Assembly (NCBI RefSeq): GCF_028368975.1
Contig: NZ_JAQNDM010000002.1
Span: 6,132,425-6,196,424 of the forward strand
Length of the DNA: 64,000 nt
Reading direction: 5' to 3'
Source: Stigmatella ashevillena
Lineage (GTDB): Bacteria > Myxococcota > Myxococcia > Myxococcales > Myxococcaceae
The first letter of the stretch is position 1, and each line of letters starts with the position of its first letter. The notes under the pieces were generated by a model. That model saw nothing but the letters and a program-made list of their open reading frames with translations. It ran no database searches and had not been told where the DNA came from. Both the position numbers and the translations under genes were made by a program. Below are positions 1 to 64,000 of this stretch, one piece after another.

Positions 1-1
1 G

Positions 2-670
2 CCCCCCCTCGAGGCGCACTCCAACGCGGAATTCAAAGTCCAGCAGGCGGGGCGCGTGGCGTGTCTCGAGCGAGCCATGAATCAGGCGGTCGACAAGGTT
101 CTCCGCCCGCTCAAGAAGAAGGAGCCCACCGCGTTCGCGCAGTGGGGGGCACTCCAGACGGATTACCACCACTGGGTCCGCGAGGCCTGCGCCGCCCTGG
201 AGGAGGCCCAGTGGCTCGACACCCATACCGGTGCGCGCTCCATGGGGACGTCCTATGGCAGCACCGAACGGGAGTGTCTCCAGGGCCAGTATGCCTGGCG
301 TGGCTTCTTCGCGGAGGCCTGGAGCCGGAGCGATTGGAAGACGCTCGAAGCGGTGCTCGAGCGCTATGCGCAGGGCCTGTCCGGGCGCCTCGACGCGTTG
401 GCCAAATACAGGCAACGGGTCGCCGCGGCCGCGGGCCGTGCCCCCGTCAAGGCCGAGCGGGTGGACTCTCCCGCGTGGAAGCTCACCCGGGAGGAGTGGG
501 CCCGGTATGACAGCCGTTTGAGCCGCGTCGCTCAGGGGCCCCAGCAACTCGCGGAGCGTCAATGTGCCCTGCTGCCCAAGGCAAAGCCTTCCTGCCCCGC
601 GCGGCTCCTGCCTGGCTTGATGGAGCAGCTGGATTTCCGAGAAGTACTCGGTGAGTCCGAGACGCATTGA
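2..670 (+). CDS. LprI-like (DUF1311-type) protein, 5' end outside window
   Basis: The frame is open to the left edge without a stop, so the gene probably starts outside the window; internal starts are GTG at 56 and ATG at 77. About 222 residues are visible. The first half (LERAMNQAVDKVL, then FAQWGALQTDYHHWVREAC, then GTSYGSTERECL) has the spacing of the LprI/DUF1311 fold: a helix, a W-x-x-x-R/EAC segment and a later Cys that probably pair as a disulfide. Known members are secreted or lipid-anchored, and some inhibit lysozyme; that role is inference here. The second half is Arg/Ala-rich and not assignable. Signal peptide, if any, would lie upstream of the window. Confidence 0.5.
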   Translation, partial: PPLEAHSNAEFKVQQAGRVACLERAMNQAVDKVLRPLKKKEPTAFAQWGALQTDYHHWVREACAALEEAQWLDTHTGARSMGTSYGSTERECLQGQYAWRGFFAEAWSRSDWKTLEAVLERYAQGLSGRLDALAKYRQRVAAAAGRAPVKAERVDSPAWKLTREEWARYDSRLSRVAQGPQQLAERQCALLPKAKPSCPARLLPGLMEQLDFREVLGESETH

Positions 671-900
671 AGGCGCGCTTTCCTCGGCTCTGACAGTCTT
701 CCCTGTTGGGTTGGATGGCCAATGCCGCACCGTGTCGTCCCGGGGTCAATGTCCTCTCAATTCCTAGGAACGCAACAAGGAGGGTTTTTCTCTTTACGTG
801 GGATGAATCCTCGACTTGTGTGCGCGCGCTGGTATGGAGCCGGAGGGGCTGAGCCCCTTGAGCTCCGAGGGATGCCCTCCAGCGCCGACTCCCCGCCCGG

Positions 901-2811
901 ATGGATGACTGTATGAACCAACCCACTTCTTTGCCCACGCGACCGGCGATCACTCCGATCCGGTTGAGTCTTCTTTCCGCGCTGGTGTTGAGCACCTCCG
1001 CGCTGGCACAGCCTGCCGGCTTGCCGGAGTTCGAGGTGGAGCGCATCGAGTTCAACCCCAGTGGCGCGGGCTCGCTCGTGCTGGGCACCGGCCAGGTGCT
1101 GCCGGACGCCAGCTTCCGCCTCTCCCTCATCGGGCACTACGAGAACCGCCCCCTCACCCCGTCCATCCCGGATGCCAGCGCGGAGAATGGCCGCCGCGAG
1201 GTGCCGCTGATCAGCCATCGCACCACCGCCCACCTTGTCGGTGCCTATGGTCTGGGGGGCAATGTGGAAGTCGGGCTCCAGGTGCCCCTCATTCTCAGCA
1301 ATGAGCAGGGCCAGCTGGAGAACACGCCCTTTGGCACCCCGGAGGGAGGCCTGAAGCTGGGCACCCCCATCGCCACCTTCAATGTGGGGCTGCTCTCCCA
1401 GTCCGAGGCCATTCCGGTGGACCTGGCCGCTGGGGTGAGCTTGGGCCTGCCGCTGGGCAGCGACAAGGCCCTGGCCCGTGAGAGTGGGCCGCGCGCCATT
1501 CCCCGCATCACGGTGGGCCGCGAGAGCGACGGCTTCCGCACGGGCTTCGAGTTGGGCGCTTCGCTGCGTCCCCGCGTGACCATCGGGACGGGCGAGAGCA
1601 ACGAGGCCTACAACACGCTGCGCCTGGGCACCTCGGTGAGCACCGTCGGCGAGGGCGTGCGCTACGAAGGCAACCTCCTGCTGAACATCCCCTTCGGCAC
1701 GGAGTCGCTCTCCGCTGAGGCGCTGGCGGGCGTGCGAGGCCCCGTGTCCAGCGGCGTCGAGGTCTTCGCCCTGGGCGGCATGGGCTTCGGTGGCACGCTG
1801 GGCACCCCGGACTTCCGCGTCATGCTCGGCGCGGCCTACGGCGGCGTTCCCAACCGCTGCGTGGCGGGCGGCAAGCATTCGCCGCAGCAGTGCCCGGACC
1901 TGGATGATGACAGCGACGGCGTGAAGAACAGCGACGATGCCTGCCCCACCGAGGGGGGCAAGGTGGACGCCAAGGGCTGCCCGCTCAAGGATGAGGACAA
2001 GGACGGCGTCGAGGACGTGGCCGACAAGTGCCCGCAGACGCCGGGCGCGGCGTCCGCCCAGGGCTGCCCGGACCAGGACGGCGACGGCATTCAGGACTCC
2101 GAGGACAAGTGCCCGGCCGCCGCGGGCAATGCCGCGGGCCAGGGCTGCCCCGACAAGGATGGCGACGGCATCGAGGATTCGGCGGATCGCTGCCCGGCCG
2201 AGGCGGGCCCCGCCGAGCGCCAGGGCTGCCCCATCAAGGACGCGGACAAGGATGGCGTCCTGGATGAGCAGGACAGCTGCCCCAACGAGGCGGGCCTGCC
2301 CGAGCTGAAGGGCTGCCCGGCCAAGGACGCCGACAACGACACGCTGGCCGACCACCTGGACAACTGCCCCACCGAGGCGGGCCCCGTCGACAATCAGGGC
2401 TGCCCGGCCAAGCAGAAGCAGTTGGTGGCCATCCGCCAGGACCGCATCGAAATCAAAGAGGCCGTCTACTTTGACTCCAACGCGGCCACCATTCAGGCTC
2501 GCTCCAACGCGCTGCTCGACCAGATGGCCAAGCTGCTCAATGAGCACCCGGAGATTGTCTCCGTGCTCATCGAAGGGCACACGGACGACCGGGGCGCGGC
2601 CGACTACAACCGCACCCTGTCCAAGCAGCGCGCGGACACCGTGCGCGACTACCTCACCAAGAAGGGCGTGGCGGCGGAGCGCTTGGAGACCCAGGGCTTC
2701 GGTCCGGATCGTCCGGTGCAGCCCAACACCACCGCCGCGGGCCGCACCGCCAACCGCCGCGTGGACTTCATCACCCGCTACGCCAACACGAACACCCCCG
2801 CCCAGCCGTAA
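901..2811 (+). CDS. OmpA-family outer-membrane protein with TSP3 calcium repeats
   Basis: The 636-residue product has a signal peptide (cleavage near residue 37, after SALAQ), a beta-strand-rich region (about 40-320) likely to form or line an outer-membrane barrel, an array of thrombospondin type 3 Asp/Cys repeats of the form DxDxDGxxDxxDxCP (about 325-505), and a C-terminal OmpA peptidoglycan-binding domain (about 515-636) with the EGHTDDRG and NRRVDF motifs. Members sit in the outer membrane, bind calcium through the TSP3 array and grip peptidoglycan. ATG at 913 is an alternative start; neither start has a strong ribosome site. The next gene is a close paralogue, and the layout recalls myxobacterial TraB-type proteins, but no TraA-like partner is visible. 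Confidence 0.88.
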   Translation: MDDCMNQPTSLPTRPAITPIRLSLLSALVLSTSALAQPAGLPEFEVERIEFNPSGAGSLVLGTGQVLPDASFRLSLIGHYENRPLTPSIPDASAENGRREVPLISHRTTAHLVGAYGLGGNVEVGLQVPLILSNEQGQLENTPFGTPEGGLKLGTPIATFNVGLLSQSEAIPVDLAAGVSLGLPLGSDKALARESGPRAIPRITVGRESDGFRTGFELGASLRPRVTIGTGESNEAYNTLRLGTSVSTVGEGVRYEGNLLLNIPFGTESLSAEALAGVRGPVSSGVEVFALGGMGFGGTLGTPDFRVMLGAAYGGVPNRCVAGGKHSPQQCPDLDDDSDGVKNSDDACPTEGGKVDAKGCPLKDEDKDGVEDVADKCPQTPGAASAQGCPDQDGDGIQDSEDKCPAAAGNAAGQGCPDKDGDGIEDSADRCPAEAGPAERQGCPIKDADKDGVLDEQDSCPNEAGLPELKGCPAKDADNDTLADHLDNCPTEAGPVDNQGCPAKQKQLVAIRQDRIEIKEAVYFDSNAATIQARSNALLDQMAKLLNEHPEIVSVLIEGHTDDRGAADYNRTLSKQRADTVRDYLTKKGVAAERLETQGFGPDRPVQPNTTAAGRTANRRVDFITRYANTNTPAQP

Positions 2812-2850
2812 TCCCCAGGGCGGTGAAGGCGGAGTGTTTTGAATCGTAAG

Positions 2851-2900
2851 AAGGCCGAGGTGCGCTGCCCTGCCGGGCAAGCGACCTCGGCCTTTGTTTA
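2851..2900 (+). terminator. Rho-independent terminator after first OmpA gene
   Basis: A perfect 11-bp stem (AAGGCCGAGGT at 2851-2861 with its complement at 2884-2894) encloses a second small hairpin (TGCCC/GGGCA) and is followed by a T-rich run (TTGTTTA). It lies 40 bp after the stop codon of the first OmpA gene and should separate it from its paralogue. Confidence 0.85.
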
Positions 2901-3132
2901 TATAAAGATGGCTTGTCTTCCTGGGGACCTCCCAGGCAGGCGAGGCCAGTTTTTGTTGGACGGTAGAATTTTTCCTGGACCTCTGGTGAAACCCGGGGGT
3001 CTTCTCCAGGGTCCGGCCACCTTGGGGGGGCGGGTGACGAGGTTCATGCCGATTCAAAACCGAAGTGCCTCGCTCTCGACAGGCCGCAAGGGCCCCTTGC
3101 CCCCCCATTCCTCCAGCAGGAAGAAACACGAC

Positions 3133-5055
3133 ATGATTGATGCCTCACTCTCCCCGGCCCCCTCGGCGGCTCCTGGCCGCCGTGTGCGCCTGGGCTGCCT
3201 CCGCTCCTCGCCGACGCGGCTGATCGGTTTGATGGCGCTGCTGCTGGGCGCCACCGCGCTTGCCCAACCCGAGGGACTGCCCGAGATTGAAATCGAGCGG
3301 CTGACCCTGAACCCCAGCGGCGCGGGCTCGCTGCTGCTGGGCACCGGTGAGCTGCTGCGGGACGGCGGGTTCCGGTTCTCCCTCACGGGCCACTATGAGA
3401 ATGACCCGCTGGTGCTCTTCGAGGAGGGCGAGCGGGTGGGGCCGGTGGTGCAGCACCGCGTGACGGGCCACCTGGCGGGCGCGTATGGCCTCTCGGACCG
3501 GTTGGAAGTGCAACTCCAGGTGCCCGTGCTGGTGTTGCAGCGCGGAGAGGACCTGAGGGCCCGTGGTGTGGGCCGCCCCGAGGAGGGACTGGCGCTGGGC
3601 ACGCCCCTGGTGGGCCTGCGGCTCGGGATTCTCTCGCAGAGCGACGCGGACCCGGTAGACCTCGCGGTGGGAGTGAATGTGGGCCTGCCGCTGGGCAATG
3701 CCGACTCGCTGGCGCGGGACAACTCCCTGCGCGCCACGCCGAGTGTGATGGTGGGCCGCCGCTTCGGCTTCCTGCGTGCCTCGCTCGATGCGGGGGCGCT
3801 GCTGCGGCCGCGCACCCTGTTCAGTGAGGACTCGGATGTGAAGGACGAGGTGGGCGATGCGGTCCGCCTGGGCGCAACGGTGGCCACCACGGATGAAGGG
3901 CTGCGGGGCGAAGTGGATGTCATTGGCACCATCCCCTTCCGGCGCGAGGGGGCCAACATCGAAGCGCTGGTCGGCGTGCGGTTGCCGCTGGGCCGCTATT
4001 TCGAGGCCTATGCGCTGGGCGGCGTGGGGTTTGGAGAGTCTCCTGGAACGCCCACCTTCCGTGGGCTGCTGGGCGTGGCGGTCGGCAGTGGGGCCCCGGT
4101 CCCGTGTGTGGCGGGTGGCAAGCACACGCCCGCGCAATGCCCGGACCTGGATGACGATGGCGACGGGGTGAAGAACCGGGTGGACACGTGCCCCGCAGAA
4201 GGAGGCACCGTGGAGGCCCAGGGCTGCCCCCCGCGCGAGGTGGACACGGACAAGGACGGCATCCTGGACTCGGCGGATCAATGCCCCACGGCGGCCGGTG
4301 AGGCCGTGCACCGGGGGTGCCCGGACCTGGACAGGGATGGCATTCCAGACGCGGCGGATCAGTGCCCAGCGGCCGCGGGGCTGGCGGCGTTCAAGGGTTG
4401 CCCGGACACGGACAAGGATGGGCTGAGGGACTCGGAGGACCTGTGCCCCCTGGAGGCAGGCCCTGCGGATCGCCAGGGCTGCCCGCAGAAAGACTCGGAT
4501 GGGGATGGGCTGCTGGACGAGCAGGATGCATGCCCCAGCGTGGCGGGCTTGAAGGAGCTGAAGGGCTGCCCGGCCAAGGACACGGACAACGACACGGTGG
4601 CCGACCACCTGGACAACTGCCCCACCGAGGCGGGCCCCGCCAGCAATCAGGGCTGCCCGGCCAAGCAGAAGCAGTTGGTGGCCATCCGCCAGGACCGCAT
4701 CGACATCAAGGACGCGGTCTACTTCGACAGCGGCAAGGCGACCATCCAGCGCCGCAGCTTCAAGCTGCTGGATCAGGTGGCCAAGCTGCTGCGCGAGCAC
4801 CCGGAACTGGAGACGGTCACCATCGAGGGCCACACGGACAACGTGGGCAAGCCGGAGTCGAACCTCCGGCTGTCCCAGCACCGCGCGGAGGCGGTGCGTG
4901 ACTACCTCGCCCGCAAGGGCGTGGCGCCGCAGCGTCTGGAGGCGAAGGGCTATGGGCAGGAGAAGCCCATTGCTCCCAACACCACGTCGAAGGGTCGGTC
5001 CACCAACCGCCGCGTCGACTTCATCACCACGACCCGCGAGGGCGGACAGCAGTAA
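3133..5055 (+). CDS. OmpA-family TSP3-repeat outer-membrane protein, paralogue of preceding gene
   Basis: The 640-residue product has the same order of parts as its upstream neighbour: signal peptide (cleavage near residue 47, after GATALAQ), beta-rich region with shared motifs (LNPSGAGSLLLGTGELL), a TSP3 array (about 330-515) and a C-terminal OmpA domain (about 525-640, EGHTDNVG and NRRVDF). The start at 3133 has an AGGA-type ribosome site in 'caggaag'; the longer open frame back to 2839 crosses the preceding terminator and is unlikely to be translated. The beta region has diverged more than the TSP3/OmpA part, suggesting a tandem duplication with selection on the outer portion. The Ig-repeat gene follows 18 bp downstream, so the two are probably co-transcribed. 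Confidence 0.88.
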   Translation: MIDASLSPAPSAAPGRRVRLGCLRSSPTRLIGLMALLLGATALAQPEGLPEIEIERLTLNPSGAGSLLLGTGELLRDGGFRFSLTGHYENDPLVLFEEGERVGPVVQHRVTGHLAGAYGLSDRLEVQLQVPVLVLQRGEDLRARGVGRPEEGLALGTPLVGLRLGILSQSDADPVDLAVGVNVGLPLGNADSLARDNSLRATPSVMVGRRFGFLRASLDAGALLRPRTLFSEDSDVKDEVGDAVRLGATVATTDEGLRGEVDVIGTIPFRREGANIEALVGVRLPLGRYFEAYALGGVGFGESPGTPTFRGLLGVAVGSGAPVPCVAGGKHTPAQCPDLDDDGDGVKNRVDTCPAEGGTVEAQGCPPREVDTDKDGILDSADQCPTAAGEAVHRGCPDLDRDGIPDAADQCPAAAGLAAFKGCPDTDKDGLRDSEDLCPLEAGPADRQGCPQKDSDGDGLLDEQDACPSVAGLKELKGCPAKDTDNDTVADHLDNCPTEAGPASNQGCPAKQKQLVAIRQDRIDIKDAVYFDSGKATIQRRSFKLLDQVAKLLREHPELETVTIEGHTDNVGKPESNLRLSQHRAEAVRDYLARKGVAPQRLEAKGYGQEKPIAPNTTSKGRSTNRRVDFITTTREGGQQ

Positions 5056-5073
5056 TCGCGGGAGACGACACAC

Positions 5074-8000
5074 ATGAACTCAGCCTTCTTGAAGAACTCT
5101 TTCCGCACCGCGCTCCTGGCGCTCCTCGCTTGTGCGCTGCCCGCGCTGGCCGCGCCCGACAACGTCTTGTTGGGCACTGGCCGGGACGGGGCCTTCACCA
5201 CGACCTCGGCCAATCAGATCATCAACCGCTATGTCCAGGTGACGGCTCCCCGCATCCCGGGGGACACGTCCCTCGTGGTGCAGAACGCCACGGGCTTCGC
5301 CGCAGGCGACCTGGTGATGGTCATCCAGATGACGGGCATCGTCCCCGAGCCCGGCTCGGGTTCGTCGACGCCCATTGATCTCAGCAACAACCCGGTGGGC
5401 CGGTGGGAGTTCGCGCGCGTGGCCTCGCTGTCGGGCACGACACTGACGCTGACGGCGCCGCTCATCTACTCGTACGCCGCGAACGTGACCCAGGCCGTCC
5501 GGGTGCCGGAGTACACCACGGTCTCCATCACCGGGGGCTCGCTCACGGCGGCCGCGTGGAGCGGGACCACCGGAGGCGTGCTGGCCTTCCTGGCCACCGG
5601 AACGGTGACGAACACGAGCGGCATCACTGTTTCGGGCAAGGGTTTCCGGGGCGGCAAGCCCGTGGTGGACACCGGTGGCGGCACGGGCTGCTTCGGCTTG
5701 GATGAGACCCCTCCGCAGGGAGCTCAGAAGGGCGAGGGCATTGCCGTCACACGCTACGGGCCCTTGCATACGGGCCGGGGCCGGGTGGCCAATGGCGCCG
5801 GTGGCGGCGTGTGCTTCAAGTCCGGCGGTGGCGGCGGTGGCAACGCGGGCGCCGGCGGCCAGGGCGGCAACAGCTTCCTGGATGAGTTTGGAACGCCCGA
5901 CAGCGGCAATCGGTCGGTGGGCGGTGAGGGCGGTCTGGCGCTGACGCTCTCGCTGGCCGACCGCCTGATGCTGGGCGGCGGCGGCGGCGCGGGTCACTCC
6001 GTGGACGGCACCAGCCGGGCGGGTGGTGAAGGTGGCGGTATCCTCTTCATCCGGGCCGCCCAGTTCGCCGGACCGGGCGTGGTCACGGCCAATGGATTGA
6101 CCTCCACCCCCAGCAGCGGCATGGACGCGGCGGGCGGTGGCGGAGCCGGAGGCAGCCTCTATCTGCGGGTGACTGCTACGGCCCTCCCGGTTCCTCCTGT
6201 CTGCGGCGGCGTCCAAGCGGTGGGTGGCCGGGGCGGCGACGCGGACACCGAGGTCGGCCCGGGCGGTGGTGGTGGCGGTGGCCGGATCTACTTCCAGCGG
6301 GCAGGGACGGGGAGCGCCTGCTACCCCACGGCCACGGCTGCCATCGGCGCGACTGCGGGCGGCCAGCCCAACCCCGATGTGGGGACCTCTTACGGCGCAC
6401 AGGCAGGGAGCAACGGCAGCTATATCCGGATCGATACGGCGCCTTATCCCAGCGCTGTCCCTCCGACGCCCGTGGTGGTGACGCCGGCCAACGGCTCGGC
6501 GACGAACAACACCACGCCCACGTACACCGGCACGCTTCCGACGCCGTTCCCCGCGGGCACCCAGGTGGCCCTGTTCGTGGACAACGTCCAGGTCGCGCTC
6601 GTGACGCCGAACGCTGCCGGTAACTGGAGCGCCACGCCTGGTACCGCGCTGAGCCAGGGGCAGCACTCGGTCTATGCCGTGGCGGTCATCCCGGATCAGG
6701 GGGTGTATAGCGCTTCGAGCAATACCAACATCTTCACGGTGGATACCACGCCTCCGGCCGCGCCAGTGGTGACGACGCCCGCAAATGGCTCGACGACCAA
6801 CGACAACACGCCGACCTACAGCGGCACGGCCGAGCCGGGCAGCACCGTCAACGTCATCGTGGATGGCGCGTCCGTAGGCACCGCCACCGCGAATGCCAGC
6901 GGCAACTGGACCTTCACGCCCACCGCGCCGCTGGCCGATGGTCCGCATGCGGTCCGGGCCACGGCCACGGATGCGGCGGGCAACATCAGCCCCGTCTCCA
7001 ACACGAACAACTTCACCGTGGATGCTACTCCGCCGGCCGCGCCGGTGGTGGCCACGCCCGCCAATGGCTCGACGACCAACGACAACACGCCGACGTACAG
7101 CGGCACGGCCGAGCCGGGCAGCACTGTCAACGTCATCGTGGATGGCACGTCCGTGGGAACCGCGACGGCAAATGCCAGTGGCAACTGGACCTATACGCCG
7201 ACCACGCCGCTGGCCGATGGTCCGCATACGGTCCGGGCCACGGCCACGGATGCGGCGGGCAACACCAGCGCTTCGTCCACCACGAACAATTTCATCGTGG
7301 ACGCCACGGCGCCTGCCGCGCCGGTGGTGGCCACGCCTGCCAATGGCTCGACGACCAACGACAATACGCCGACGTACAGCGGTACGGCCGAGCCGGGCAG
7401 CACCGTCAACATCATCGTGGATGGCACCTCTGTGGGCACCGCCACCGCGGATGCGGGCGGCAACTGGACCTATACGCCGACCACGCCGCTGGCCCAGGGC
7501 TCTCATACGGTGAGCGCCATTGCGACGGATGCGGCGGGCAACACCAGCCCCTCCTCCACCACCAACACTTTCACGGTGGACACCACGGCGCCGGCCGCGC
7601 CGGTGGTGGCGACGCCCGCCAATGGCTCGACGACCACCGACACCACGCCGACCTACAGCGGCACGGCCGAGCCTGGCAGCACCGTCAACGTCATCGTGGA
7701 TGGCACCTCCGTGGGCACCGCCACCGCGAATGCTGGGGGCAACTGGACCTTCACGCCCGTCACGCCGCTGGCCGAGGGCTCGCACACGGTGAGCGCCACG
7801 GCGACGGATGTCGCGGGCAACACCAGCCCCTCTTCCAATACCAACACCTTCATCGTGGATGTCACCGCCCCGGCAGCCCCGGTGGTGACGACGCCCGCGA
7901 ACGGTGCGCTCATCAATGACGCCACGCCGACGTACAGCGGCACGGGTGAGCCGGGCAGCACCATCAACATCATCGTGGATGGCACGTCCGTGGGCACCGC

Positions 8001-9657
8001 CACCGTGGATGGCAGCGGCAACTGGACCTTCACGCCCACCACGCCGCTGGCCGATGGCCCGCACGCGGTGAGCGCCACAGCCACGGACGCGGCGGGCAAC
8101 ACGAGCCCCGCCTCCAACACGAATAACTTCACGGTGGATACCGTCGCCCCGGCGGCCCCGGTGGTGGTGACGCCTGCCAATGGCTCGACCACCAGCGACA
8201 ACACGCCGGTGTACAGCGGCACGGCCGCTCCGGGCAGCATCGTCAATGTCATCGTGGATGGCACCTCCGTGGGCACCGCGACGGCGGATGCCGGCGGCAA
8301 CTGGACCCTCACGCCTGGCGCGGGGCTGTCCTCGGGCCCGCACACGGTGAATGCCACGGCCACGGATGCGGCGGGCAACGTCAGCCCCGTCTCCAACACC
8401 AACACCTTCACCGTGGACGCGGATCCGCCCGACGCTCCGGTGGTGGTGACGCCCGCGAACAACTCGACCACCAACGACAACACGCCCACCTTCTCGGGCA
8501 CCGCCGAGCCGGGCACCACGGTGGCGATTTACTTGGGGACGACCGAACTGGTCGCCAACATCTCCGTGGATGCGAGCGGCAACTGGACCTACACGCCCAC
8601 CACGCCGCTGGCCGATGGCACGTATGACGTCAGCGCCGTGGCCACCGATGGGGTCGGCAATGCCAGCGGGCGCTCGAACGTCAACCGCTTCACCGTGGAT
8701 GCCACGGGCCCCGCCGCGCCGGTCATCACCTCGCCGGTGGATGGCTCGAGCACGGGCGACACGACGCCCACCATCACGGGCACCGCCGAGCCGGGCAGCA
8801 CCGTGACGGTCATCATCGATGGCGTGGCCGTGGGCACGGTCCCGGTGGACGCGAGCGGCAACTGGTCCTACACCCCCACCTCGCCGCTGGCTGAGGGTCC
8901 CCACACGGTCAGCGCCACGGCCACCGACGCTGCCGGCAACACGGGGCCCGCGTCCGCGCCTGTCGACTTCATCGTCGACACGAGCCTGCCCGGGACGCCG
9001 GAGATCACCGGTCCCGCCAACAACTCGACGACCAATGATCCCACGCCCGTCATCTCGGGCACCGCCGACCCCGGTAGCACCGTGACGGTCGTCATCGACG
9101 GCACGGTGGTGGGCACGGTCCCGGTGGATGCGAGCGGCAACTGGTCCTACACCCCCACCACGCCGCTGGGCGAGGGGCCCCACACGGTCACCGTCACGGC
9201 TACGGACACCTTGGGCAATGTCAGCGCCCCGTCCACCCCGGTCACCTTCACCGTGGACACGGTTCCGCCCGACACGGCCATCGACTCCGGGCCTCCCTCC
9301 ATCACGGAGAGCTCTGACGCCACGTTCGCCTTCTCTTCTAATGAAGAGGACGTGACGTTCGAGTGCAGCCTGGATGGCGGGGACTTCGTGCCTTGCACCA
9401 ACCCCGTCACGTTCTCGGGGCTCGCCGCCGGAGGCCACGTCCTCGAGGTGCGCGCCCGGGACGCGGCCGGCAACGTGGATGAGAGCCCCGAGACCTGGAC
9501 GTGGACGGTCACCTCGCCGGAAACGCCCTCGACGGGCAACCGGGACTTCCTCGGCGACGGCATTGGCTGCGCGTCGGCCGGGGGCTCGCCCTCCACGCTG
9601 GCGGTGATGGGATTGGCGGTGCTCTCCGCGCTGTTCTTCCGCCGCCGCCGCACGTAG
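5074..9657 (+). CDS. Giant secreted Ig-like-repeat protein with Gly-rich region and MYXO-CTERM-like tail
   Basis: The 1527-residue product has a signal peptide (cleavage near residue 27, ALA/APDN), an N-terminal beta-rich domain, a Gly-rich segment (about 245-410, many GGGGGG runs) and about ten tandem bacterial Ig-like repeats of about 93 residues (about 465-1395; each begins [20 protein letters not shown] and ends ATDAAGNxSPxSNTNxFTVD). A different Ig-like domain with a Cys pair and the tail follow. The tail has GIGCASAGG, a hydrophobic helix and RRRR, matching MYXO-CTERM sorting tails cleaved near the Cys. It is likely displayed on the outer surface as an adhesin or matrix protein. From memory, similar myxobacterial proteins are labelled AgmC; I could not verify this. 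The 18-bp spacing from the OmpA gene suggests one operon. Confidence 0.85.
6742..8440 (+). repeat. Tandem 279-bp coding repeat (Ig-like modules)
   Basis: Within the Ig-repeat gene, successive modules restart every 279 bp (for example GTG-GAT junctions at 6742, 7021 and 7300). The first four or five copies share long stretches of identical bases; later copies are more diverged. This indicates recent unit duplication or gene conversion at the N-terminal side and makes the array prone to length change and misassembly. Confidence 0.8.
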
Positions 9658-9667
9658 TTTCCGGCTC

Positions 9668-9698
9668 CGGCCGCCGGTGGCAGGTTCACCGGCGGCCG
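9668..9698 (+). terminator. Strong hairpin after Ig-repeat gene
   Basis: A perfect 12-bp GC stem (CGGCCGCCGGTG and its complement) with a 7-base loop lies 11 bp after the stop codon. There is no T-run directly after it, so termination may be factor-assisted. It closes the OmpA/Ig cluster. Confidence 0.65.
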
Positions 9699-9893
9699 AC
9701 CCACCCAGCAGGTGGGGTTTGCTCCTGGAGCCGGGGACTCCGGGCCCCCCCAAGGGCCTTCAACCGAGGGCTTGCCGGGCAGGCCCTCACTCTCGGCTCA
9801 CCAGGAGTGGGTCCCCTGGGGTACGCTTCACTCCCATCTGGGCCCTTTCCGGAAGGTCCGGGGGTTTGCTCCCGGGTGGTAAAGCTTGATTCG

Positions 9894-11360
9894 ATGAGCT
9901 CCTCCAGTCCCCTCTTCGGCGACCTTCTCCTCAAGCTGGGCCTCGTTACGCCCAGCCAGGTCCAGGAGGCGCTCGCGCTGCAGCCCCGCACAGGCCAGCG
10001 TGTGGGCGAGGCGCTCATCTCCCTGGGCTACGTCACCCGGGCCCAGCTCCACGACGCGCTGAGCGAGGCGCTGGGGCTCAACAATGACAAGGGCCCCGCG
10101 CACCCGCCCCTGGGCGAGCTGCTGGTGGGCCTGAAGTACATCACCCTGGGACAGCTCGAGGAGGCGCTCGCCTTTCAGCGCAAGGATGGGCGCAAGCTGG
10201 GCGAAATCCTGGTGGAGATGGGCCACTGCACCTACCGGCAGATCTACGAGGCGCTGAGCCTCCAGGGCCGCATCAGCGGGCGCCAGGAGGCCCCCCGTCA
10301 GGTGCTCCAGGGGCACCACCGGGTGATGGTGGTGGATGACAGCCCGCTGGCGTGCGACTTCGTGAAGGAGGGGCTGGAGGCGCTGAGCCTGGGCTACGAG
10401 GTGATGTGCTTCCAGGACCCCTACGAGGCGCTGGAGCAGGTGGGCAAGGTGCAGCCGGCCATCGTGCTGTCGGACCTGGACATGCCGGGCATCGACGGGT
10501 TGGAGCTGTGCTGGCGGCTCAAGGAGAGCCCCTCCCGGCAGGTGCCCGTCATCATCCTCACGGCCAATGACAGCGAGGCCGAGCGCGTGAAGGGTCTGCG
10601 CGCGGGCGCCGACGACTATGTGAACAAGTCGGCCTCCATGGCGGAGCTGTCGGCGCGGATTGAAAGCGTCATGCGCCGCACGAGCGAGACGGAGCGCATG
10701 CGCAAGCTGTTCGCGCGCTACACGTCCGACGCGGTGGTGGAGGAGATTCTCAAGAGCCCGGACACGGTGGTGCTCACCGGCGAGAAGCGCGAGGTGACGG
10801 TGCTCTTCGCGGACATCCGCAACTTCACGGGCCTCGCCGAGAGCCTCCCGCCCGAGCAGGTGGTGGGCGTGCTGAACCAGGTGCTCGGGCGGCTGTCGGA
10901 CGCGGTGCTCACGTGTGGGGGCACGCTGGACAAGTTCCTCGGGGACGGGCTGATGGCGGTGTGGGGCGCGCCGGTGCACCGCACGGATGACGCGCTGAGG
11001 GCGCTCCAGGCCGCGAAGATGATGATGACGGCCATGGTGGAGCTGCGCCAGGCGGCCCAGGCCGAGTGGGCCGCCAACGAGCGCCTGGGCCGGCCGCTGG
11101 TGCTGGAGCTGGGCATTGGCATCAACTCGGGGCTGGCGGTGGCCGGCAACATCGGAGGCTCCATGCGCACCGAGTACACATGCATTGGCGATGCGGTGAA
11201 CGTGGCCGCGCGGTTGTGCGCCCTGGCGGGCCCGGGGGAAATCCTGGCGGGGGAGCGGACGCGGGAGCTCGTCTCCCACCGGGAGATGCCCTTCGAGGAC
11301 TTGCCGCCGGTGCGCCTCAAGGGCAAGCAGCAGCCCGTGCCGCTCTACCGCGTGTTGTGA
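9894..11360 (+). CDS. MshEN-REC-class III adenylate cyclase signalling protein
   Basis: The 488-residue soluble protein has two N-terminal helical modules of the GspE/PilB N-terminal type (residues about 1-125, with LGDLL/LGELL and [11 protein letters not shown]-like repeats), known in other proteins to bind c-di-GMP. A response-receiver domain follows (about 142-265; VDD acidic pair, phospho-acceptor D194 in SDLDMPG, K in the VNKSA loop). A class III nucleotide cyclase domain ends it (about 299-475), with metal-binding Asp in FADIRNF and GDG, the DKF Lys, [11 protein letters not shown] and NVAAR, so all catalytic positions look present. It should make cAMP under control of phosphorylation and perhaps c-di-GMP. 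Start chosen at ATG 9894; GTG 9876 is possible. A GspG-like gene follows 4 bp later. Confidence 0.88.
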
Positions 11361-11364
11361 GGCC

Positions 11365-11760
11365 ATGACCGAGACTTCCCAAACAGGGGGCGCTGCTCCC
11401 CGGCCCGCGCGGCTGCTGCTCGTGGTGGCCCTGGTGCTGGGCGCGGTGGCGGTGCCCACCACCCTGGCCTTGGGGCGCAAGCAGGACCCCTCTTATGCGC
11501 TCGTGCACGCGGACTTCGCGGTGATGAGTGCCGCGCTGGAGAAGTACCGCGCGGCGCACGGCACGCTGCCTGAAGAGGGAGCGCTCGACTTCCTGGTGCC
11601 CGAGTACCTGCCGGAACTGCCGTTGGACCCGTGGGGACGGCCCTACGTGTACCTGTTCAACGGCCAGCAGGTGTTCCTGGCCACCTTTGGCGAGGACGGG
11701 TTGCGGGGCGGCTCCGGGACGGAGCAGGACCACACCATCCACGACGGCCACACGCCCTGA
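11365..11760 (+). CDS. GspG-like membrane protein lacking a prepilin signal
   Basis: The 131-residue product has one N-terminal membrane helix (about 14-32) and a periplasmic domain with the C-terminal signature of type II secretion major pseudopilins (LPELPLDPWGRPYVY, then FGEDGLRGGSGTEQD), a calcium-site loop in GspG. The usual prepilin peptidase motif (GFTLIE) is absent, so it probably stays as a membrane-anchored protein and does not polymerise as a pilin. It starts 4 bp after the cyclase gene stop and is almost certainly co-translated with it. Function is unknown; a sensory or scaffold role for the cyclase is inference. Confidence 0.75.
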   Translation: MTETSQTGGAAPRPARLLLVVALVLGAVAVPTTLALGRKQDPSYALVHADFAVMSAALEKYRAAHGTLPEEGALDFLVPEYLPELPLDPWGRPYVYLFNGQQVFLATFGEDGLRGGSGTEQDHTIHDGHTP

Positions 11761-11907
11761 GTCCTTTCCGGGCAGGCTGAACGTCCGTCCAGTCCTGAGC
11801 GCCATGGGCCGGAAAATCGGCCCTGCAGGGCCAGGGCCTGTTCGACGGCCAACCCATGGGGGCGTTAGGATGGGGGGAACCTGGGTTACAGGGAAGGAAG
11901 GTCTGCC

Positions 11908-12498
11908 GTGTTGATTCCCCGCGGGTATGGCGAAGAGGAGCTGGTCTCCAACCGCGCATCACTGCTGCTCTACGGGGGGACGGAGGAGGAGAGGCGTTCG
12001 TGGGCGCAAGAGGCCGCGTACCATTTCGAGCATGAGGGCGCGATGGTGGAGGTCCGCCAGGCGGCGGATCTGGCCTCCGCGCTGCAAAGGCCCAAGGGCG
12101 TGGTGTTCATCCCGGATGTGTCGAAGCTGAGCCGGGAGGCGCAAGGCACCCTGCTGCGGTGCCTGCAAACGCAGGAGGAGCGGCCGAAGGTGGTGGTGGC
12201 CATTCTGGGCTCGGCGGATGCGGCGCTGGAGCGGGGGGTGCTGCGCGATGACCTCCACTACCGGCTGCACCAGGCGCAGGTGAACCTGGCCCAGCCCGGG
12301 CTGCGCGAGACGTTGAAGGAGCGCTGGGCGCGGCTGGCGGAGCTGCGCGCGGTGAAGGAGGCGAAGGCGCGCGAGGTGGCCGAGCGCGAGCGTCAGGCGG
12401 CGATGACCCGCCTGCCCGGTACAGTGACGCGGATGACGCCGCAGCAGCGCAAGGTGCAAGGGGCGAAGGCCTCGTCGCGCAAGGCCAGCCGCCGGTAG
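11908..12498 (+). CDS. Degenerate sigma-54 activator-like (AAA+) protein
   Basis: The GTG start at 11908 is set by an AAGGAAGG ribosome site 7-8 bases upstream. Residues 20-145 follow the NtrC-type AAA+ domain in reduced form: LLLYGGTEEE replaces Walker A (no GK[ST]), VVFIPDVSKLSREAQGTLLRCLQ matches Walker B and the following helix (Asp kept, Glu lost), and LRDDLHYRLHQAQVNL matches the FRxDLYYRL motif. The GAFTGA loop and a HTH domain are missing; the C-terminus is a charged helix with a Lys/Arg-rich end. It therefore cannot hydrolyse ATP in the usual way and may act as a decoy or partner of enhancer-binding proteins. The 196-residue length is about half that of active members. Confidence 0.65.
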   Translation: MLIPRGYGEEELVSNRASLLLYGGTEEERRSWAQEAAYHFEHEGAMVEVRQAADLASALQRPKGVVFIPDVSKLSREAQGTLLRCLQTQEERPKVVVAILGSADAALERGVLRDDLHYRLHQAQVNLAQPGLRETLKERWARLAELRAVKEAKAREVAERERQAAMTRLPGTVTRMTPQQRKVQGAKASSRKASRR

Positions 12499-12549
12499 CG
12501 AAGGCTTGGAGGGGGGAGGCACCTGGGCCTCTTTCCCCCCCCTGCGGCC

Positions 12550-12969
12550 TCACGGGTTGAGCTGGAGGGCCACGAGCTTGAAGTCCCCTTCCACATGGGC
12601 AAAGCCCAGGCGTTGGGCGCGCTTCACCACCACGTCGAGCACGGTGTAGCCCAGCAGCATCTTGAAGCCGAGCTTGCGGGCCTCGTCACTCACGGCCTTC
12701 ACGATGGCGTCGATGGCCACGCTGCGCTGTTCGCGGTTCAGCTCGGGCGCGGCCACGAGGTTTTCGATCCACGCCACCGAGCTGTCCGTCCGGTACAGGA
12801 AGCCCGCGGCCTTGCCGGGAAGGATGAAGCCCGTCTGGGGCAGGATGTCCGCGGTGAGGACCTCCTTGCGGGCCTGGTTCCAGCGGAGGATCTGCTCGAA
12901 GTGCTGTTCGGGCACGAAGAGGATGGGAGTCAGCGTCTCGGCACCGGCCTGGCTGTTACCTTCGGACAT
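12550..12969 (-). CDS. GNAT-like protein
   Basis: The 139-residue soluble protein contains a WIENLVAAPELNREQRSVAIDAIVKAVSDEARKLGF-type arrangement resembling the central strand and cofactor-binding loop/helix of GNAT acyltransferases, followed by VVKRAQRLGFAH near the end as in GNAT motif B. The canonical Q/RxxGxG/A loop is not clear, so acetyltransferase activity is uncertain. It converges with the sigma-54-like gene across a short G/C-run hairpin region at about 12509-12541. The substrate cannot be inferred. Confidence 0.45.
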   Translation of the reverse strand: MSEGNSQAGAETLTPILFVPEQHFEQILRWNQARKEVLTADILPQTGFILPGKAAGFLYRTDSSVAWIENLVAAPELNREQRSVAIDAIVKAVSDEARKLGFKMLLGYTVLDVVVKRAQRLGFAHVEGDFKLVALQLNP

Positions 12970-13109
12970 GGATGGGCTCCCGGTGCCCGGAGCATCGGCT
13001 GGGCGGAACTCCGCCTCCGGTCCGGGTCACGCCGAGTGCTAGTCCAGGCGGGCGCGATGAGCAATGCATGCGAATCGCCGGGAGCCCCGTGTCAGCGTCG
13101 CTTCGCGTG

Positions 13110-13616
13110 CTAGCGGCCGGTGTGGATGTGCTTCTGGCCGCGCTTGGCCTTGAAGACCTGCTTGGGGGCCTTGCCGGGCTTGGGCGCCTTGGTGCGCTTG
13201 GCAGCGGCGGCCGGCATGGTCTTGCGGCCCGCATCCCGGCCTGCCCCCAGCGGCACTTCGATGGGCGTGGCCGGGGCGGCCTGTCGAGGCTGCTTCGGGA
13301 GCGACGGCGAGGCGCTGGCCGGCCCGGTGGAAATCACGCGTTGAGCGGGCGCGGTGGGCGCCTTCGGAGCCGTGGCCGTCTTCGGCGCGGCGGGCGCCTT
13401 CGAGGCGACGGCCTGCTTCAGCTTGGCGGCCTTGGACGAACCGCGGCCGAGCTTCTTCTGGATCGTGTCCACCGTCTTCACGGCGGCCACGGTGGTCTCC
13501 ACGATGGCCCGCGCGCCGCGAGTGCCGGCCTTGGCGGCCACTTCCGCGCTCCGGGTGCTCACCCGGGCCGCGGCCTTCTTCACCTTGTCCACCAGTCCAC
13601 GCCTGAGCGTTGCCAT
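13110..13616 (-). CDS. Lys/Ala/Pro-rich basic protein, histone H1-like composition
   Basis: The start at 13616 (MATLRRGLVDK) is chosen because AGCGAGG lies 6-7 bases upstream; the open frame extends 13 codons further. The 168-residue protein has an N-terminal amphipathic helical half (VDKVKKAAARVSTRSAEVAAKAG) and a low-complexity C-terminal half of Lys, Ala and Pro (KAPAAPKTATAPKAP; RTKAPKPGKAPK) ending in HIHTGR. The composition resembles histone H1-like or HU-tail proteins, so nucleic-acid or nucleoid binding is plausible but unproved. No enzyme motif is present. It is divergent from the macro-domain gene, with 109 bp between starts. Confidence 0.65.
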   Translation of the reverse strand: MATLRRGLVDKVKKAAARVSTRSAEVAAKAGTRGARAIVETTVAAVKTVDTIQKKLGRGSSKAAKLKQAVASKAPAAPKTATAPKAPTAPAQRVISTGPASASPSLPKQPRQAAPATPIEVPLGAGRDAGRKTMPAAAAKRTKAPKPGKAPKQVFKAKRGQKHIHTGR

Positions 13617-13725
13617 GACCAACCTCGCTTTTGAGAAATCTGGGTTTGCTGCCAAAGGTAGTCATGAAGCAGTGGGTGGGAAGCGGGGGACATGCGGTTC
13701 GATTGCTGCCACACTGGCAGTCTCC

Positions 13726-14259
13726 ATGAGACGGGTGCTTTGGCTTGGAGACATCACGACGGTGGCGGCGGATGCCATCGTCAACGCGGCGAATGAGTCG
13801 CTCCTCGGCGGCGGAGGGGTTGACGGCGCCATCCACCGCGCGGCGGGGGAGCAACTCCTGGAAGAGTGCCGGACGCTCGGAGGGTGTCCCACGGGCGAGG
13901 CGCGAATCACTCGGGGCTACCGGCTGCCCGCGCGCCACGTCATCCACACGGTGGGGCCCCGCTGGCGCGGCGGGGGACAGGGAGAGGCAGAGTTGCTGGC
14001 ACGCTGCTACCAGAGTGTCTTCGCGCGGATGGAGGAGCACGGGTTGCGCACGGTGGCCTTTCCCTCCATCTCCACGGGCGTCTACGGCTACCCCATCGCC
14101 CAGGCCTCGCGCATCGCGCTGAGGGAGATTCACACGGCGCTGGAGCGCAGGCCGGCCCTGGAGAAGGTGACGGTGGTGCTCTTCAGCCCGGGAGACTTGC
14201 AGGTGTACCAGCAGGCCCTGGCGGACATCACCGGCGCCCCGGAGGGCCCCCCGGGGTGA
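13726..14259 (+). CDS. Macro-domain protein (ADP-ribose binding/hydrolysis)
   Basis: The 177-residue protein is a single macro domain. Visible motifs are GDITTVAADAIVNAANESLLGGGGVDGAIHRAAG (adenine and distal-ribose loops), CPTGEARITRGYRLPARHVIHTVGP, and the phosphate loop PSISTGVYGYP. This is the MacroD/YmdB arrangement, whose members remove ADP-ribose from acidic residues or hydrolyse O-acetyl-ADP-ribose in the cytoplasm. ATG at 13726 fits the family N-terminus (VLWLGDIT). The next gene starts inside its stop codon (GTGA at 14256), so the two are translationally coupled. Confidence 0.9.
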   Translation: MRRVLWLGDITTVAADAIVNAANESLLGGGGVDGAIHRAAGEQLLEECRTLGGCPTGEARITRGYRLPARHVIHTVGPRWRGGGQGEAELLARCYQSVFARMEEHGLRTVAFPSISTGVYGYPIAQASRIALREIHTALERRPALEKVTVVLFSPGDLQVYQQALADITGAPEGPPG

Positions 14260-15077
14260 GCGGAGCGCCGGAGCGCCGGACGCGCGGAAGGACGTCCCCC
14301 TCGCGGCTGCGGGCGCTCGATGCGTACCTGCTTCACTGCGAGCGTCCACTGTTGGAACGGCAGGACGGCCCGTGGGGCGAGGCCGCCTTCCTCGATGTGG
14401 GCTTCGGCGAGCACCCGTGGACGACGCTGGAGAGCGCCCGGAGGTTCCGGGCGCTGAACCCCTCCTTGCGGGTCATCGGCGTGGAGGCGGATCCAGGGCG
14501 TGCTTCCGCGGCCGCGAGCCACGAAGAGGAGCGCACCCACTTCCGGCAAGGCGGCTTCGGGTGGGCGCGGGAGGCGGGGCAGCCGGTCCGGCTGATCCGG
14601 GCGATGAACATCCTGCGCCAGTACCGTGCCGAGGAGGCCGGGGCGGCGCATGAGGAGCTGGGCCAGGCGCTGCTGCCCGGCGGTCTGCTGGTGGAGGGCA
14701 GCACGGATGGGCCCGGCGGCATCACCGTGGCGTACCTGCTGCGGCGGGGGGCCGAGGGGCTCGCGCGCGAGGCGCTGCTGTTCCACACGGACTTCCACCA
14801 GGGCTTCGCGCCGCGGCTCTTCCGGGACTGGCTGCCGGTGGACTGGCGCCGCCGCATGGTGCCTGGCTCGGCGCTGCACGCCTTCTTCGCGGCCTGGACG
14901 GCGGCGTGGGCCGAAGCGCGGGCGCAGGGCGCGGACTCTCCAGCGGACAGCTTCCACGAGGGCGCACGGCGGCTGTCCCAGGCCTGGCCGGGGGTCAGCG
15001 CCGAGCCGTGGCTCTGGGAGAACGGCTACCTGCGCTGGCAACCTCCCACGGAGGTGCCCCGCCCGCAGGGTCTATAA
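14256..15077 (+). CDS. Class I SAM-methyltransferase-like protein coupled to macro domain
   Basis: The GTG start overlaps the macro-gene stop in a GTGA arrangement. The 273-residue protein has an N-terminal helix, then FLDVGFGEHPWTTLESA (motif I, a degenerate GxGxxP/W loop), VIGVEADPGRA (motif II acidic residue) and IRAMNILRQY, then LLPGGLLVEGSTD (post-motif IV strand), consistent with a Rossmann methyltransferase fold. The catalytic motif and substrate are not recognisable. Its last 6 bases overlap the convergent membrane-protein gene. Coupling to an ADP-ribose hydrolase hints at a shared substrate, but this is inference. Confidence 0.65.
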   Translation: MSGAPERRTRGRTSPSRLRALDAYLLHCERPLLERQDGPWGEAAFLDVGFGEHPWTTLESARRFRALNPSLRVIGVEADPGRASAAASHEEERTHFRQGGFGWAREAGQPVRLIRAMNILRQYRAEEAGAAHEELGQALLPGGLLVEGSTDGPGGITVAYLLRRGAEGLAREALLFHTDFHQGFAPRLFRDWLPVDWRRRMVPGSALHAFFAAWTAAWAEARAQGADSPADSFHEGARRLSQAWPGVSAEPWLWENGYLRWQPPTEVPRPQGL

Positions 15078-15647
15078 TGATGCGGGCAACACGGGAGCCT
15101 CGGCCGTCGAAGGTGGGACAGGAGCCCACACATTCCCGGCCAGGAGGTCTCCCCGGGGGCCTTCCCGGTTCACGCCCAGGTGTACCCGCCCGACGATGGT
15201 GAAGAGGAATTCGCACATCAGCGCACACATGAACCAATAGGGGGCGTAGTCCAGGCGAATCAGCCCGTGCACGCTGGCCCAGGAGGCCGAGTAGTCCCAG
15301 GGGCAGAGGCCCAGCACGGCGACCAGCACGGCCCCGGTGAGGTACTCCACCGAAAAGCACAGCACCATGCCGAGGGCGGCCCGCGGGAGCCGACTCAGCC
15401 CGGCGCGCTTCATCACCCCCACGAGCTGCTCTCCCAGCAACAGGCCCACGCCCCAGATGGGGTGCATCCACAGGTAGGAGTAGCCGCGCAGCCGGAGGTC
15501 TCCCGCGCCCGTGGCCAGATCCACCAGCGAGGTGAAGAGGCACTCGATGCACCAGCCGATCAGCCCGTAGACAATGAAGCGGGCGAAAGGGCCCAGCGGC
15601 TGCCCTGCTCCCAGTGGCATCTGCCTCTCGCCTCGCCCTCCGCTCAT
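15072..15647 (-). CDS. CmpB-family (PF06541-like) integral membrane protein
   Basis: The 191-residue protein has about four hydrophobic segments. It shows the family pattern: FIVYGLIGWCIECLFT in the first helix, a loop RLRGYSYLWMHPIWGVG, then FSVEYLTGAVL and a final helix near WFMCALMCEFLFTI. Members are called putative ABC-transporter permeases, but no ATPase partner is present and the function is not established. ATG at 15647 is chosen for its GGGGAGG ribosome site; ATG at 15620 is an alternative. The 3' end overlaps the convergent methyltransferase-like gene by 6 bp. Confidence 0.65.
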   Translation of the reverse strand: MSGGRGERQMPLGAGQPLGPFARFIVYGLIGWCIECLFTSLVDLATGAGDLRLRGYSYLWMHPIWGVGLLLGEQLVGVMKRAGLSRLPRAALGMVLCFSVEYLTGAVLVAVLGLCPWDYSASWASVHGLIRLDYAPYWFMCALMCEFLFTIVGRVHLGVNREGPRGDLLAGNVWAPVPPSTAEAPVLPASL

Positions 15648-15792
15648 CCCTGGCCTCCCCGCACCGAAGCTGAGAGGCAAAATGGTTCCCACCCTGGGTA
15701 CTCGCAAGGTCCTTCCCGGAGGAAACTTGCGTGAAAAAAGAAAACCCGGGCAGACTGTCAACACTTCTTCACATTTTCCCGGAGCCCATGTC

Positions 15793-16221
15793 ATGTCCCA
15801 GGACACCCCCCGCCCCAAGCGCGGTCTCAAGCGGCCCATCGAGGTGGTTCGCGCCGAGCTGCTCAAAGACGCCGACACCAAGCGCATCGCCAAGTCGGTG
15901 GGCATGGAGCTGGAGGCGTATGTGGAGCTGGTGCTCGAGTACGCCCAGGACAAGGACAAGGAGCCGATGATCGCGGTGGTGAGCGACGAGGAGCTCCACG
16001 CCAAGGGCTTCAAGACGCCCACCAACGAGGACGTGGCGAAGCTTTTGACCAAGGCCGCCAAGGGCGAGCTGGGGGTCAACGAGGAGTTCGAGAAGTCGGA
16101 GTTCTCGAGCGCGCGCGCCCCCAAGGGCCCCTCGCTGACGGGTGAGTCGGGGAGCAACGCCGGTCTCAAGACGGACCCGGCCCTGCTGGACCAGGTCAAG
16201 AAGGGCGGGGGGAAGGGCTAG
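15793..16221 (+). CDS. Hypothetical charged protein
   Basis: The 142-residue soluble, highly charged protein begins MSQDTPRPKRGLKRPIEVV; ATG at 15793 is in frame and preceded by GGAG. Residues 15-60 look like a helical region (LLKDADTKRIAKSVGMELEAYVELVLEYAQ); the rest is Lys/Glu-rich, ending in KKGGGKG. No family is recognised and there is no signal peptide. Its short predicted helices and strong charge could suit a cytoplasmic scaffold. A 110-bp gap separates it from the next small gene on the same strand. Confidence 0.6.
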   Translation: MSQDTPRPKRGLKRPIEVVRAELLKDADTKRIAKSVGMELEAYVELVLEYAQDKDKEPMIAVVSDEELHAKGFKTPTNEDVAKLLTKAAKGELGVNEEFEKSEFSSARAPKGPSLTGESGSNAGLKTDPALLDQVKKGGGKG

Positions 16222-16331
16222 GATCAGGAAAGTGAAAAGGACGAGGAAACCTTTTCCTCGCTCCGTCGACAATTCAATCAAAGCTTCACCTCTTCCAAAA
16301 ACCCTTCAAGAATTCGAAAGCGAGTCCAGTC

Positions 16332-16781
16332 ATGGGCGGAGTCGTCAAGGCAGTTGGCAAAGCGGTTGGCAAGGTCGCTGAGACGGTTGGCAATGTGGCC
16401 GGCAAGGTCGCGGATGTGGCCAAGGGCGTTGTGAACATCGGTTCGCAGGTCCTCAACTTCGCCAGCAAGGGCCTGGGCGCCCTGACGCAGCCCATCAAGG
16501 ACCTCGCGGGCGGCTTCCTGGACAAGCTCCCGTTCGGTCTGGGCAAGTTCCTGAAGCCCCTGGCCGAGGGCCTCATCGACAACGCGGCCTCGTTCCTGTC
16601 CGGTCCGGTGAACGCCGGCGTGGGCCTGCTCAGCAAGGCGCTGCCCACGGTGAGCAAGATCGCCGACTTCGCCAGCACCATCAAGGGCGTGGCGGACCAG
16701 GTGGGCGCGCTGGCCAACCCCCTGGCGCAGCAGAACTTCGCCAACACCATCGCGAGCTCCCACGCGCAGCACATCTTCTAG
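16332..16781 (+). CDS. Small Ala/Gly/Val-rich protein with GxxxG-like helical repeats
   Basis: The 149-residue protein opens with a degenerate seven-residue repeat (VGKAVGKVAETVGNVAGKVADVAKGV) and continues as small-residue-rich amphipathic helices (FASKGLGALTQPIKDLAGGFLDKL; SKIADFASTIKGVADQVG). No signal peptide or Cys is present. GxxxG/AxxxG patterning is typical of helices that pack in membranes or pores, as in two-peptide bacteriocins, but no homologue is recognised. It is followed by a Rho-independent terminator and so seems to be the last gene of its unit. Confidence 0.6.
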   Translation: MGGVVKAVGKAVGKVAETVGNVAGKVADVAKGVVNIGSQVLNFASKGLGALTQPIKDLAGGFLDKLPFGLGKFLKPLAEGLIDNAASFLSGPVNAGVGLLSKALPTVSKIADFASTIKGVADQVGALANPLAQQNFANTIASSHAQHIF

Positions 16782-16814
16782 TGCTTCGCGCCTCCTGAAG
16801 GCGCGGCGGTTTCA

Positions 16815-16857
16815 AGCGAGGGCCTGCCCTGATGAGGGGTGGGCCCTTCGCCTTTTT
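16815..16857 (+). terminator. Rho-independent terminator
   Basis: A hairpin of GCGA(A)GGGCC type (left arm 16816-16825, right arm 16841-16851, one bulged base) is followed by TTTTT at 16853-16857. It ends the small GxxxG-protein unit just before the methionine S-methyltransferase-like gene. Confidence 0.7.
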
Positions 16858-16896
16858 GGGCGCGAGCAGCACCCTGGCTAGACTCCCCGGCCCACC

Positions 16897-19800
16897 ATGG
16901 CCACCTACCCTGAGTCGCCCCGGGAAGCCTTTCATCAACTGCGCGCCCTGTCCGAGCGGCTCGCCGAGCCCGCACGCCGTCCCCAGGCCCTCGCCGAGTT
17001 GAGGGCGCTGGCCGAGCTCTCCCGCGATCAGCCCGAGGGCGCCCCGCTGCGGCTGACCTCGGTGGTGGTGGCGGTGGGCTCCTCTCAAGAGCGGCTGGAG
17101 CTGCTCCTGCTGCCCTCCATCTTCGCCCCCGAAGCCTGGGCCCATACCTTCCTGGAGGGACTGCTGAAGGTTCCCCTCGACGAGTACGCGGGCAAGCGGC
17201 TGGTGGAGGTGGGCTCGGGCTCGGGGTGGATCTGCCTGGCGCTGGCCCGGTTCACCCGGCTGGCCCATGTGCTTGGGGTGGATCTCAACCCCCACTCGGC
17301 GCCCCTGGCGTGGTGTAACGCCTGGCTCAACGGCGACGAGGCCCTGGTGTCACGGCTCTCCTTTGGCGAGAGCGATCTGTTGCGCCAGGTGCCGATCCAC
17401 GAACCGTGGGACTTCGTGGTGGGGTGCATTCCCCAGGTGCTCCGGGGCGAGGGGATGCCGGCCGAAGTGTCTCAGTCGGACGAGCAGGCCCTCTATGACT
17501 TGTCCAATTACTGCGCGATCCAGAACGTCTACGAAGACCACTTCGGCCTGGGACTCAACGCGCGGTTGCTGGACGAGGCCCCCGAGCGCCTGTCCCCCCA
17601 GGGACGGCTGTTGCTCAACCTCGCCGGGCGGCCCGGGCGGGCCATCATCGAGCGCATGTTCACCCGGCGCGGCTTCACCACCCGGGTGCGGGTGGCCCGG
17701 CGGGTGATGCAGGCGGCGGACACGGACATCCGCCCGCTGGTCGTCCTGGAGCAGCGCACGCGGCGCGAGTTCGAGTTCTTCATGGACGCGCACAGCCCGG
17801 AGCCCCTCCGGGCCGCCACCGCCCTGGGGTGGCTCTCCGCGGGCCACCCCATCTGGCACGAGGTGGCGGTGTGGGAGGCCCGGCTCGCGTTGCCTCGCGA
17901 GACGCTGGCGCTGCGCTCCGCCCTGCGCGAGCTGGGCGTGCCCGGGTTGCAGGAGGAGTTGGATCTGGCGAACGCCCCTCCGGAGCAGCTCGGCTTCGTG
18001 GCGGCGCTCACCGAGCGCCTGGCCCGGACCCCCTTGTTGCCCTATGCGCACGAGTCCGGAGACCGCACGCTGCGGCAGCTCGTGGCGCGCTACTTGGGAC
18101 GCTTCTTCGATCTGCGGCTGTCCGAGGAAGAGATCTTCGTCGCGCCCGAGCGCGAGCAAGCCGTGTACTCGCTGCTGCTGTCCACCTGTGACGAGGGGGA
18201 TGGCGTGCTGGTGTCCCACAACCTGCACGCCGTCTACGCGCCGGTGCTGGACAAGGCGGGGGTGCGCGTCACCGTCACCCACAACACGCTGGGAGAGATC
18301 CGCCAGCTCCTGAGCGCCTTTGACGTGAAGGTGGTGCTGCTGGCGGTAGAGCCGGGCGAGCGCGCGAGCATGGCCGAGCTGCGCGGCATCCTCGCGGAGG
18401 CAGAGCGGCGGGGCATCCTGGTGGTGCTCGACGAGAGCGCCTTCTTCAACATCACCGCCGAGGTGGAGCCGCGCACGCTCTTCGAGTTCCTCGCCCGCGA
18501 GCCGCACCCCTCGCACCTGGTGGTGCTGTACGGGCTCATCAAGAACGCGGTGTTTCCGGACTGGGAGCTGACGTTGTTGTTGCCGGTGCCCGCGCCGCTG
18601 CGGGCGGCGTTGGAGGTGGCGGCGGAGGTGACGTACTCGCGCATCAGCACGCTGGTGCAGTGGTTCTACGAGCGCACCTTCGCGGAGCTGCTCGCCTTCC
18701 GAATCGCCTTCGCCGAGCCGCCGCCGCCCCCCGAGCGCAGCACACCCCAGGTACCGGCGCCCCGCTCCCGGCGCATCGCGCGGTTGGAGGCCTTTCCCGC
18801 CTTCGCGCCCAAGGTCTTCCGTGAGGAGGACCCGGAGCTCATCCGGTTGGATTACGGGGAGAACGAGTCCCCGCTGCCGCCCCCGCTGATGGAGGGGCTG
18901 GTGGCAGCCTGTGCGGCGCCGCGGGATGCGGGAGACCAGCATGGGTTGGCGGAAGCGGTGACGGCCTTTCTGCTGGAGACGCGGGGTGTGCGCTACGAGC
19001 CGGGGGAGATCACCCTGGCGCCCGGCGTGTGGCCGTTGATGCACCACCTGGGCGTCGCGCTGCGCCGGTTGCTGGGGCGTGCGCCGCGCGTCTTCATCGC
19101 GAAGCCCTGCTACGGCATGTTGCCGCCCACGTGGGATGCCGTGGGGGCGGAGCTGGATCTGGCGCCGCTGAGCGCGCTGTCCGAGCGCCGGGGGGCGAAC
19201 GCGCCCGACGTGGTGGTCATCTCCCAGCCATCCAACCCCGTGGGCAACTACCTGTCCCACGAGGAACTGGTGGCGCTGGCGGCCTACGTGGTGGAGGAGC
19301 GCTGCTGGTTGGTGTCGGATGAAATCTTCGGGTTGGTAAACCTCAGCCATCCCACGGCGGAGACGGTGCACGGCCCGGTGGGGCTGGAGGCGACAGTCCC
19401 AGGCATCGGGGCGAGGACGGTGGTGCTCGGAGGCCTGTCCAAGGAGTTCGCCGCCGGAGGGCTGCGAGTGGGATGGATGGCGGCGCGAGACAGGGCGTTG
19501 ACGGAGGCGGTGAGGCAGAGTTCGCCCGGGGCGATGCATCTGGCCACGGCCCGTGCGGCCTCGCGGTTGTACGTGGCGTACGCACGAGGACCGGATGGCA
19601 AGCTGCTCTACCCCGAGCGTCACCAGGCGCTGCGCGAGTTCCTGGCGCACATGAGAAGAGACCTGGCGGAGAAGAGGGCGCTGCTGGCCGAAGCCCTGCC
19701 AGAGGACGGGCTGGGGGAGACGGTGCAAGCGGGGGGGCTCTTCCTGGCGCCTCGGATGACGTCGTGGCTGGGCCGGGAGGTGGAGGGCGTGAAGCTGACG

Positions 19801-19971
19801 CGGGAGAACCTCCCGGCAGTGGTGTACGCACACACGCATGTGGTGCTCAACGGCGGGGAGTGGTGTGGAGAGCCCGAGCGGGTGCGCGCGGTGTTCTCAC
19901 TGCCCCGCGACAAGGTGCAGCAGGCCAGCGAGCGGCTGAAGGCCTTCGCTCAGAAGCTTCGGGGGATATGA
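16897..19971 (+). CDS. Methionine S-methyltransferase-like fusion (SAM methyltransferase plus two aminotransferase-like modules)
   Basis: The 1024-residue protein has the architecture of plant methionine S-methyltransferase (MMT, about 1070-1090 residues), which makes S-methylmethionine from Met and AdoMet. Residues 1-340 form a class I methyltransferase: VEVGSGSGW near 103, VDLNP, and VGCIPQ near 175 in place of NPPY. Stretches that match plant MMT as I recall it are LSNYCA, FGLGL, GRPG, MQAADTDI and FEFFM. Residues 385-1024 form two PLP-aminotransferase-like modules; the first carries GLIKN (K549) and the second ISQPSNPVGNY, SDEIFG and GGLSKEF (K849, Schiff-base position). The gene stands alone between a terminator and a protease gene. 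Methionine as substrate is inferred from family resemblance. Confidence 0.82.
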   Translation: MATYPESPREAFHQLRALSERLAEPARRPQALAELRALAELSRDQPEGAPLRLTSVVVAVGSSQERLELLLLPSIFAPEAWAHTFLEGLLKVPLDEYAGKRLVEVGSGSGWICLALARFTRLAHVLGVDLNPHSAPLAWCNAWLNGDEALVSRLSFGESDLLRQVPIHEPWDFVVGCIPQVLRGEGMPAEVSQSDEQALYDLSNYCAIQNVYEDHFGLGLNARLLDEAPERLSPQGRLLLNLAGRPGRAIIERMFTRRGFTTRVRVARRVMQAADTDIRPLVVLEQRTRREFEFFMDAHSPEPLRAATALGWLSAGHPIWHEVAVWEARLALPRETLALRSALRELGVPGLQEELDLANAPPEQLGFVAALTERLARTPLLPYAHESGDRTLRQLVARYLGRFFDLRLSEEEIFVAPEREQAVYSLLLSTCDEGDGVLVSHNLHAVYAPVLDKAGVRVTVTHNTLGEIRQLLSAFDVKVVLLAVEPGERASMAELRGILAEAERRGILVVLDESAFFNITAEVEPRTLFEFLAREPHPSHLVVLYGLIKNAVFPDWELTLLLPVPAPLRAALEVAAEVTYSRISTLVQWFYERTFAELLAFRIAFAEPPPPPERSTPQVPAPRSRRIARLEAFPAFAPKVFREEDPELIRLDYGENESPLPPPLMEGLVAACAAPRDAGDQHGLAEAVTAFLLETRGVRYEPGEITLAPGVWPLMHHLGVALRRLLGRAPRVFIAKPCYGMLPPTWDAVGAELDLAPLSALSERRGANAPDVVVISQPSNPVGNYLSHEELVALAAYVVEERCWLVSDEIFGLVNLSHPTAETVHGPVGLEATVPGIGARTVVLGGLSKEFAAGGLRVGWMAARDRALTEAVRQSSPGAMHLATARAASRLYVAYARGPDGKLLYPERHQALREFLAHMRRDLAEKRALLAEALPEDGLGETVQAGGLFLAPRMTSWLGREVEGVKLTRENLPAVVYAHTHVVLNGGEWCGEPERVRAVFSLPRDKVQQASERLKAFAQKLRGI

Positions 19972-20111
19972 ATTCGCTCTCATCCAGAGAGTGACGAGGT
20001 TCACGGCGGCGCCCGAGCTCCACGGGCAGAGTCGTCCCAAGCCTGACGAGCCTGTCTTGTGGTTTGCATGCTGGTCAGGCCATCCAACATCTCACCTGGA
20101 GCGCCTGACAC

Positions 20112-21434
20112 ATGCATGCATCGCTGAGCCGCAAGCTACACGCGGGCCTGGTTGTACTGGCCATGAGCACGGTTGGCTGCGCGGATGACATCCGCACGCC
20201 AGAGTCCGCAACGGCAAACCGAGACAAGAACGGAGCGGAGGCGGGGGAACACTCCTCGGGCCCGGCGCTGACGATCGACGAGGAGTTCACTCGAATGGCG
20301 CGCGAAGTGCCGGGCTTCGGCGGGTATTACTACGATGAGACAGGGACCCTGAACGTGGTGCTGACCCATCCCTCGGCCCAACTCGACGCGGCCCGCGCGT
20401 TGCTCCGGATGCGCCAGGTCCGGGGAAGCAACGCGGTGGTGGTGAAGCAGGGCCAATACGGCTTCGAAGAGCTGAACCGGTGGCGCGCCCTGCTGGAGCA
20501 GGAGGCGAAGCCCGGTTGGGTCTTCACCGATGTGGATGAGGTGAGGAACCGCGTGGCGGTGGGGGTGTCTCGTGCTTCCCGGGCGGAACTGATGGCCGCG
20601 CTCTCCCGGCTCCAGATTCCGGCGGCGGCGGTGCTCGTCGAGGATGCCGAGCCGGTTCAGGAGCAGCGGGCGGCATACAGCCACCTGCACCAGTGGAACC
20701 GTCCCCTGGCGGGGGGGCTCTATGTCTACACGGGAGTCTTTTGCACGCTGGGTTTCAACGTGCGGCGGGAGGGCAAGCTCGGCTTTTTCACCAACACGCA
20801 TTGCGCCAGACTCAACACGACGCATTGGCAGGGCATCTGGGACAGCGACCGGATCGGCGTGACGACGGAGGATCCTCCATTCTGGTCGGACCGCACCGAC
20901 GTCTACAACGGCTTGAGCTACGTGTGCCCCTCCAACAAATATTGCCGCTTCAGCGATGCTTCGTATGCGGTCTACGACGATGCGGTGCAGTCTCAGGTCA
21001 AGTTTGGCTACATCTTCCGGACCCAGCTGGAAAACGCGTACACAGGCGGGGAACCCATCGGCGTGGCGCAACTCAAAATCGACGAGGCCCATCCGTTCTT
21101 CCGGATTGTGGGCAAGGCGTACAACGTCGCGGCGGGGGAGACGATCCACAAGATGGGACAAAGGACCGGGTGGACGTCCGGAAAGGTCAACAAGACCTGC
21201 GCCAATTCATACAACGGCAACACTTGGCTGTTCTGCCAGATGTGGGGAGGCGGTGCTGGATACTCAGGGGATAGCGGCTCGCCCGTCTTTCGCCGTGTAC
21301 CGGGCACGGACGCGGACGTGGAACTCGTTGGCATGTATTGGGGCTCGGGCATGAGCCCGATCGGCAGCATCGAGAAGGACTTCGGCACGACGCTGGACGT
21401 CGTCGCGGACGAAGTGGGCAATCCCGCTTTCTGA
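20112..21434 (+). CDS. Secreted trypsin-fold (S1-type) serine protease with propeptide
   Basis: The 440-residue product has an N-terminal signal ending at MSTVGC, an imperfect lipobox, so it may be a lipoprotein. A propeptide-like region follows (about 45-185; an EEFTRMAREVPGFGGYYYDE start and an LMAALSRLQI end, as in streptogrisin-type prodomains), then a protease domain with H230 (TNTHC), D282 (FSDASYA) and S388 (GYSGDSGSPVF). Extra Cys pairs (THC, CPSNKYC, CANSY/FCQMW) suggest disulfides. It should act outside the cell on proteins, plausibly prey. It is monocistronic, with 140 bp upstream and a cupin gene 117 bp downstream. Confidence 0.85.
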   Translation: MHASLSRKLHAGLVVLAMSTVGCADDIRTPESATANRDKNGAEAGEHSSGPALTIDEEFTRMAREVPGFGGYYYDETGTLNVVLTHPSAQLDAARALLRMRQVRGSNAVVVKQGQYGFEELNRWRALLEQEAKPGWVFTDVDEVRNRVAVGVSRASRAELMAALSRLQIPAAAVLVEDAEPVQEQRAAYSHLHQWNRPLAGGLYVYTGVFCTLGFNVRREGKLGFFTNTHCARLNTTHWQGIWDSDRIGVTTEDPPFWSDRTDVYNGLSYVCPSNKYCRFSDASYAVYDDAVQSQVKFGYIFRTQLENAYTGGEPIGVAQLKIDEAHPFFRIVGKAYNVAAGETIHKMGQRTGWTSGKVNKTCANSYNGNTWLFCQMWGGGAGYSGDSGSPVFRRVPGTDADVELVGMYWGSGMSPIGSIEKDFGTTLDVVADEVGNPAF

Positions 21435-21551
21435 GGCCGCGGCAGCGCACCGTGAGGGGGACCCCCGCCTTCCTGGGTCGGCCGAAGAGGGAGGGATGGC
21501 GGCGGGCCTGCTTCCTTCGTACCGTGAAGCGAATTCTCCCGAGAGGTTTTC

Positions 21552-22007
21552 ATGCAACAACAGCCGAGTGAGCAGCTGATCCGGGTAGGCCAGTTGGAGC
21601 TGCGCTTCTTCGTCGATGGCACCCACACCGATGGGCACTTCTCCATGGCGGAGATGCTCGTTCCACCGGGCGCGCGCGTTCCGCCTCCCCACGCTCACGG
21701 CGATGTCGATGAGACAGTCCACGTTCTCGAAGGGACGTTCACCTTCAGCGTCGGCGGCACCGTCCACGAGCTTCGCGCGGGAGAGCGTTGCTTCTCCCCG
21801 CGCGGCCTCGTGCACCACTTCGCCAACCGGCACGACACGCCGGCCCGGATCCTCACCGTGTTCTCACCGGCCCTCATCGGCCCCCAGTACTTTCGCGACA
21901 TCGGCGAGATCATCAACGCGGGGGGCCCGCCCGACTTCGCGAAAGTCCGCTCGGTGATGGAGCGGTACGGCCTCACACTCGCGGCCACGCCGGGCCCAGC
22001 ATCCTGA
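21552..22007 (+). CDS. Cupin-domain protein
   Basis: The 151-residue soluble single-domain cupin has the first metal motif PPHAHGDVDETVHVLEGTF and the second PRGLVHHFAN, so the metal-binding His/Glu set is present. Such small cupins bind a metal and act as dioxygenases, isomerases or sensors; no substrate can be assigned. CGAGAGG lies about 7 bases before the ATG. The stop codon is inside the loop of a bidirectional terminator shared with the convergent sugar dehydrogenase gene. Confidence 0.85.
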   Translation: MQQQPSEQLIRVGQLELRFFVDGTHTDGHFSMAEMLVPPGARVPPPHAHGDVDETVHVLEGTFTFSVGGTVHELRAGERCFSPRGLVHHFANRHDTPARILTVFSPALIGPQYFRDIGEIINAGGPPDFAKVRSVMERYGLTLAATPGPAS

Positions 22008-22024
22008 CACAGGCTGGGCCCGGC
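21989..22024. terminator. Bidirectional terminator hairpin overlapping the cupin stop codon
   Basis: A perfect 12-bp stem (GCCGGGCCCAGC at 21989-22000 and its complement at 22013-22024) with a 12-base loop holds the cupin TGA (22005-22007). It lies 10 bp beyond the stop of the convergent gene and can serve both strands. No T-run is present. Confidence 0.65.
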
Positions 22025-22033
22025 CTCGCCCCA

Positions 22034-24730
22034 TCAGCCGCCGCGCGCCCGCTTCCCGCGCAGCACCAGGAGCAGCCCCAGCCACGCCAGTGCGCCTCCG
22101 GGGCCCGCGCCGCAGCCACAGCCTGACGAGTCGTCCTCCGGAGGCTGCTCCGTTCCGCCGTCTGGCTCGGTGCCCCCATCGCCCGGCCCGGGTTGCTCGG
22201 GGGGAACACACTCCCCATCCCCCACGCACACCGTCACCTCGGCCTCGGCGCGCTGTCCGGCGGTGTCATAGACGACCATGCGGACCTTGTGCGCTCCAGG
22301 CTTCAGCGACGTCGTGTCCCAGCGGTTGTGCTCGCCGCCGTAGTGGTAGTGCCCGGAGGTCTGCGCATCCGTGCTCCCCAGCACCCCGTCCACGTAGAAC
22401 TCCGCCTGCGTGCAGCCCACGTCATCCACGCAGTCTCCGAAGAACTCCGCCGTGGAGCCCGAGACCCGCTCGCCTTCCGTGGGGCGCGTGAGCACCGCCT
22501 GCGGAGGCTCGTCCGCCTTCACGGTGACCTGGAAGGACTGGCCCGAGTCCGGGTTCACCCCGTTGCTGGCGATCACCTGCATGTCCACCGTGCCCACCCC
22601 CGTCGGCGTCCAGAGCAGGACGCCACGGGTGGCGTCGAGGGTCGGGCCTTGTGCGGAGCTCGTCAGCGAGAAGGTGGGCGCGGGCAGTCCTTCGGCCACC
22701 ACCTCATAGCGGTACAGGGCGCCCACCACCGCGGTGGTGAGGGGGGTGGAGGTGATGCTGGGAGCCGAGGGGTCATTGTCCTTCACGGTGACGGACACCG
22801 TGCGCGCGTCCCCTCCCGCAAGGGCCAGGGTGAGCGTGGCGGTGTCCCGGGTGTTGTCCGCGTCCTCCGCGGCGGCCACGGTGACGGACTGAGGCGTGCT
22901 CCAGTTGGCCGGAGTGAAGGTGAGCGAGGCTCCGCTGGAGACCGTGATGTCGGTATCTCCCGCCGTCCGCGCCACCGTGACGGTGACGCTCCGCTGCGGG
23001 GTCTTGGAGAGCGCCACCGTCAAGGAGGCCGTGTCTCCTTCATTCATCGCCAACGCCGTGGAGGACAGCACCAGCCGCGCCGTGTTGTCGTCGATGGTCA
23101 CCGCCTGGACCGTTTCGGTGCTCAGCCCAGGCGCGGACACCGTGAAGGCCGCGCGGTCCGGCTCCGCGTCCGGATCCTCGGCGGAGGCGAGGACGATGCG
23201 CTGGAGCTGGTTCCAGTTGGCCGGCGTGAACGTGAACTGCGCGCCGCTCACCACCGTCAGGTCCGTGTCTCCCGAGTCCCGCGCCACGCTGACGCGGACC
23301 TCCTCGGTGGGCGCCTCGGCCAGCCGCACCGTGAACACGGAGTTGCCGCCCTCGACGACCGTCACGTTCAGCGCCGAGACGATGAGCTTCTGCCCGGTGG
23401 CGGTGGGAAGGATCCGCTTAATGGAATTCGAGGTGACGCCCACGACGTACAGCGCGCCATCGGGCCCCACGTCCATGTCCACGGCCTGGGTGAAGCCGCT
23501 GCCCCAGGCGTCCACGGTGGCCACCGAGTTGTCCGCGGCCAGCGTGGCGCGTACCAGCCTGCCGGAGTTGTAGTCCCCAAAGAAGAAGTTCCCGCGGTAG
23601 TCGCTCGGGAAGAGCGTGGAGTCGTAGAAGATGCCCCCGGTGATGGAGCCACCCAGATCCTGCGTCACCGCCGTGCCGCCCCCGCTCGCCGCATTCGGTC
23701 CGGTCTGTGCCGCCGTCCACGCCCGGGCGCCCGGCACGCTGGCCACGTAGAAGACCCCATTGAAGCTCGCGTCCGTCACACCGGCCACGGTGATCTTCTC
23801 GCCCTTGCGCAAGCCATGATCCCCGGTGGTGGTGAAGGTGACGATGCCTTCACTCCTCACGGCGCCTGTCGCGGTGAGGTTGCGCGTGTCCGTGCCGTTG
23901 GTGCGGTACTTGATGGCCGGGGTGATGAAGCCCGTGGGCTGGTTGTTCTCGAAGTCGTTGTAGCCGGCATGGTCCCCCCTGCTCGGGACGAAGATCTGCT
24001 CGTAGCCCGTGCCCACCGTGTTCACCCACAGCTTCCCGGTGCCCGGCTGGAACGTGAAGGTGAAGGGGTTGCGGAAGCCGCGCGCCCAGATGTACTCGTT
24101 GTTGGGGCCCACCCCATCGTTGAAGGGGTTGTCGTTGGCGGGAGTGCCGTCCGGATGGGCCCGGCTCACCTTGGCCGCCATCGACACGAGATCCGCGTCC
24201 ACACCCGTGCCGTTGCCCAGGTCCCCGATGGCCCAGTACAGCCTGCCATCCTGGCCAAACCCAATCGCGCCACCGTCATGGTTCTGCCCGGCGGTCGGCA
24301 GGTTGTCGACGAGCACCGTGCGCGCCGTGCCCACGCCGTTGGAGTCCGTGTAGCGGACGATCTGCTGCTTGGAACTGGTGGCCGTGAGGAACAGGTAGAC
24401 GTAGCGGTTGACGGCGTAGTTTGGATCAAACGCGATCCCGATGAGGCCACACTCGCTGTTGGTGTAGACGGTCTCCGAGGCGAACTCGGCCGTGGCCAGG
24501 GTGGCGCCCTGAGTGACGAGCGCTCCATCGCGCATCGTCGCGACGAGCACCTTGCCATTCTTCTGCGTGATGAAGAGCCGCCCCGAGCCATCGGGTGCCC
24601 AGGCCAGTCCAGTGGCGGGAGTGAGGGCGGAGGAGCTGTACACAGTCTCCTGAAATCCGGTGGGAACTGCGGCCAGCACGGGGGACGCCAGGAGCCCGAG
24701 GAGAATGAAGGTGATACGAGACGAGAGCAT
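22034..24730 (-). CDS. PQQ-type glucose/sorbosone dehydrogenase with calx-beta/Ig modules and MYXO-CTERM tail
   Basis: The 898-residue secreted protein has a signal peptide (cleavage near residue 20) and a six-bladed GSDH propeller (about 25-450; NHDGGAIGFGQDGRLYWAIGD, SRAHPDGTPANDNPF, WARGFRNPF), the fold of soluble PQQ sugar dehydrogenases. An extra 55-residue segment is inserted at about 285-340 (HGLRKGEKITVAG, SFNGVFYVASV). Two calx-beta-like modules (about 455-640, each with TPANW), a He_PIG-like Ig module, another Ig-like domain and a MYXO-CTERM tail (SGCGCGAG, helix, RGKRARGG) follow. It probably oxidises sugars at the cell surface. It is divergent from the CocE/NonD gene across 108 bp that contain a palindromic operator. 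Confidence 0.85.
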   Translation of the reverse strand: MLSSRITFILLGLLASPVLAAVPTGFQETVYSSSALTPATGLAWAPDGSGRLFITQKNGKVLVATMRDGALVTQGATLATAEFASETVYTNSECGLIGIAFDPNYAVNRYVYLFLTATSSKQQIVRYTDSNGVGTARTVLVDNLPTAGQNHDGGAIGFGQDGRLYWAIGDLGNGTGVDADLVSMAAKVSRAHPDGTPANDNPFNDGVGPNNEYIWARGFRNPFTFTFQPGTGKLWVNTVGTGYEQIFVPSRGDHAGYNDFENNQPTGFITPAIKYRTNGTDTRNLTATGAVRSEGIVTFTTTGDHGLRKGEKITVAGVTDASFNGVFYVASVPGARAWTAAQTGPNAASGGGTAVTQDLGGSITGGIFYDSTLFPSDYRGNFFFGDYNSGRLVRATLAADNSVATVDAWGSGFTQAVDMDVGPDGALYVVGVTSNSIKRILPTATGQKLIVSALNVTVVEGGNSVFTVRLAEAPTEEVRVSVARDSGDTDLTVVSGAQFTFTPANWNQLQRIVLASAEDPDAEPDRAAFTVSAPGLSTETVQAVTIDDNTARLVLSSTALAMNEGDTASLTVALSKTPQRSVTVTVARTAGDTDITVSSGASLTFTPANWSTPQSVTVAAAEDADNTRDTATLTLALAGGDARTVSVTVKDNDPSAPSITSTPLTTAVVGALYRYEVVAEGLPAPTFSLTSSAQGPTLDATRGVLLWTPTGVGTVDMQVIASNGVNPDSGQSFQVTVKADEPPQAVLTRPTEGERVSGSTAEFFGDCVDDVGCTQAEFYVDGVLGSTDAQTSGHYHYGGEHNRWDTTSLKPGAHKVRMVVYDTAGQRAEAEVTVCVGDGECVPPEQPGPGDGGTEPDGGTEQPPEDDSSGCGCGAGPGGALAWLGLLLVLRGKRARGG

Positions 24731-24801
24731 GCGTCATCCTAACGGGCCAAGCCGTGGATGACACGGCAGAACCCGGAGTGGGGAGCCGTGGGCGTCATTG
24801 C

Positions 24802-24831
24802 TTGACTACAATTGTAGTTAAGTCGTAGTGT
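24802..24831 (+). promoter_or_regulatory. Candidate promoter overlapped by BlaI/MecI-type operator
   Basis: ACTACAATTGTAGT (24805-24818) is a perfect 14-bp palindrome with the TACAnnTGTA core of BlaI/MecI/CopY-family operators. A -35-like TTGACT (24802-24807) runs into it, and a weak -10-like TAGTGT lies at 24826-24831. Bound repressor would block this promoter for the CocE/NonD hydrolase gene starting at 24839. The site is also 70-90 bp upstream of the divergent dehydrogenase gene. No BlaI-like gene lies in the window. Confidence 0.5.
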
Positions 24832-24838
24832 CCCTTTC

Positions 24839-27100
24839 ATGCTGAAGCCGCATTGCCTGATCTCGCTCTGGCTTGTTGCCGTCCCACTGGCATCCGCGCA
24901 GCCGCTGGTTTTTTCCGCGAAGGCCATCGAAAACGAAGCCGCGCTCGCTCAGGAGATGCCTTCTCTGGCGAAGAAGGTGATGGCGGTCTACCGGGAGAAC
25001 GATCGCCGACTCTACCTCGACAATCTGTTCCGGTTGCAGCTGGCCACGGCCCAGTATGCGGAAGCGGACAAGACCCTGATCTCGCTGCGCGCCCTGCGCA
25101 CGGATCCGCAGGCGGGTGCCCACATTCTGTATGAGGTCTTCGCCCAAGCCCAGCAGCGCCAGGAGGGAGTGACTCTCGATGAGGCGCTCCGGCAATCCTT
25201 CCATGATGTCCTCGGCCCTCTGGATGACCGGAGCTCGGCACGGGCGATCCGCGTTCTCGGCACCGACCCGTCTGTCCTGCGGCAGGCCTTGAACGAAGCG
25301 CTTGAGAAACAGAAAGGCAAAAGCACCCTCTCACTCGCGGACGCGCTGAGCCTGATCCGCATCTATCAGGCCGAGCAGATGTACCGGAGCCTGGCTCCGC
25401 TCGCCGAGTCCCTGATCGCCGAGGATGATCAGCGGCGCTACATCATCGAGAAGGACATTCTGGTCAAGACGGCGGAGGGCGCGACCCTCTGCGTCCTGGT
25501 GGTCCGTCCACGCTCAGCGCCGAAGCCGCTTCCGGCGCTGCTCAACTTCACCATCTACGCCGATCCTGTTCAGATTCTGAGCGAGGCCCGGCGGACAGCG
25601 TCCAACGGCTATGCCGGCGTCGAGGGCTTGACGCGTGGCAAAGGGTGCAGCCCGGACAAGCCCGTTCCCTATGAGCACGACGGCGCCGATGCGGCCGAGG
25701 TGATCCACTGGATCAGTCGGCAGCCGTGGAGCGACGGCCGGGTGGGCATGTACGGAGGCAGCTACGAGGGCTTCACCCAGTGGGCGGCGGCCAAGCGCTT
25801 GCCGGAGGCGCTCAAGGCATTGATGCCAGCGGTGACGGCGGCCCCGGGAATCGACGTGCCGATGGAAGGCAACGTGTTCCAGACCTTCGTGTACTACTGG
25901 CCCTTCTACACCGCGACGGGGAGTGGTCTGGACAATGAGGCCTACCGGGATCGCGAGCGATGGGGCCAGATGAACCGCGAGTGGTACCGCCGCGGTGGGC
26001 CCTACCGGGAACTGGAGAAGATCGACGGAACGCCCAACCCATTCTTCGGCCGGTGGCTTGAGCACCCGGACTATGACGCCTACTGGCAGGGCATGATCCC
26101 CTACCAACAGGAGTTTGCCCGGATCAACATCCCGGTCCTGACCACCACGGGCTATTACGACGGCGCTCAGATCGGCGCGCTCTACTATTTCATCGAGCAT
26201 CACCGGCACCGTCCAGGAGCACCGCACTACCTGCTCATCGGTCCGTATGATCATGTCCGGGGGCAGCGAGGGACGTTCTCGCGCCAGGGCGACGCGCTGC
26301 CGGTCCTGGACGGATACAAGACGGACCCGGTGTCACACATCGATCTCGGAGAGCTTCGTTACCAGTGGTTCGACCACGTCTTCAAAGGCGGCCCGAAGCC
26401 CGCGCTGCTCAAGGACAAGGTGAATTACCAGGTGATGGGCGCGAACCAATGGAAGCACGCCCCTTCGCTCGCCGCGATGAGCAACCAGACGCTGAAGTTC
26501 CACCTGAGCGCGGCGCGCTCCGGAGCGTTCCACCAGCTGAGCACACGGCCGCTCCCGGGAGACGCCTTCATCCCCCTGACGGTCGACTTCGCCGATCGCA
26601 CCGATGTCGAGCGCGATTCGCCCCGCACGGGCATTGTCAGCAAGAACCTCGATACCTGGAACGGCCTCGCGTTCGTGAGTGATGCGTTTCAGAAGCCATT
26701 CGAGCTGAGCGGCCTGTTCTCCGGGCGGCTCGACTTCACCGTCAACCGGAAGGACCTGGATTTCAAAATCGGGCTCTACGAGGTGACGCCTCAGGGGGAA
26801 TACGTCGAACTCTCCTTCTACATGGCGCGCGCCAGTTATGTGCCGGATCGCACCCATCGCCAGTTGTTGAAGCCGGGAGAGCGCCTCCAGCTCGACTTCA
26901 AGAGTGGGCGCATGACCAGCCGGCGGTTTCAGCGCGGCAGCCGGCTGGCCGTGGTGCTCAGCGTCATCAAAGAACCCTGGATCCAGATCAACTACGGAAC
27001 CGGCAAGGACGTCAGCAGCGAGACGCTGGAGGACGCGAAAGAGCCGCTGCGGATCCAATGGCATGGCGGCACCTTCATCGAAGTTCCCGTCTGGCGCTGA
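24839..27100 (+). CDS. CocE/NonD-family alpha/beta hydrolase (S15 type)
   Basis: The 753-residue secreted protein has a signal peptide (residues 1-20), an extra helical N-terminal region (about 25-200, TPR-like in look), an alpha/beta-hydrolase domain with nucleophile S308 (GGSYEG), D441 (GYYDGAQ) and H472 (GPYDHVRG), and a C-terminal jelly-roll domain (about 560-753) as in X-Pro dipeptidyl peptidases and cocaine esterase. Family members cleave esters, amides or Pro-dipeptides; the substrate is unknown. The start ATG lies 21 bases after the operator and has no clear ribosome site, so it may be translated from a short leader. It converges with the TetR gene. Confidence 0.85.
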   Translation: MLKPHCLISLWLVAVPLASAQPLVFSAKAIENEAALAQEMPSLAKKVMAVYRENDRRLYLDNLFRLQLATAQYAEADKTLISLRALRTDPQAGAHILYEVFAQAQQRQEGVTLDEALRQSFHDVLGPLDDRSSARAIRVLGTDPSVLRQALNEALEKQKGKSTLSLADALSLIRIYQAEQMYRSLAPLAESLIAEDDQRRYIIEKDILVKTAEGATLCVLVVRPRSAPKPLPALLNFTIYADPVQILSEARRTASNGYAGVEGLTRGKGCSPDKPVPYEHDGADAAEVIHWISRQPWSDGRVGMYGGSYEGFTQWAAAKRLPEALKALMPAVTAAPGIDVPMEGNVFQTFVYYWPFYTATGSGLDNEAYRDRERWGQMNREWYRRGGPYRELEKIDGTPNPFFGRWLEHPDYDAYWQGMIPYQQEFARINIPVLTTTGYYDGAQIGALYYFIEHHRHRPGAPHYLLIGPYDHVRGQRGTFSRQGDALPVLDGYKTDPVSHIDLGELRYQWFDHVFKGGPKPALLKDKVNYQVMGANQWKHAPSLAAMSNQTLKFHLSAARSGAFHQLSTRPLPGDAFIPLTVDFADRTDVERDSPRTGIVSKNLDTWNGLAFVSDAFQKPFELSGLFSGRLDFTVNRKDLDFKIGLYEVTPQGEYVELSFYMARASYVPDRTHRQLLKPGERLQLDFKSGRMTSRRFQRGSRLAVVLSVIKEPWIQINYGTGKDVSSETLEDAKEPLRIQWHGGTFIEVPVWR

Positions 27101-27127
27101 TCCCCGTCCCCTGGGAGGCGTTTCCCC

Positions 27128-27667
27128 TCACGGCACGAAACGCTCGATGAGCAGCTGGAGCCGTCGGCGCAGGACGCGGGTCGTCGGCAGGTCGGAGGTG
27201 AGCCCGTCGGTGGCGAGCATGAACAGCTCGGCGATCTCCTGGGTCTTCAGGATCGCCTGGGTGTACTTGAGACGGAACCGTTCGTGCTTCGCCTCGACGT
27301 CGGGAAACAGCCGCGAGCAGGCCTCGTAGAACTCGGCCGCCATCGGCGCGCCGGCCAGCTCGTCCCATGGCTCCAGCAGCAGCAGCTCATACACCTGAAA
27401 GAGCTTGTTCCGCGGGCTCCCAGGCCCCGCCAGCACCTGCTCGGCTTTGGGGTAGCGCTCCTCGAACATGAAGTCGAAGAGCGCGGAGAAGATGTCCTCC
27501 TTGTTCTTGAACTTCCGGTAGATGAGCGTCCGCGAGATGTTCGCCCGCTTGGCGATGTCATCCAGGGACGTCTTCGAGTAGCCGAATTGAAGAAAGCACC
27601 CCCGCGCGGCTTCCAGGATCGCCGTGCGGCGCATCACATCGCGCTCGTCCTCTCTCGGGACTGACAT
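27128..27667 (-). CDS. TetR-family transcriptional regulator
   Basis: The 179-residue protein has a TetR N-terminal HTH (RTAILEAARGCFLQFGYSKTSLDDIAKRANISRTLIYRKFKNKEDIF) at about 14-60 and an all-helical ligand-binding C-terminal part. It is transcribed divergently from the metallo-hydrolase gene with inverted and direct TTGAC/GTCAA repeats between them, the usual layout for a repressor controlling itself and its neighbour. The ligand is unknown. Confidence 0.92.
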   Translation of the reverse strand: MSVPREDERDVMRRTAILEAARGCFLQFGYSKTSLDDIAKRANISRTLIYRKFKNKEDIFSALFDFMFEERYPKAEQVLAGPGSPRNKLFQVYELLLLEPWDELAGAPMAAEFYEACSRLFPDVEAKHERFRLKYTQAILKTQEIAELFMLATDGLTSDLPTTRVLRRRLQLLIERFVP

Positions 27668-27676
27668 TCGAACAAA

Positions 27677-27702
27677 TTGACAAAAAATACGTCAAACGTC
27701 AA
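27677..27702. promoter_or_regulatory. Candidate TetR operator / promoter region
   Basis: TTGAC (27677-27681) is matched by GTCAA at 27691-27695 and again at 27698-27702, giving an inverted repeat with a 9-base spacer plus a direct half-site. TTGACA at 27677-27682 also matches a -35 box. The site lies 10 bp from the TetR start codon and about 50 bp before the metallo-hydrolase start, so occupation could repress both. Confidence 0.45.
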
Positions 27703-27750
27703 CTTTCGGGTCCTGGCGCTGGGCAGCCGGGAAGGGTGCGGAGAAGACAC

Positions 27751-28908
27751 ATGGCGTGGCGAAGGGGCTTGTCGCGGGCGGTCCGGTGGGCGGGAGGGCT
27801 GGTGGCCATCGCGTTGGCCGTCATCACCGCTGATGCGTGGACGGCGCTGGGGCGCGGTGCTCGGGGCGAGCGGCGCGAGCGGATGGAGCGCTCCGCGCAG
27901 TGGAAGGATGGCCACTTCGAGAACCCGCAGCCGCTCGTGAACGACGCCTGGGGCTCTGTGTCGAGCATGTTCCACCCCAGCTCCGAGGTGAGCCCCACGC
28001 AGCCGCTGCCCCCTCTGGCCGGAGGCCGTCAGCAGTTCGAGACGCCCCCCGCCACGGGCTTGCGCGTCACGTGGCTCGGGCACTCGTCGATGCTCATCGA
28101 GCTGGACGGCCACCGCATCCTCACGGATCCGATGTGGAGTCAGCGTGCCTCGCCGCTGACGTGGGTGGGCCCCCAGCGGTGGTATGCCCCGCCCGTGGCC
28201 TTGAAGGACTTGCCGTCCATTGATGCCGTCGTCATCTCCCACGACCATTATGATCATCTCGACCATGGAACCCTCGTGGCGATGAAGGATTGGAAGACCA
28301 CCTTCATCGTGCCGCTGGGGGTCGGGGCGCACTTGGAGTACTGGGGAATCCCGAAGGAGCGCATCACCGAGCTCGACTGGTGGGAGCGCACCCGGGTGGG
28401 CGCGCTCGACGTCGTCTGCACCCCGGCGCGCCACGCCTCGGGCAGGACGCTGTTCGACAAGGACGCGACGCTGTGGGCCAGCTATGCGTTCCTGGGGCCC
28501 ACCCACCGGGCGTACTACTCGGGGGATACGGGACTGTTCCCGGCGATGAAGGACATCGGGGAGAAGCTGGGGCCTTTCGATGTGACGATGATCGAGGTGG
28601 GCCAGTATCACCGCTCGTGGCCCGACTGGCACATCGGGCCCGAGCAGGCGGTGCTTGCCCACCGGATGCTGAAGGGGCGTGTCCTGTTGCCGGTGCACTG
28701 GGCCCTGTTCGGCCTGGCCTTGCATGGATGGACCGAGCCGGTCGAGCGCGTGCTCGCGGCCGCGGGCACCACCCACGAGAAGGTCATCGTGCCGAAGCCG
28801 GGCCAGAGCATCGAGCCGGGCGCACCGCCTTCCCTCGAGCGCTGGTGGCCGGAGCTGCCCTGGGTGACGGGGGCGCAGGATCCCATCGTCTCCTCCCAGA
28901 TGAACTGA
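27751..28908 (+). CDS. Metallo-beta-lactamase-fold hydrolase (UlaG/NAPE-PLD-like), membrane-anchored
   Basis: The ATG start at 27751 follows GGAGAAG. The 385-residue product has an N-terminal hydrophobic helix (about 13-33) and an MBL domain with WLGHSSMLIE, LTDPMW, SHDHYDHLDH (metal ligands), PARHASGRT, SGDTGLFP and PVHWALFGLALHGW. This set matches UlaG-like lactonases and NAPE-phospholipase D type proteins, which cleave phosphodiester or lactone bonds using two metals. It would face the periplasm if the helix is an anchor. It is divergent from TetR and probably controlled by it. Confidence 0.85.
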   Translation: MAWRRGLSRAVRWAGGLVAIALAVITADAWTALGRGARGERRERMERSAQWKDGHFENPQPLVNDAWGSVSSMFHPSSEVSPTQPLPPLAGGRQQFETPPATGLRVTWLGHSSMLIELDGHRILTDPMWSQRASPLTWVGPQRWYAPPVALKDLPSIDAVVISHDHYDHLDHGTLVAMKDWKTTFIVPLGVGAHLEYWGIPKERITELDWWERTRVGALDVVCTPARHASGRTLFDKDATLWASYAFLGPTHRAYYSGDTGLFPAMKDIGEKLGPFDVTMIEVGQYHRSWPDWHIGPEQAVLAHRMLKGRVLLPVHWALFGLALHGWTEPVERVLAAAGTTHEKVIVPKPGQSIEPGAPPSLERWWPELPWVTGAQDPIVSSQMN

Positions 28909-28990
28909 AGCCCTGGAGCAGGCCGCCGGTGGATGACGCTGCGGCGGATGCGGGTACCGCTTCCGGTGAGCGCTCCGTCCTGAGGGGGCG

Positions 28991-31036
<2,046 letters not shown>

Positions 31037-31167
31037 GGAATCCTCCGAGTCGGGGGGGGAAAGCCCGTGTCAGGAGACCGTCGGCACGGGCCCCGGCACC
31101 GTGCCTGCTTCGTCCCGGGCTGTCCACTGCTCGCCGGACGAATGAGTAGTACTGTGCCTGTCCCATC

Positions 31168-32229
31168 ATGGTCCGCCCGGCATCGCCTCCAGGCTCCTCC
31201 CAGGTTCTCTCGTTCCGGCACCTGCTGACCGAAGCGGTCCAGGGTTTCCTCAAGGAGGAGGGGCTGGGGGACTCGGGGCTGGCGGATGCGCTCAGCGAGC
31301 TGATCATCACGCTCTCGCGCTACCGAGAAGAGGGAGAACCCCTGTTCCCCATGGTCTTCCTGGGAGATGACCTGGGTGCCATGCTCTCGATGCTCGGCGG
31401 GCAGGAGCCCCTCGCCATCGGAACGGGCCTGCGGACGCGGGAGACCATCGAGCGGGCGCTCAAGCAGTGCGCACCGCTGGGCCAGGGGCGCTGGTGGGCC
31501 TTGTACCTGCTCCTGGTTCCCGAGGGCCTCGCGTATGGCATCTTCCGCAGCGATCCCTTCCCGCTGCTGGAGACGCCCTTCGAGCGGATGAGCCGCGGCC
31601 GGGATCGCTCCGTCCACGTGGTGGGCCTGTTGCAGTTGGCGGAGAGCGTCATCGAGCTGCGCGGGACGGGGGGGCTGCACCGGCACATCTATCTCTCGGG
31701 GGCGCGGGTGGATGCCGTGCCTCCGACGGCGGTGTTGGATTCGCTGGCCCAGGCCGCCACCATGGATGTGGCCGAGCCGCTCCGGGTCATGGCCGGAGAC
31801 TTCTACCGGCGGGTGCTCTTCGAGGTGATGCAGGCCTCGCACGGCGCGCTCGTCGCGGTGCTTCCCCAGGCCCGGGGCAGCTCGCCGCTCTTCGTGGACG
31901 GAATCCTGCTGCCCGAGCCGTTGGATCTCACCGCCCCCATCGCGCGCTACCAAGAGGGGGCGGAGGGGGCGGTCTCGGCCGTCAGCTCCCTGGCGCAGCT
32001 GCTGCGCGGCATGATGGCGACGGATGGCATCACCGTGCTGCGCTCGGACGGCCGCATCCTGGGCTACAACGTCTTCATCCGTCACCCGGAGACGCTCGCG
32101 CGCGCGGCCCTGCTCGTGGGAGGGGCGCGGCGGCGCACCTTCGATGTGCTGTGCGCCTCCGTGGGCACCGAGCTGGTGGCGGCCTTCTTCCGCTCGCAGG
32201 ATGGCGCCATCGCGTGCCGGAGGGCCTGA
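31168..32229 (+). CDS. Protein with DisA-N/diadenylate-cyclase-like C-terminal fold (probable sensor type)
   Basis: The 353-residue soluble protein has an N-terminal region of unknown fold (about 1-230) and a C-terminal segment (about 255-350) whose strand/helix order recalls DisA-N: DGITVLRSDGRILGYNVF, GGARRRTFDVL and AAFFRSQDGAI. In active diadenylate cyclases these would be DGA, RHR and a SEE-like strand. The DGA and RHR catalytic motifs are altered, so it probably binds a nucleotide without making c-di-AMP, like the inactive DACN-type sensor domains. The assignment is a pattern match only. It starts 131 bp from the divergent S9 gene and ends 15 bp from the convergent Sco gene. Confidence 0.5.
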   Translation: MVRPASPPGSSQVLSFRHLLTEAVQGFLKEEGLGDSGLADALSELIITLSRYREEGEPLFPMVFLGDDLGAMLSMLGGQEPLAIGTGLRTRETIERALKQCAPLGQGRWWALYLLLVPEGLAYGIFRSDPFPLLETPFERMSRGRDRSVHVVGLLQLAESVIELRGTGGLHRHIYLSGARVDAVPPTAVLDSLAQAATMDVAEPLRVMAGDFYRRVLFEVMQASHGALVAVLPQARGSSPLFVDGILLPEPLDLTAPIARYQEGAEGAVSAVSSLAQLLRGMMATDGITVLRSDGRILGYNVFIRHPETLARAALLVGGARRRTFDVLCASVGTELVAAFFRSQDGAIACRRA

Positions 32230-32244
32230 AGCGGGGGCTTGGGC

Positions 32245-32895
32245 TCAGGGCGTCCCGAGGCGATCCACGTCCTTCAGCAACCGGGCGAAAGCCTCGTCGT
32301 CACTGCTGTCGTAGTAGCCGCGGATCTCTCCGGTGGCATCCACGAGGACGAAGTGGTTGCCGTGGAAGATGCCCATGACGTCGGCCTCGTCCATGGACTC
32401 GCGGCCCATGGAGATCCGGAAGCCCTGGACGACGGTGTCCTTCAGGCGGGCATAGTCGCCGGTGAGGAAGCTCCAGCGCGCGGGGTTGGCGCCATGCTTT
32501 TGGGCGTACTCGGCGAGGCGCTCGGGGGTGTCATAGGTGGGGTCCACCGAGAAGGAGACGAGCTGGAGCGCGGGCCCGGCCGCGTCGGTCTGCTTCTGCA
32601 CGTGCGCCATGCGGCGAGTGAAGGCGGGGCAGATGGTGGGGCAGCGGGTGAAGATGAAGTTGGCGACGAAGGGGCGGCCGTGCAGTTGCGAGAGTCCCCA
32701 AGGGGTGCCGTTCTCACGGGTGAAGGTGAAGTCCGGCAGGGTGCCCAGCTTGGGCAGGGCCTCGGAGGAACTGCTCAGCAGTCCCAGGGCCAGAACCCCC
32801 ATGCCCATCACCATCACGGTGAAGGCGGCCCAGAAAGCCGGGTGGCGGGAGAGGCGCTGAGGGGACGGGGCGAGGGCGGGGGTGTTCGCGGACAT
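32245..32895 (-). CDS. SCO1/SenC-family copper chaperone
   Basis: The 216-residue protein has one N-terminal membrane anchor (about 21-42) and a thioredoxin-like domain with the copper ligands C85 and C89 (RCPTICPAF) and H178 (GIFHGNHFVLVD). Sco proteins deliver copper to, or reduce, the CuA site of cytochrome oxidase subunit II. It is divergent from the cox cluster, whose subunit II carries an intact CuA site, which supports this role. Confidence 0.93.
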   Translation of the reverse strand: MSANTPALAPSPQRLSRHPAFWAAFTVMVMGMGVLALGLLSSSSEALPKLGTLPDFTFTRENGTPWGLSQLHGRPFVANFIFTRCPTICPAFTRRMAHVQKQTDAAGPALQLVSFSVDPTYDTPERLAEYAQKHGANPARWSFLTGDYARLKDTVVQGFRISMGRESMDEADVMGIFHGNHFVLVDATGEIRGYYDSSDDEAFARLLKDVDRLGTP

Positions 32896-33092
32896 GAAAG
32901 GAGGCAGGGACGAAGGAGGCAGGGACGAGGGCTGGAGAGACAGCTAACGGATGTCCCGCCGGGGCACAAGGCGGTGGAATGTCGCGTCCTGGCCTCCGGG
33001 GAGCGAGCGAGGGAGCCGTCCCAGGTTCCAGGTGGGTCAGGGGGCGACTTGAGACGACGAGGGGGGCGTGTTAACGCAAGCGCCCCTTGCCG

Positions 33093-33359
33093 ATGCCTTT
33101 TGGCCGTCCCCTCCCCGCCCCGCGCGCTGAGTGCCCCTGGTGGGCCACTCGCCGGGCCTCGTGGGCCTGGGGGCTGGGAGGCGGGCTGTGGCCGGCGTGG
33201 GGGTGGGCCTGTCCCTCGTGCGTGGCGCGAGGCCCCGAGGCGCCGGGCACTTCAGCACTGCTGATGGGAGCGATGCTGCTGACCCCCTTCCTGTTGGTGG
33301 CGGTGGGGGCGTGGGTGGCCTGGAGGGCGGCGCGAGGTACTCCAGCGGGGGAGTCGTGA
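33093..33359 (+). CDS. Small CPxC membrane protein at the head of the cox cluster
   Basis: The 88-residue product starts at ATG 33093 (TTG 33087 is also in frame). It has an Arg/Trp-rich N-terminus that could act as a signal peptide ending at WGWA/CPSC, and one membrane helix (TSALLMGAMLLTPFLLVAVGAWVAWRA). Small ACPxC/one-helix proteins are common beside cytochrome oxidase genes. The CPSC pair may handle copper or thiols; this is inference. Its stop codon overlaps the subunit II start (GTGA at 33356). Confidence 0.6.
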   Translation: MPFGRPLPAPRAECPWWATRRASWAWGLGGGLWPAWGWACPSCVARGPEAPGTSALLMGAMLLTPFLLVAVGAWVAWRAARGTPAGES

Positions 33360-34114
33360 CGGGGCAGGCGCACACGCTGGCGCTGCCCGAGAACGCGAGC
33401 GCCCATGGCCACCGCATCGACGCCTTGCTGGCCTCGAGCCACTTCCTGGAAGCGGTGCTGGCGGCGGTGATGCTGGGCTGGCTGGTGCTGGCGGTGTGGC
33501 GCTTCCGGAACGCGCCGCCCACGGCGGTGGACGGAGGGACGCGGCGCAGCCGGCGGTGGGTGATGGCGCTGGCGCTGGCGGCGGTGGGGGTGGTGGATGG
33601 CACCCTGTTCGTGCGCTCGCTGGGCTACCTGGACGAGGTGCTGTGGAACTTCGGCCCGCCGATGAAGCACCCGGACACGGTGCGGCTGGAGCTGAACGCG
33701 CACCAGTGGGCGTGGGAGGCCCGGTACGCGGGCGAGGACGGCCACTTCGGCACGGCGGACGACGTGGTGACGTGGAACGACGTGCGGGTGCCGGTGGGCG
33801 TGCCCGTGTGGGTTCAGCTGGCCTCGACGGACGTGGTGCACGGCTTCTCGCTGCCGAACTTCCGGGTGAAGCTGGACGCGGTGCCAGGGCGGGTGAACCA
33901 GACGTGGTTCCAGGCGGCGCGCGAGGGGGTGTGGGAGGTGGCGTGCTACCAGCACTGCGGCACGAGCCACTACAAGATGCGAGGTGAGCTGACGGTGATG
34001 ACGCCCGAGGCCTACGCGGCGTGGCTGCGCGAGGCGAGCCGCCAAGCGGTGCAGGCGTACGACGCAGCGGACGCGGCGGCGCACTGGGGGTGGGAGTGGA
34101 GGGCCGCGCCGTGA
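33356..34114 (+). CDS. coxB: Cytochrome c oxidase subunit II
   Basis: The GTG start overlaps the upstream stop (GTGA). The 252-residue protein has two membrane helices (about 20-42 and 63-83) and a cupredoxin domain with a complete CuA site: H in VVHGF, and CYQHCGTSHYKM giving Cys, Cys, His and Met, plus HQWAWEARY. It takes electrons from cytochrome c in the periplasm and passes them to subunit I. No C-terminal cytochrome c domain is fused. It overlaps subunit I by another GTGA. Confidence 0.95.
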   Translation: MTGQAHTLALPENASAHGHRIDALLASSHFLEAVLAAVMLGWLVLAVWRFRNAPPTAVDGGTRRSRRWVMALALAAVGVVDGTLFVRSLGYLDEVLWNFGPPMKHPDTVRLELNAHQWAWEARYAGEDGHFGTADDVVTWNDVRVPVGVPVWVQLASTDVVHGFSLPNFRVKLDAVPGRVNQTWFQAAREGVWEVACYQHCGTSHYKMRGELTVMTPEAYAAWLREASRQAVQAYDAADAAAHWGWEWRAAP

Positions 34115-35817
34115 CGTGGCTGCCGAGGGACCACAAGGTGGTGGCGCGGTGGTTTCTCTGGGCGGGGTTGGGCTTCCTGGCGGTGGGCGGGCTCCTGGCG
34201 ATGCTCATCCGCTGGCAGTGGGCGTACCCGGGGCGGCCGGTGCCGCTGTTGGGCTGGGCATTGCCGGAGTCGGGCGGAGCGCTCACGCCGCCCACGTACA
34301 CGGGCGTCTTCACGATGCACGGGTTGGTGATGGTGTTCTTCGCGATCACCCCGTTGCTCATCGGCGCGCTGGGGACCTTCGTGGTGCCGCTGGCGGTGGG
34401 GGCGAGGCGGATGGCCTTCCCGCGGTTGTCGGCGGTGGGCTTCTGGGTGTTCGCTGCGGGCGGTGTCCTGGTGCTGGCCTCGTTCGGGGTGCGGCTGGGG
34501 ACGGCGGGAGCGGGGTGGACGTCCTATCCGCCGCTGTCCACGCATGTCTTCACCCCCGGGGTGGGACAGACGCTGGTGATGGTGGGGGTGCTGTGCGCGG
34601 CGGTGTCCTCCTTCCTGGGGGCGCTGAACCTCCTGGTGACGGTGGTGCGGTGCCGGGCGAAGGGGATGACGTGGGGACGGCTGCCATTGACGGTGTGGGG
34701 ACTGTTCTACACGTCGGTGTTGAACCTGCTGTTCCTGCCGGTGCTCGCGGCGGCGACGGGCCTGCTGTTGCTGGACCGGCTAGCGGGAACGCGCTTCTTC
34801 CTGGCGGGAGCGGCGGTGGTGGGCGGGGGAGGGGACCCGCTGCTGTACCAGCACTTGTTCTGGATGTTTGGCCACCCCGAGGTCTACATCCTCATCCTGC
34901 CGGGCTGGGGGATGGTGGGGGACCTGGTGTCCTTCTTCAGCCGGAAGCCGGCGCACGGGTACCGAGGCACGGTGAGGGCGATGGGCGCGGTGACGGCGCT
35001 GTCAGGGCTGGTGTACGCGCACCACCTCTTCACGAGTGGCCTGTCGCCGCTCCTGGGGAGAACCTTCATGGCGCTGACGCTGGTCATCTCGCTGCCCTCG
35101 GCGGTGATGTTCCTGAACTGGCTGATGACCTTGTGGCGAGGCAGCGTGCGGTTGACGGCGCCCATGCTGGCGGCGCTCGGGGCGATGGCGGTGTTTGGAC
35201 TGGGTGGGGTGACCGGGCTGACGCTGGGCGTGGTGGCCACGGACATTCCCTTGCACGCGACGCTGTGGGTGGTGGGGCACTTCCACCTGACGATGGGGGC
35301 GGCGAGCTTCCTGGCGACGTTCGCGGGGCTGTACTTCTGGTTTCCAAAGATGTTCGGGCGGATGTGGCACGAGGGGCTGGCGAAGGCCCACGTGGTGGCG
35401 AGCACGGTGCTGTTCGTCTGCGTATTCGGCGGGCAGTTGGCGGCGGGGTACGCGGGGCAGTTGCGGCGGCTGTATGACCCGTACCAGTACACCTACCTGA
35501 AGCCGCTGCTGGGCCTGAACCAGTGGACGAGCTGGGCGGCGTTCGCCCTGGGGCTCGCGCAAGGACTGTTCGTGGTGAACCTGGTGGGGAGCCTGCGCCG
35601 GGGGCGCGCCGCGGCGCAGAACCCGTGGAACGTGGGGACGCTGGAGTGGACCTGTGCGCCGAGCCCGCCGCCCGAGGACAACTATTCCCAGGCGCCGGTG
35701 GTCCTCCGGGGGCCGCACGCGCTGTCGCAGCCCGAGGTGACCGCTCAGCTGGGCCGCGACTGGGTGGGCCAGTCCGAGCCGCTGCCGGAGTCAGGCCCAT
35801 CCAGGACGCCCTGGTGA
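34111..35817 (+). CDS. coxA: Cytochrome c oxidase subunit I
   Basis: The 568-residue protein, with a GTG start overlapping the coxB stop, has about 12 membrane helices. All metal ligands are visible: His of TMHGLVMVFF (heme a), FGHPEVYILILP (CuB His and the His-Tyr cross-link, plus the D-channel Glu of A1-type oxidases), YAHHLFTSG (CuB His pair) and GHFHLTMG (heme a3 and a). The extended C-terminus carries TLEWTCAPSPPPEDNY, typical of subunit I tails. It reduces oxygen to water and pumps protons. No subunit III gene follows. Confidence 0.95.
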   Translation: MTWLPRDHKVVARWFLWAGLGFLAVGGLLAMLIRWQWAYPGRPVPLLGWALPESGGALTPPTYTGVFTMHGLVMVFFAITPLLIGALGTFVVPLAVGARRMAFPRLSAVGFWVFAAGGVLVLASFGVRLGTAGAGWTSYPPLSTHVFTPGVGQTLVMVGVLCAAVSSFLGALNLLVTVVRCRAKGMTWGRLPLTVWGLFYTSVLNLLFLPVLAAATGLLLLDRLAGTRFFLAGAAVVGGGGDPLLYQHLFWMFGHPEVYILILPGWGMVGDLVSFFSRKPAHGYRGTVRAMGAVTALSGLVYAHHLFTSGLSPLLGRTFMALTLVISLPSAVMFLNWLMTLWRGSVRLTAPMLAALGAMAVFGLGGVTGLTLGVVATDIPLHATLWVVGHFHLTMGAASFLATFAGLYFWFPKMFGRMWHEGLAKAHVVASTVLFVCVFGGQLAAGYAGQLRRLYDPYQYTYLKPLLGLNQWTSWAAFALGLAQGLFVVNLVGSLRRGRAAAQNPWNVGTLEWTCAPSPPPEDNYSQAPVVLRGPHALSQPEVTAQLGRDWVGQSEPLPESGPSRTPW

Positions 35818-36024
35818 CGCTTGTCATCACCTGGTGACGGACGTCATCAGGGGCTGAAGCCGGGAACGCGCCGTTTCGCTCTCAGGGGCGGCTCCTCCCA
35901 GAAAGTCACCTCCAGGAATATCAAGCACTTGAAATCCAAATGCAGAGGGGCGAGGCCCTGGCACGTCGTATGCTGTAGGTCCAGGCGTTACCGGACCCCA
36001 CTCCACCCCCTAGGAGCTCCTGCC

Positions 36025-36807
36025 GTGGCCATCTCCCCCCTGTCCAACCACTCCCAGGCCTTCCGTCCCACCCAGAATGACGCCGCGTTCTCCCCGAGCG
36101 CTGTGTCGTCGCCCTCCCTCCAGAGCGGCGGGTGCGTCTCCAAGTCGAACGCCAACCCCATGGGAGATCTGCTGAAGGACAGCTTTGGGGGCGGCCAGGA
36201 GAAGGGGGCCCAGCTGGGTCAACTCCTCGAGGGCGTCAAGGAGCTCCTGTCGGCGGTGCAGCAGCTGACGGAGCTGCTCCAGTCCCCCGAGATCGGTGGC
36301 GAGTCACCCGTGGGCGGCGCGGCGGCGGCCGGAGCCCCGAGCGCGGCGGGTGCCCCGAGTGCGGCGGGTGCACCCAGCGCTGCGGGCGCGGGCGGAGCGG
36401 GAGGCGCCGGTGGGGCCGGGGGCGCTGCCGCCGCGGGCAATGCGCCCGAGGGTCAGGTGGGCGATTGGATCAAGCAGGCGCAGGAGATCCTGAGCGCGGC
36501 GGGCGTGCCGGCCGACAAGATGAACGCCCAGGACATCGCGACCATCATCCAGCACGAGTCCAGCGGCAACCCCAACGCCATCAACGAGTGGGACGACAAC
36601 GCCAAGAATGGCACCCCGTCCATCGGCCTGATGCAGACCATCCAGCCGACGTTCGACGCGAACAAGCTGCCGGGCCATGACGACATCCGGAACCCCGTGG
36701 ACAACATCATCGCCGCGGTGCGCTACGCGGTGGACCGCTACGGCTCGGTGTCCAACGTGCCCGGCATCCAGGGGCTCAACGGCGGTGGCGGCTACGTCGG
36801 TTACTGA
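36025..36807 (+). CDS. SLT-type lytic transglycosylase with low-complexity linker
   Basis: The GTG start at 36025 has TAGGAG 8 bases upstream. The 260-residue protein has a Ser/Gln-rich N-terminus, a helix (about 58-88), a PSAAGA/GGA repeat linker (about 98-138) and a C-terminal SLT domain (about 145-260) with catalytic E178 (IIQHESSGNP), NAKNGTPSIGLMQ and NIIAAVRYAVDRYGSV. The SLT domain resembles those in phage tape-measure proteins that cut peptidoglycan during DNA entry. No signal peptide is visible, so secretion must be non-classical or lysis-linked. It is followed by a strong terminator. Confidence 0.82.
   Translation: MAISPLSNHSQAFRPTQNDAAFSPSAVSSPSLQSGGCVSKSNANPMGDLLKDSFGGGQEKGAQLGQLLEGVKELLSAVQQLTELLQSPEIGGESPVGGAAAAGAPSAAGAPSAAGAPSAAGAGGAGGAGGAGGAAAAGNAPEGQVGDWIKQAQEILSAAGVPADKMNAQDIATIIQHESSGNPNAINEWDDNAKNGTPSIGLMQTIQPTFDANKLPGHDDIRNPVDNIIAAVRYAVDRYGSVSNVPGIQGLNGGGGYVGY
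36315..36440 (+). repeat. In-frame low-complexity repeat (Pro-Ser-Ala-Ala-Gly-Ala / Gly-Gly-Ala)
   Basis: Three copies of an 18-base unit coding GAPSAA are followed by GGA/GGAGGC triplet-rich repeats in the linker of the SLT gene. The tract is likely to vary in length between strains. Confidence 0.7.
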
Positions 36808-36840
36808 GAAACGCTGATCCACTCTTGATACAGATGTCGC

Positions 36841-36884
36841 AACGCCCCGGGCGCCCTCAGGTGCTCCGGGGCGTTCTCTTTTCT
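36841..36884 (+). terminator. Rho-independent terminator after SLT gene
   Basis: A perfect 10-bp stem (AACGCCCCGG at 36841-36850 with its complement at 36866-36875) is followed by CTCTTTTCT. It lies 33 bp after the stop codon. Confidence 0.9.
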
Positions 36885-36950
36885 GGCCGTGAGCGGCAGG
36901 TGGGCCCACTCTTTCCGCGCCACACCCGTCCTCGTCTGAAAGGCAAAGCC

Positions 36951-38930
36951 TTGCCCACCGGCCCTCGTCGTCTTTGTTTCACCGCGGTGCTGCTGCTCTC
37001 CCTCGCGGCCTGCACTGCTCAGTCGCCAGAAGGCTCCGTCCAATTCGCTGCCTCCATTCCGCAGGCCCTGTCCGCAAGCGACGTCACCCGCGTCCAGGTG
37101 ACTGTCTCTGCTTCCGGTATGGACTCCCTCTCCGTCGAATTGGCTCAATCCAACGGCTCTTGGGGAGGCCTCATCGGCAACATCCCCGCGGGCCCGGACC
37201 GCTCTTTTGCCGCCCAGGCCTTCGACGCCTCGGGCACCCTGCGCTTTCAGGGGCAGACGTCTGGCGTCACCCTTTCCGCCAACCAGACCACCGCCGTCGC
37301 CCTCATGCTCCAGGAGGTTTCATCGCCGCCTCCTTACACCAATGAGGCGCCGCTCATTGACTCCCTCGTCGCCTCCTCCACATCGGTCCTGACCGGCGGC
37401 TCGCTCACCCTGACCGCCACGGCGCATGATCCCAACCCCGGCGACACCCTCACCCTGGCGTGGACGGCCTCCAGCGGCACCTTCTCCGATTTCACCTCGG
37501 CCACTCCCTCGTGGACGGCGCCTGCCTCCGCGGGCATCCAGACCCTCACCCTCACCGTGACGGACTCTCAAGGGGCGGCTGTCTCCATCTCCTTGGCCAT
37601 CAACGTCATCTCGGGAGCCTCCACCGGCAACGCCGCCCTCAACATCTCCTTCAACCTCTGGCCCGTTGTCTCGAAGGTGTCGGCTTCGCTCAATCGCCTC
37701 GACGCCGGACAGACCACCGTTGTTTCCGCCCTGGCCTCCGATGCGGATGGCGATGGCCTGTCCTACCAGTGGGCCGCCTCCTGCCCGGGCACCTGGACGA
37801 ATGCGACTTCCCGCGATGCCTCCTTCGTCCCGTCCTCGGTGCCGGCGGGTGCGTGTAACAACTGCCGTCTCACCGTCACCGTCCAGGACGGCCGGGGTGG
37901 GCAGACAGAGGGCTCGCTCTCCCTGTGCGTCACCACCCCCTCCGCCGAGCGGTTCCCACCCCTGTTCACCCATTTCTATCAGTCAGCCCTCTCCACCACT
38001 CCGGGCCAAACGGTGGCCTTCGAGGTCACCGCCCTGGACCCCCAGGCCAGCGCCCTGACGTTTGCGTGGACGGCCAATGTCGGCTCGCTGGCCACGGCGC
38101 AGGACACCGCGAGCACGAGCCGCGTCGTGTGGACGGCCCCGTCCGCGGTTGAGGCGGATATCACCCCCACCCTCACCGCGGTGGTGACCAATGCCCATGG
38201 CCTCTCGGCCTCGACGTCGTTCTCGGTCTCCGGGCTGCCCACCACCTATCCCTCCGGCACCCTCACGAGTGGGGGATTGACGTGGCTCAAACCGAGGGCG
38301 GTTCCATCGACCTGGGTGGATGCCCAGGCGTATTGCGCGAACATGGCCATTGCCGGCCAAACCAGTTGGCGGCTGCCCACGGCGCAGGAACTGCTGGCGC
38401 TGGGGATCGAAAAAGGTGCTCCTTTCTTCGCGGAGCAGGGCTGGCCGCTCGACTGGCTCTGGACCCTGAATCCGATCCTGAGTGGGCATGTCGTGGTGCA
38501 CATGTCTCCCCCCCGCGAGAGCTGGGGCAATATGGCGATTACCAGCCAGTTCTTCGTGACGTGTGTCCGAGGGACCGGCGAGTTTCCAGCCACCTTCTCG
38601 CATGCAGGGATGACCTGGACGCGGGCCGATGCGGTCGAGCGAACGTATGCGATGGCGGAAGCGTACTGCGCGAACACCGCGATCTCTGGCCAGATGGGTT
38701 GGCGGCTGCCGTCCGAATCGGAGTTGGGGGCTTTGCACACCGCGAAGGGCAGCAATTTTCTGGCGAGAGCGGGCTGGACGCTCGAGTGGGTTTGGACATC
38801 GACGCCGCATGCCTCGGGACACAAGGTGATGCGTGACGGCGGCACCTTGAGTTGGGGGGATGGGACCTCCTTGCTCCCGATGACCTGCGTGTACCCAGGG
38901 GTCCTGCTGGCCTCAAGCCCAGCCCATTAG
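36951..38930 (+). CDS. Lipoprotein with Ig-like repeats and two C-terminal Lcl_C/DUF1566 domains
   Basis: The start is probably TTG at 36951 (AAAGG upstream), because longer frames run through the preceding terminator. The 659-residue product has a lipobox (LAAC), then Ig/PKD-like modules with SLTLTATAHDPNPGDTLTLAWTASSGTF-type and ASDADGDGLSYQW signatures (about 130-440), and two copies of a DUF1566-like fold (about 445-560 and 560-655; each has GLTW/GMTW, AYCANxAISGQxxWRLPxxxEL). This C-terminal fold is related to surface ligand-binding domains. It should sit on the outer surface and bind sugars or proteins; the partner is unknown. Confidence 0.72.
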   Translation: MPTGPRRLCFTAVLLLSLAACTAQSPEGSVQFAASIPQALSASDVTRVQVTVSASGMDSLSVELAQSNGSWGGLIGNIPAGPDRSFAAQAFDASGTLRFQGQTSGVTLSANQTTAVALMLQEVSSPPPYTNEAPLIDSLVASSTSVLTGGSLTLTATAHDPNPGDTLTLAWTASSGTFSDFTSATPSWTAPASAGIQTLTLTVTDSQGAAVSISLAINVISGASTGNAALNISFNLWPVVSKVSASLNRLDAGQTTVVSALASDADGDGLSYQWAASCPGTWTNATSRDASFVPSSVPAGACNNCRLTVTVQDGRGGQTEGSLSLCVTTPSAERFPPLFTHFYQSALSTTPGQTVAFEVTALDPQASALTFAWTANVGSLATAQDTASTSRVVWTAPSAVEADITPTLTAVVTNAHGLSASTSFSVSGLPTTYPSGTLTSGGLTWLKPRAVPSTWVDAQAYCANMAIAGQTSWRLPTAQELLALGIEKGAPFFAEQGWPLDWLWTLNPILSGHVVVHMSPPRESWGNMAITSQFFVTCVRGTGEFPATFSHAGMTWTRADAVERTYAMAEAYCANTAISGQMGWRLPSESELGALHTAKGSNFLARAGWTLEWVWTSTPHASGHKVMRDGGTLSWGDGTSLLPMTCVYPGVLLASSPAH

Positions 38931-38936
38931 CGCGCT

Positions 38937-39356
38937 CTATCGCTGGACAGCAAGGATGCGACGCCCCGGCACATCGACAGCGTAGGTCGATTCCATATCA
39001 AGAATCGGATCTTTCTTCTCGCAGACACCGGGCCGTAGCGTCACACGGACGAACGTCACGCCCTCTGGACCCGGTGACGCAATCACATCGTACGACTCAC
39101 GTTGGTAGAGGCAAACCTCCTCAGGAGTCGCCCCCTTGTGGGGCTTCGTCTCCAAGGGAAGAAAGTCTGCAAGAGCAAGCGCCATGGCTGTCACCATGGC
39201 GCCGGAAAGTGTCGTCCGTGTTTCGGACGGCAAATCCAGAGGAAACTGTACGCGCGCCGCTTCTTCGGGAGGCGCATGCGGAGGCCGGGAGGAGTGGCGA
39301 AAGAGGGCACACGCTGGAAGCAGCAGGGACAGCAGCAGGAAGGTTACGCGCCTCAT
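38937..39356 (-). CDS. Hypothetical lipoprotein
   Basis: The start at 39356 (MRRVTFLLL) has CGGAG 7 bases upstream; the frame is open 13 codons further. The 139-residue product has a type II signal peptide ending in LLLPAC, then a domain without recognised family. A Cys pair (EEVCLY and PGVCEK) may form a disulfide. Its 3' end lies 6 bp from the convergent Ig/DUF1566 lipoprotein gene. Function unknown. Confidence 0.65.
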   Translation of the reverse strand: MRRVTFLLLSLLLPACALFRHSSRPPHAPPEEAARVQFPLDLPSETRTTLSGAMVTAMALALADFLPLETKPHKGATPEEVCLYQRESYDVIASPGPEGVTFVRVTLRPGVCEKKDPILDMESTYAVDVPGRRILAVQR

Positions 39357-39407
39357 GCAGTCTCCGAGTGGTTTGGCTTGCATCCGAGGGGGCATCCCCT
39401 TTTGCGG

Positions 39408-41066
39408 TTAGTGGCGGGAAACGGCCCACCAACCAGGGGCTGGCGTCACGTTCAGATCTCCACCGCCCACGACGTTCCTTCCATTCAGTAACCAGACCGC
39501 CAAGGTTCGTGTCGTCACATTCTGCATCAGGAGGTCTGGGCGACCATCGGCGTTGAAGTCCTCCGCCCCTGTAAGCTTCCACCCTGCTCCTGGCACCGAG
39601 GTAATCTCGGTGCCGACTGCCACGTTCACTCCGTTCATCAGCCACACGCCAATGGTCCTTGTCGTGTCGTGCTGAAGCAAGATGTCTGCGTGCCCATCGC
39701 GGTTGAGGTCGCTTGCGGCCACGGCCCGCCAGCCCGGCCCAGGCGTGATAGGCACCAGGGGTCCTGAAAACACGTTGGTCCCATTCAACATCCACACTGC
39801 CAGTGCCCGTGTTGTTTCATGCTGCAAGAGAATGTCCGCGCGGTGATCCGCGTTGAAGTCACCTACCCCCGCGACCCACCAGCCGGGACCGGGTGTAGAG
39901 TTGACCTCGGTGCCTCCTGCCAACATTCTTCCATTCGTCACCCACAGTCCGATGCGGCCGGTCAACTCGTTCTGGAGAACGATATCAGTATTTCCATCTG
40001 CGTTGAGGTCGCCCACCGCCACGGCTCGCCAATTCGGCTCGGGTGTGATCGGTTCTTCTGCAGCATATATCAAGGAGGTCCCGTTGACTGCCCACAGGCC
40101 CAGACGTCGACGCGTCTCGTGCTGTAGCAGGACGAAGCCCGGCGTCATGTTGTATACAGACATTGTTGGATAGAGGAGTGTCGCTGCCTGGATGTCTGAG
40201 AAACTCAGGCCTGTACGCTGCCCAATGACTTGGCCACCGAGGGTTTCAATGGTGGGTTGCCCGTTTGCCGAGAACGCGAAGGCATCGTAATGCATGATGG
40301 AGCCAAAGTCATATCCGAACAGATCGTCTCCATCGGAGATGTGCTGACCGAAGTTGTGCTCGTGGCCTGCTTGGACGTTTTCCAAGCGGATGCGCACGAA
40401 TCTGTTGCGGTCTTCACGGCTTTGCTCGTGCCAAAGGCCGATGGCGTGGCCAATTTCATGGATGGTGTTGCCGGTGCTGCAGCCATCCGCCAGTGTCACG
40501 AACTGCTGATTTCCTTTTCGGCCGACATGGGAACTACACCCACTGCCACGCTGGAAGGTGACGTAGTCTGGGAAGGAGGCCGAATGCTCGGCCAGCCGCT
40601 GGACGAACCGCACGGGGGTATTTGCCTCCCAATGCCGGATGGCTGCTGTCACGCGGGCCTGATTAGGAAGGGCCGCGTCAATGGTGAACGGGACGACAGC
40701 GTTTGGCCAGCGGTATCTCAGGTCGGATATTGCAATGCTTTGCGCAGACACGTCATTCAAGAGGGAATCCCGCAGCCGCTGAGATTCATTCTCCACAGCA
40801 TCCACGCTTCCGAGGCGGATGTCGCCCTCGAGGAAGGCCTCGCCATCGACGATGGCATAATTCACTGGCTGTGGCTGCAGCCGCTTTCCGATGCGAAGGA
40901 ACCCCGTGCCCATTGGCGCGTTCGCTGGGACCGAAGCCCACTCCCATTGAGCTGTATCGGCTGTAAGTACACGGGAATCCTCTTCTGGTGGTGCGCAGCC
41001 CAGAGTGCCCAATATGGTGAGCGAAACACCATGCATGAGCCAGTGCTTCTTGATGCTGAAAGTCAT
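39408..41066 (-). CDS. Astacin-like (M12A) secreted metalloprotease with FG-GAP-like repeats
   Basis: The 552-residue product has a lipobox (LGTLGC) and a propeptide-like region, then an astacin domain (about 110-305) with the zinc motif HEIGHAIGLWHEQSR (H203, H207, H213, catalytic E204) and the Met-turn SIMHY. The C-terminal half has about five repeats of about 47 residues of the VCBS/FG-GAP type (VGDxNxDGxxDIxLQxExTxxxGLWxxNG). The repeats should form a propeller with calcium-binding DxNxDGxxD loops. It probably digests prey or matrix proteins outside the cell. An 860-bp gene-free stretch lies upstream. Confidence 0.9.
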   Translation of the reverse strand: MTFSIKKHWLMHGVSLTILGTLGCAPPEEDSRVLTADTAQWEWASVPANAPMGTGFLRIGKRLQPQPVNYAIVDGEAFLEGDIRLGSVDAVENESQRLRDSLLNDVSAQSIAISDLRYRWPNAVVPFTIDAALPNQARVTAAIRHWEANTPVRFVQRLAEHSASFPDYVTFQRGSGCSSHVGRKGNQQFVTLADGCSTGNTIHEIGHAIGLWHEQSREDRNRFVRIRLENVQAGHEHNFGQHISDGDDLFGYDFGSIMHYDAFAFSANGQPTIETLGGQVIGQRTGLSFSDIQAATLLYPTMSVYNMTPGFVLLQHETRRRLGLWAVNGTSLIYAAEEPITPEPNWRAVAVGDLNADGNTDIVLQNELTGRIGLWVTNGRMLAGGTEVNSTPGPGWWVAGVGDFNADHRADILLQHETTRALAVWMLNGTNVFSGPLVPITPGPGWRAVAASDLNRDGHADILLQHDTTRTIGVWLMNGVNVAVGTEITSVPGAGWKLTGAEDFNADGRPDLLMQNVTTRTLAVWLLNGRNVVGGGDLNVTPAPGWWAVSRH

Positions 41067-41928
41067 GTTGTGCTCCTGTGTATGCCAAATCTCGCGTCAA
41101 GAGGGATGAGCTTGTTTGAGGCGAGCCTTGATGGAGAATGTACGCTGAGTCAGATTGGCCCCGCTCTAGTTTCACCGGGACTTTACGTCGGCTCGCAGAA
41201 CGGGCCTTGATGCTGAAGCCGTGGCGAGGATTTGGTGATCCGCGAAAAGGCTGCGGCTTTGTTTAGAGCGCCTAGTTGTACTGCTACCACTGCGGCAGGG
41301 CCGCCTCTGTCCAAGGCAAGGCTACCTGGATCAGCGGCTTGTCACTCTATTAGGGCCACTCCACTGTCCCGGTCGCGAAAACTCGTTACTCCAGTTAAAT
41401 GGCTTGGGATGATTGTTCTCATTGGTCGGCTCCTGAGGCCGTGTTCATAAGAGGGAGACAGGAAGTGGCCGAGCTATGCACGATTTATGACAGGTTGACT
41501 TTGCGGAAGGACCGGCAATGGCGCTTGAGGTTGCTCCGATGATGACCGGCAACGCTCAACGGCTGCGAACCGCAAGCTTCCTTGAACGCGGCTCTTCCCA
41601 CTCATCGGCAGTATGCCAGTCCTTTCGATGGTCCCAATGAACTCGGTGGGGGATCGAAATGAGCGCGCACAGTAACGCTGGATGGACCCATGGGCCGGGC
41701 GGACCTGTCAAGAGAGTTGCATCCCTCGGCCCTTCCTCACCATCTCACATCCTCAATTCAGCCAAGCGAAGTCATTCCGTTCAGAGGAAGCCGCAGGAGC
41801 TCAATTAGGTGGTTAGGCACCCGTTCTCCCAGGACGTGAGCCTACCTGAGAAGAGGAGCTGACGGGAAGAGACCCAACGGGTAGGATGAAGCCAGGAAGG
41901 AGGCCACCGCTTTCCCGGGAGGAGCCCC
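41067..41928. other. Gene-free region (about 860 bp)
   Basis: No reading frame on either strand has family-like content, and stops are frequent. Base composition is visibly lower in GC than the flanks (AT-rich runs near 41250-41520). It must hold the promoters of the divergent astacin-like protease and Ser/Thr kinase genes. It may include decayed insertion sequence or gene remnants, but none can be named. No terminator or strong dyad was seen. Confidence 0.5.
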
Positions 41929-43284
41929 ATGGACGAGCTGATTCCCGAGGCGCTTCCGGACGGGACCGTCCTGGGACCGTGGAAAGTGGATGGACGCGCG
42001 GGCTACGGCACGTATGGCGCGGTTTATCGGGCCCACCGGACGGGACGGCTATTCCCCCCGCCGGTGGCCCTCAAAGTGGCGCGCTATCCGGACGATTCAC
42101 GCTTCGACCGTGAGGCGGAACTGCTCTCCCGGATCCAGCACCCCGGCGTCCCTCGCCTCCTGGGGCGGGGCGTCTGGAAAGGAGGTCCTAACGGAGACAG
42201 GCACCCCTACGTGGTGATGCAGTGGGTGGAAGGCATCCGGCTGTATGACTGGGGGAAAGAGCGGTCCTTTACGTCCCGCCAAGTGCTGCGGGTGCTGGCC
42301 CAGGCGGCGCGGGCGCTGGAGGCGACCCATGCGGTTCAAGGGCTGCACCGGGATATGAAGGGAGAAAATATCCTGGTGAGCCCCGAGGGCCGCGCCTTCC
42401 TCATGGATTTCGGGTGTGGCACCTGGGCAGGGGCGGCCCCGCTCACCGAGGGGCTGTTGGCTCCTGGCACCAAGATCTACCGCAGCCCTCAGGCGCTGCG
42501 GTTCCACTGGAACCATCGCCGCTCGGCCCATGCCCATTACCAGGCCACACCCGCGGATGACGTGTATGCGCTGGGAGTGACAGCCTATCGCCTGTGCACG
42601 GGCGTCTACCCGCCCCTGGCGACGGCCGCCTCTCTCGTAGGCGATGATGCACGAGACACCCAGGAGGTGCTGGTGCCTCCGAGTCAGCTCAAGCCGCTGG
42701 CGCCCGCCTTGGAGGGCCTCATTCTCCGCATGCTTTCCGACAGGCCCCAGGATCGAGGCAGCGCGGGTGAACTGGCCGCAGCCATGGAAGCTGCGGCAGC
42801 AACCGCTGGGGCTGAAGCCGATGTGCCATTGAACCTGCCGAGCAGGTCCTCGAAAGTCACGAGCCCACCCGCTGCGGTCCCTCGCCACGAGGGAAGCTGG
42901 CCCGCCGTACTCCTCGCCTTGACCGTTGGGTGTCTCCTCCTGATGGCGGAACACGTGAAGTGGGAGGGGCTCTGGGCGTCTCCTTCTCTCCTGGAGGATG
43001 GCGGGACCCGGGGCGTGGCGGACACAGCCCTGGAAGGGTTTCCGACGTCCAGCGTGGCGCAGGAGCCCCAGCCAAGAGGGTTGAGCCTCGACATGTTGAA
43101 GGAGCCTCTCCCGGGCCAACGCCGCCCGCCGTGCCCTCGCTGGCAGGTCAGCATCCGGGGAGGCTGTTGGTTCGAAGTCCTGCAAGCCTCCCCCCCCTGC
43201 GGAGAGAGCGCTTACGACTGGAAAGGGGCCTGTTACTCCCCTGTGCTCGCACCGCCACGGCCCAGCACCTCGGACACACCGTAG
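41929..43284 (+). CDS. Eukaryotic-type Ser/Thr protein kinase with Cys-rich extracytoplasmic tail
   Basis: The 451-residue protein has a kinase domain (about 15-285) with a G-loop GRAGYGTYGAVY, K49 (VALKVARY), HRDMKGENIL (H140, D142) and DFGCGT (D160), so it should be active. A membrane helix lies at about 323-340, and a C-terminal tail of about 110 residues has paired Cys (RRPPCPRWQVSIRGGCW, SPPCGESAYDWKGACYSP). This tail is typical of many myxobacterial kinases and may sense an outside ligand. No forkhead-associated or other partner gene is adjacent. Confidence 0.93.
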   Translation: MDELIPEALPDGTVLGPWKVDGRAGYGTYGAVYRAHRTGRLFPPPVALKVARYPDDSRFDREAELLSRIQHPGVPRLLGRGVWKGGPNGDRHPYVVMQWVEGIRLYDWGKERSFTSRQVLRVLAQAARALEATHAVQGLHRDMKGENILVSPEGRAFLMDFGCGTWAGAAPLTEGLLAPGTKIYRSPQALRFHWNHRRSAHAHYQATPADDVYALGVTAYRLCTGVYPPLATAASLVGDDARDTQEVLVPPSQLKPLAPALEGLILRMLSDRPQDRGSAGELAAAMEAAAATAGAEADVPLNLPSRSSKVTSPPAAVPRHEGSWPAVLLALTVGCLLLMAEHVKWEGLWASPSLLEDGGTRGVADTALEGFPTSSVAQEPQPRGLSLDMLKEPLPGQRRPPCPRWQVSIRGGCWFEVLQASPPCGESAYDWKGACYSPVLAPPRPSTSDTP

Positions 43285-43502
43285 AAGCAGGTAGGCGCGC
43301 CATGGAGGGCGTTCCCGTGTGAGTAGCGCGCGGGGTTACTCCCGGGTGCGCGCTTGTGATTCTCCACGCTACAGCGAGAGACCTCCTGGGGAAGAGGCCC
43401 CTTCGGGCCTGCCCTACCTGGGGCGGTGGCTCGCCTCTTGCTTTTCAAGAATCCGCATATCGCCGGATGAGACAAGGGCCGGCGTCCTTGGAGGACAAAG
43501 AC

Positions 43503-44984
43503 ATGATGGCGCGTGGGCTTTCCTGGGAGCGGTGTTTCCGTGGGGTGGGGCTCTCGGTAGCGCTCTGCCTGATGGGGTGTGGGCCCGTCTTGGACAGCGC
43601 GGGGGACGAGGCTGGAGCGGAGCAGGGGTGGTGGGAGGACGCCATCCGCATCCCCAACTCGCTCCTCACGAGAGCGCTCGTGTTCAATTCGATGACCACG
43701 AACAGGACGGCCATCCAGTACCTCAGGACGACCTCGCTGACGACGCTCTTTGCTCCGCCTGGAATCCCTTTCATTCAAAGCCAGTTGCGCGATCCCAACG
43801 CACAGTTGGTCATGTCCTACCTCGTGGGGTGTGCCCTGCCGGCGGGGCAGCCGCTGCCATGGCAAGATCCCATCACGGGCACTCTCCGGAACTGGACGGG
43901 AGAGGCCGGGCTGTGTCCCGAGTGGGCCACGTCGTCCACCCCCTCGAATGCATGCCTGGAGCGGGTGTCCGCCTGCCTCCTCGCGCGCAACAACCCCTTT
44001 GGTCGGCGGGTGGATCTGTCCATGCGGGGGGAGAACCCGTCGAACCCGAACACCTTCAGCTTGGAATTGCAGACGCGCCCCTCTGGGTACTACCCGGGGG
44101 TCTCGTCGTCGGTGGCCAGCCTCTCCGCCTGCACGTCGACGCAGTCGGGTGCCAGCCGAAACTGTGGTTGGAAGGTGGACTACATTGGCGCATGCGCGCC
44201 GGAATCTCTGGTGCGTGTGGGGGCGGGGGGATCCCTCTCACCTTCGTGCAGTGGTGCCCCGCTGGGGTCCACGTCCAGCGGGCAATTGCTGCTTCGGGTG
44301 TGCGGGGACATCGCCAGTTGCGATGACACGGCGAAGCTGAACCTGACGGACACGTGCAGTGCCTCCCCGGCCCCGGAAGGGACGTTCACCTGCCCTCCGT
44401 CGGGTTACTTCAACGTGATGACGGCACCGACCATCAGCTCTGCGCAGGCCTCGGGCACGGTGGATGTCGCGGCGGCTGGCGGCTACCGCCTGTCCGAGGC
44501 GGAGGTCTTCCCAGTCAGGGAAGGTGCCTACTACGGGACGATCTTCGACGCGAAAGCGCTGGCCATCGAGATCCGCATGGACGGCCCTCATGCGGTGGCG
44601 GTCGACGTGGTGACGAACCAGGTGCTGGGTCTGGCCTCGGCAGCGTCGGTGAGCGGCTCGGTGTACCGGAAGATGTACTCTTGCTACGACTCGAATTGGA
44701 CAAACGGCTACGCGGCGGCCACCTACCGCGTCTGCGCGGATCCGTCGAACGTCGAGGACTGCGCCGCCCTGGTGATGGGAGCGTGCCGGGATGCAGCCGC
44801 TCCCGCCTTCCCAGGCTCGAAGTGCGCGACGGACGATGGCCCCATGGTGGTGGGGGACGGCGACTATGAAGGCTGCCGGAGCAATGACAACGCCCTCTGG
44901 ATGAACCCCGTCACCGTCTTTCTCCATGCGCCGTGTGATGTGCTGGGCGGATACAAAAACCCCACGCTGTGCCAGCGCAGGTAG
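43503..44984 (+). CDS. Hypothetical lipoprotein, Cys-rich
   Basis: The start at 43503 (MMARGLSWERC) has GGAGG 8 bases upstream. The 493-residue product has a lipobox (LCLMGC) and a 470-residue extracytoplasmic part with many Cys (over 20), Ser/Thr- and Gly-rich segments and no recognised domain. Motifs such as PYLVGCALPAG-like, CLERVSACLLARNNPFG and GACRDAAAPAFPG recur in similar myxobacterial lipoproteins as I recall. Role unknown; a surface scaffold is the safest guess. Confidence 0.68.
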   Translation: MMARGLSWERCFRGVGLSVALCLMGCGPVLDSAGDEAGAEQGWWEDAIRIPNSLLTRALVFNSMTTNRTAIQYLRTTSLTTLFAPPGIPFIQSQLRDPNAQLVMSYLVGCALPAGQPLPWQDPITGTLRNWTGEAGLCPEWATSSTPSNACLERVSACLLARNNPFGRRVDLSMRGENPSNPNTFSLELQTRPSGYYPGVSSSVASLSACTSTQSGASRNCGWKVDYIGACAPESLVRVGAGGSLSPSCSGAPLGSTSSGQLLLRVCGDIASCDDTAKLNLTDTCSASPAPEGTFTCPPSGYFNVMTAPTISSAQASGTVDVAAAGGYRLSEAEVFPVREGAYYGTIFDAKALAIEIRMDGPHAVAVDVVTNQVLGLASAASVSGSVYRKMYSCYDSNWTNGYAAATYRVCADPSNVEDCAALVMGACRDAAAPAFPGSKCATDDGPMVVGDGDYEGCRSNDNALWMNPVTVFLHAPCDVLGGYKNPTLCQRR

Positions 44985-45068
44985 CCGCGCGGAGCCCGCC
45001 AGAAAAAGGGCAACTGGGGGGTTGCGCTTCAGGGCACCTCTGCTTAATGTGCAACCTGGAGGTTGCCT

Positions 45069-45533
45069 ATGGCTGCGTCAGACACGGACCGTATCGAGAA
45101 GAAGATCCTGCTGCGTGCACCCCGCGCCCGCGTCTGGCGCGCGCTCTCGGATGCCGCGGAGTTCGGCACCTGGTTTGGGGTGAAGCTGGAGGGCACCTTC
45201 GCACCGGGGGCACGGATCACGGGAAAAGTCCTGCACCCCGATTACGCGCACGTGCCGTTCGAGCTCACCATCGAGCGGATGGAGCCTGAACGATTGCTCT
45301 CCTGGCGTGCGCCCCCGCACCCCGTCGAGCAGGGCAAGGATTACTCCGACGAACCCACGACCCTTGTGGTGTTTGAACTGGAGGACGTGCCGGGGGGGAC
45401 GATGCTCACGGTGGTGGAGTCCGGCTTTGATGGGGTTCCGCTCTCGCGGCGCGCGGAGGCATACCGGGGAAATGAAGAGGGGTGGAGGATCCAGATGGGG
45501 AACATCGAGCGGTATGTCAGCCAGGCGGCCTAG
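45069..45533 (+). CDS. AHSA1/SRPBCC-domain protein
   Basis: The ATG at 45069 follows TGGAGG. The 154-residue protein is a single START-like SRPBCC domain of the AHSA1 type (IEKKILLRAPRARVWRALSDAAEFGTWFG; PFELTIERMEPERLLSWRA; GTMLTVVESGFDGVP). Such proteins bind a hydrophobic ligand and are often paired with ArsR regulators, as here: the ArsR gene starts 10 bp downstream. Confidence 0.88.
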   Translation: MAASDTDRIEKKILLRAPRARVWRALSDAAEFGTWFGVKLEGTFAPGARITGKVLHPDYAHVPFELTIERMEPERLLSWRAPPHPVEQGKDYSDEPTTLVVFELEDVPGGTMLTVVESGFDGVPLSRRAEAYRGNEEGWRIQMGNIERYVSQAA

Positions 45534-45543
45534 CGCTGGGGGA

Positions 45544-45870
45544 ATGGAGAGCGGACTGAAGCACTCCGCTCCCATCTTTGCCGCGCTCGGAGACGAGACG
45601 CGGCTGAGGTTGGTGGCACGCCTCTGTGCGGACGGGCCCCAGTCCATCGCACGCCTCACTGGCGGAGCAGGCGTCACCCGGCAGGCCATCACCAAACACC
45701 TGCACGTGCTGGCCGAGGCGGGAATCGTCCGGAGCCTTCGCCAGGGCCGGGAGAGCATCTGGGAGCTCGAACCGCGGCAGCTCGAGGAGGCACGCCGCTG
45801 CTTGGATCAAATCTCGCAGCAGTGGGACGATGCGCTGGGGCGGCTGAAGCTGTTCGTCGAGAGCCCGTGA
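45544..45870 (+). CDS. ArsR-family transcriptional regulator
   Basis: The 108-residue protein is a winged-helix ArsR regulator (IFAALGDETRLRLVARLC; GVTRQAITKHLHVLAEAGIVRSLRQGRES). The metal-binding CxC pair of classic ArsR/SmtB members is absent, so it belongs to the ligand-independent group seen beside SRPBCC genes. Its start lies 10 bp after the AHSA1 stop, so the two form an operon it probably represses. Confidence 0.9.
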   Translation: MESGLKHSAPIFAALGDETRLRLVARLCADGPQSIARLTGGAGVTRQAITKHLHVLAEAGIVRSLRQGRESIWELEPRQLEEARRCLDQISQQWDDALGRLKLFVESP

Positions 45871-45912
45871 TGCACATTGTCCGTGAGACACACGATGTCA
45901 GGAGGGAACGCC

Positions 45913-46392
45913 ATGTCCAAGATCACCCCATGCCTCTGGTTCAACGGACAGGCCGAGGAGGCCGCGAACTTTTATACCTCCTTGTTGCCCCATTCCCGGG
46001 TCGACAAGGTGATGCGCTCGCCGGCCGACAATCCGAGCACCCCCGCGGGAGGGGTGCTGACGGTCGAGTTCACGCTCGCCGGTCAACCGTTCATCGGCCT
46101 CAACGGAGGCCCCCAATTTCCGTTCACTGAGGCTGTGTCCTTCTCCATCGATTGCGAGGATCAGGCCGAGGTGGACCGGCTGTGGGATGCGCTGACGCAA
46201 GGCGGCGGCTCGCCCAGCCAGTGCGGATGGCTCAAGGACCGGTTCGGTCTGTCGTGGCAGATCGTCCCGCGGGCGCTCCCCAAGATGCTGAGCGATCCCG
46301 ACCGCGAAGCTGCGGGGCGTGCCATGCAAGCGATGATGCGCATGGGAAAGATCGACATCGCGGGCATCGAGCGTGCTTTCAAGGCCAGGTAG
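45913..46392 (+). CDS. PhnB-like VOC-superfamily protein
   Basis: The 159-residue protein starts at ATG 45913 with AGGAGG upstream. It is a glyoxalase/VOC-fold protein of the PhnB/3-demethylubiquinone-methyltransferase-like family (ITPCLWFNGQAEEAANFYTSLLPHSRV, FTLAGQPFIGLNGGP, AVSFSIDCEDQAEVDRLWDAL, GWLKDRFGLSWQIVP). Function is unknown; the group often sits with AHSA1 and ArsR genes, as here, suggesting the three act on one small-molecule or stress pathway. Confidence 0.88.
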   Translation: MSKITPCLWFNGQAEEAANFYTSLLPHSRVDKVMRSPADNPSTPAGGVLTVEFTLAGQPFIGLNGGPQFPFTEAVSFSIDCEDQAEVDRLWDALTQGGGSPSQCGWLKDRFGLSWQIVPRALPKMLSDPDREAAGRAMQAMMRMGKIDIAGIERAFKAR

Positions 46393-46431
46393 CACGCCGC
46401 TGAAAGGCGGGGGGGAGCGTAGGATCGCCCC

Positions 46432-49044
46432 ATGCGCCAGCCGGTGTGCATCTTGAGGGAACAGCAGGGACTGGTGGCGCTCGTGCTCCCCGAGGAGGCG
46501 GGCGCTACCGGACTCTTGCGCGTACCGCTCCAGGAACTCACCGAGCAGGAGGTCCGTGGGCGGACGGCGCTGTTGTCATCGTGGGAGGCGCTGGCCCAGG
46601 CGCGTGGGGCCACCGCCGAGACGCTCACACATGCGCTGCGCGTGTTGCTGGGCACCGTGGCTGGAGAGGAGTCCTCCGCGCGCGCGCTGGAGCATCCCTG
46701 GCTCTTGTCGCCTCCTGCCCCCCATCGCAGGACCGCGGCCCATCCGCGCGGCTACCGGGGCACCCTGTATCAGCCTCCGAAGCGTCGGCAGCCCAAGGTC
46801 CTGGATGTGCGGCCGTACCTCCTGCATCGCCGCGGTCTCCAGGCCCTGCTCGAGACGCTGAGCCCCTCCTGGGACGAGGCGGTGGGACGGCTGGCCCTGG
46901 AGGGCTACTCCCCGGAGCGGCTGGGGCGTGCCGCCGTGGCGCGGGCCTCTTCGGGCCGGACCGATGTGGCGCTGGCGTACCACCACGGCTTCCTTGAGCC
47001 GCGCGGGGCCGAGCTTCCCGCGGCATTCGTCCGGCTGGGCCAACTGCTGGTGGGGGGGGCGGAGGGGAGCTTCGCCCGGCTCCTGGCGCTGCGGGGGAGA
47101 CTGGCACTGGACACCGAGCCCGCCGTGCTGCTGGCCGCGGCGCGGCTGCTGCGGCGCTGGGAACCGGGGGCGGGGCTTCGCTGGTTGGAGACCGCCGCGC
47201 GGTTGAATGCCCGCGGTCAGGAGGAGCTGCTTGCCGCGCTCGGCGGCGCGAGCGTGGCGGGCCGGGTGGACGCGGGGGCCTATGATCTGGCGGTCGAGGC
47301 GCTCGCGCAGGGCGACACCACGGTCCGGGCGAGTTACCTCCAGGGACTCGCGGCGGGGCTCCCCGGAGACTACCTGCTCAGCGGCTTGCGCCTGCTGGAA
47401 GGAAGGCTCGCCGCCGAGTACCTCGCGCAGGGATGGCCGGCGAGGAGCGGTTTCGTCCCCGAGGAGCCGCTGGAGATCCTCGCCGCCCACGTGGAGCCAG
47501 AGGCCTCGTGGCACGGCTACCTCCGGGACCTTTGGGCGCTGTGCGGAGAGTTGCCAGGCTTTGGTGAATGCATCGCCACCCTCCCCTTGACGGAGCTCAC
47601 CCCTGGCGCGGCGCTGGCGCTCGTGGAACTCCTCGGCACACTGAGGGAGCCCTCCGTGGAGCGGAAGGTGCGCCTGCGGTGGTGGACCGTGGCCCGGCGC
47701 CTCCTGCCGCCGCTGGTGCTTCAGCTCCGGCGTACGTCGGCAAGCCATCAGGCGCGGTGTGTCCACATGGCCTTCAGCGCGTTCGCCTCGGACAATCCTC
47801 CTTGGGAAGGTCCCGAGCACTTGATGACCACGGTGCTGGCCCTCGCCGAGCGCGTGTGCGGGCCTCCGTTCCAGGAGATGGATCGCCTCTCCTTCGCCCT
47901 GGAGCCGCTGATCCGGCATCCTTCCCCCGAGGTGCGGCAGCGTCTGCTGACCTTGCCTGAGCGCAACCTCGCCGCCTTCGAGCGAAGCTGCGCGCGGAGC
48001 ACCCTCGCGGCCCTGGTGGGAGAGGGCATGGCCCTGATGGTGCCTCACGGTGTGGAGTGGGCCCTGGCGGCCTTGGAGCGGTGTCCCGAGGCGCTTGGCA
48101 GGACGGCGCAACTGCTGGGAACCCTGTTCCGGCATGTCGGGCGGGAGGTGCTCGCGGACTTCGCCCGGCATCCGTTGGTGCAAGAGGATCCGTTCGCGCT
48201 GCCGCCCGAGCGGATGGCCCTCCTGCTCCGGGAGCACTGTACTGGGGGCGTGGACAGCCCGCTGCCGAGGAAGGCGCGCCTGGCGGTGGAAGAGGGCCGC
48301 GCGCTTTCGCCCGGCCAGCTTGCGCGGGCGCTCCGCGTGGCGTCGGAGGGGCTTCCTCGGTTGCGCCTGCAGGTGCTTGAGCAAAAGGTGCTGGAGCGGC
48401 TGCGCGGTGGACTGCCCGCCGATGTGCACGACCCGCGCGTGCGCCATGCACTCCAGATGGTGAGCCTCCTCCAAGACAACCGGCGCGCGCTGCGGCGGTT
48501 GCTGGCGCGGTACTTCGCGGGAGGGCGGGACTTCATCGTGCGGCATCCCGTTTCGCAGGCGTGGTTCGCACGGCATCCCCGCGTCGAGCCGGAGCGGTGG
48601 ATGACCGGGCTGGTGCTGCGCCACGAGGTGCCGGGAATGGGCGGGGTGACGTTGTCGCTGGAGCAGGACGTCCTGGAGGCGCTTCGGCTCGGCACCCACG
48701 TGGGGAGCTGTCTGGCCTTGAATGGGACGTGTGACTACTCGGCCGCGGCCGTGGTGCTCGATGTGAACAAGCGCGTTCTCTACGCGCGGGATGGCCAGGG
48801 GCGCATCCTCGCACGCCAACTGCTCGCCATCTCCAGGGACGAGCAGCTGGTTCCCTTCGGGGTGTACCCGGAGAGCACTCCGCAGGCGCTCCAGGCCGTC
48901 TTTCTCGACTATGATTTCGCTTTCGCCGAGGCGCTCGGGCTGTCCCTGGCGGAGGGGCCCTCGTACCCGGAGGTGGACAATGTCCTCTCCGAAGCCTTCT
49001 GGCACGATGGAGCATGGGAGCTCGGAAGACCCGAGGGTCCTTAG
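46432..49044 (+). CDS. Large repeat-rich protein with novel C-terminal 'GSCL/NK' domain
   Basis: The 870-residue soluble protein has no signal peptide. Residues about 130-720 are Leu/Ala/Arg-rich helices in HEAT-like spacing (for example LAAARLLRRWEPGAGLRWLETAARL, RQRLLTLPERNLAAFERS). The last 150 residues form a compact domain, with EALRLGTHVGSCLALNGTCDYSAAAVVLDVNKRVLYARDGQGRILARQLLAIS followed by FLDYDFAFAEALGL, whose conserved-looking GT..GSCL..NG...Y.....D.NK pattern suggests an enzymatic or binding domain. I do not recognise the family. The helical array would be a protein-binding scaffold. It is 39 bp after the PhnB-like gene. Confidence 0.6.
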   Translation: MRQPVCILREQQGLVALVLPEEAGATGLLRVPLQELTEQEVRGRTALLSSWEALAQARGATAETLTHALRVLLGTVAGEESSARALEHPWLLSPPAPHRRTAAHPRGYRGTLYQPPKRRQPKVLDVRPYLLHRRGLQALLETLSPSWDEAVGRLALEGYSPERLGRAAVARASSGRTDVALAYHHGFLEPRGAELPAAFVRLGQLLVGGAEGSFARLLALRGRLALDTEPAVLLAAARLLRRWEPGAGLRWLETAARLNARGQEELLAALGGASVAGRVDAGAYDLAVEALAQGDTTVRASYLQGLAAGLPGDYLLSGLRLLEGRLAAEYLAQGWPARSGFVPEEPLEILAAHVEPEASWHGYLRDLWALCGELPGFGECIATLPLTELTPGAALALVELLGTLREPSVERKVRLRWWTVARRLLPPLVLQLRRTSASHQARCVHMAFSAFASDNPPWEGPEHLMTTVLALAERVCGPPFQEMDRLSFALEPLIRHPSPEVRQRLLTLPERNLAAFERSCARSTLAALVGEGMALMVPHGVEWALAALERCPEALGRTAQLLGTLFRHVGREVLADFARHPLVQEDPFALPPERMALLLREHCTGGVDSPLPRKARLAVEEGRALSPGQLARALRVASEGLPRLRLQVLEQKVLERLRGGLPADVHDPRVRHALQMVSLLQDNRRALRRLLARYFAGGRDFIVRHPVSQAWFARHPRVEPERWMTGLVLRHEVPGMGGVTLSLEQDVLEALRLGTHVGSCLALNGTCDYSAAAVVLDVNKRVLYARDGQGRILARQLLAISRDEQLVPFGVYPESTPQALQAVFLDYDFAFAEALGLSLAEGPSYPEVDNVLSEAFWHDGAWELGRPEGP

Positions 49045-49052
49045 CGCGCCTT

Positions 49053-49135
49053 AGAGACTATTTCGGTAGGTGTCATCCCTGGCAGGCTGCTCCTCGGGCG
49101 AGGAACTGGCGAGGCCACCTACCGAAACTGGCTCT
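49053..49135 (+). mobile_element. MITE-like palindromic element, copy A
   Basis: This 83-bp element has imperfect terminal inverted repeats of 20 bases (left AGAGACTATTTCGGTAGGTG; the right end is the complement of AGAGCCAGTTTCGGTAGGTG, 17 of 20 matching) and an internal hairpin around CTCCTCGGGCGAGG. It is nearly identical, inverted, to copy B at 49667-49755. Flanks CTT/AAG and TTA/TAA could be target duplications. Ends of the GAGNCNGTTTC type recall IS5-related elements, but no transposase is present. Confidence 0.7.
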
Positions 49136-49229
49136 AAGCTTTGTGCGCTTTACCGTGCCTGACGGCGCAAGCTGTCCTTTCAATCGATCGGTTGCGCTTC
49201 CCGCGTGCCCATACACTTCAGGAGGAATC

Positions 49230-49604
49230 ATGTTCGACCACGTCAAATTCGGCGTCAGCGACTACGCAGCAAGCAAAGCTTTCTTCGTCAAGGCGCTCGA
49301 ACCGCTCGGCGTAGCCGTCCTCGCGGAGGGCGTACCGACGTACGGTGTCGAACTTGGCGGAAAGGGCATCCCTTCCTTGTGCCTGTTCCAGACCGAAGAA
49401 AAGCCGGCGCATCTCCACCTGGCGTTCATGGCCGAGAATCGCGAACAGGTCGACGCGTTCTATCGCGCAGCACTGGAGGCGGGCGGCAAGGATAACGGTG
49501 CGCCCGGGCTGCGCCCGAAGTATCACGCGAACTACTATGCGGCTTTCGTCATTGCGCCGGACGGGCACAATATTGAAGCAGTTTACCACGAGCCGGAGAC
49601 CTGA
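49230..49604 (+). CDS. VOC-family (glyoxalase-fold) protein inside MITE pair
   Basis: The ATG at 49230 follows AGGAGG. The 124-residue protein is a single VOC domain (FDHVKFGVSDYAASKAFFVKALEPLGV; HLHLAFMAENREQVDAFYRAALEAGGKDNGAPGLRPKYHANYYAAFVIAPDGHNIEAVYHEP), similar to common proteobacterial glyoxalase/bleomycin-resistance-like proteins. Codon use is less GC-rich than in neighbours (AAA, GCA, ATT appear), which points to acquisition from another lineage. It lies between two inverted MITE-like copies. Substrate unknown. Confidence 0.88.
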   Translation: MFDHVKFGVSDYAASKAFFVKALEPLGVAVLAEGVPTYGVELGGKGIPSLCLFQTEEKPAHLHLAFMAENREQVDAFYRAALEAGGKDNGAPGLRPKYHANYYAAFVIAPDGHNIEAVYHEPET

Positions 49605-49666
49605 CCCCGGGACATGTTGCCGAAGTAGGCGGAGGGCGTGGCGGTTGCAGTGCCAAGCGGCTCCTA

Positions 49667-49755
49667 AGAGCCAGTTTCGGTAGGTGGTCTCGCCAGTTCC
49701 TCGCCCGCGAGGAGCAGCCTGCCAGGGATGGCCCCCCCCCTACCGAAACAGTCTT
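49667..49755 (-). mobile_element. MITE-like palindromic element, copy B
   Basis: This 89-bp element is the inverted near-identical partner of copy A. Its left end is AGAGCCAGTTTCGGTAGGTG and its right end is the complement of AAGACTGTTTCGGTAGGG; it differs by a poly-C run (49732-49740) and a 2-base insertion. It ends exactly where the stop codon of the minus-strand methyltransferase begins (TAA on the minus strand at 49756-49758). Confidence 0.7.
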
Positions 49756-50622
49756 TTATCCGCCGGGCTTCCGTCCGGAGCTTCGCGCGAGGGTGAGTCT
49801 TGTGATTCCTCCCAACACAATGTGCTCTCCGACGCGGTACTTCTCCACCTCGGTCGCGAGGGCCTTTTCCCAGGCGTGCTGCTGGTGCTGTGGCATTTCG
49901 TCCACGAGGTTCACGAAGGCCCCGCCCATCGCTCGAATCCAGGCCACGATGGCGCTTCCCTCCGTGGCTTCCACCACGGGGACCTCCATCTCCTCCGAGG
50001 CCTCGACGGAAAAGCCATTCTCCTGGAGAACGGTGTCCAGGGTGGCGCCGTCCGCGTGACGGAAAACCCCAGGCCGTCCGTCGGAGTTTGGGAGCGGCAC
50101 ATCCCGGTATCGCTCGAGGATCCGGCGGGGGAGAGAGGCGAAAGGGACTCGCGCCGCTTCCGCCCACGAGGCGATGACGAGGGCGCCCCCGGGCTTGAGC
50201 GCGCGGTGGATGGACTCGAGGGCCCGCTCGGGAGTGGGCATGAACATCAATCCCCAGCGCAAGGTCGCCGCGTCGAAAAGCGTCTCTCCGGCCTGGAACG
50301 ATTCCGCGTCGGCGGCCCGGAACTCGATATTCTTCAGGCCTTCCCGGCTCGCCCGTTCCCGGGCGATTTGAAGCATCCCTTCCACGAGATCGACGGCCAG
50401 GACCCATCCGTGTGGCCCCACCCTGCGGGCCGCAGGCAGCGCGGGCTCGCCCCGTCCACAGGCAACGTCCAGGAGGCGCATTCCGGGAGAGACACGTGCC
50501 AGGTCGAGCATGCGCTCGCTGACGGGACGGGTGAGCCGTGCTTCCATCTCATCGTACCGGCGCCAGAAGGCGACCGTCTGCTGCCAAAACGCCTCATTCC
50601 GCTGACGTTCGACATCCTCCAT
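49756..50622 (-). CDS. Class I SAM-dependent methyltransferase
   Basis: The 288-residue soluble protein has a Rossmann methyltransferase domain: LLDVACGRGEPALPAA (motif I), VLAVDLVEGML (motif II), AADAESF, AATLRWGLMFMPTPERALESIHRALKPGGALVIASW (motifs IV and post), then a C-terminal helical part. This UbiE/COQ5-like pattern methylates a small molecule; the substrate is not assignable. The stop codon touches the boundary of a MITE-like element. It is divergent from the EEP gene at 50655-51464 only in order: both are on the minus strand, 32 bp apart, and may be co-transcribed. Confidence 0.85.
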   Translation of the reverse strand: MEDVERQRNEAFWQQTVAFWRRYDEMEARLTRPVSERMLDLARVSPGMRLLDVACGRGEPALPAARRVGPHGWVLAVDLVEGMLQIARERASREGLKNIEFRAADAESFQAGETLFDAATLRWGLMFMPTPERALESIHRALKPGGALVIASWAEAARVPFASLPRRILERYRDVPLPNSDGRPGVFRHADGATLDTVLQENGFSVEASEEMEVPVVEATEGSAIVAWIRAMGGAFVNLVDEMPQHQQHAWEKALATEVEKYRVGEHIVLGGITRLTLARSSGRKPGG

Positions 50623-50654
50623 GTCTGTGACTGCCTTTCTTGAGGGAGGCCTGG

Positions 50655-51464
50655 CTATGGCGCGGGCACTCCGATGGTCATCTTCACTGGACGGTGGTCG
50701 CTGCCCGTCTGAGGCAGGGGGTGCAGGTCGGCCGTGTTGATCGCGGGCGATACGTAGAAGCCGTCGATGCGCGAGCCTGTGTCGGGTCCACGCGGCTTCA
50801 GGCTGGTGCGGGAGCCGATCTCATTCGGATCGCTGTCGACCACTTTGTTCCAGTCCGCGCCGAGGACCAGGAGGGGCTCACTGCGCTTCGCGAAGGCCAC
50901 GACATTGTCCGCCATGACGGCATAGGGACTACCGAGGCCGTTCTGGCAGCGCGCGGGGGGCATGTGCAGCGATGTGGCGCGGAGCCATCGGTTGTTGTTC
51001 AGCTGGACATCGACCCGGGCGATCCACCGGGTCATGATGCCTCCCTCCGGGGAGTTGCAGTCGCTGGCATCCGTGCCCTTCACCAGTTGAAGATCCCCCA
51101 CGCTCTTGACCGCCGACTTGCGGATCACCACGGCGCTGCCCTGCCGGTCCTCGGAGGACGTGTCCTGGCGAACAGCCCAGGCGTCACCGAGGATGTCGCG
51201 CAGCCGGACGTTCTTGGCCTCCTGAACGAACACGATGTCGGCTTCGGGGCCGATCGTGTTCCAGTCGTTGCGGACCGCATCGGGACCGCGGAAGGCAAGG
51301 TTGGCCGTCACCACGCGCAGCTGTTCGTTGGCCGTGGCGGAGGCTTTCGGGGCGTCCGCCGATTGAACGCTGGCCATCGCCGCACCGGAGGCCGCCATCA
51401 CGGTGAGGGATGCACCCGCGAATGCTCCGAAGCGTTTCATCAATGACGTGGGACGGTGACTCAT
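50655..51464 (-). CDS. Secreted endonuclease/exonuclease/phosphatase (EEP)-family protein
   Basis: The start at 51464 (MSHRPTSLMKRF) has GGAG about 9 bases upstream. The 269-residue protein has a signal peptide (about 1-33) and a DNase I-like domain with TANLAF (Asn), FVQEAK (Glu), SLHMPPARC (His), VLGADWNKV (Asp/Asn) and GSDHRPV (Asp-His), the full two-metal active site. Members cleave DNA, phosphodiesters or phospholipids; the substrate is unknown. A Cys pair (DCNSP and ARCQNG) may form a disulfide, suiting an exported enzyme. Confidence 0.85.
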   Translation of the reverse strand: MSHRPTSLMKRFGAFAGASLTVMAASGAAMASVQSADAPKASATANEQLRVVTANLAFRGPDAVRNDWNTIGPEADIVFVQEAKNVRLRDILGDAWAVRQDTSSEDRQGSAVVIRKSAVKSVGDLQLVKGTDASDCNSPEGGIMTRWIARVDVQLNNNRWLRATSLHMPPARCQNGLGSPYAVMADNVVAFAKRSEPLLVLGADWNKVVDSDPNEIGSRTSLKPRGPDTGSRIDGFYVSPAINTADLHPLPQTGSDHRPVKMTIGVPAP

Positions 51465-51586
51465 GCTCGTCGCTCCGCGGGGCGGATGGATCGCCCGGTT
51501 CGAGTTCTCCAGGGTGTACAATTTTAGAAAGGAAGACAAGAATTGCTTGTTTCCGCCATCAGGTCTCCGCCGTGGCAAACGCCCGG

Positions 51587-54079
51587 TTAGGGCAGCAGCA
51601 CGGGAGCGGGTGTTTTGGAGGGCGCTGAGTTTCCGTCCCCGAGCTGGCCGAAGTCATTGCTGCCCCAGGCCCAGAGGGTTCCGTCCTTGCCCACGGCGAG
51701 GGAATGCGCGTCGCCCGCAGCGATGGCGGCGATGCCCGCCATCCCAGCCACCTGGGCTGGAAGGAGACGGCGGGTGCTGCTCTCCTCGCCCAGTTGGCCC
51801 GTGCCGTTGCGCCCCCAGGCCCAAAGGGTGCCGTCATTGCGCAAGGCCAGGCAATGGCTTGCGCCTGCGGAGACGGCGCTCACGCCCATCAGCCCAGACA
51901 CCTGAACGGGGGTGAGGCGCTGAGCAGTGCTCCCGTCGCCCAGCTGACCGGAGGAGTTGTTCCCCCAGCCCCAGAGGGTGCCGTCATTGCGCAAGGCCAT
52001 GGAGAACAAGAGGCCTGCGGAGACAGCGGTGACACCCGTCAGCCCGGGGACTTGGACCGGGCTGCGGCGTGAGGTGGTGGTTCCATCGCCCAGCTGACCC
52101 AGGGAGTTGCGCCCCCAGGCCCAGACGGTGCCGTCATTGCGCACGGCCAGCGAGTGCCTGGATCCGGCGGCCACGGCGGTGACACCCGTCAGCCCGGGCA
52201 CCTGCATCGGCGTGCGCCGCTGGGGGGTGGTCCCGTCGCCCAACTGGCCATCAAGGTTATCTCCCCAACTCCAGACGGTGCCGTCATCTCGCAAGGCCAA
52301 GGCGTGAAAGGTGCCCGAGGCGATGGCGGTCATGCCCGTCAGCCCGGGCACCGGGGCTGAGGTGGTGCGGTTGATAGGGGTGCTCCCATCGCCCAGTTGG
52401 CCAAAGTGGTTGCTGCCCCAGGCCCAGACGGTGCCGTCGTTGCGCAGCGCATACGAGTGGGAATAGCCGGCAGAGACCGCGATGGACCCCGTCAACCCGG
52501 ACACCGGGGCAGGCGTGTCCCGTTCGTTTCCCGAGGTTCCGTCCCCCAGTTCCCCCAGGGAGTTGAACCCCCAGGCCCACGCGGCGCCGTCGGTGCCCAC
52601 CGCCAGGGAGTGGGAGATGTTTGTTGCCACGGCGGTGATGCCGGTGAGCCCCGCCAGCCGTATGGGCGTGAAGCGGTGGGTGGTGGCCCCATGGCCCAGC
52701 TGGCCAAAGCTATTCTGTCCCCAGGCGCGGACAGTGCCGTCGTTGAGCAGGGCCAGCGACTGTTTGTAGCCCCCCGCGATGGCGGTGATGCTGCTCAGCC
52801 CGGGCACCTGAACAGGGGTGAGGCGTTCGGTGAGCGTTCCATCGCCCAACTGGCCCTTGGCGTTGTCTCCCCAGGCCCACAGCGTGCCGTCGTTGCGCAG
52901 TGCCAGGGAGTGGAGGAAGCCCGTTGCGACGGCGGTGATGCCCGTCAGTCCAGGCACCCGGGCCGGAGAGGCACGTGCGCTATCGGACCCATCGCCCAAC
53001 TGGCCACCGAAGTTCTGCCCCCAGGACCAGACGGTGCCGTCCTTGCCCACCGCCAGGGTGTGGCTGTCGTCTCCAGCGATGGCGGCGATGCCCGTCAGCC
53101 CGGGAATCTGAAGGGGGGTGGGATGGGAGGTGTAGGACCCATCGCCCAACTGTCCGGAGGCGTTGTTTCCCCAAGCCCAGAGGGTGCCGTCATTGCGCAC
53201 GGCCAGCGAGTGGTTGGTCCCAGCGGAGATGGCAACGATTCCCGTCAGCCCGGGGACCTGAATGGGCCTGAGGCGCGCGGTATGGGTGCCATCGCCCAAC
53301 TGTCCGGAGGAGTTGCCTCCCCAGGCCCAGACGGTGCCGTCGTTGCGCAGCGCCAGGGAGTGCTCATAGCCAGCGGCGAGGGCGGTCATGCCTGTCAGCC
53401 CGGGCACTGGGATGGGCGTGAGTTGATCGGTGTAGGACCCGTTGTCCTCTTGGCTGTCGAGGATGGAGCCCCAGATCCAGACGGTGCCCTCCTTGTGCAG
53501 GGCAAGAGAGTGAAACTCACCTGCCTCAACGGCGGTGATGCCGCTCAACCCAGACACCTGGACGGGCGTGCTGCGCAGGCGGGTGCTCCCATCGCCCAAC
53601 TGACCGTTCGGGTTGGCCCCCCAACTCCAGACCGTTCCGTCCGACAGCGCCGCGAGGGCGTGGTCGACCCCACTGGAGAGAGAGAGGGCGCGGCAGGGCT
53701 GGAGCGAGAGGGTGAAGGGATGGGTCAGAGCGCTGCCCTCCTCATCCTGAAGGGTGACGGTGACGGTGACCTCTCCCGCGGCGCGGGCGGCACAGGGGGG
53801 GGCGGTCCAGGCAATCTCGCTGGTGGTGGCGGTATGGCTCGGGTCACCGAGCGTGCCTGCGCTGGCCTCCCAAGAGAAGCGAAGCGATGAACTCTCGGCG
53901 TCCTTCGCCGTGACGCGGAAGGTGACGGTCTCCAGGGGCTGTGCGCGGGTAGCCGACTGCATGCCCTCGACGCGGGTGGGAGGCTCATTGCCTCCACAGC
54001 CGGCGGCGGCGGCGAGCAGGAGCACGGCCAGTGTGGCAAAGAGGCCCTTGTGCTGCTGGGCCAGCAAGGGATGGTTCAT
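51587..54079 (-). CDS. RCC1-repeat lipoprotein (multi-propeller)
   Basis: The start at 54079 (MNHPLLAQQHKG) has GGAG upstream; 830 residues. It has a lipobox (AAAAGC), an Ig-like domain (about 35-125, ARAAGEVTVTVTLQDEEG) and about 13-14 RCC1 repeats of about 51-52 residues (pattern SxALRNDGTVWAWGxNxxGQLGDGT...PVQVPGLTGxxAVxAG) filling 130-830, probably two seven-bladed propellers. It should sit on the outer membrane as a binding platform. Its RCC1 units share long identical stretches at the DNA level. It lies 19 bp after the alpha/beta hydrolase gene on the same strand. Confidence 0.85.
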   Translation of the reverse strand: MNHPLLAQQHKGLFATLAVLLLAAAAGCGGNEPPTRVEGMQSATRAQPLETVTFRVTAKDAESSSLRFSWEASAGTLGDPSHTATTSEIAWTAPPCAARAAGEVTVTVTLQDEEGSALTHPFTLSLQPCRALSLSSGVDHALAALSDGTVWSWGANPNGQLGDGSTRLRSTPVQVSGLSGITAVEAGEFHSLALHKEGTVWIWGSILDSQEDNGSYTDQLTPIPVPGLTGMTALAAGYEHSLALRNDGTVWAWGGNSSGQLGDGTHTARLRPIQVPGLTGIVAISAGTNHSLAVRNDGTLWAWGNNASGQLGDGSYTSHPTPLQIPGLTGIAAIAGDDSHTLAVGKDGTVWSWGQNFGGQLGDGSDSARASPARVPGLTGITAVATGFLHSLALRNDGTLWAWGDNAKGQLGDGTLTERLTPVQVPGLSSITAIAGGYKQSLALLNDGTVRAWGQNSFGQLGHGATTHRFTPIRLAGLTGITAVATNISHSLAVGTDGAAWAWGFNSLGELGDGTSGNERDTPAPVSGLTGSIAVSAGYSHSYALRNDGTVWAWGSNHFGQLGDGSTPINRTTSAPVPGLTGMTAIASGTFHALALRDDGTVWSWGDNLDGQLGDGTTPQRRTPMQVPGLTGVTAVAAGSRHSLAVRNDGTVWAWGRNSLGQLGDGTTTSRRSPVQVPGLTGVTAVSAGLLFSMALRNDGTLWGWGNNSSGQLGDGSTAQRLTPVQVSGLMGVSAVSAGASHCLALRNDGTLWAWGRNGTGQLGEESSTRRLLPAQVAGMAGIAAIAAGDAHSLAVGKDGTLWAWGSNDFGQLGDGNSAPSKTPAPVLLP

Positions 54080-54098
54080 GGATGTCTCCAGCAGCCTG

Positions 54099-54887
54099 CT
54101 AGGCCGGGAGGCTTCGCAGGAATTCCACGAGGGGGGCATGGATGGACTCCGGATGCGTCAGGGTGGGGGCATGGGCGGCCCCTGGAATGGGCACGAAGCG
54201 CGAGCGGCCCGGGAGGGCGTCGAAGAGCGCTTGCCCCTCCGTGGCGGGAAGTGCCGTGTCGTCGAGGCCATGGAAGACGATGGCCGGGCAGCGGATCTCC
54301 CCGAGCCGGGGCGCGATGTCGTCCCGGTCGATGAGGTTGTTCATGGCCGCGGCGAAATGCGCTTTGGGCGTCTGGCGCCACCGGTCGAGCCAGGGGGAAT
54401 GGAAGCGAGGGTCGCCGATGATGACCTCCGCGTAGCTCTGAACGATGTTCTCCGTGGCACCAGGAGTGCCCCACAGGTCCCGGACCTGCCGGGCGGCGGT
54501 ACGAAATGGCTCTTCACTGGCGCCGCCGCTGGTGCTGATCAAGACAATGCCTCGCACCCGCTCGGGGGAGCGCAGCGCGACGCGCAGGGCGCAGTAGCCG
54601 CCTTGGGACAGACCGCCGACAGCCGCCCGCTGGATGCCGAGGTGATCGAGCAGCGCGATGCAGTCCGCGGCGGAGTCATAGAGGGTGAAGGGCTGACCAT
54701 CCCACCGCGTGCGTCCGAAGCCCCGGGCGTCCCAGCGGATGACCCGGAACTCGGGGGCGAGCGCTTCGGCTTGCGCGTCGAACATGCGGCTGTCCATGAG
54801 GAAGCCATGTCCGAGGATGAGGGCGGGCCCCGTGCCCCCTGAGTCCTCGAAGAAGATGCCTTGGTGGTTGAGCTCGGCGATGGGCAT
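54099..54887 (-). CDS. Alpha/beta hydrolase
   Basis: The 262-residue cytoplasmic protein has the alpha/beta-hydrolase order: LILGHGFLMDSRMF (oxyanion region), GLSQGGYCALR (nucleophile Ser), FHGLDDTALP (acid) and GAAHAPTLTHP (His). It resembles 3-oxoadipate enol-lactonase/esterase-type members; the substrate is unknown. It precedes the RCC1 lipoprotein gene by 19 bp, suggesting one transcript. Confidence 0.9.
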   Translation of the reverse strand: MPIAELNHQGIFFEDSGGTGPALILGHGFLMDSRMFDAQAEALAPEFRVIRWDARGFGRTRWDGQPFTLYDSAADCIALLDHLGIQRAAVGGLSQGGYCALRVALRSPERVRGIVLISTSGGASEEPFRTAARQVRDLWGTPGATENIVQSYAEVIIGDPRFHSPWLDRWRQTPKAHFAAAMNNLIDRDDIAPRLGEIRCPAIVFHGLDDTALPATEGQALFDALPGRSRFVPIPGAAHAPTLTHPESIHAPLVEFLRSLPA

Positions 54888-54952
54888 GAGGACGATGGTA
54901 TTTCACAGCCGCCTGGATTTTCGCAGAGTCCCGCAACTCAGAACGGCAAGGC

Positions 54953-55641
54953 GTGTTTCCTTTGGAACCTCTGCTGCGGTGCCCTCCCATTCGCGCTCCC
55001 AACCCCGTCATTCCCCTGCTGTGTCTCCTCACCTCGCTCCACCTCTCCGCCGATGCCAGGGCAGAAGGGGGGACTTGCACCGTTCCCCCCGTCGAGATTC
55101 GCCACACCGCCACGCAGGCAAAGCCGGTGACGGTCCAGGTGGTGTCCACGGCCAACCACCCGCTCGCTGTCTGCAATGACGGCACTCCCGCGACCTATCT
55201 CTTTCGCCCAGGGGTCGGTGTCGGCAAGAAGCGGTGGATCCTCTAGCGAGCCGTACACCGACACCGTGCTCGAAGGCATCAAGTCGCCCTCGCCTGACCT
55301 CGTCACCCAGACCAAGAGCACGGCGGTCCCCACCGACCGCGAGCTTCAGTTGACCGGATCCATCGCGGTGTGGGGAGGACGTCCAGCTCAAGGCCTTCGT
55401 CACCGAGCGCAGCGCCCCGGCGAACGCCTACCGTCGGCGATTCTCCGCCAGCATGCGGGAGCAGCTCTTCCAACTCGAGCAGACTGCCGTCTTCGCGCCC
55501 TTCGACGCCGAGCACGGCGTCATCAACAACACCGTCGAGTGGAATGCCAGCATCGTCCAGTCGACGCCCCTTCCGGACGCCATCGGCGCCTGGTACCGCG
55601 ACCCATGCCAGTCGATGTTCCAGCTCATCGAGGTGCCGTAG
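54953..55641 (+). pseudogene. Frameshifted, deleted remnant of a secreted esterase-like gene
   Basis: Three reading frames on one strand give pieces of a single protein. Frame one (54953-55246) has a hydrophobic leader and VVSTANHPLAVCNDGTPATYLFRPGVGVGKKRWIL, ending in TAG. Frame two covers about 55230-55380 (GSSSEPYTDTVLEGIKSP). Frame three (about 55383-55641) gives LKAFVTERSAPANAYRR, then EHGVINNTVEWNASIV and IGAWYRDPCQSMFQLIEVP with a natural stop. The NDGTPATYLFRPG start and NNxVEWNAS...WYRDPCQ end resemble myxobacterial pectin-acetylesterase (VtpJ/NOTUM-like) proteins as I recall them; the Ser/Asp/His core is missing. The gene has lost its middle and at least two frames. A sequencing error cannot be excluded but does not explain the lost core. 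Confidence 0.45.
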
Positions 55642-55690
55642 GTCGCGGTCCTGGCAGGCGCCGCGCGTCAGCAGCGCACACCGCGCGGTG

Positions 55691-56650
55691 CTACCAGGTG
55701 TAGCGCGTGAGGACCGGGAAGTGATCCGTCGTCGTGGTGGCGTAGCTGGAGATGTACGCGTCCACTCGGTACACCTTCGCGGAGCCCGCCACGTAGAGCG
55801 ACTTCAGCTCGTTGGTGACCAGTTGGTGGTCGATCATGTCCGGGTAGCTGGCGGTGGAGGCCACCTTCGCGTCGGACAGGGCCTTGGTGGGGAAGAAGTA
55901 GTCCAGAGAATCCCCCACGAAGTTCTGGTACGGGGACGCCTTGCCCGAGGTGATGGAGGTGTCCACGTCGTCGTTCCAGTCTCCGAGCACCACCACCGGG
56001 GTGCTCGGGTAGGTGCTGTCCAGGTAGGCCTTGAGGGCGTTGGAGGCGTTGAGCCGCCGCTGCCAGCTCGTCGCGTCATCGAACGCCTTGGCGTGGAAGA
56101 CGATGACGACGATGTCGCGGGCTGTCCCGTTGAGGGTGACCCGCATCTTCACTTCGAGGGGCGGGCGGCCAGCGAAGTCGCTGTCGCTGGCGGTGAGGAT
56201 GATCCGCGCGCTCTGCACGGAGGCCACGCTCGTCTTGTAGAGGATGCCCACCTTCTGCTCGCTGGAGCTGTAGTAGCTGCTGCCGCCCGTCACGCTGGCG
56301 TCACTGGCCAGAAGGCCCGCGTACCCAGAGAGCTGCGACTTGATGCTGTTGAAGGCGGTGGTGCTGACCACCTCCTCCAGCCCCCAGATGTCCAGGTTCG
56401 CTCCCAGGAGCACGTCCCGCACGTTCTGTTGCTGGAGCGTTTCGTTGGAAGGACCGTTGGACGAGGAGCCGAACCACTCCACATTCCAACAGCCGATGTC
56501 CACCGTGGTGGTGGTGCCCTGCGAGGGGATGGTGACGGCCTCCTCATGGGTGCCCAGCGACGCCTCAGGGAAAGGCTCTTCCCACGAGGGCTCTCCTCCA
56601 CACGCGGCCAGGATCGAAACAGGCAACCAGAGACAACGGCGAAGCAACAT
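55691..56650 (-). CDS. EEP-family phosphodiesterase lipoprotein
   Basis: The 319-residue product has a lipobox (ILAAC) and a DNase I-like domain with GCWNVEWFG (Asn), WGLEEV (Glu), VFHAKA (His), VLGDWNDD (Asp/Asn) and TDHFPV (Asp-His). All metal and catalytic positions are present, so it is probably an active, surface-attached nuclease or phosphodiesterase. It is divergent from the GH76 gene across an AT-rich 85-bp stretch (56651-56735) that should hold both promoters. Confidence 0.87.
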   Translation of the reverse strand: MLLRRCLWLPVSILAACGGEPSWEEPFPEASLGTHEEAVTIPSQGTTTTVDIGCWNVEWFGSSSNGPSNETLQQQNVRDVLLGANLDIWGLEEVVSTTAFNSIKSQLSGYAGLLASDASVTGGSSYYSSSEQKVGILYKTSVASVQSARIILTASDSDFAGRPPLEVKMRVTLNGTARDIVVIVFHAKAFDDATSWQRRLNASNALKAYLDSTYPSTPVVVLGDWNDDVDTSITSGKASPYQNFVGDSLDYFFPTKALSDAKVASTASYPDMIDHQLVTNELKSLYVAGSAKVYRVDAYISSYATTTTDHFPVLTRYTW

Positions 56651-56735
56651 GGGGCCTCCTGATTTTTTGTGATTTTACCTGATTCCTGGTTTTACTAGAA
56701 GAAGTTTGGAGTCACCCATCAGGGGGTACCAAAAA

Positions 56736-58901
56736 ATGAGGGATGCAAAGTTACTGCTCACCACGCTGCTGGCATCCGTGGCGATGACACGCTGCGAGGG
56801 GGCAAGCGATACGGCCCATGGGGCCACAGGAGACACCCGCACGGTGAGCACCCAGATCCAGGGCGCCGAGAGTCCCTCGGCTCCGGGCAAGACCGCCTTG
56901 TCGTGGGTGCCGCTGAGGCTGAACGTCTACCACACCTTCGGCGTGACGACGCCGAACTATACCAACCGGGTTCTGCGGCACTATGAAAGCCTGGCGCGCA
57001 CGGATGTCATCGGGACTTCGCCGGTCGAAAAAGCGGATTCCAGCTTCCGCGTCGTGACAGGGCTGGCCGACTCCGGATGTTACTCGTTGCAATCGCAGAA
57101 CTACCCGGACAAATACCTGCGGCACGCGAGCTCACGGATACGCATTGACAGCCGCGACGGCACCCGGGCTTTTGATGAAGCTGCCACGTGGTGCACGCGC
57201 CCGGGCTTGTCGGGGCAGGGCGTCAGCTTGGAGTCGTATAACTTCCCCGGCCGCTACATGCGGCACGCCAACTCGGAGGTGTGGCTCGCCCAGCGAGGCG
57301 GCTCGCTGCCCAGCGATGCAGAGTACAGCTTCAACGACGACGCCAGCTGGAAGGCTATCAGTCAAGTCAACAGTGACTTCAAAGCCTGGGGAGAAGAAAC
57401 CCTCGCGAAGATCGAGCAGGATTTCAGAAGGCCCGGCAGCAACCTCTACTACGAAGGCGCGGACCGTCAGTCGACGGCCTTCATCTGGGGCGCGGGCGTT
57501 CAGCTTCATGCCCTGATCGCTGGCGGAAAGACGCAGCAAGCGGAGGCCTTTGCCAATGAGCTGCACCAGGCTTACTGGTGCAACACGAAGGGCCGATGGG
57601 GGTACGACGCCGTCGCCTATTCATGCGGCGACCGGTACTATGATGACAATGCCTGGGTGGCCAAGGCCCTGATGGAGTTGCACCAGAAGACCAACAATGC
57701 CACCTACCTGAACCGAGCCAAGGAGGTGCTGGCGTTCAGCATGAGCGGAGAGAACTCCGCGGGAAGCAACCCGAACGGGGGGATCCGCTGGCATGAGGGA
57801 GACACCGGCGGCCAATGCTTGTGCGCCACGGCCCCGACCGCGGTGGCCAATCTCATGGTCTACCGCGCCACCGGAACCCAGCAATACCTGAACGACGGCT
57901 TGCGGCTCTACAAATGGGTCAAGGCCAATCGCTTCGGCTACGGCCCCGGCTACCGAGGGTATGAGAACGGCGTGATGACGCAGGCGGCGATCCTGTTGTT
58001 CAAAATCACCGGAAACTATACCTACCTGGACGATGCACGCCACCTCGCCCTGGCCATGGAGTCGACGTACATCGATTGGCAGACCCATGCCCTGAAGGAG
58101 ACGGGGCAGTGGGGCGGGAACGACATGACCAATGCCTATGTGGATCTCTATGAGACGGATGGAGATATCAATTGGTTGAACATCGTTGCCGGGTACCTCC
58201 AGTTCCTGCGTGACAACGGCAAGGATGCCAACGGTCGGTACCCTGAGGTGTGGAGCGACGTGGGGAAGCCTGGGAATCCGTTTTTGTTGTATCAGGCCTC
58301 TGCTGCTCGCGCTTTCGCCAGAATGGGGAACACCCGGGGGGGCACGGCCAAGCCGAGAGATCCCGTGGCCGTCTTCCAGGACTGCAACTACGCCGGGATC
58401 TGGGGCGCGGGTTTCCTGCTGGGCAGGTACACGCTGGCCGATCTCCAGTTCCACGGCATCACGGGCAAGGACATCTCCTCCGTGAGGGTTCAGCCCGGAT
58501 ACAAAGTGACCTTCTACGAGAATGACAACTTTGGAGGCGCCTCCCTCGTCAAGACCGCGGACGACGGCTGCCTCGTCGGTGCCGGTTGGAATGACCGGGT
58601 CAGCTCCATGGTCGTCGAGGCCGTCTCGCCCACCGTGGTGGTCTACAAGGACTGCAACTTCACCCACCCAGGGTTCCACCTCCCCGTGGGGAGCTACGAT
58701 GAGGACACGTTGCGGACCCTGGGCTTGAGCCCCGATGTCCTCTCGTCGATTCAGGCGGCCGAGGGGTACGAGGCCGTTCTGTACGATGGCGGCCGCTTTG
58801 ATCAGGCATCGTTCACCACCGGCACCACCAGTTGTTTGGTCGGCGCGGGCTGGAACGACAAGGCCGCCTCGATCGTCATCAGGAAAAAGGCGTCACCTTG
58901 A
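56736..58901 (+). CDS. Secreted GH76 alpha-mannanase-like enzyme with CBM42 and beta/gamma-crystallin domains
   Basis: The ATG at 56736 follows AGGGGG. The 721-residue protein has a signal peptide, an AbfB/CBM42-like arabinofuranose-binding beta-trefoil (about 55-205; LRHYESLARTDV, YLRHASSRIRID, YMRHANSEVWL), a GH76 (alpha/alpha)6 domain (about 215-540) with the adjacent Asp pair D303-D304 (RYYDDNAW), and two beta/gamma-crystallin-like domains (about 548-630 and 635-721; DCNYAGIWGAGF, DGCLVGAGWNDRVSSMVV, SCLVGAGWNDKAASIVI). GH76 enzymes cut alpha-1,6-mannan in fungal cell walls, so this suits attack on yeasts or fungi. The crystallin folds bind calcium or sugars. It is followed by a hairpin and a convergent HAD gene. 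Confidence 0.85.
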   Translation: MRDAKLLLTTLLASVAMTRCEGASDTAHGATGDTRTVSTQIQGAESPSAPGKTALSWVPLRLNVYHTFGVTTPNYTNRVLRHYESLARTDVIGTSPVEKADSSFRVVTGLADSGCYSLQSQNYPDKYLRHASSRIRIDSRDGTRAFDEAATWCTRPGLSGQGVSLESYNFPGRYMRHANSEVWLAQRGGSLPSDAEYSFNDDASWKAISQVNSDFKAWGEETLAKIEQDFRRPGSNLYYEGADRQSTAFIWGAGVQLHALIAGGKTQQAEAFANELHQAYWCNTKGRWGYDAVAYSCGDRYYDDNAWVAKALMELHQKTNNATYLNRAKEVLAFSMSGENSAGSNPNGGIRWHEGDTGGQCLCATAPTAVANLMVYRATGTQQYLNDGLRLYKWVKANRFGYGPGYRGYENGVMTQAAILLFKITGNYTYLDDARHLALAMESTYIDWQTHALKETGQWGGNDMTNAYVDLYETDGDINWLNIVAGYLQFLRDNGKDANGRYPEVWSDVGKPGNPFLLYQASAARAFARMGNTRGGTAKPRDPVAVFQDCNYAGIWGAGFLLGRYTLADLQFHGITGKDISSVRVQPGYKVTFYENDNFGGASLVKTADDGCLVGAGWNDRVSSMVVEAVSPTVVVYKDCNFTHPGFHLPVGSYDEDTLRTLGLSPDVLSSIQAAEGYEAVLYDGGRFDQASFTTGTTSCLVGAGWNDKAASIVIRKKASP

Positions 58902-58925
58902 GGGGCGCTGCCCGATAGGCCTCGG

Positions 58926-58954
58926 ATCCGCTGAGGCGTTCTTCCTCAGCGGAT
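58926..58954. terminator. Bidirectional terminator hairpin between convergent genes
   Basis: A perfect 11-bp stem (ATCCGCTGAGG at 58926-58936, complement at 58944-58954) with a 7-base loop lies between the GH76 gene stop and the HAD gene stop. No T-run follows on the plus strand. Confidence 0.65.
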
Positions 58955-58960
58955 TCGGGC

Positions 58961-59614
58961 TCAGGCGCGGAGTTCTTCCACGGCCGTGGCCACGTCGGAG
59001 AGGCGGGGGACCACCCGGGTGGCGCCTGCTTGCTTCAAGGACTCGGCGTGGCCAGACCAACTGTGGCCGCCGCCCGTGAAGCCAATGACCCGCATGCCAG
59101 CCTCGACGGCCCCAGCGACGCCGAGCGCGGAGTCCTCGATGACGAGGACCTCCCGGGGGGGGACGTCGAAGACCTTGGCCGCGTGCAGGAAGACGTCCGG
59201 CGCGGGCTTCGAGCGGCCCACCTCGGGGGCGGAGAAGACGTGGGGGTGGAAGTGCTCCCAGAGTCCGGTCGACGTCAAGCTGAGCTGAAGCCGCACGGAG
59301 CTGGAGTTCGAGCAGACGCAGCGCGGTCCAGTGAGTCGGCCGAGCAGCGCGTGCACCCCCTCGATGGGCTGCACATGCTCCAGCCTGCGATCGAGCTCCA
59401 AGGTGGAGCGCTGCCGGTAGTCCTTGGGAAGGGGCCGCCCGAGCTCCCGGGAGAGCATCTCCGCGATCTTCCCATGGGGCATTCCGGTGAAGCGGGTGAT
59501 GACTTCCTCCAGGGTGAGGGTCAGGCCGAGTTCGGCCAGCAAGTCGGCGTGGACCCTCGCCGCCACGACTTCCGAGTCGATCAGCACGCCGTCACAGTCG
59601 AAGATGATGAGCAA
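58961..59614 (-). CDS. HAD-family (beta-phosphoglucomutase-like) phosphatase
   Basis: The 217-residue protein has the HAD motifs: DCDGVL (D6, D8), the cap domain (about 16-85), CSNSSS (motif II Ser), SKPAPDVFL (motif III Lys) and VIEDSALGVAGA (motif IV Asp). This subfamily (YfbT/PGMB-like) hydrolyses small sugar phosphates or isomerises them. The substrate cannot be named. An inverted repeat lies about 20 bp upstream of its start. Confidence 0.9.
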   Translation of the reverse strand: MLIIFDCDGVLIDSEVVAARVHADLLAELGLTLTLEEVITRFTGMPHGKIAEMLSRELGRPLPKDYRQRSTLELDRRLEHVQPIEGVHALLGRLTGPRCVCSNSSSVRLQLSLTSTGLWEHFHPHVFSAPEVGRSKPAPDVFLHAAKVFDVPPREVLVIEDSALGVAGAVEAGMRVIGFTGGGHSWSGHAESLKQAGATRVVPRLSDVATAVEELRA

Positions 59615-59633
59615 GGTGCTCCTTTCTGAACCG

Positions 59634-59650
59634 GGACTCTAATCGAGTCC
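59634..59650. promoter_or_regulatory. Candidate inverted-repeat operator
   Basis: GGACTC-TAATC-GAGTCC is a perfect 6-base inverted repeat with a 5-base spacer, 20-36 bp upstream of the HAD start codon. It also lies on the 5' side of the RCC1 gene. The short arms make chance likely. Confidence 0.25.
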
Positions 59651-59780
59651 GGGAGGAGTCCAATGCTCACCGGTTGCTCATCCCAGGGGACCATTCTTCG
59701 GTCGGGTCGATACAGGTAAACGGAACGGAGGCTCTTTGCGCGGGGGCCGGCCAGTGGACCTGTCCAGCCAGGAGATGGGC

Positions 59781-60971
59781 ATGAAAAGCAGTGCACGGGG
59801 CGGGATGCTGAGCGTTTGTCTGGGGATGTGGTGGGTGGCCAGTTGTGGCCCGTCCATCGGTCCGCCCGCCGAGGCGCCGCCACGAAGCGCCGCGGGGGGC
59901 CTGCAGGGGAGCGGCTCCCCGAGCGAGCACGCCTTGCCGGGACAAGTCCACGGGGTGAAGGGGGCCTTGGCGGTGGCTGCGGGCTATTACCACTCGTTGG
60001 CGGTGCGCGATGACAGGACCGTGTGGGCCTGGGGGGACAATGAAGAGGGCCAGCTCGGCGATGGGACGTTGAGCCGTCGCCCCGAGCCGGTGCAGGTGCT
60101 GGGACTGAGCGATGTGGTGTCCGTGACCGCGGGAGGGCTCCACTCGCTGGCGGTCCACGCGGAGGGCACCGTTTGGGCCTGGGGCAGCAACCAGTATGGC
60201 CGGTTGGGGGATGGCACCCAGGACAACCGCGCCGCGCCCGTGCGGGTGCAGGGGTTGAGCGGCGTGGTGTCGGTGACCGCAGGCGCCTCCCACTCGCTGG
60301 CGGTGCGCTCGGACGGAACGGTGTGGGCCTGGGGCTCCAACGCCTTCGGGCAACTGGGGGACGGCACCCTGAACAACCGCTCCACACCGGTGCAGGTGCA
60401 GGGGCTGCGGGAAGTGGTGGCGGTGGCCGCGGGAGGGCTCCACTCGCTGGCGGTATGCGCGGATGGCACTGTCTGGGTCTGGGGCTACAACGCCTCCCAG
60501 TCATGGGGCGATGGCTCCACGAGCCGTCTCATCGTGCCGGTGCGGATGCCGGGGCTGAGCGGGGCCGTGGCGGTGGAGGCGGGGACGTGGCTCTCGCTGG
60601 CGATCCGCTCGGATGGCACCGTGTGGGACGTGGGGGGCGGCCCGTTGCCGGTGCAGGTGCCCAGGCTGGGCCGGGTGGTGGCGGTGGCCGCGGGAGAGCT
60701 CCAAGCGCTGGCGGTGCGCGATGACGGCACGGTCTGGGCGTGGGAGTACGGCGGCGAAGAGGCTCTGTGGGAGGACACGGGCGGGAGCCCCTCCCCGTTG
60801 GTGCAGGTGCCCGGGTTGGACGGGGTCAGGGCGGTGGCCTACGGCCTCTACCACTCGCTGGCGGTCCGCTCGGATGGAACCGTGTGGGCGTGGGGGTGCA
60901 ACTCCGATGGCCAGCTGGGCCAGGGGCTGCCCCTGGGCGCGACCCCCGAGGTCCGCTCTTCTTTGGACTGA
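59781..60971 (+). CDS. RCC1-repeat lipoprotein, single propeller
   Basis: The ATG at 59781 has GGAG about 6 bases upstream; ATG 59775 is in frame. The 396-residue product has a lipobox (WVASC), then about seven RCC1 repeats (AAGYYHSLAVRDDRTVWAWG, QLGDGT, PVQVQGL) forming one seven-bladed propeller (about 55-395). One blade is shortened (WDVGGGPLPVQVP) and another has an insertion (WEYGGEEALWEDTGG). It is a second, diverged member of the group seen at 51587-54079. It is separated from the convergent lipoprotein gene by a hairpin. Confidence 0.87.
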   Translation: MKSSARGGMLSVCLGMWWVASCGPSIGPPAEAPPRSAAGGLQGSGSPSEHALPGQVHGVKGALAVAAGYYHSLAVRDDRTVWAWGDNEEGQLGDGTLSRRPEPVQVLGLSDVVSVTAGGLHSLAVHAEGTVWAWGSNQYGRLGDGTQDNRAAPVRVQGLSGVVSVTAGASHSLAVRSDGTVWAWGSNAFGQLGDGTLNNRSTPVQVQGLREVVAVAAGGLHSLAVCADGTVWVWGYNASQSWGDGSTSRLIVPVRMPGLSGAVAVEAGTWLSLAIRSDGTVWDVGGGPLPVQVPRLGRVVAVAAGELQALAVRDDGTVWAWEYGGEEALWEDTGGSPSPLVQVPGLDGVRAVAYGLYHSLAVRSDGTVWAWGCNSDGQLGQGLPLGATPEVRSSLD

Positions 60972-60989
60972 GGTGCTGAGCGCGAAGAG

Positions 60990-61020
60990 GCCTGGAGCTT
61001 CTTCGGATGAAGCCCCAGGC
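60990..61020. terminator. Bidirectional terminator-like hairpin
   Basis: GCCTGG-A-GCTTC (60990-61001) pairs with GAAGC-C-CCAGGC (61009-61020), one mismatch, between the stops of the RCC1 gene and the convergent lipoprotein gene (61032). No T-run is present. Confidence 0.65.
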
Positions 61021-61031
61021 GTTCCCGTCCG

Positions 61032-62258
61032 CTACGGCTTGTGGAGGCGGACGAGCCGCTCTCCGGCCTTGTCGGCGATGCCAGCCAGAAGGTCGGACCC
61101 CAGGGGCACCAACCGCGTCACGCGGGTGCACGTGTCCCGGCTCGAGAGCAGCGAGAGGGGCGGGCCGGCTTGAACGGCGGACAGCTCGGTGCTGCTGTGG
61201 GTCAGCGGAATCCACCGGACCTCCTGGGTGCCTGCCCGGGTGCCACGGTGGATGGCCAGGCCGTTTCCGAATGCCGAGGCAAAGAAGGCCTCGGTGTGAC
61301 CCGAGTAGATCTCCGGCCAGTCCGACAGGGACAGCGGTGTCCCGGTGGCGAGGGCGGTCGCCTGTGCGGTGGAGGGCACGGCACGCAGGTGCTCCTGGGT
61401 GTCCATTCCGCTGAAATAGCCGAGCACGGCGATGCCGTTGGAGGTGAAGACGGAGACGCTGCTGACCGCCGCCCACTCGGGGGCAAAGGTGGCGAGCGGC
61501 GTGGCGCGAACGGGCTGCCTCAGGGTTTTCAGTCCATAGACGGCGGAGTCGCTGTTCACGGAGCCAAGCTGCGCCAACCCCATGCCGCTGACGAGGAAGC
61601 CGCTGACGCCTGAGGCCGCCGAGCCTGTCATCGCCGCCGCGGACACATTGCCGGGGGCTGGAACATAGAGGGGAGTGGAAGGGGCCTCGAGATCATGGAT
61701 GAGGACGCTCCCGTTGCCCCGGGTGTTCGCATGGATGTAGCCCGTCATCAGCCGGCGGCCATCGTTGACGAGGAAGGGGCTCAGGATCGGATTGAACCGG
61801 CGATCTTCCGGGGCGATGACGTTCAGGAGCGGGGGCTCGCTCAGAGCAAGGTGAGGCCACGTCCCCAGGCGGTGCAGGGTCTTGGAGGTGCCCCGGATGC
61901 CATAGAGCGAGAAGCCTGTCTGGGTGGGAACGGCGGTGAGGTGAGAAAGGTCCTGGGGAAGCCGGGCGGTTTCCAGGGCGATGAAGTCCGTGTGGAGCCG
62001 CAGCGTTCCGAGCTTGGGATCATGCGGTATTTTCTCACAAGGAAGGAGGGGCGGAGGGCCCGCGCCGGGCGGTGGCTCCGCTTCCGGGCCGAGCGCTTCT
62101 TCGTCCGGAGGAATGGGCACGGGCTCCGGGGCGGTGCAGGTTTCCCCCGCGGTGTCACATTCGGGCGCGGCGCACCCCAGCCCGAGCATCACCCCCGGCA
62201 ACAGGGTTCTGACCCACACAAGAAGCCCGCTTCCGCGAGCCATGGTTTGGATTGTCAT
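61032..62258 (-). CDS. Hypothetical lipoprotein
   Basis: The ATG at 62258 has GGAGG 9 bases upstream. The 408-residue product has a type II signal (MLGLGC, Cys about residue 29), a Pro/Glu-rich linker (PEPVPIPPDEEALGPEAEPPPGAGPPP) and a C-terminal part of about 330 residues with repeated beta-rich segments (GFSLYGIRGTSKTLHRLGTW; TRVTRLVPLGSDLLAGIADKAGERLVRLHKP), perhaps a propeller. No family is recognised. It lies 17 bp after the Hint-domain gene on the same strand and should be co-expressed with it. Confidence 0.68.
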   Translation of the reverse strand: MTIQTMARGSGLLVWVRTLLPGVMLGLGCAAPECDTAGETCTAPEPVPIPPDEEALGPEAEPPPGAGPPPLLPCEKIPHDPKLGTLRLHTDFIALETARLPQDLSHLTAVPTQTGFSLYGIRGTSKTLHRLGTWPHLALSEPPLLNVIAPEDRRFNPILSPFLVNDGRRLMTGYIHANTRGNGSVLIHDLEAPSTPLYVPAPGNVSAAAMTGSAASGVSGFLVSGMGLAQLGSVNSDSAVYGLKTLRQPVRATPLATFAPEWAAVSSVSVFTSNGIAVLGYFSGMDTQEHLRAVPSTAQATALATGTPLSLSDWPEIYSGHTEAFFASAFGNGLAIHRGTRAGTQEVRWIPLTHSSTELSAVQAGPPLSLLSSRDTCTRVTRLVPLGSDLLAGIADKAGERLVRLHKP

Positions 62259-62275
62259 TGAGATTGCCTCCGCGG

Positions 62276-64000
62276 TTATTCCGTCTGGGCGTTCGCGAAA
62301 TCCTGCTGCCAGGTCTTGGGCAGACGGGACGCCACGTCCAAGGGCTGCTGGGGAGGCGCCTGGAGAAGGTCCTGCATGGACTTGTCGCCCACGAGGAAAC
62401 CGCCGGCGAACAAGGTGCGCTCCTGACTGTCCACTTCGCGCAGCTCGTAGGGCGTTCCCAGCGCGAGGTTGAACACCTGCTTGCCGTTCGCCGGGATGCG
62501 CTTCACCGATTTGATCGTGGAGACGCCCCGTTCCGTGCGCACTTGATCCCGGACCTTTAGCGACCGGGCCGCCACCACCTTGCCATCCGCTTTGATGATG
62601 GGGTGCATCTGCGTCAGGGTGACGCGGTGGCCCGCGTTGTCACGCAGCTGCACGAAGTCGTCGATCTCATGGCCTCGGGCCACGTCGGTGACCGTCAGGA
62701 TCAGCCCCTCCTTGTTGGCCAGGACTTTGTCTCCGATCTCCACCTGTTCCACGGGAAGGATGTGGCCATTGGCCATCTGGATGCGGGTACCCGCAGCCAT
62801 GCAGCTGTTCTGGAAGAAGAGCCTCTGGCTCGTCAACGTCCGGCCATCGATGGCCTGTGACTTGAAGAACGGCTCGAGGGTGTGGGTGCCGCCCGCAGTG
62901 GCGCACCGGGCCTTGCCGATGAGGGTGATGTTAAAGCTGACCGAATTGTTGAGGATGCGGGTGGTCGTGCAAGGCGAGTTCGGGTTCTCGGTGCCGCTGA
63001 TGTCGTAGGAGACATCGGCCAGGTAATTGAACACGGCGGTGTTGTGGCCCACGGGCAGCAGGCTCTTGAGGTCCACGGTGTTTACGCACGTGCCGACGAT
63101 CGAGTGGAGCCGCACCTTGGCATAGGTGTAGTGGTCCACGGTGCACTGCAGGTAGTTCGAGCTGCCGGCCCGGATCTCCGTCCGGATGGGCACATAGAGC
63201 CGCGTGGCATTGAACGGGCTGCCGAGTTCCCAGAAGTCACTGGGATTCAGCTCACCGGGCTTCTCCGCCCGCGAGGCCGCCACCCCTTGGGGAACGGGAG
63301 GGTAGGCCTTGAGGGAGCCCTGGTCGTAACCGGCGACCGCGTAATCGCAGTCCGCGCCTCCGCGAAGCTGGCACATCCAGATGTCGGCCCTGTTGTTGTT
63401 GGGGACGATCTCTCGTGGGTGGAGGAGCGTGAAACCGCCGTCGTCCCGGAGGGCGATGGAGGTCTTCTCCACGGTATAGGAGGTGACATCCCGGCCCGTG
63501 ACGTCATCCACGGCGAGGGCCAGGGACTCCAACCGCAGCAGGCGTCCCTGGGCCACGTCCACCGAGGCCACGGCGCCCACGCCAATGAAGTCGGTGCCCC
63601 CTCCATATTCTTCGCCCGCGTTGGAGGCGACCACCCGGCTCTGGGTGTCTTCCTTGTTGATGTCATAGACGACCAGATCGGCGTAGACGTAGTTGGCGCC
63701 GCCGTGGCAGCTCACCCGGACATAAGGCTCGTACGTGAGGGAGGCCCCGGTCCCGGAGGAGGTAGGGGCCTTCACGATCAGGTAGTGGTCGCACCAGATG
63801 GGGCTGCTCGAGGGAGCATCCATCTTGGCGCCCTCGCGTTGGCGGCGCAGGGCACGTTCCCGGAACAGGGACAACTTGTCGAAGAGTCCGGGCGAGTTCT
63901 TCTCGTCTTTGCCGGCGGCCCGGAGCCTGTCGACGACGAAGGCGTGCTGCGCATCGTCGGCCAGGTCCAGATCGATGCTGAGCCGGTCTTCGTGTTTGAT
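62276..64000 (-). CDS. Hint-domain (Hedgehog/intein-type) protein, 5' end outside window
   Basis: The frame is open to the right edge (IKHEDRLSIDLDLADDAQHA...), so the start lies outside; an internal TTG at 63874 is unlikely to be the real start. About 574 residues are visible. The first 400 are a beta-rich extracytoplasmic region with paired Cys and no known family. The last 175 residues start at the Hint nucleophile Cys (codon 62801-62803, NSCMAAGTRIQMANG), then show block B TQMHPI and the end block FNLALG and LFAGGFLVGD. The usual terminal VHN is VGD, so self-cleavage at the Cys (Hedgehog-like) is possible but two-sided splicing is not. It probably exports and releases its N-terminal part. 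Confidence 0.72.
   Translation of the reverse strand: MKHEDRLSIDLDLADDAQHAFVVDRLRAAGKDEKNSPGLFDKLSLFRERALRRQREGAKMDAPSSSPIWCDHYLIVKAPTSSGTGASLTYEPYVRVSCHGGANYVYADLVVYDINKEDTQSRVVASNAGEEYGGGTDFIGVGAVASVDVAQGRLLRLESLALAVDDVTGRDVTSYTVEKTSIALRDDGGFTLLHPREIVPNNNRADIWMCQLRGGADCDYAVAGYDQGSLKAYPPVPQGVAASRAEKPGELNPSDFWELGSPFNATRLYVPIRTEIRAGSSNYLQCTVDHYTYAKVRLHSIVGTCVNTVDLKSLLPVGHNTAVFNYLADVSYDISGTENPNSPCTTTRILNNSVSFNITLIGKARCATAGGTHTLEPFFKSQAIDGRTLTSQRLFFQNSCMAAGTRIQMANGHILPVEQVEIGDKVLANKEGLILTVTDVARGHEIDDFVQLRDNAGHRVTLTQMHPIIKADGKVVAARSLKVRDQVRTERGVSTIKSVKRIPANGKQVFNLALGTPYELREVDSQERTLFAGGFLVGDKSMQDLLQAPPQQPLDVASRLPKTWQQDFANAQTE

Follow-up and report, generated by a model that had tools for sequence, protein, structure and literature searches.

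Does a myxobacterial gene that joins a methyltransferase to two aminotransferase-like modules encode the plant enzyme methionine S-methyltransferase (MMT), and what might the aminotransferase part of such a protein do? The gene lies in a 64,000-nucleotide stretch of Stigmatella ashevillena DNA (contig NZ_JAQNDM010000002.1), here called the window, which has the following features.

16818..16848, + strand: terminator-like stem-loop of 13 pairs with a T-rich tail, just upstream of the gene; weak, because the region has 3 such structures against 1.7 +/- 1.6 in shuffled sequences
16897..19971, + strand: Group III (plant-type) methionine S-methyltransferase gene, 1024 aa (open reading frame with ATG start, family distribution, AlphaFold2 model)
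16897..17892, + strand: SAM-dependent methyltransferase domain, MmtN-like, residues 1-332 (7vvv match, SAM residues)
17974..18699, + strand: AT1, truncated large domain of a fold-type I aminotransferase, residues ∼360-601 (VIA-align, hhalign, residue counts)
18751..19965, + strand: AT2, full fold-type I aminotransferase module, residues 619-1023 (VIA-align, profile, residue counts)

The gene product and its family

Positions 16897-19971 of the forward strand form an uninterrupted frame that starts with ATG. The 1024-residue translation contains the sequences VEVGSGSGW, VGCIPQ, LSNYCA, FGLGL, MQAADTDI, FEFFM, LIKNAV (with K549) and GLSKEFAAGG (with K849), and every motif quoted in the initial annotation is present in it. 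These motifs probably match those of plant MMT. Three modules make up the chain, the methyltransferase domain being followed by AT1 (∼360-601) and AT2 (∼619-1023). The AlphaFold2 model of the whole chain has a pLDDT of 87.1 and a pTM of 0.85, with low confidence at residues 603-605 and 182-210 (pLDDT below 50 in the latter). Aminotran_1_2 (PF00155, E 1.8e-31) was the only Pfam family detected, in two stretches of the protein. The methyltransferase half was missed by Pfam and was revealed by comparison with MmtN. NCBIfam returned remote aminotransferase-type models, none of them above its own cut-off among the best 25 of 67.

The 10.95-Mb host genome (two contigs) holds one full-length copy of the gene and five other matches that are partial and remote. 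A second methyltransferase match in the genome (L005) sits in a 292-aa frame, presumably PrmC-like, and led no further. At an E-value cut-off of 1e-60, 60 of 145 genomes from the same order encode a relative, which in nearly every case aligns from end to end, so the frame is not a chance one. The same 60 genomes were recovered among 195 of the phylum at E ≤ 1e-40. Relatives were also found in 6 of 290 genomes sampled from the phylum to which a Bdellovibrionota relative belongs (with the gene split in one) and in 8 of 46 genomes of the class to which the genome of locus L064 belongs (several partial).

A scan of public genome contigs with two peptide patterns only gave 38 loci, mostly from Myxococcaceae. 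The others include Bdellovibrionota/Oligoflexia loci (L059, L060, and L067), loci from metagenome-assembled genomes of Myxococcales (L034), deltaproteobacterial (L064, L065, and L068) and "Proteobacteria" (L049 and L061) assignment, one actinobacterial locus (L066, Longispora albida) and three weak matches (L069-L071). Two patterns matched 74 stretches of viral contigs, none encoding an MMT relative. In a tree of 24 rows the window protein groups with ten others with 100/100 support, nine titled Myxococcaceae and one Comamonas, which is consistent with vertical descent within this 11-row group. The deep branches of the tree are long and unsure.

The locus had first been put forward as a new bacterial route to S-methylmethionine (SMM). 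That proposal is dropped, because a bacterial MMT that resembles the plant enzyme and shares its domain structure, termed Group III, had already been described in certain Deltaproteobacteria and Oligoflexia (Peng et al. 2022, PMC9135737, citing Williams et al. 2019). The accompanying remark that bacterial enzymes of this activity are much shorter is correct for MmtN of Groups I and II and incorrect for Group III (PMC9135737). The window protein is real and well conserved, and by the published description of plant MMT it is probably a Group III (plant-type) enzyme. There was no MMT among the best 60 of 201 PDB matches. Spartina MMT is the subject of PMC11464771. Literature searches joining methionine S-methyltransferase with myxobacteria found nothing, S-methylmethionine with Myxococcus returned one RiPP review (title listing alone), and peptide strings of the protein had no match in published papers. 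The available parts of PMC9667741, PMC11306096, PMC13360808, and PMC5395565 added nothing on bacterial MMT.

The methyltransferase domain and its substrate

A single-sequence search of solved structures matched MmtN (7vvv) over residues 76-333 with an E-value of 2.7e-11. A profile of 20 methyltransferase domains, from which the decayed methyltransferase of L061 was omitted, matched MmtN at E 2e-27, with the runner-up at 1.2e-10. By sequence, the domain is clearly related to MmtN, whose methionine S-methyltransferase activity is proven.

The GxGxG motif of the methyltransferase is GSGSG at residues 106-110. The SAM contacts of MmtN include Asp-69, Ser-101, Leu-102, and Cys-121 (PMC9135737). In METHYLTRANSFERASE the residues aligned with these are D129, D160, L161, and C177, conserved in 21/21, 20/21, 20/21, and 19/21 rows, respectively. 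D160 thus replaces the MmtN serine in 20 of the 21 rows. The methionine-binding residues of MmtN are Glu-127, Arg-132, and Glu-250 (PMC9135737). In the profile alignment Glu-127 is opposite R183 and the other two fall in insertions, and none of the three has a clear conserved counterpart.

The lack of these counterparts would fit an MmtN relative of different substrate, with another thioether or a nitrogen as the methyl acceptor in place of methionine. So would the finding that DMSP was made by one of the four tested strains with Group III MMT (PMC9135737). We nevertheless consider a different acceptor improbable. MmtN is by far the strongest solved relative of the domain, and most SAM- and methionine-binding residues are highly conserved in MMT according to Peng et al. 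(PMC9135737). The sequence comparison indicates that the myxobacterial enzyme very probably makes SMM. By homology, the N-terminal domain would bind SAM and methionine and methylate the latter on its sulfur to yield SMM, through the proximity-and-desolvation mechanism put forward for MmtN.

The tandem aminotransferase modules

Fold-type I aminotransferases ordinarily consist of two identical subunits, each a complete module. In their active site the lysine, Asp-222, Asn-194, Arg-266, and Arg-386 come from one subunit, and Tyr-70 and a segment near residues 292-297 are supplied by the other. The small domain carries the arginine that binds the substrate carboxylate.

AT2 is a whole module of this type. 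It superposes on prephenate aminotransferase (6f5v_B) with a VIA-align Z-score of 41.0, 370 aligned residues, and an rmsd of 2.4 Å, and a profile search matched it to 1dju at E 3.3e-41. The ACC synthase 3piu also matches AT2 (VIA-align Z 37.7). ACC synthase was dropped as a special relative of AT2, its E- and Z-values lying inside the general aminotransferase run.

AT1 was folded alone (residues 325-628, pLDDT 84.6), because the VIA-align matches of the whole-chain model fall almost entirely in AT2. Six of the 50 whole-model rows, C-S lyases, start at model residue 384-385, beside Y383. The isolated AT1 model matched aminotransferases in Foldseek with an E-value of 1.2e-14 and query TM-scores of ∼0.6; the rmsd values are large because only the common core superposes. 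VIA-align gave Z-scores of up to 19.8 over ∼200-240 residues. In most rows the match runs from about residue 40 to residue 270-310 of chains of 360-400 residues, so AT1 consists of the large domain, lacks the small C-terminal one, and is not a complete aminotransferase. In the single-sequence search some aminotransferases matched near residues 379-513 and most within 635-1022. An hhalign comparison of the AT1 and AT2 profiles (probability 97.6, E 4e-12) shows the two modules to be homologous and places K549 opposite K849. The architecture given in the initial annotation, an N-terminal SAM methyltransferase followed by two aminotransferase-like modules, is thus borne out by the MmtN match, the AT1/AT2 profile comparison, and the structure models.

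Conservation was counted over 26 rows, the 21 of alignment A3 together with L097, L100, L102, L103, and L091. Left uncounted were L098, a split gene in which an assembly frameshift is possible, L099, the remaining relatives with incomplete or gapped sequences, and another 15 loci of Myxococcaceae type. The 26 rows do not count as independent, because the window protein and ten close relatives (73-77% identity to it) make up 11 of them.

The AT2 catalytic set is nearly invariant: K849, D808, and R857 are present in 26/26 rows, S848 and R997 in 25/26, and N780 in 24/26. The Schiff-base lysine that the second module had been said to keep is therefore universal in the alignment. N780 is changed in L060 and L061, which are also the only rows with a changed S581. 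AT2 has no conserved tyrosine at 672-683, and its segment at about 875-882, which extension of the hhalign alignment identifies as the counterpart of the AT1 sequence TYSR (579-582), is variable. AT1 has the complementary pattern. Its partner-reaching elements are conserved (G388 and R393 26/26, Y383 and R582 25/26, S581 24/26, T579 23/26, and Y580 22/26), and we take Y383 to be the equivalent of Tyr-70. The AT1 lysine, K549, is found in 17 of the 26 rows, including 11 window/Myxococcaceae-type and five Bdellovibrionota rows, and is lost in nine.

AT1 and AT2 therefore appear each to have kept one half of the job, which points to a fused pair with a single composite PLP site per chain. The C-terminal two thirds of the protein would be an intramolecular aminotransferase pseudo-dimer in which AT2, whose catalytic set is complete, binds PLP through K849. 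Judging from the complementary conservation, the truncated AT1 would replace the second subunit and lend Y383 and TYSR to the AT2 site.

The window's own lineage might instead have two full PLP sites per chain, one in each module. K549, which aligns with K849, and D512 are both retained in AT1 there, so AT1 is not visibly dead in this lineage. Two sites per chain nonetheless seem very improbable to us: AT1 is without the small domain to which we assign the carboxylate-binding arginine, and the partner-reaching tyrosine that an AT1 site would need is absent from AT2.

A natural variant bears on whether the modules do PLP chemistry at all. One genome (G518) has a 636-aa frame (L097:7179-9086) that consists of AT1 and AT2 without the methyltransferase domain. 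No family methyltransferase is encoded near this pair (best tblastn E 0.006), and methyltransferase matches elsewhere in this possibly incomplete genome are weak (best E 4.4e-7). The AT1 lysine is gone from the pair, and Y383, TYSR, K849, and the other counted residues are intact. Were both modules of a Group III MMT vestigial or structural, as a scaffold or as an allosteric sensor of methionine or SMM without PLP chemistry, an intact catalytic set in a pair that occurs without the methyltransferase would be unexpected. A pure scaffold would likewise not require K849, D808, R857, and R997 to be kept as they are across several phyla. Two observations are in favor of vestigial modules: several AT2 residues are lost in two of the 26 rows (L060 and L061), and MmtN, which has no aminotransferase part, still makes SMM (PMC9135737). 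On balance we regard vestigial modules as unlikely, though deserving of serious consideration.

Our preferred explanation, which we hold to be probable, is that the protein is an SMM-making Group III MMT whose tail is an AT1-AT2 pseudo-dimer with a composite PLP site. Our guess is that the site most likely acts on the product or a substrate of the fused methyltransferase (SMM, methionine, or SAM), as a transaminase or lyase or as a sensor. A further-reaching proposal is that the enzyme is bifunctional, with the methyltransferase making SMM and the composite site converting it onward. The onward step could be transamination to dimethylsulfonio-oxobutyrate or DMSP-aldehyde, or alternatively C-S cleavage with release of dimethyl sulfide. 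In one published experiment, E. coli fed selenomethionine showed a tenfold rise in volatile selenium, for which the authors proposed the methylated product as precursor; a bifunctional enzyme would also produce such a rise. We think bifunctionality rather unlikely. If true, it would explain the DMSP of an MMT-bearing bacterium without linked downstream genes, and would imply a second, overlooked reaction for plant MMT.

Peng et al. regard the function of bacterial MMT as difficult to predict (PMC9135737); the composite-site reading of the tail singles out four residues for testing, Y383, K549, R582, and K849. In addition to the whole enzyme, bacteria offer a stand-alone AT1-AT2 pair for study.

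Variants, genomic context, and comparison with known systems

Other relatives depart from the three-module plan. The methyltransferase encoded at L061 (identical with locus L028) no longer has the loop between CIPQ and GLGL or one glycine of GxGxG; several aminotransferase residues are changed as well, and the frame remains open. L064, L065, and L068 have ∼600-800 extra N-terminal residues; the extra regions of the two proteins scanned (L064 and L068) had no significant Pfam match. The L099 relative is a frame of 2449 aa.

The genes flanking the window gene include those for a macro-domain protein, a cupin, a glucose/sorbosone dehydrogenase-like protein, and an S15-type peptidase, none with a known methionine function. 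A conserved gene cluster was considered and rejected: window frames of at least 90 aa between positions 7000 and 29000, those overlapping the gene aside, had no tblastn match (E ≤ 1e-15) at the 38 loci, several of which have short flanks. The sole PF02574 match in the window's genome lies inside a 1200-aa frame, probably MetH, and no stand-alone SMM-using homocysteine S-methyltransferase (PF02574) was found in that genome. Nine other MMT genomes have one PF02574 match each, in frames of 885-1385 aa in eight and in a 359-aa frame in G196. Since the matches are mostly in long frames and the window's own is probably MetH, a plant-style SMM cycle is not evident.

Like the window protein, the published Group III MMT is one long chain in which an MmtN-like methyltransferase precedes an aminotransferase region, and the window's family occurs in Myxococcaceae, other Myxococcota, and Bdellovibrionota. 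No difference between the two was demonstrated; the published account, as far as it was available, describes one C-terminal aminotransferase domain, and two modules are distinguished here. A tandem or composite aminotransferase goes unmentioned in the titles and abstract openings of MMT literature on the aminotransferase domain or PLP, mostly from outside subscription journals. The tandem composite-site reading of the tail is the new, testable part of this analysis.

MmtN of Groups I and II (Roseovarius indicus, PDB 7vvv, 7vvw, and 7vvx) shares the methyltransferase domain and its SAM-binding residues with the window protein. However, MmtN is a protein of ∼305 aa without an aminotransferase part, against 1024 aa here, and Group I mmtN genes cluster with DMSP genes (PMC9135737), none of which surround the window gene. 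ACC synthase (1m4n and 3piu), which acts on the sulfonium compound SAM, matches AT2 but is ordinary among the aminotransferases. The prephenate and aspartate aminotransferases of fold-type I (6f5v and 1gd9) have the whole fold and the catalytic set seen in AT2; the window protein differs from them in the fusion, in tandem, of a truncated and a full module.

Split, partial and decayed relatives

Among loci (L) with relatives of the window's methionine S-methyltransferase (MMT), whose methyltransferase precedes a truncated (AT1) and a full (AT2) aminotransferase-like module, the following are split, partial or decayed.

L097:7179-9086, genome G518, stand-alone AT1-AT2 protein, 636-aa frame, methyltransferase domain absent
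L098:777-3840, split MMT, two overlapping frames, break near the AT1 end
L101:6272-8986, genome G502, methyltransferase-only relative, 905-aa frame
L091:1-2118, genome G502, different contig from L101, MMT truncated by the contig end
L061:8013-10934 (same locus as L028:6070-8991), MMT homologue with decayed methyltransferase, frame open

The AT1-AT2 protein of G518 has lost the AT1 lysine, and the catalytic residues are retained. The split MMT, from a genome in a Bdellovibrionota sample, may reflect a frameshift or a genuine split. At L061 the methyltransferase loop between the CIPQ and GLGL motifs is deleted, and residues of the aminotransferase part are also changed.

Enlarged reading frames

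L064:3436-8172, deltaproteobacterial MAG, MMT with extra N-terminal part
L065:2661-7403, deltaproteobacterial MAG, MMT with extra N-terminal part
L068:3287-8686, deltaproteobacterial MAG, MMT with extra N-terminal part
L099:145-7491, long frame of 2449 aa, MMT within its first half

The N-terminal additions comprise ~600-800 residues; those of L064 and L068, the two that were scanned, gave no significant Pfam match. The L099 frame continues beyond the MMT for ~1150 residues; a second methyltransferase-like match in this part is weak.

In the window itself, the initial 140 residues of another frame may be spurious:

13354-14259, + strand, macro-domain protein (PF01661, E 2.5e-47, frame residues 143-255)

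MMT in an actinobacterium and in a record titled Comamonas

L066:7866-10844, MMT of the actinobacterium Longispora albida, almost full length

The MMT of L048, in a record titled Comamonas sp. KCTC 72670, is placed among Myxococcus sequences; the record is probably mislabelled or mixed. The Longispora albida MMT lies on a long branch close to the Myxococcota sequences, and gene transfer is possible.
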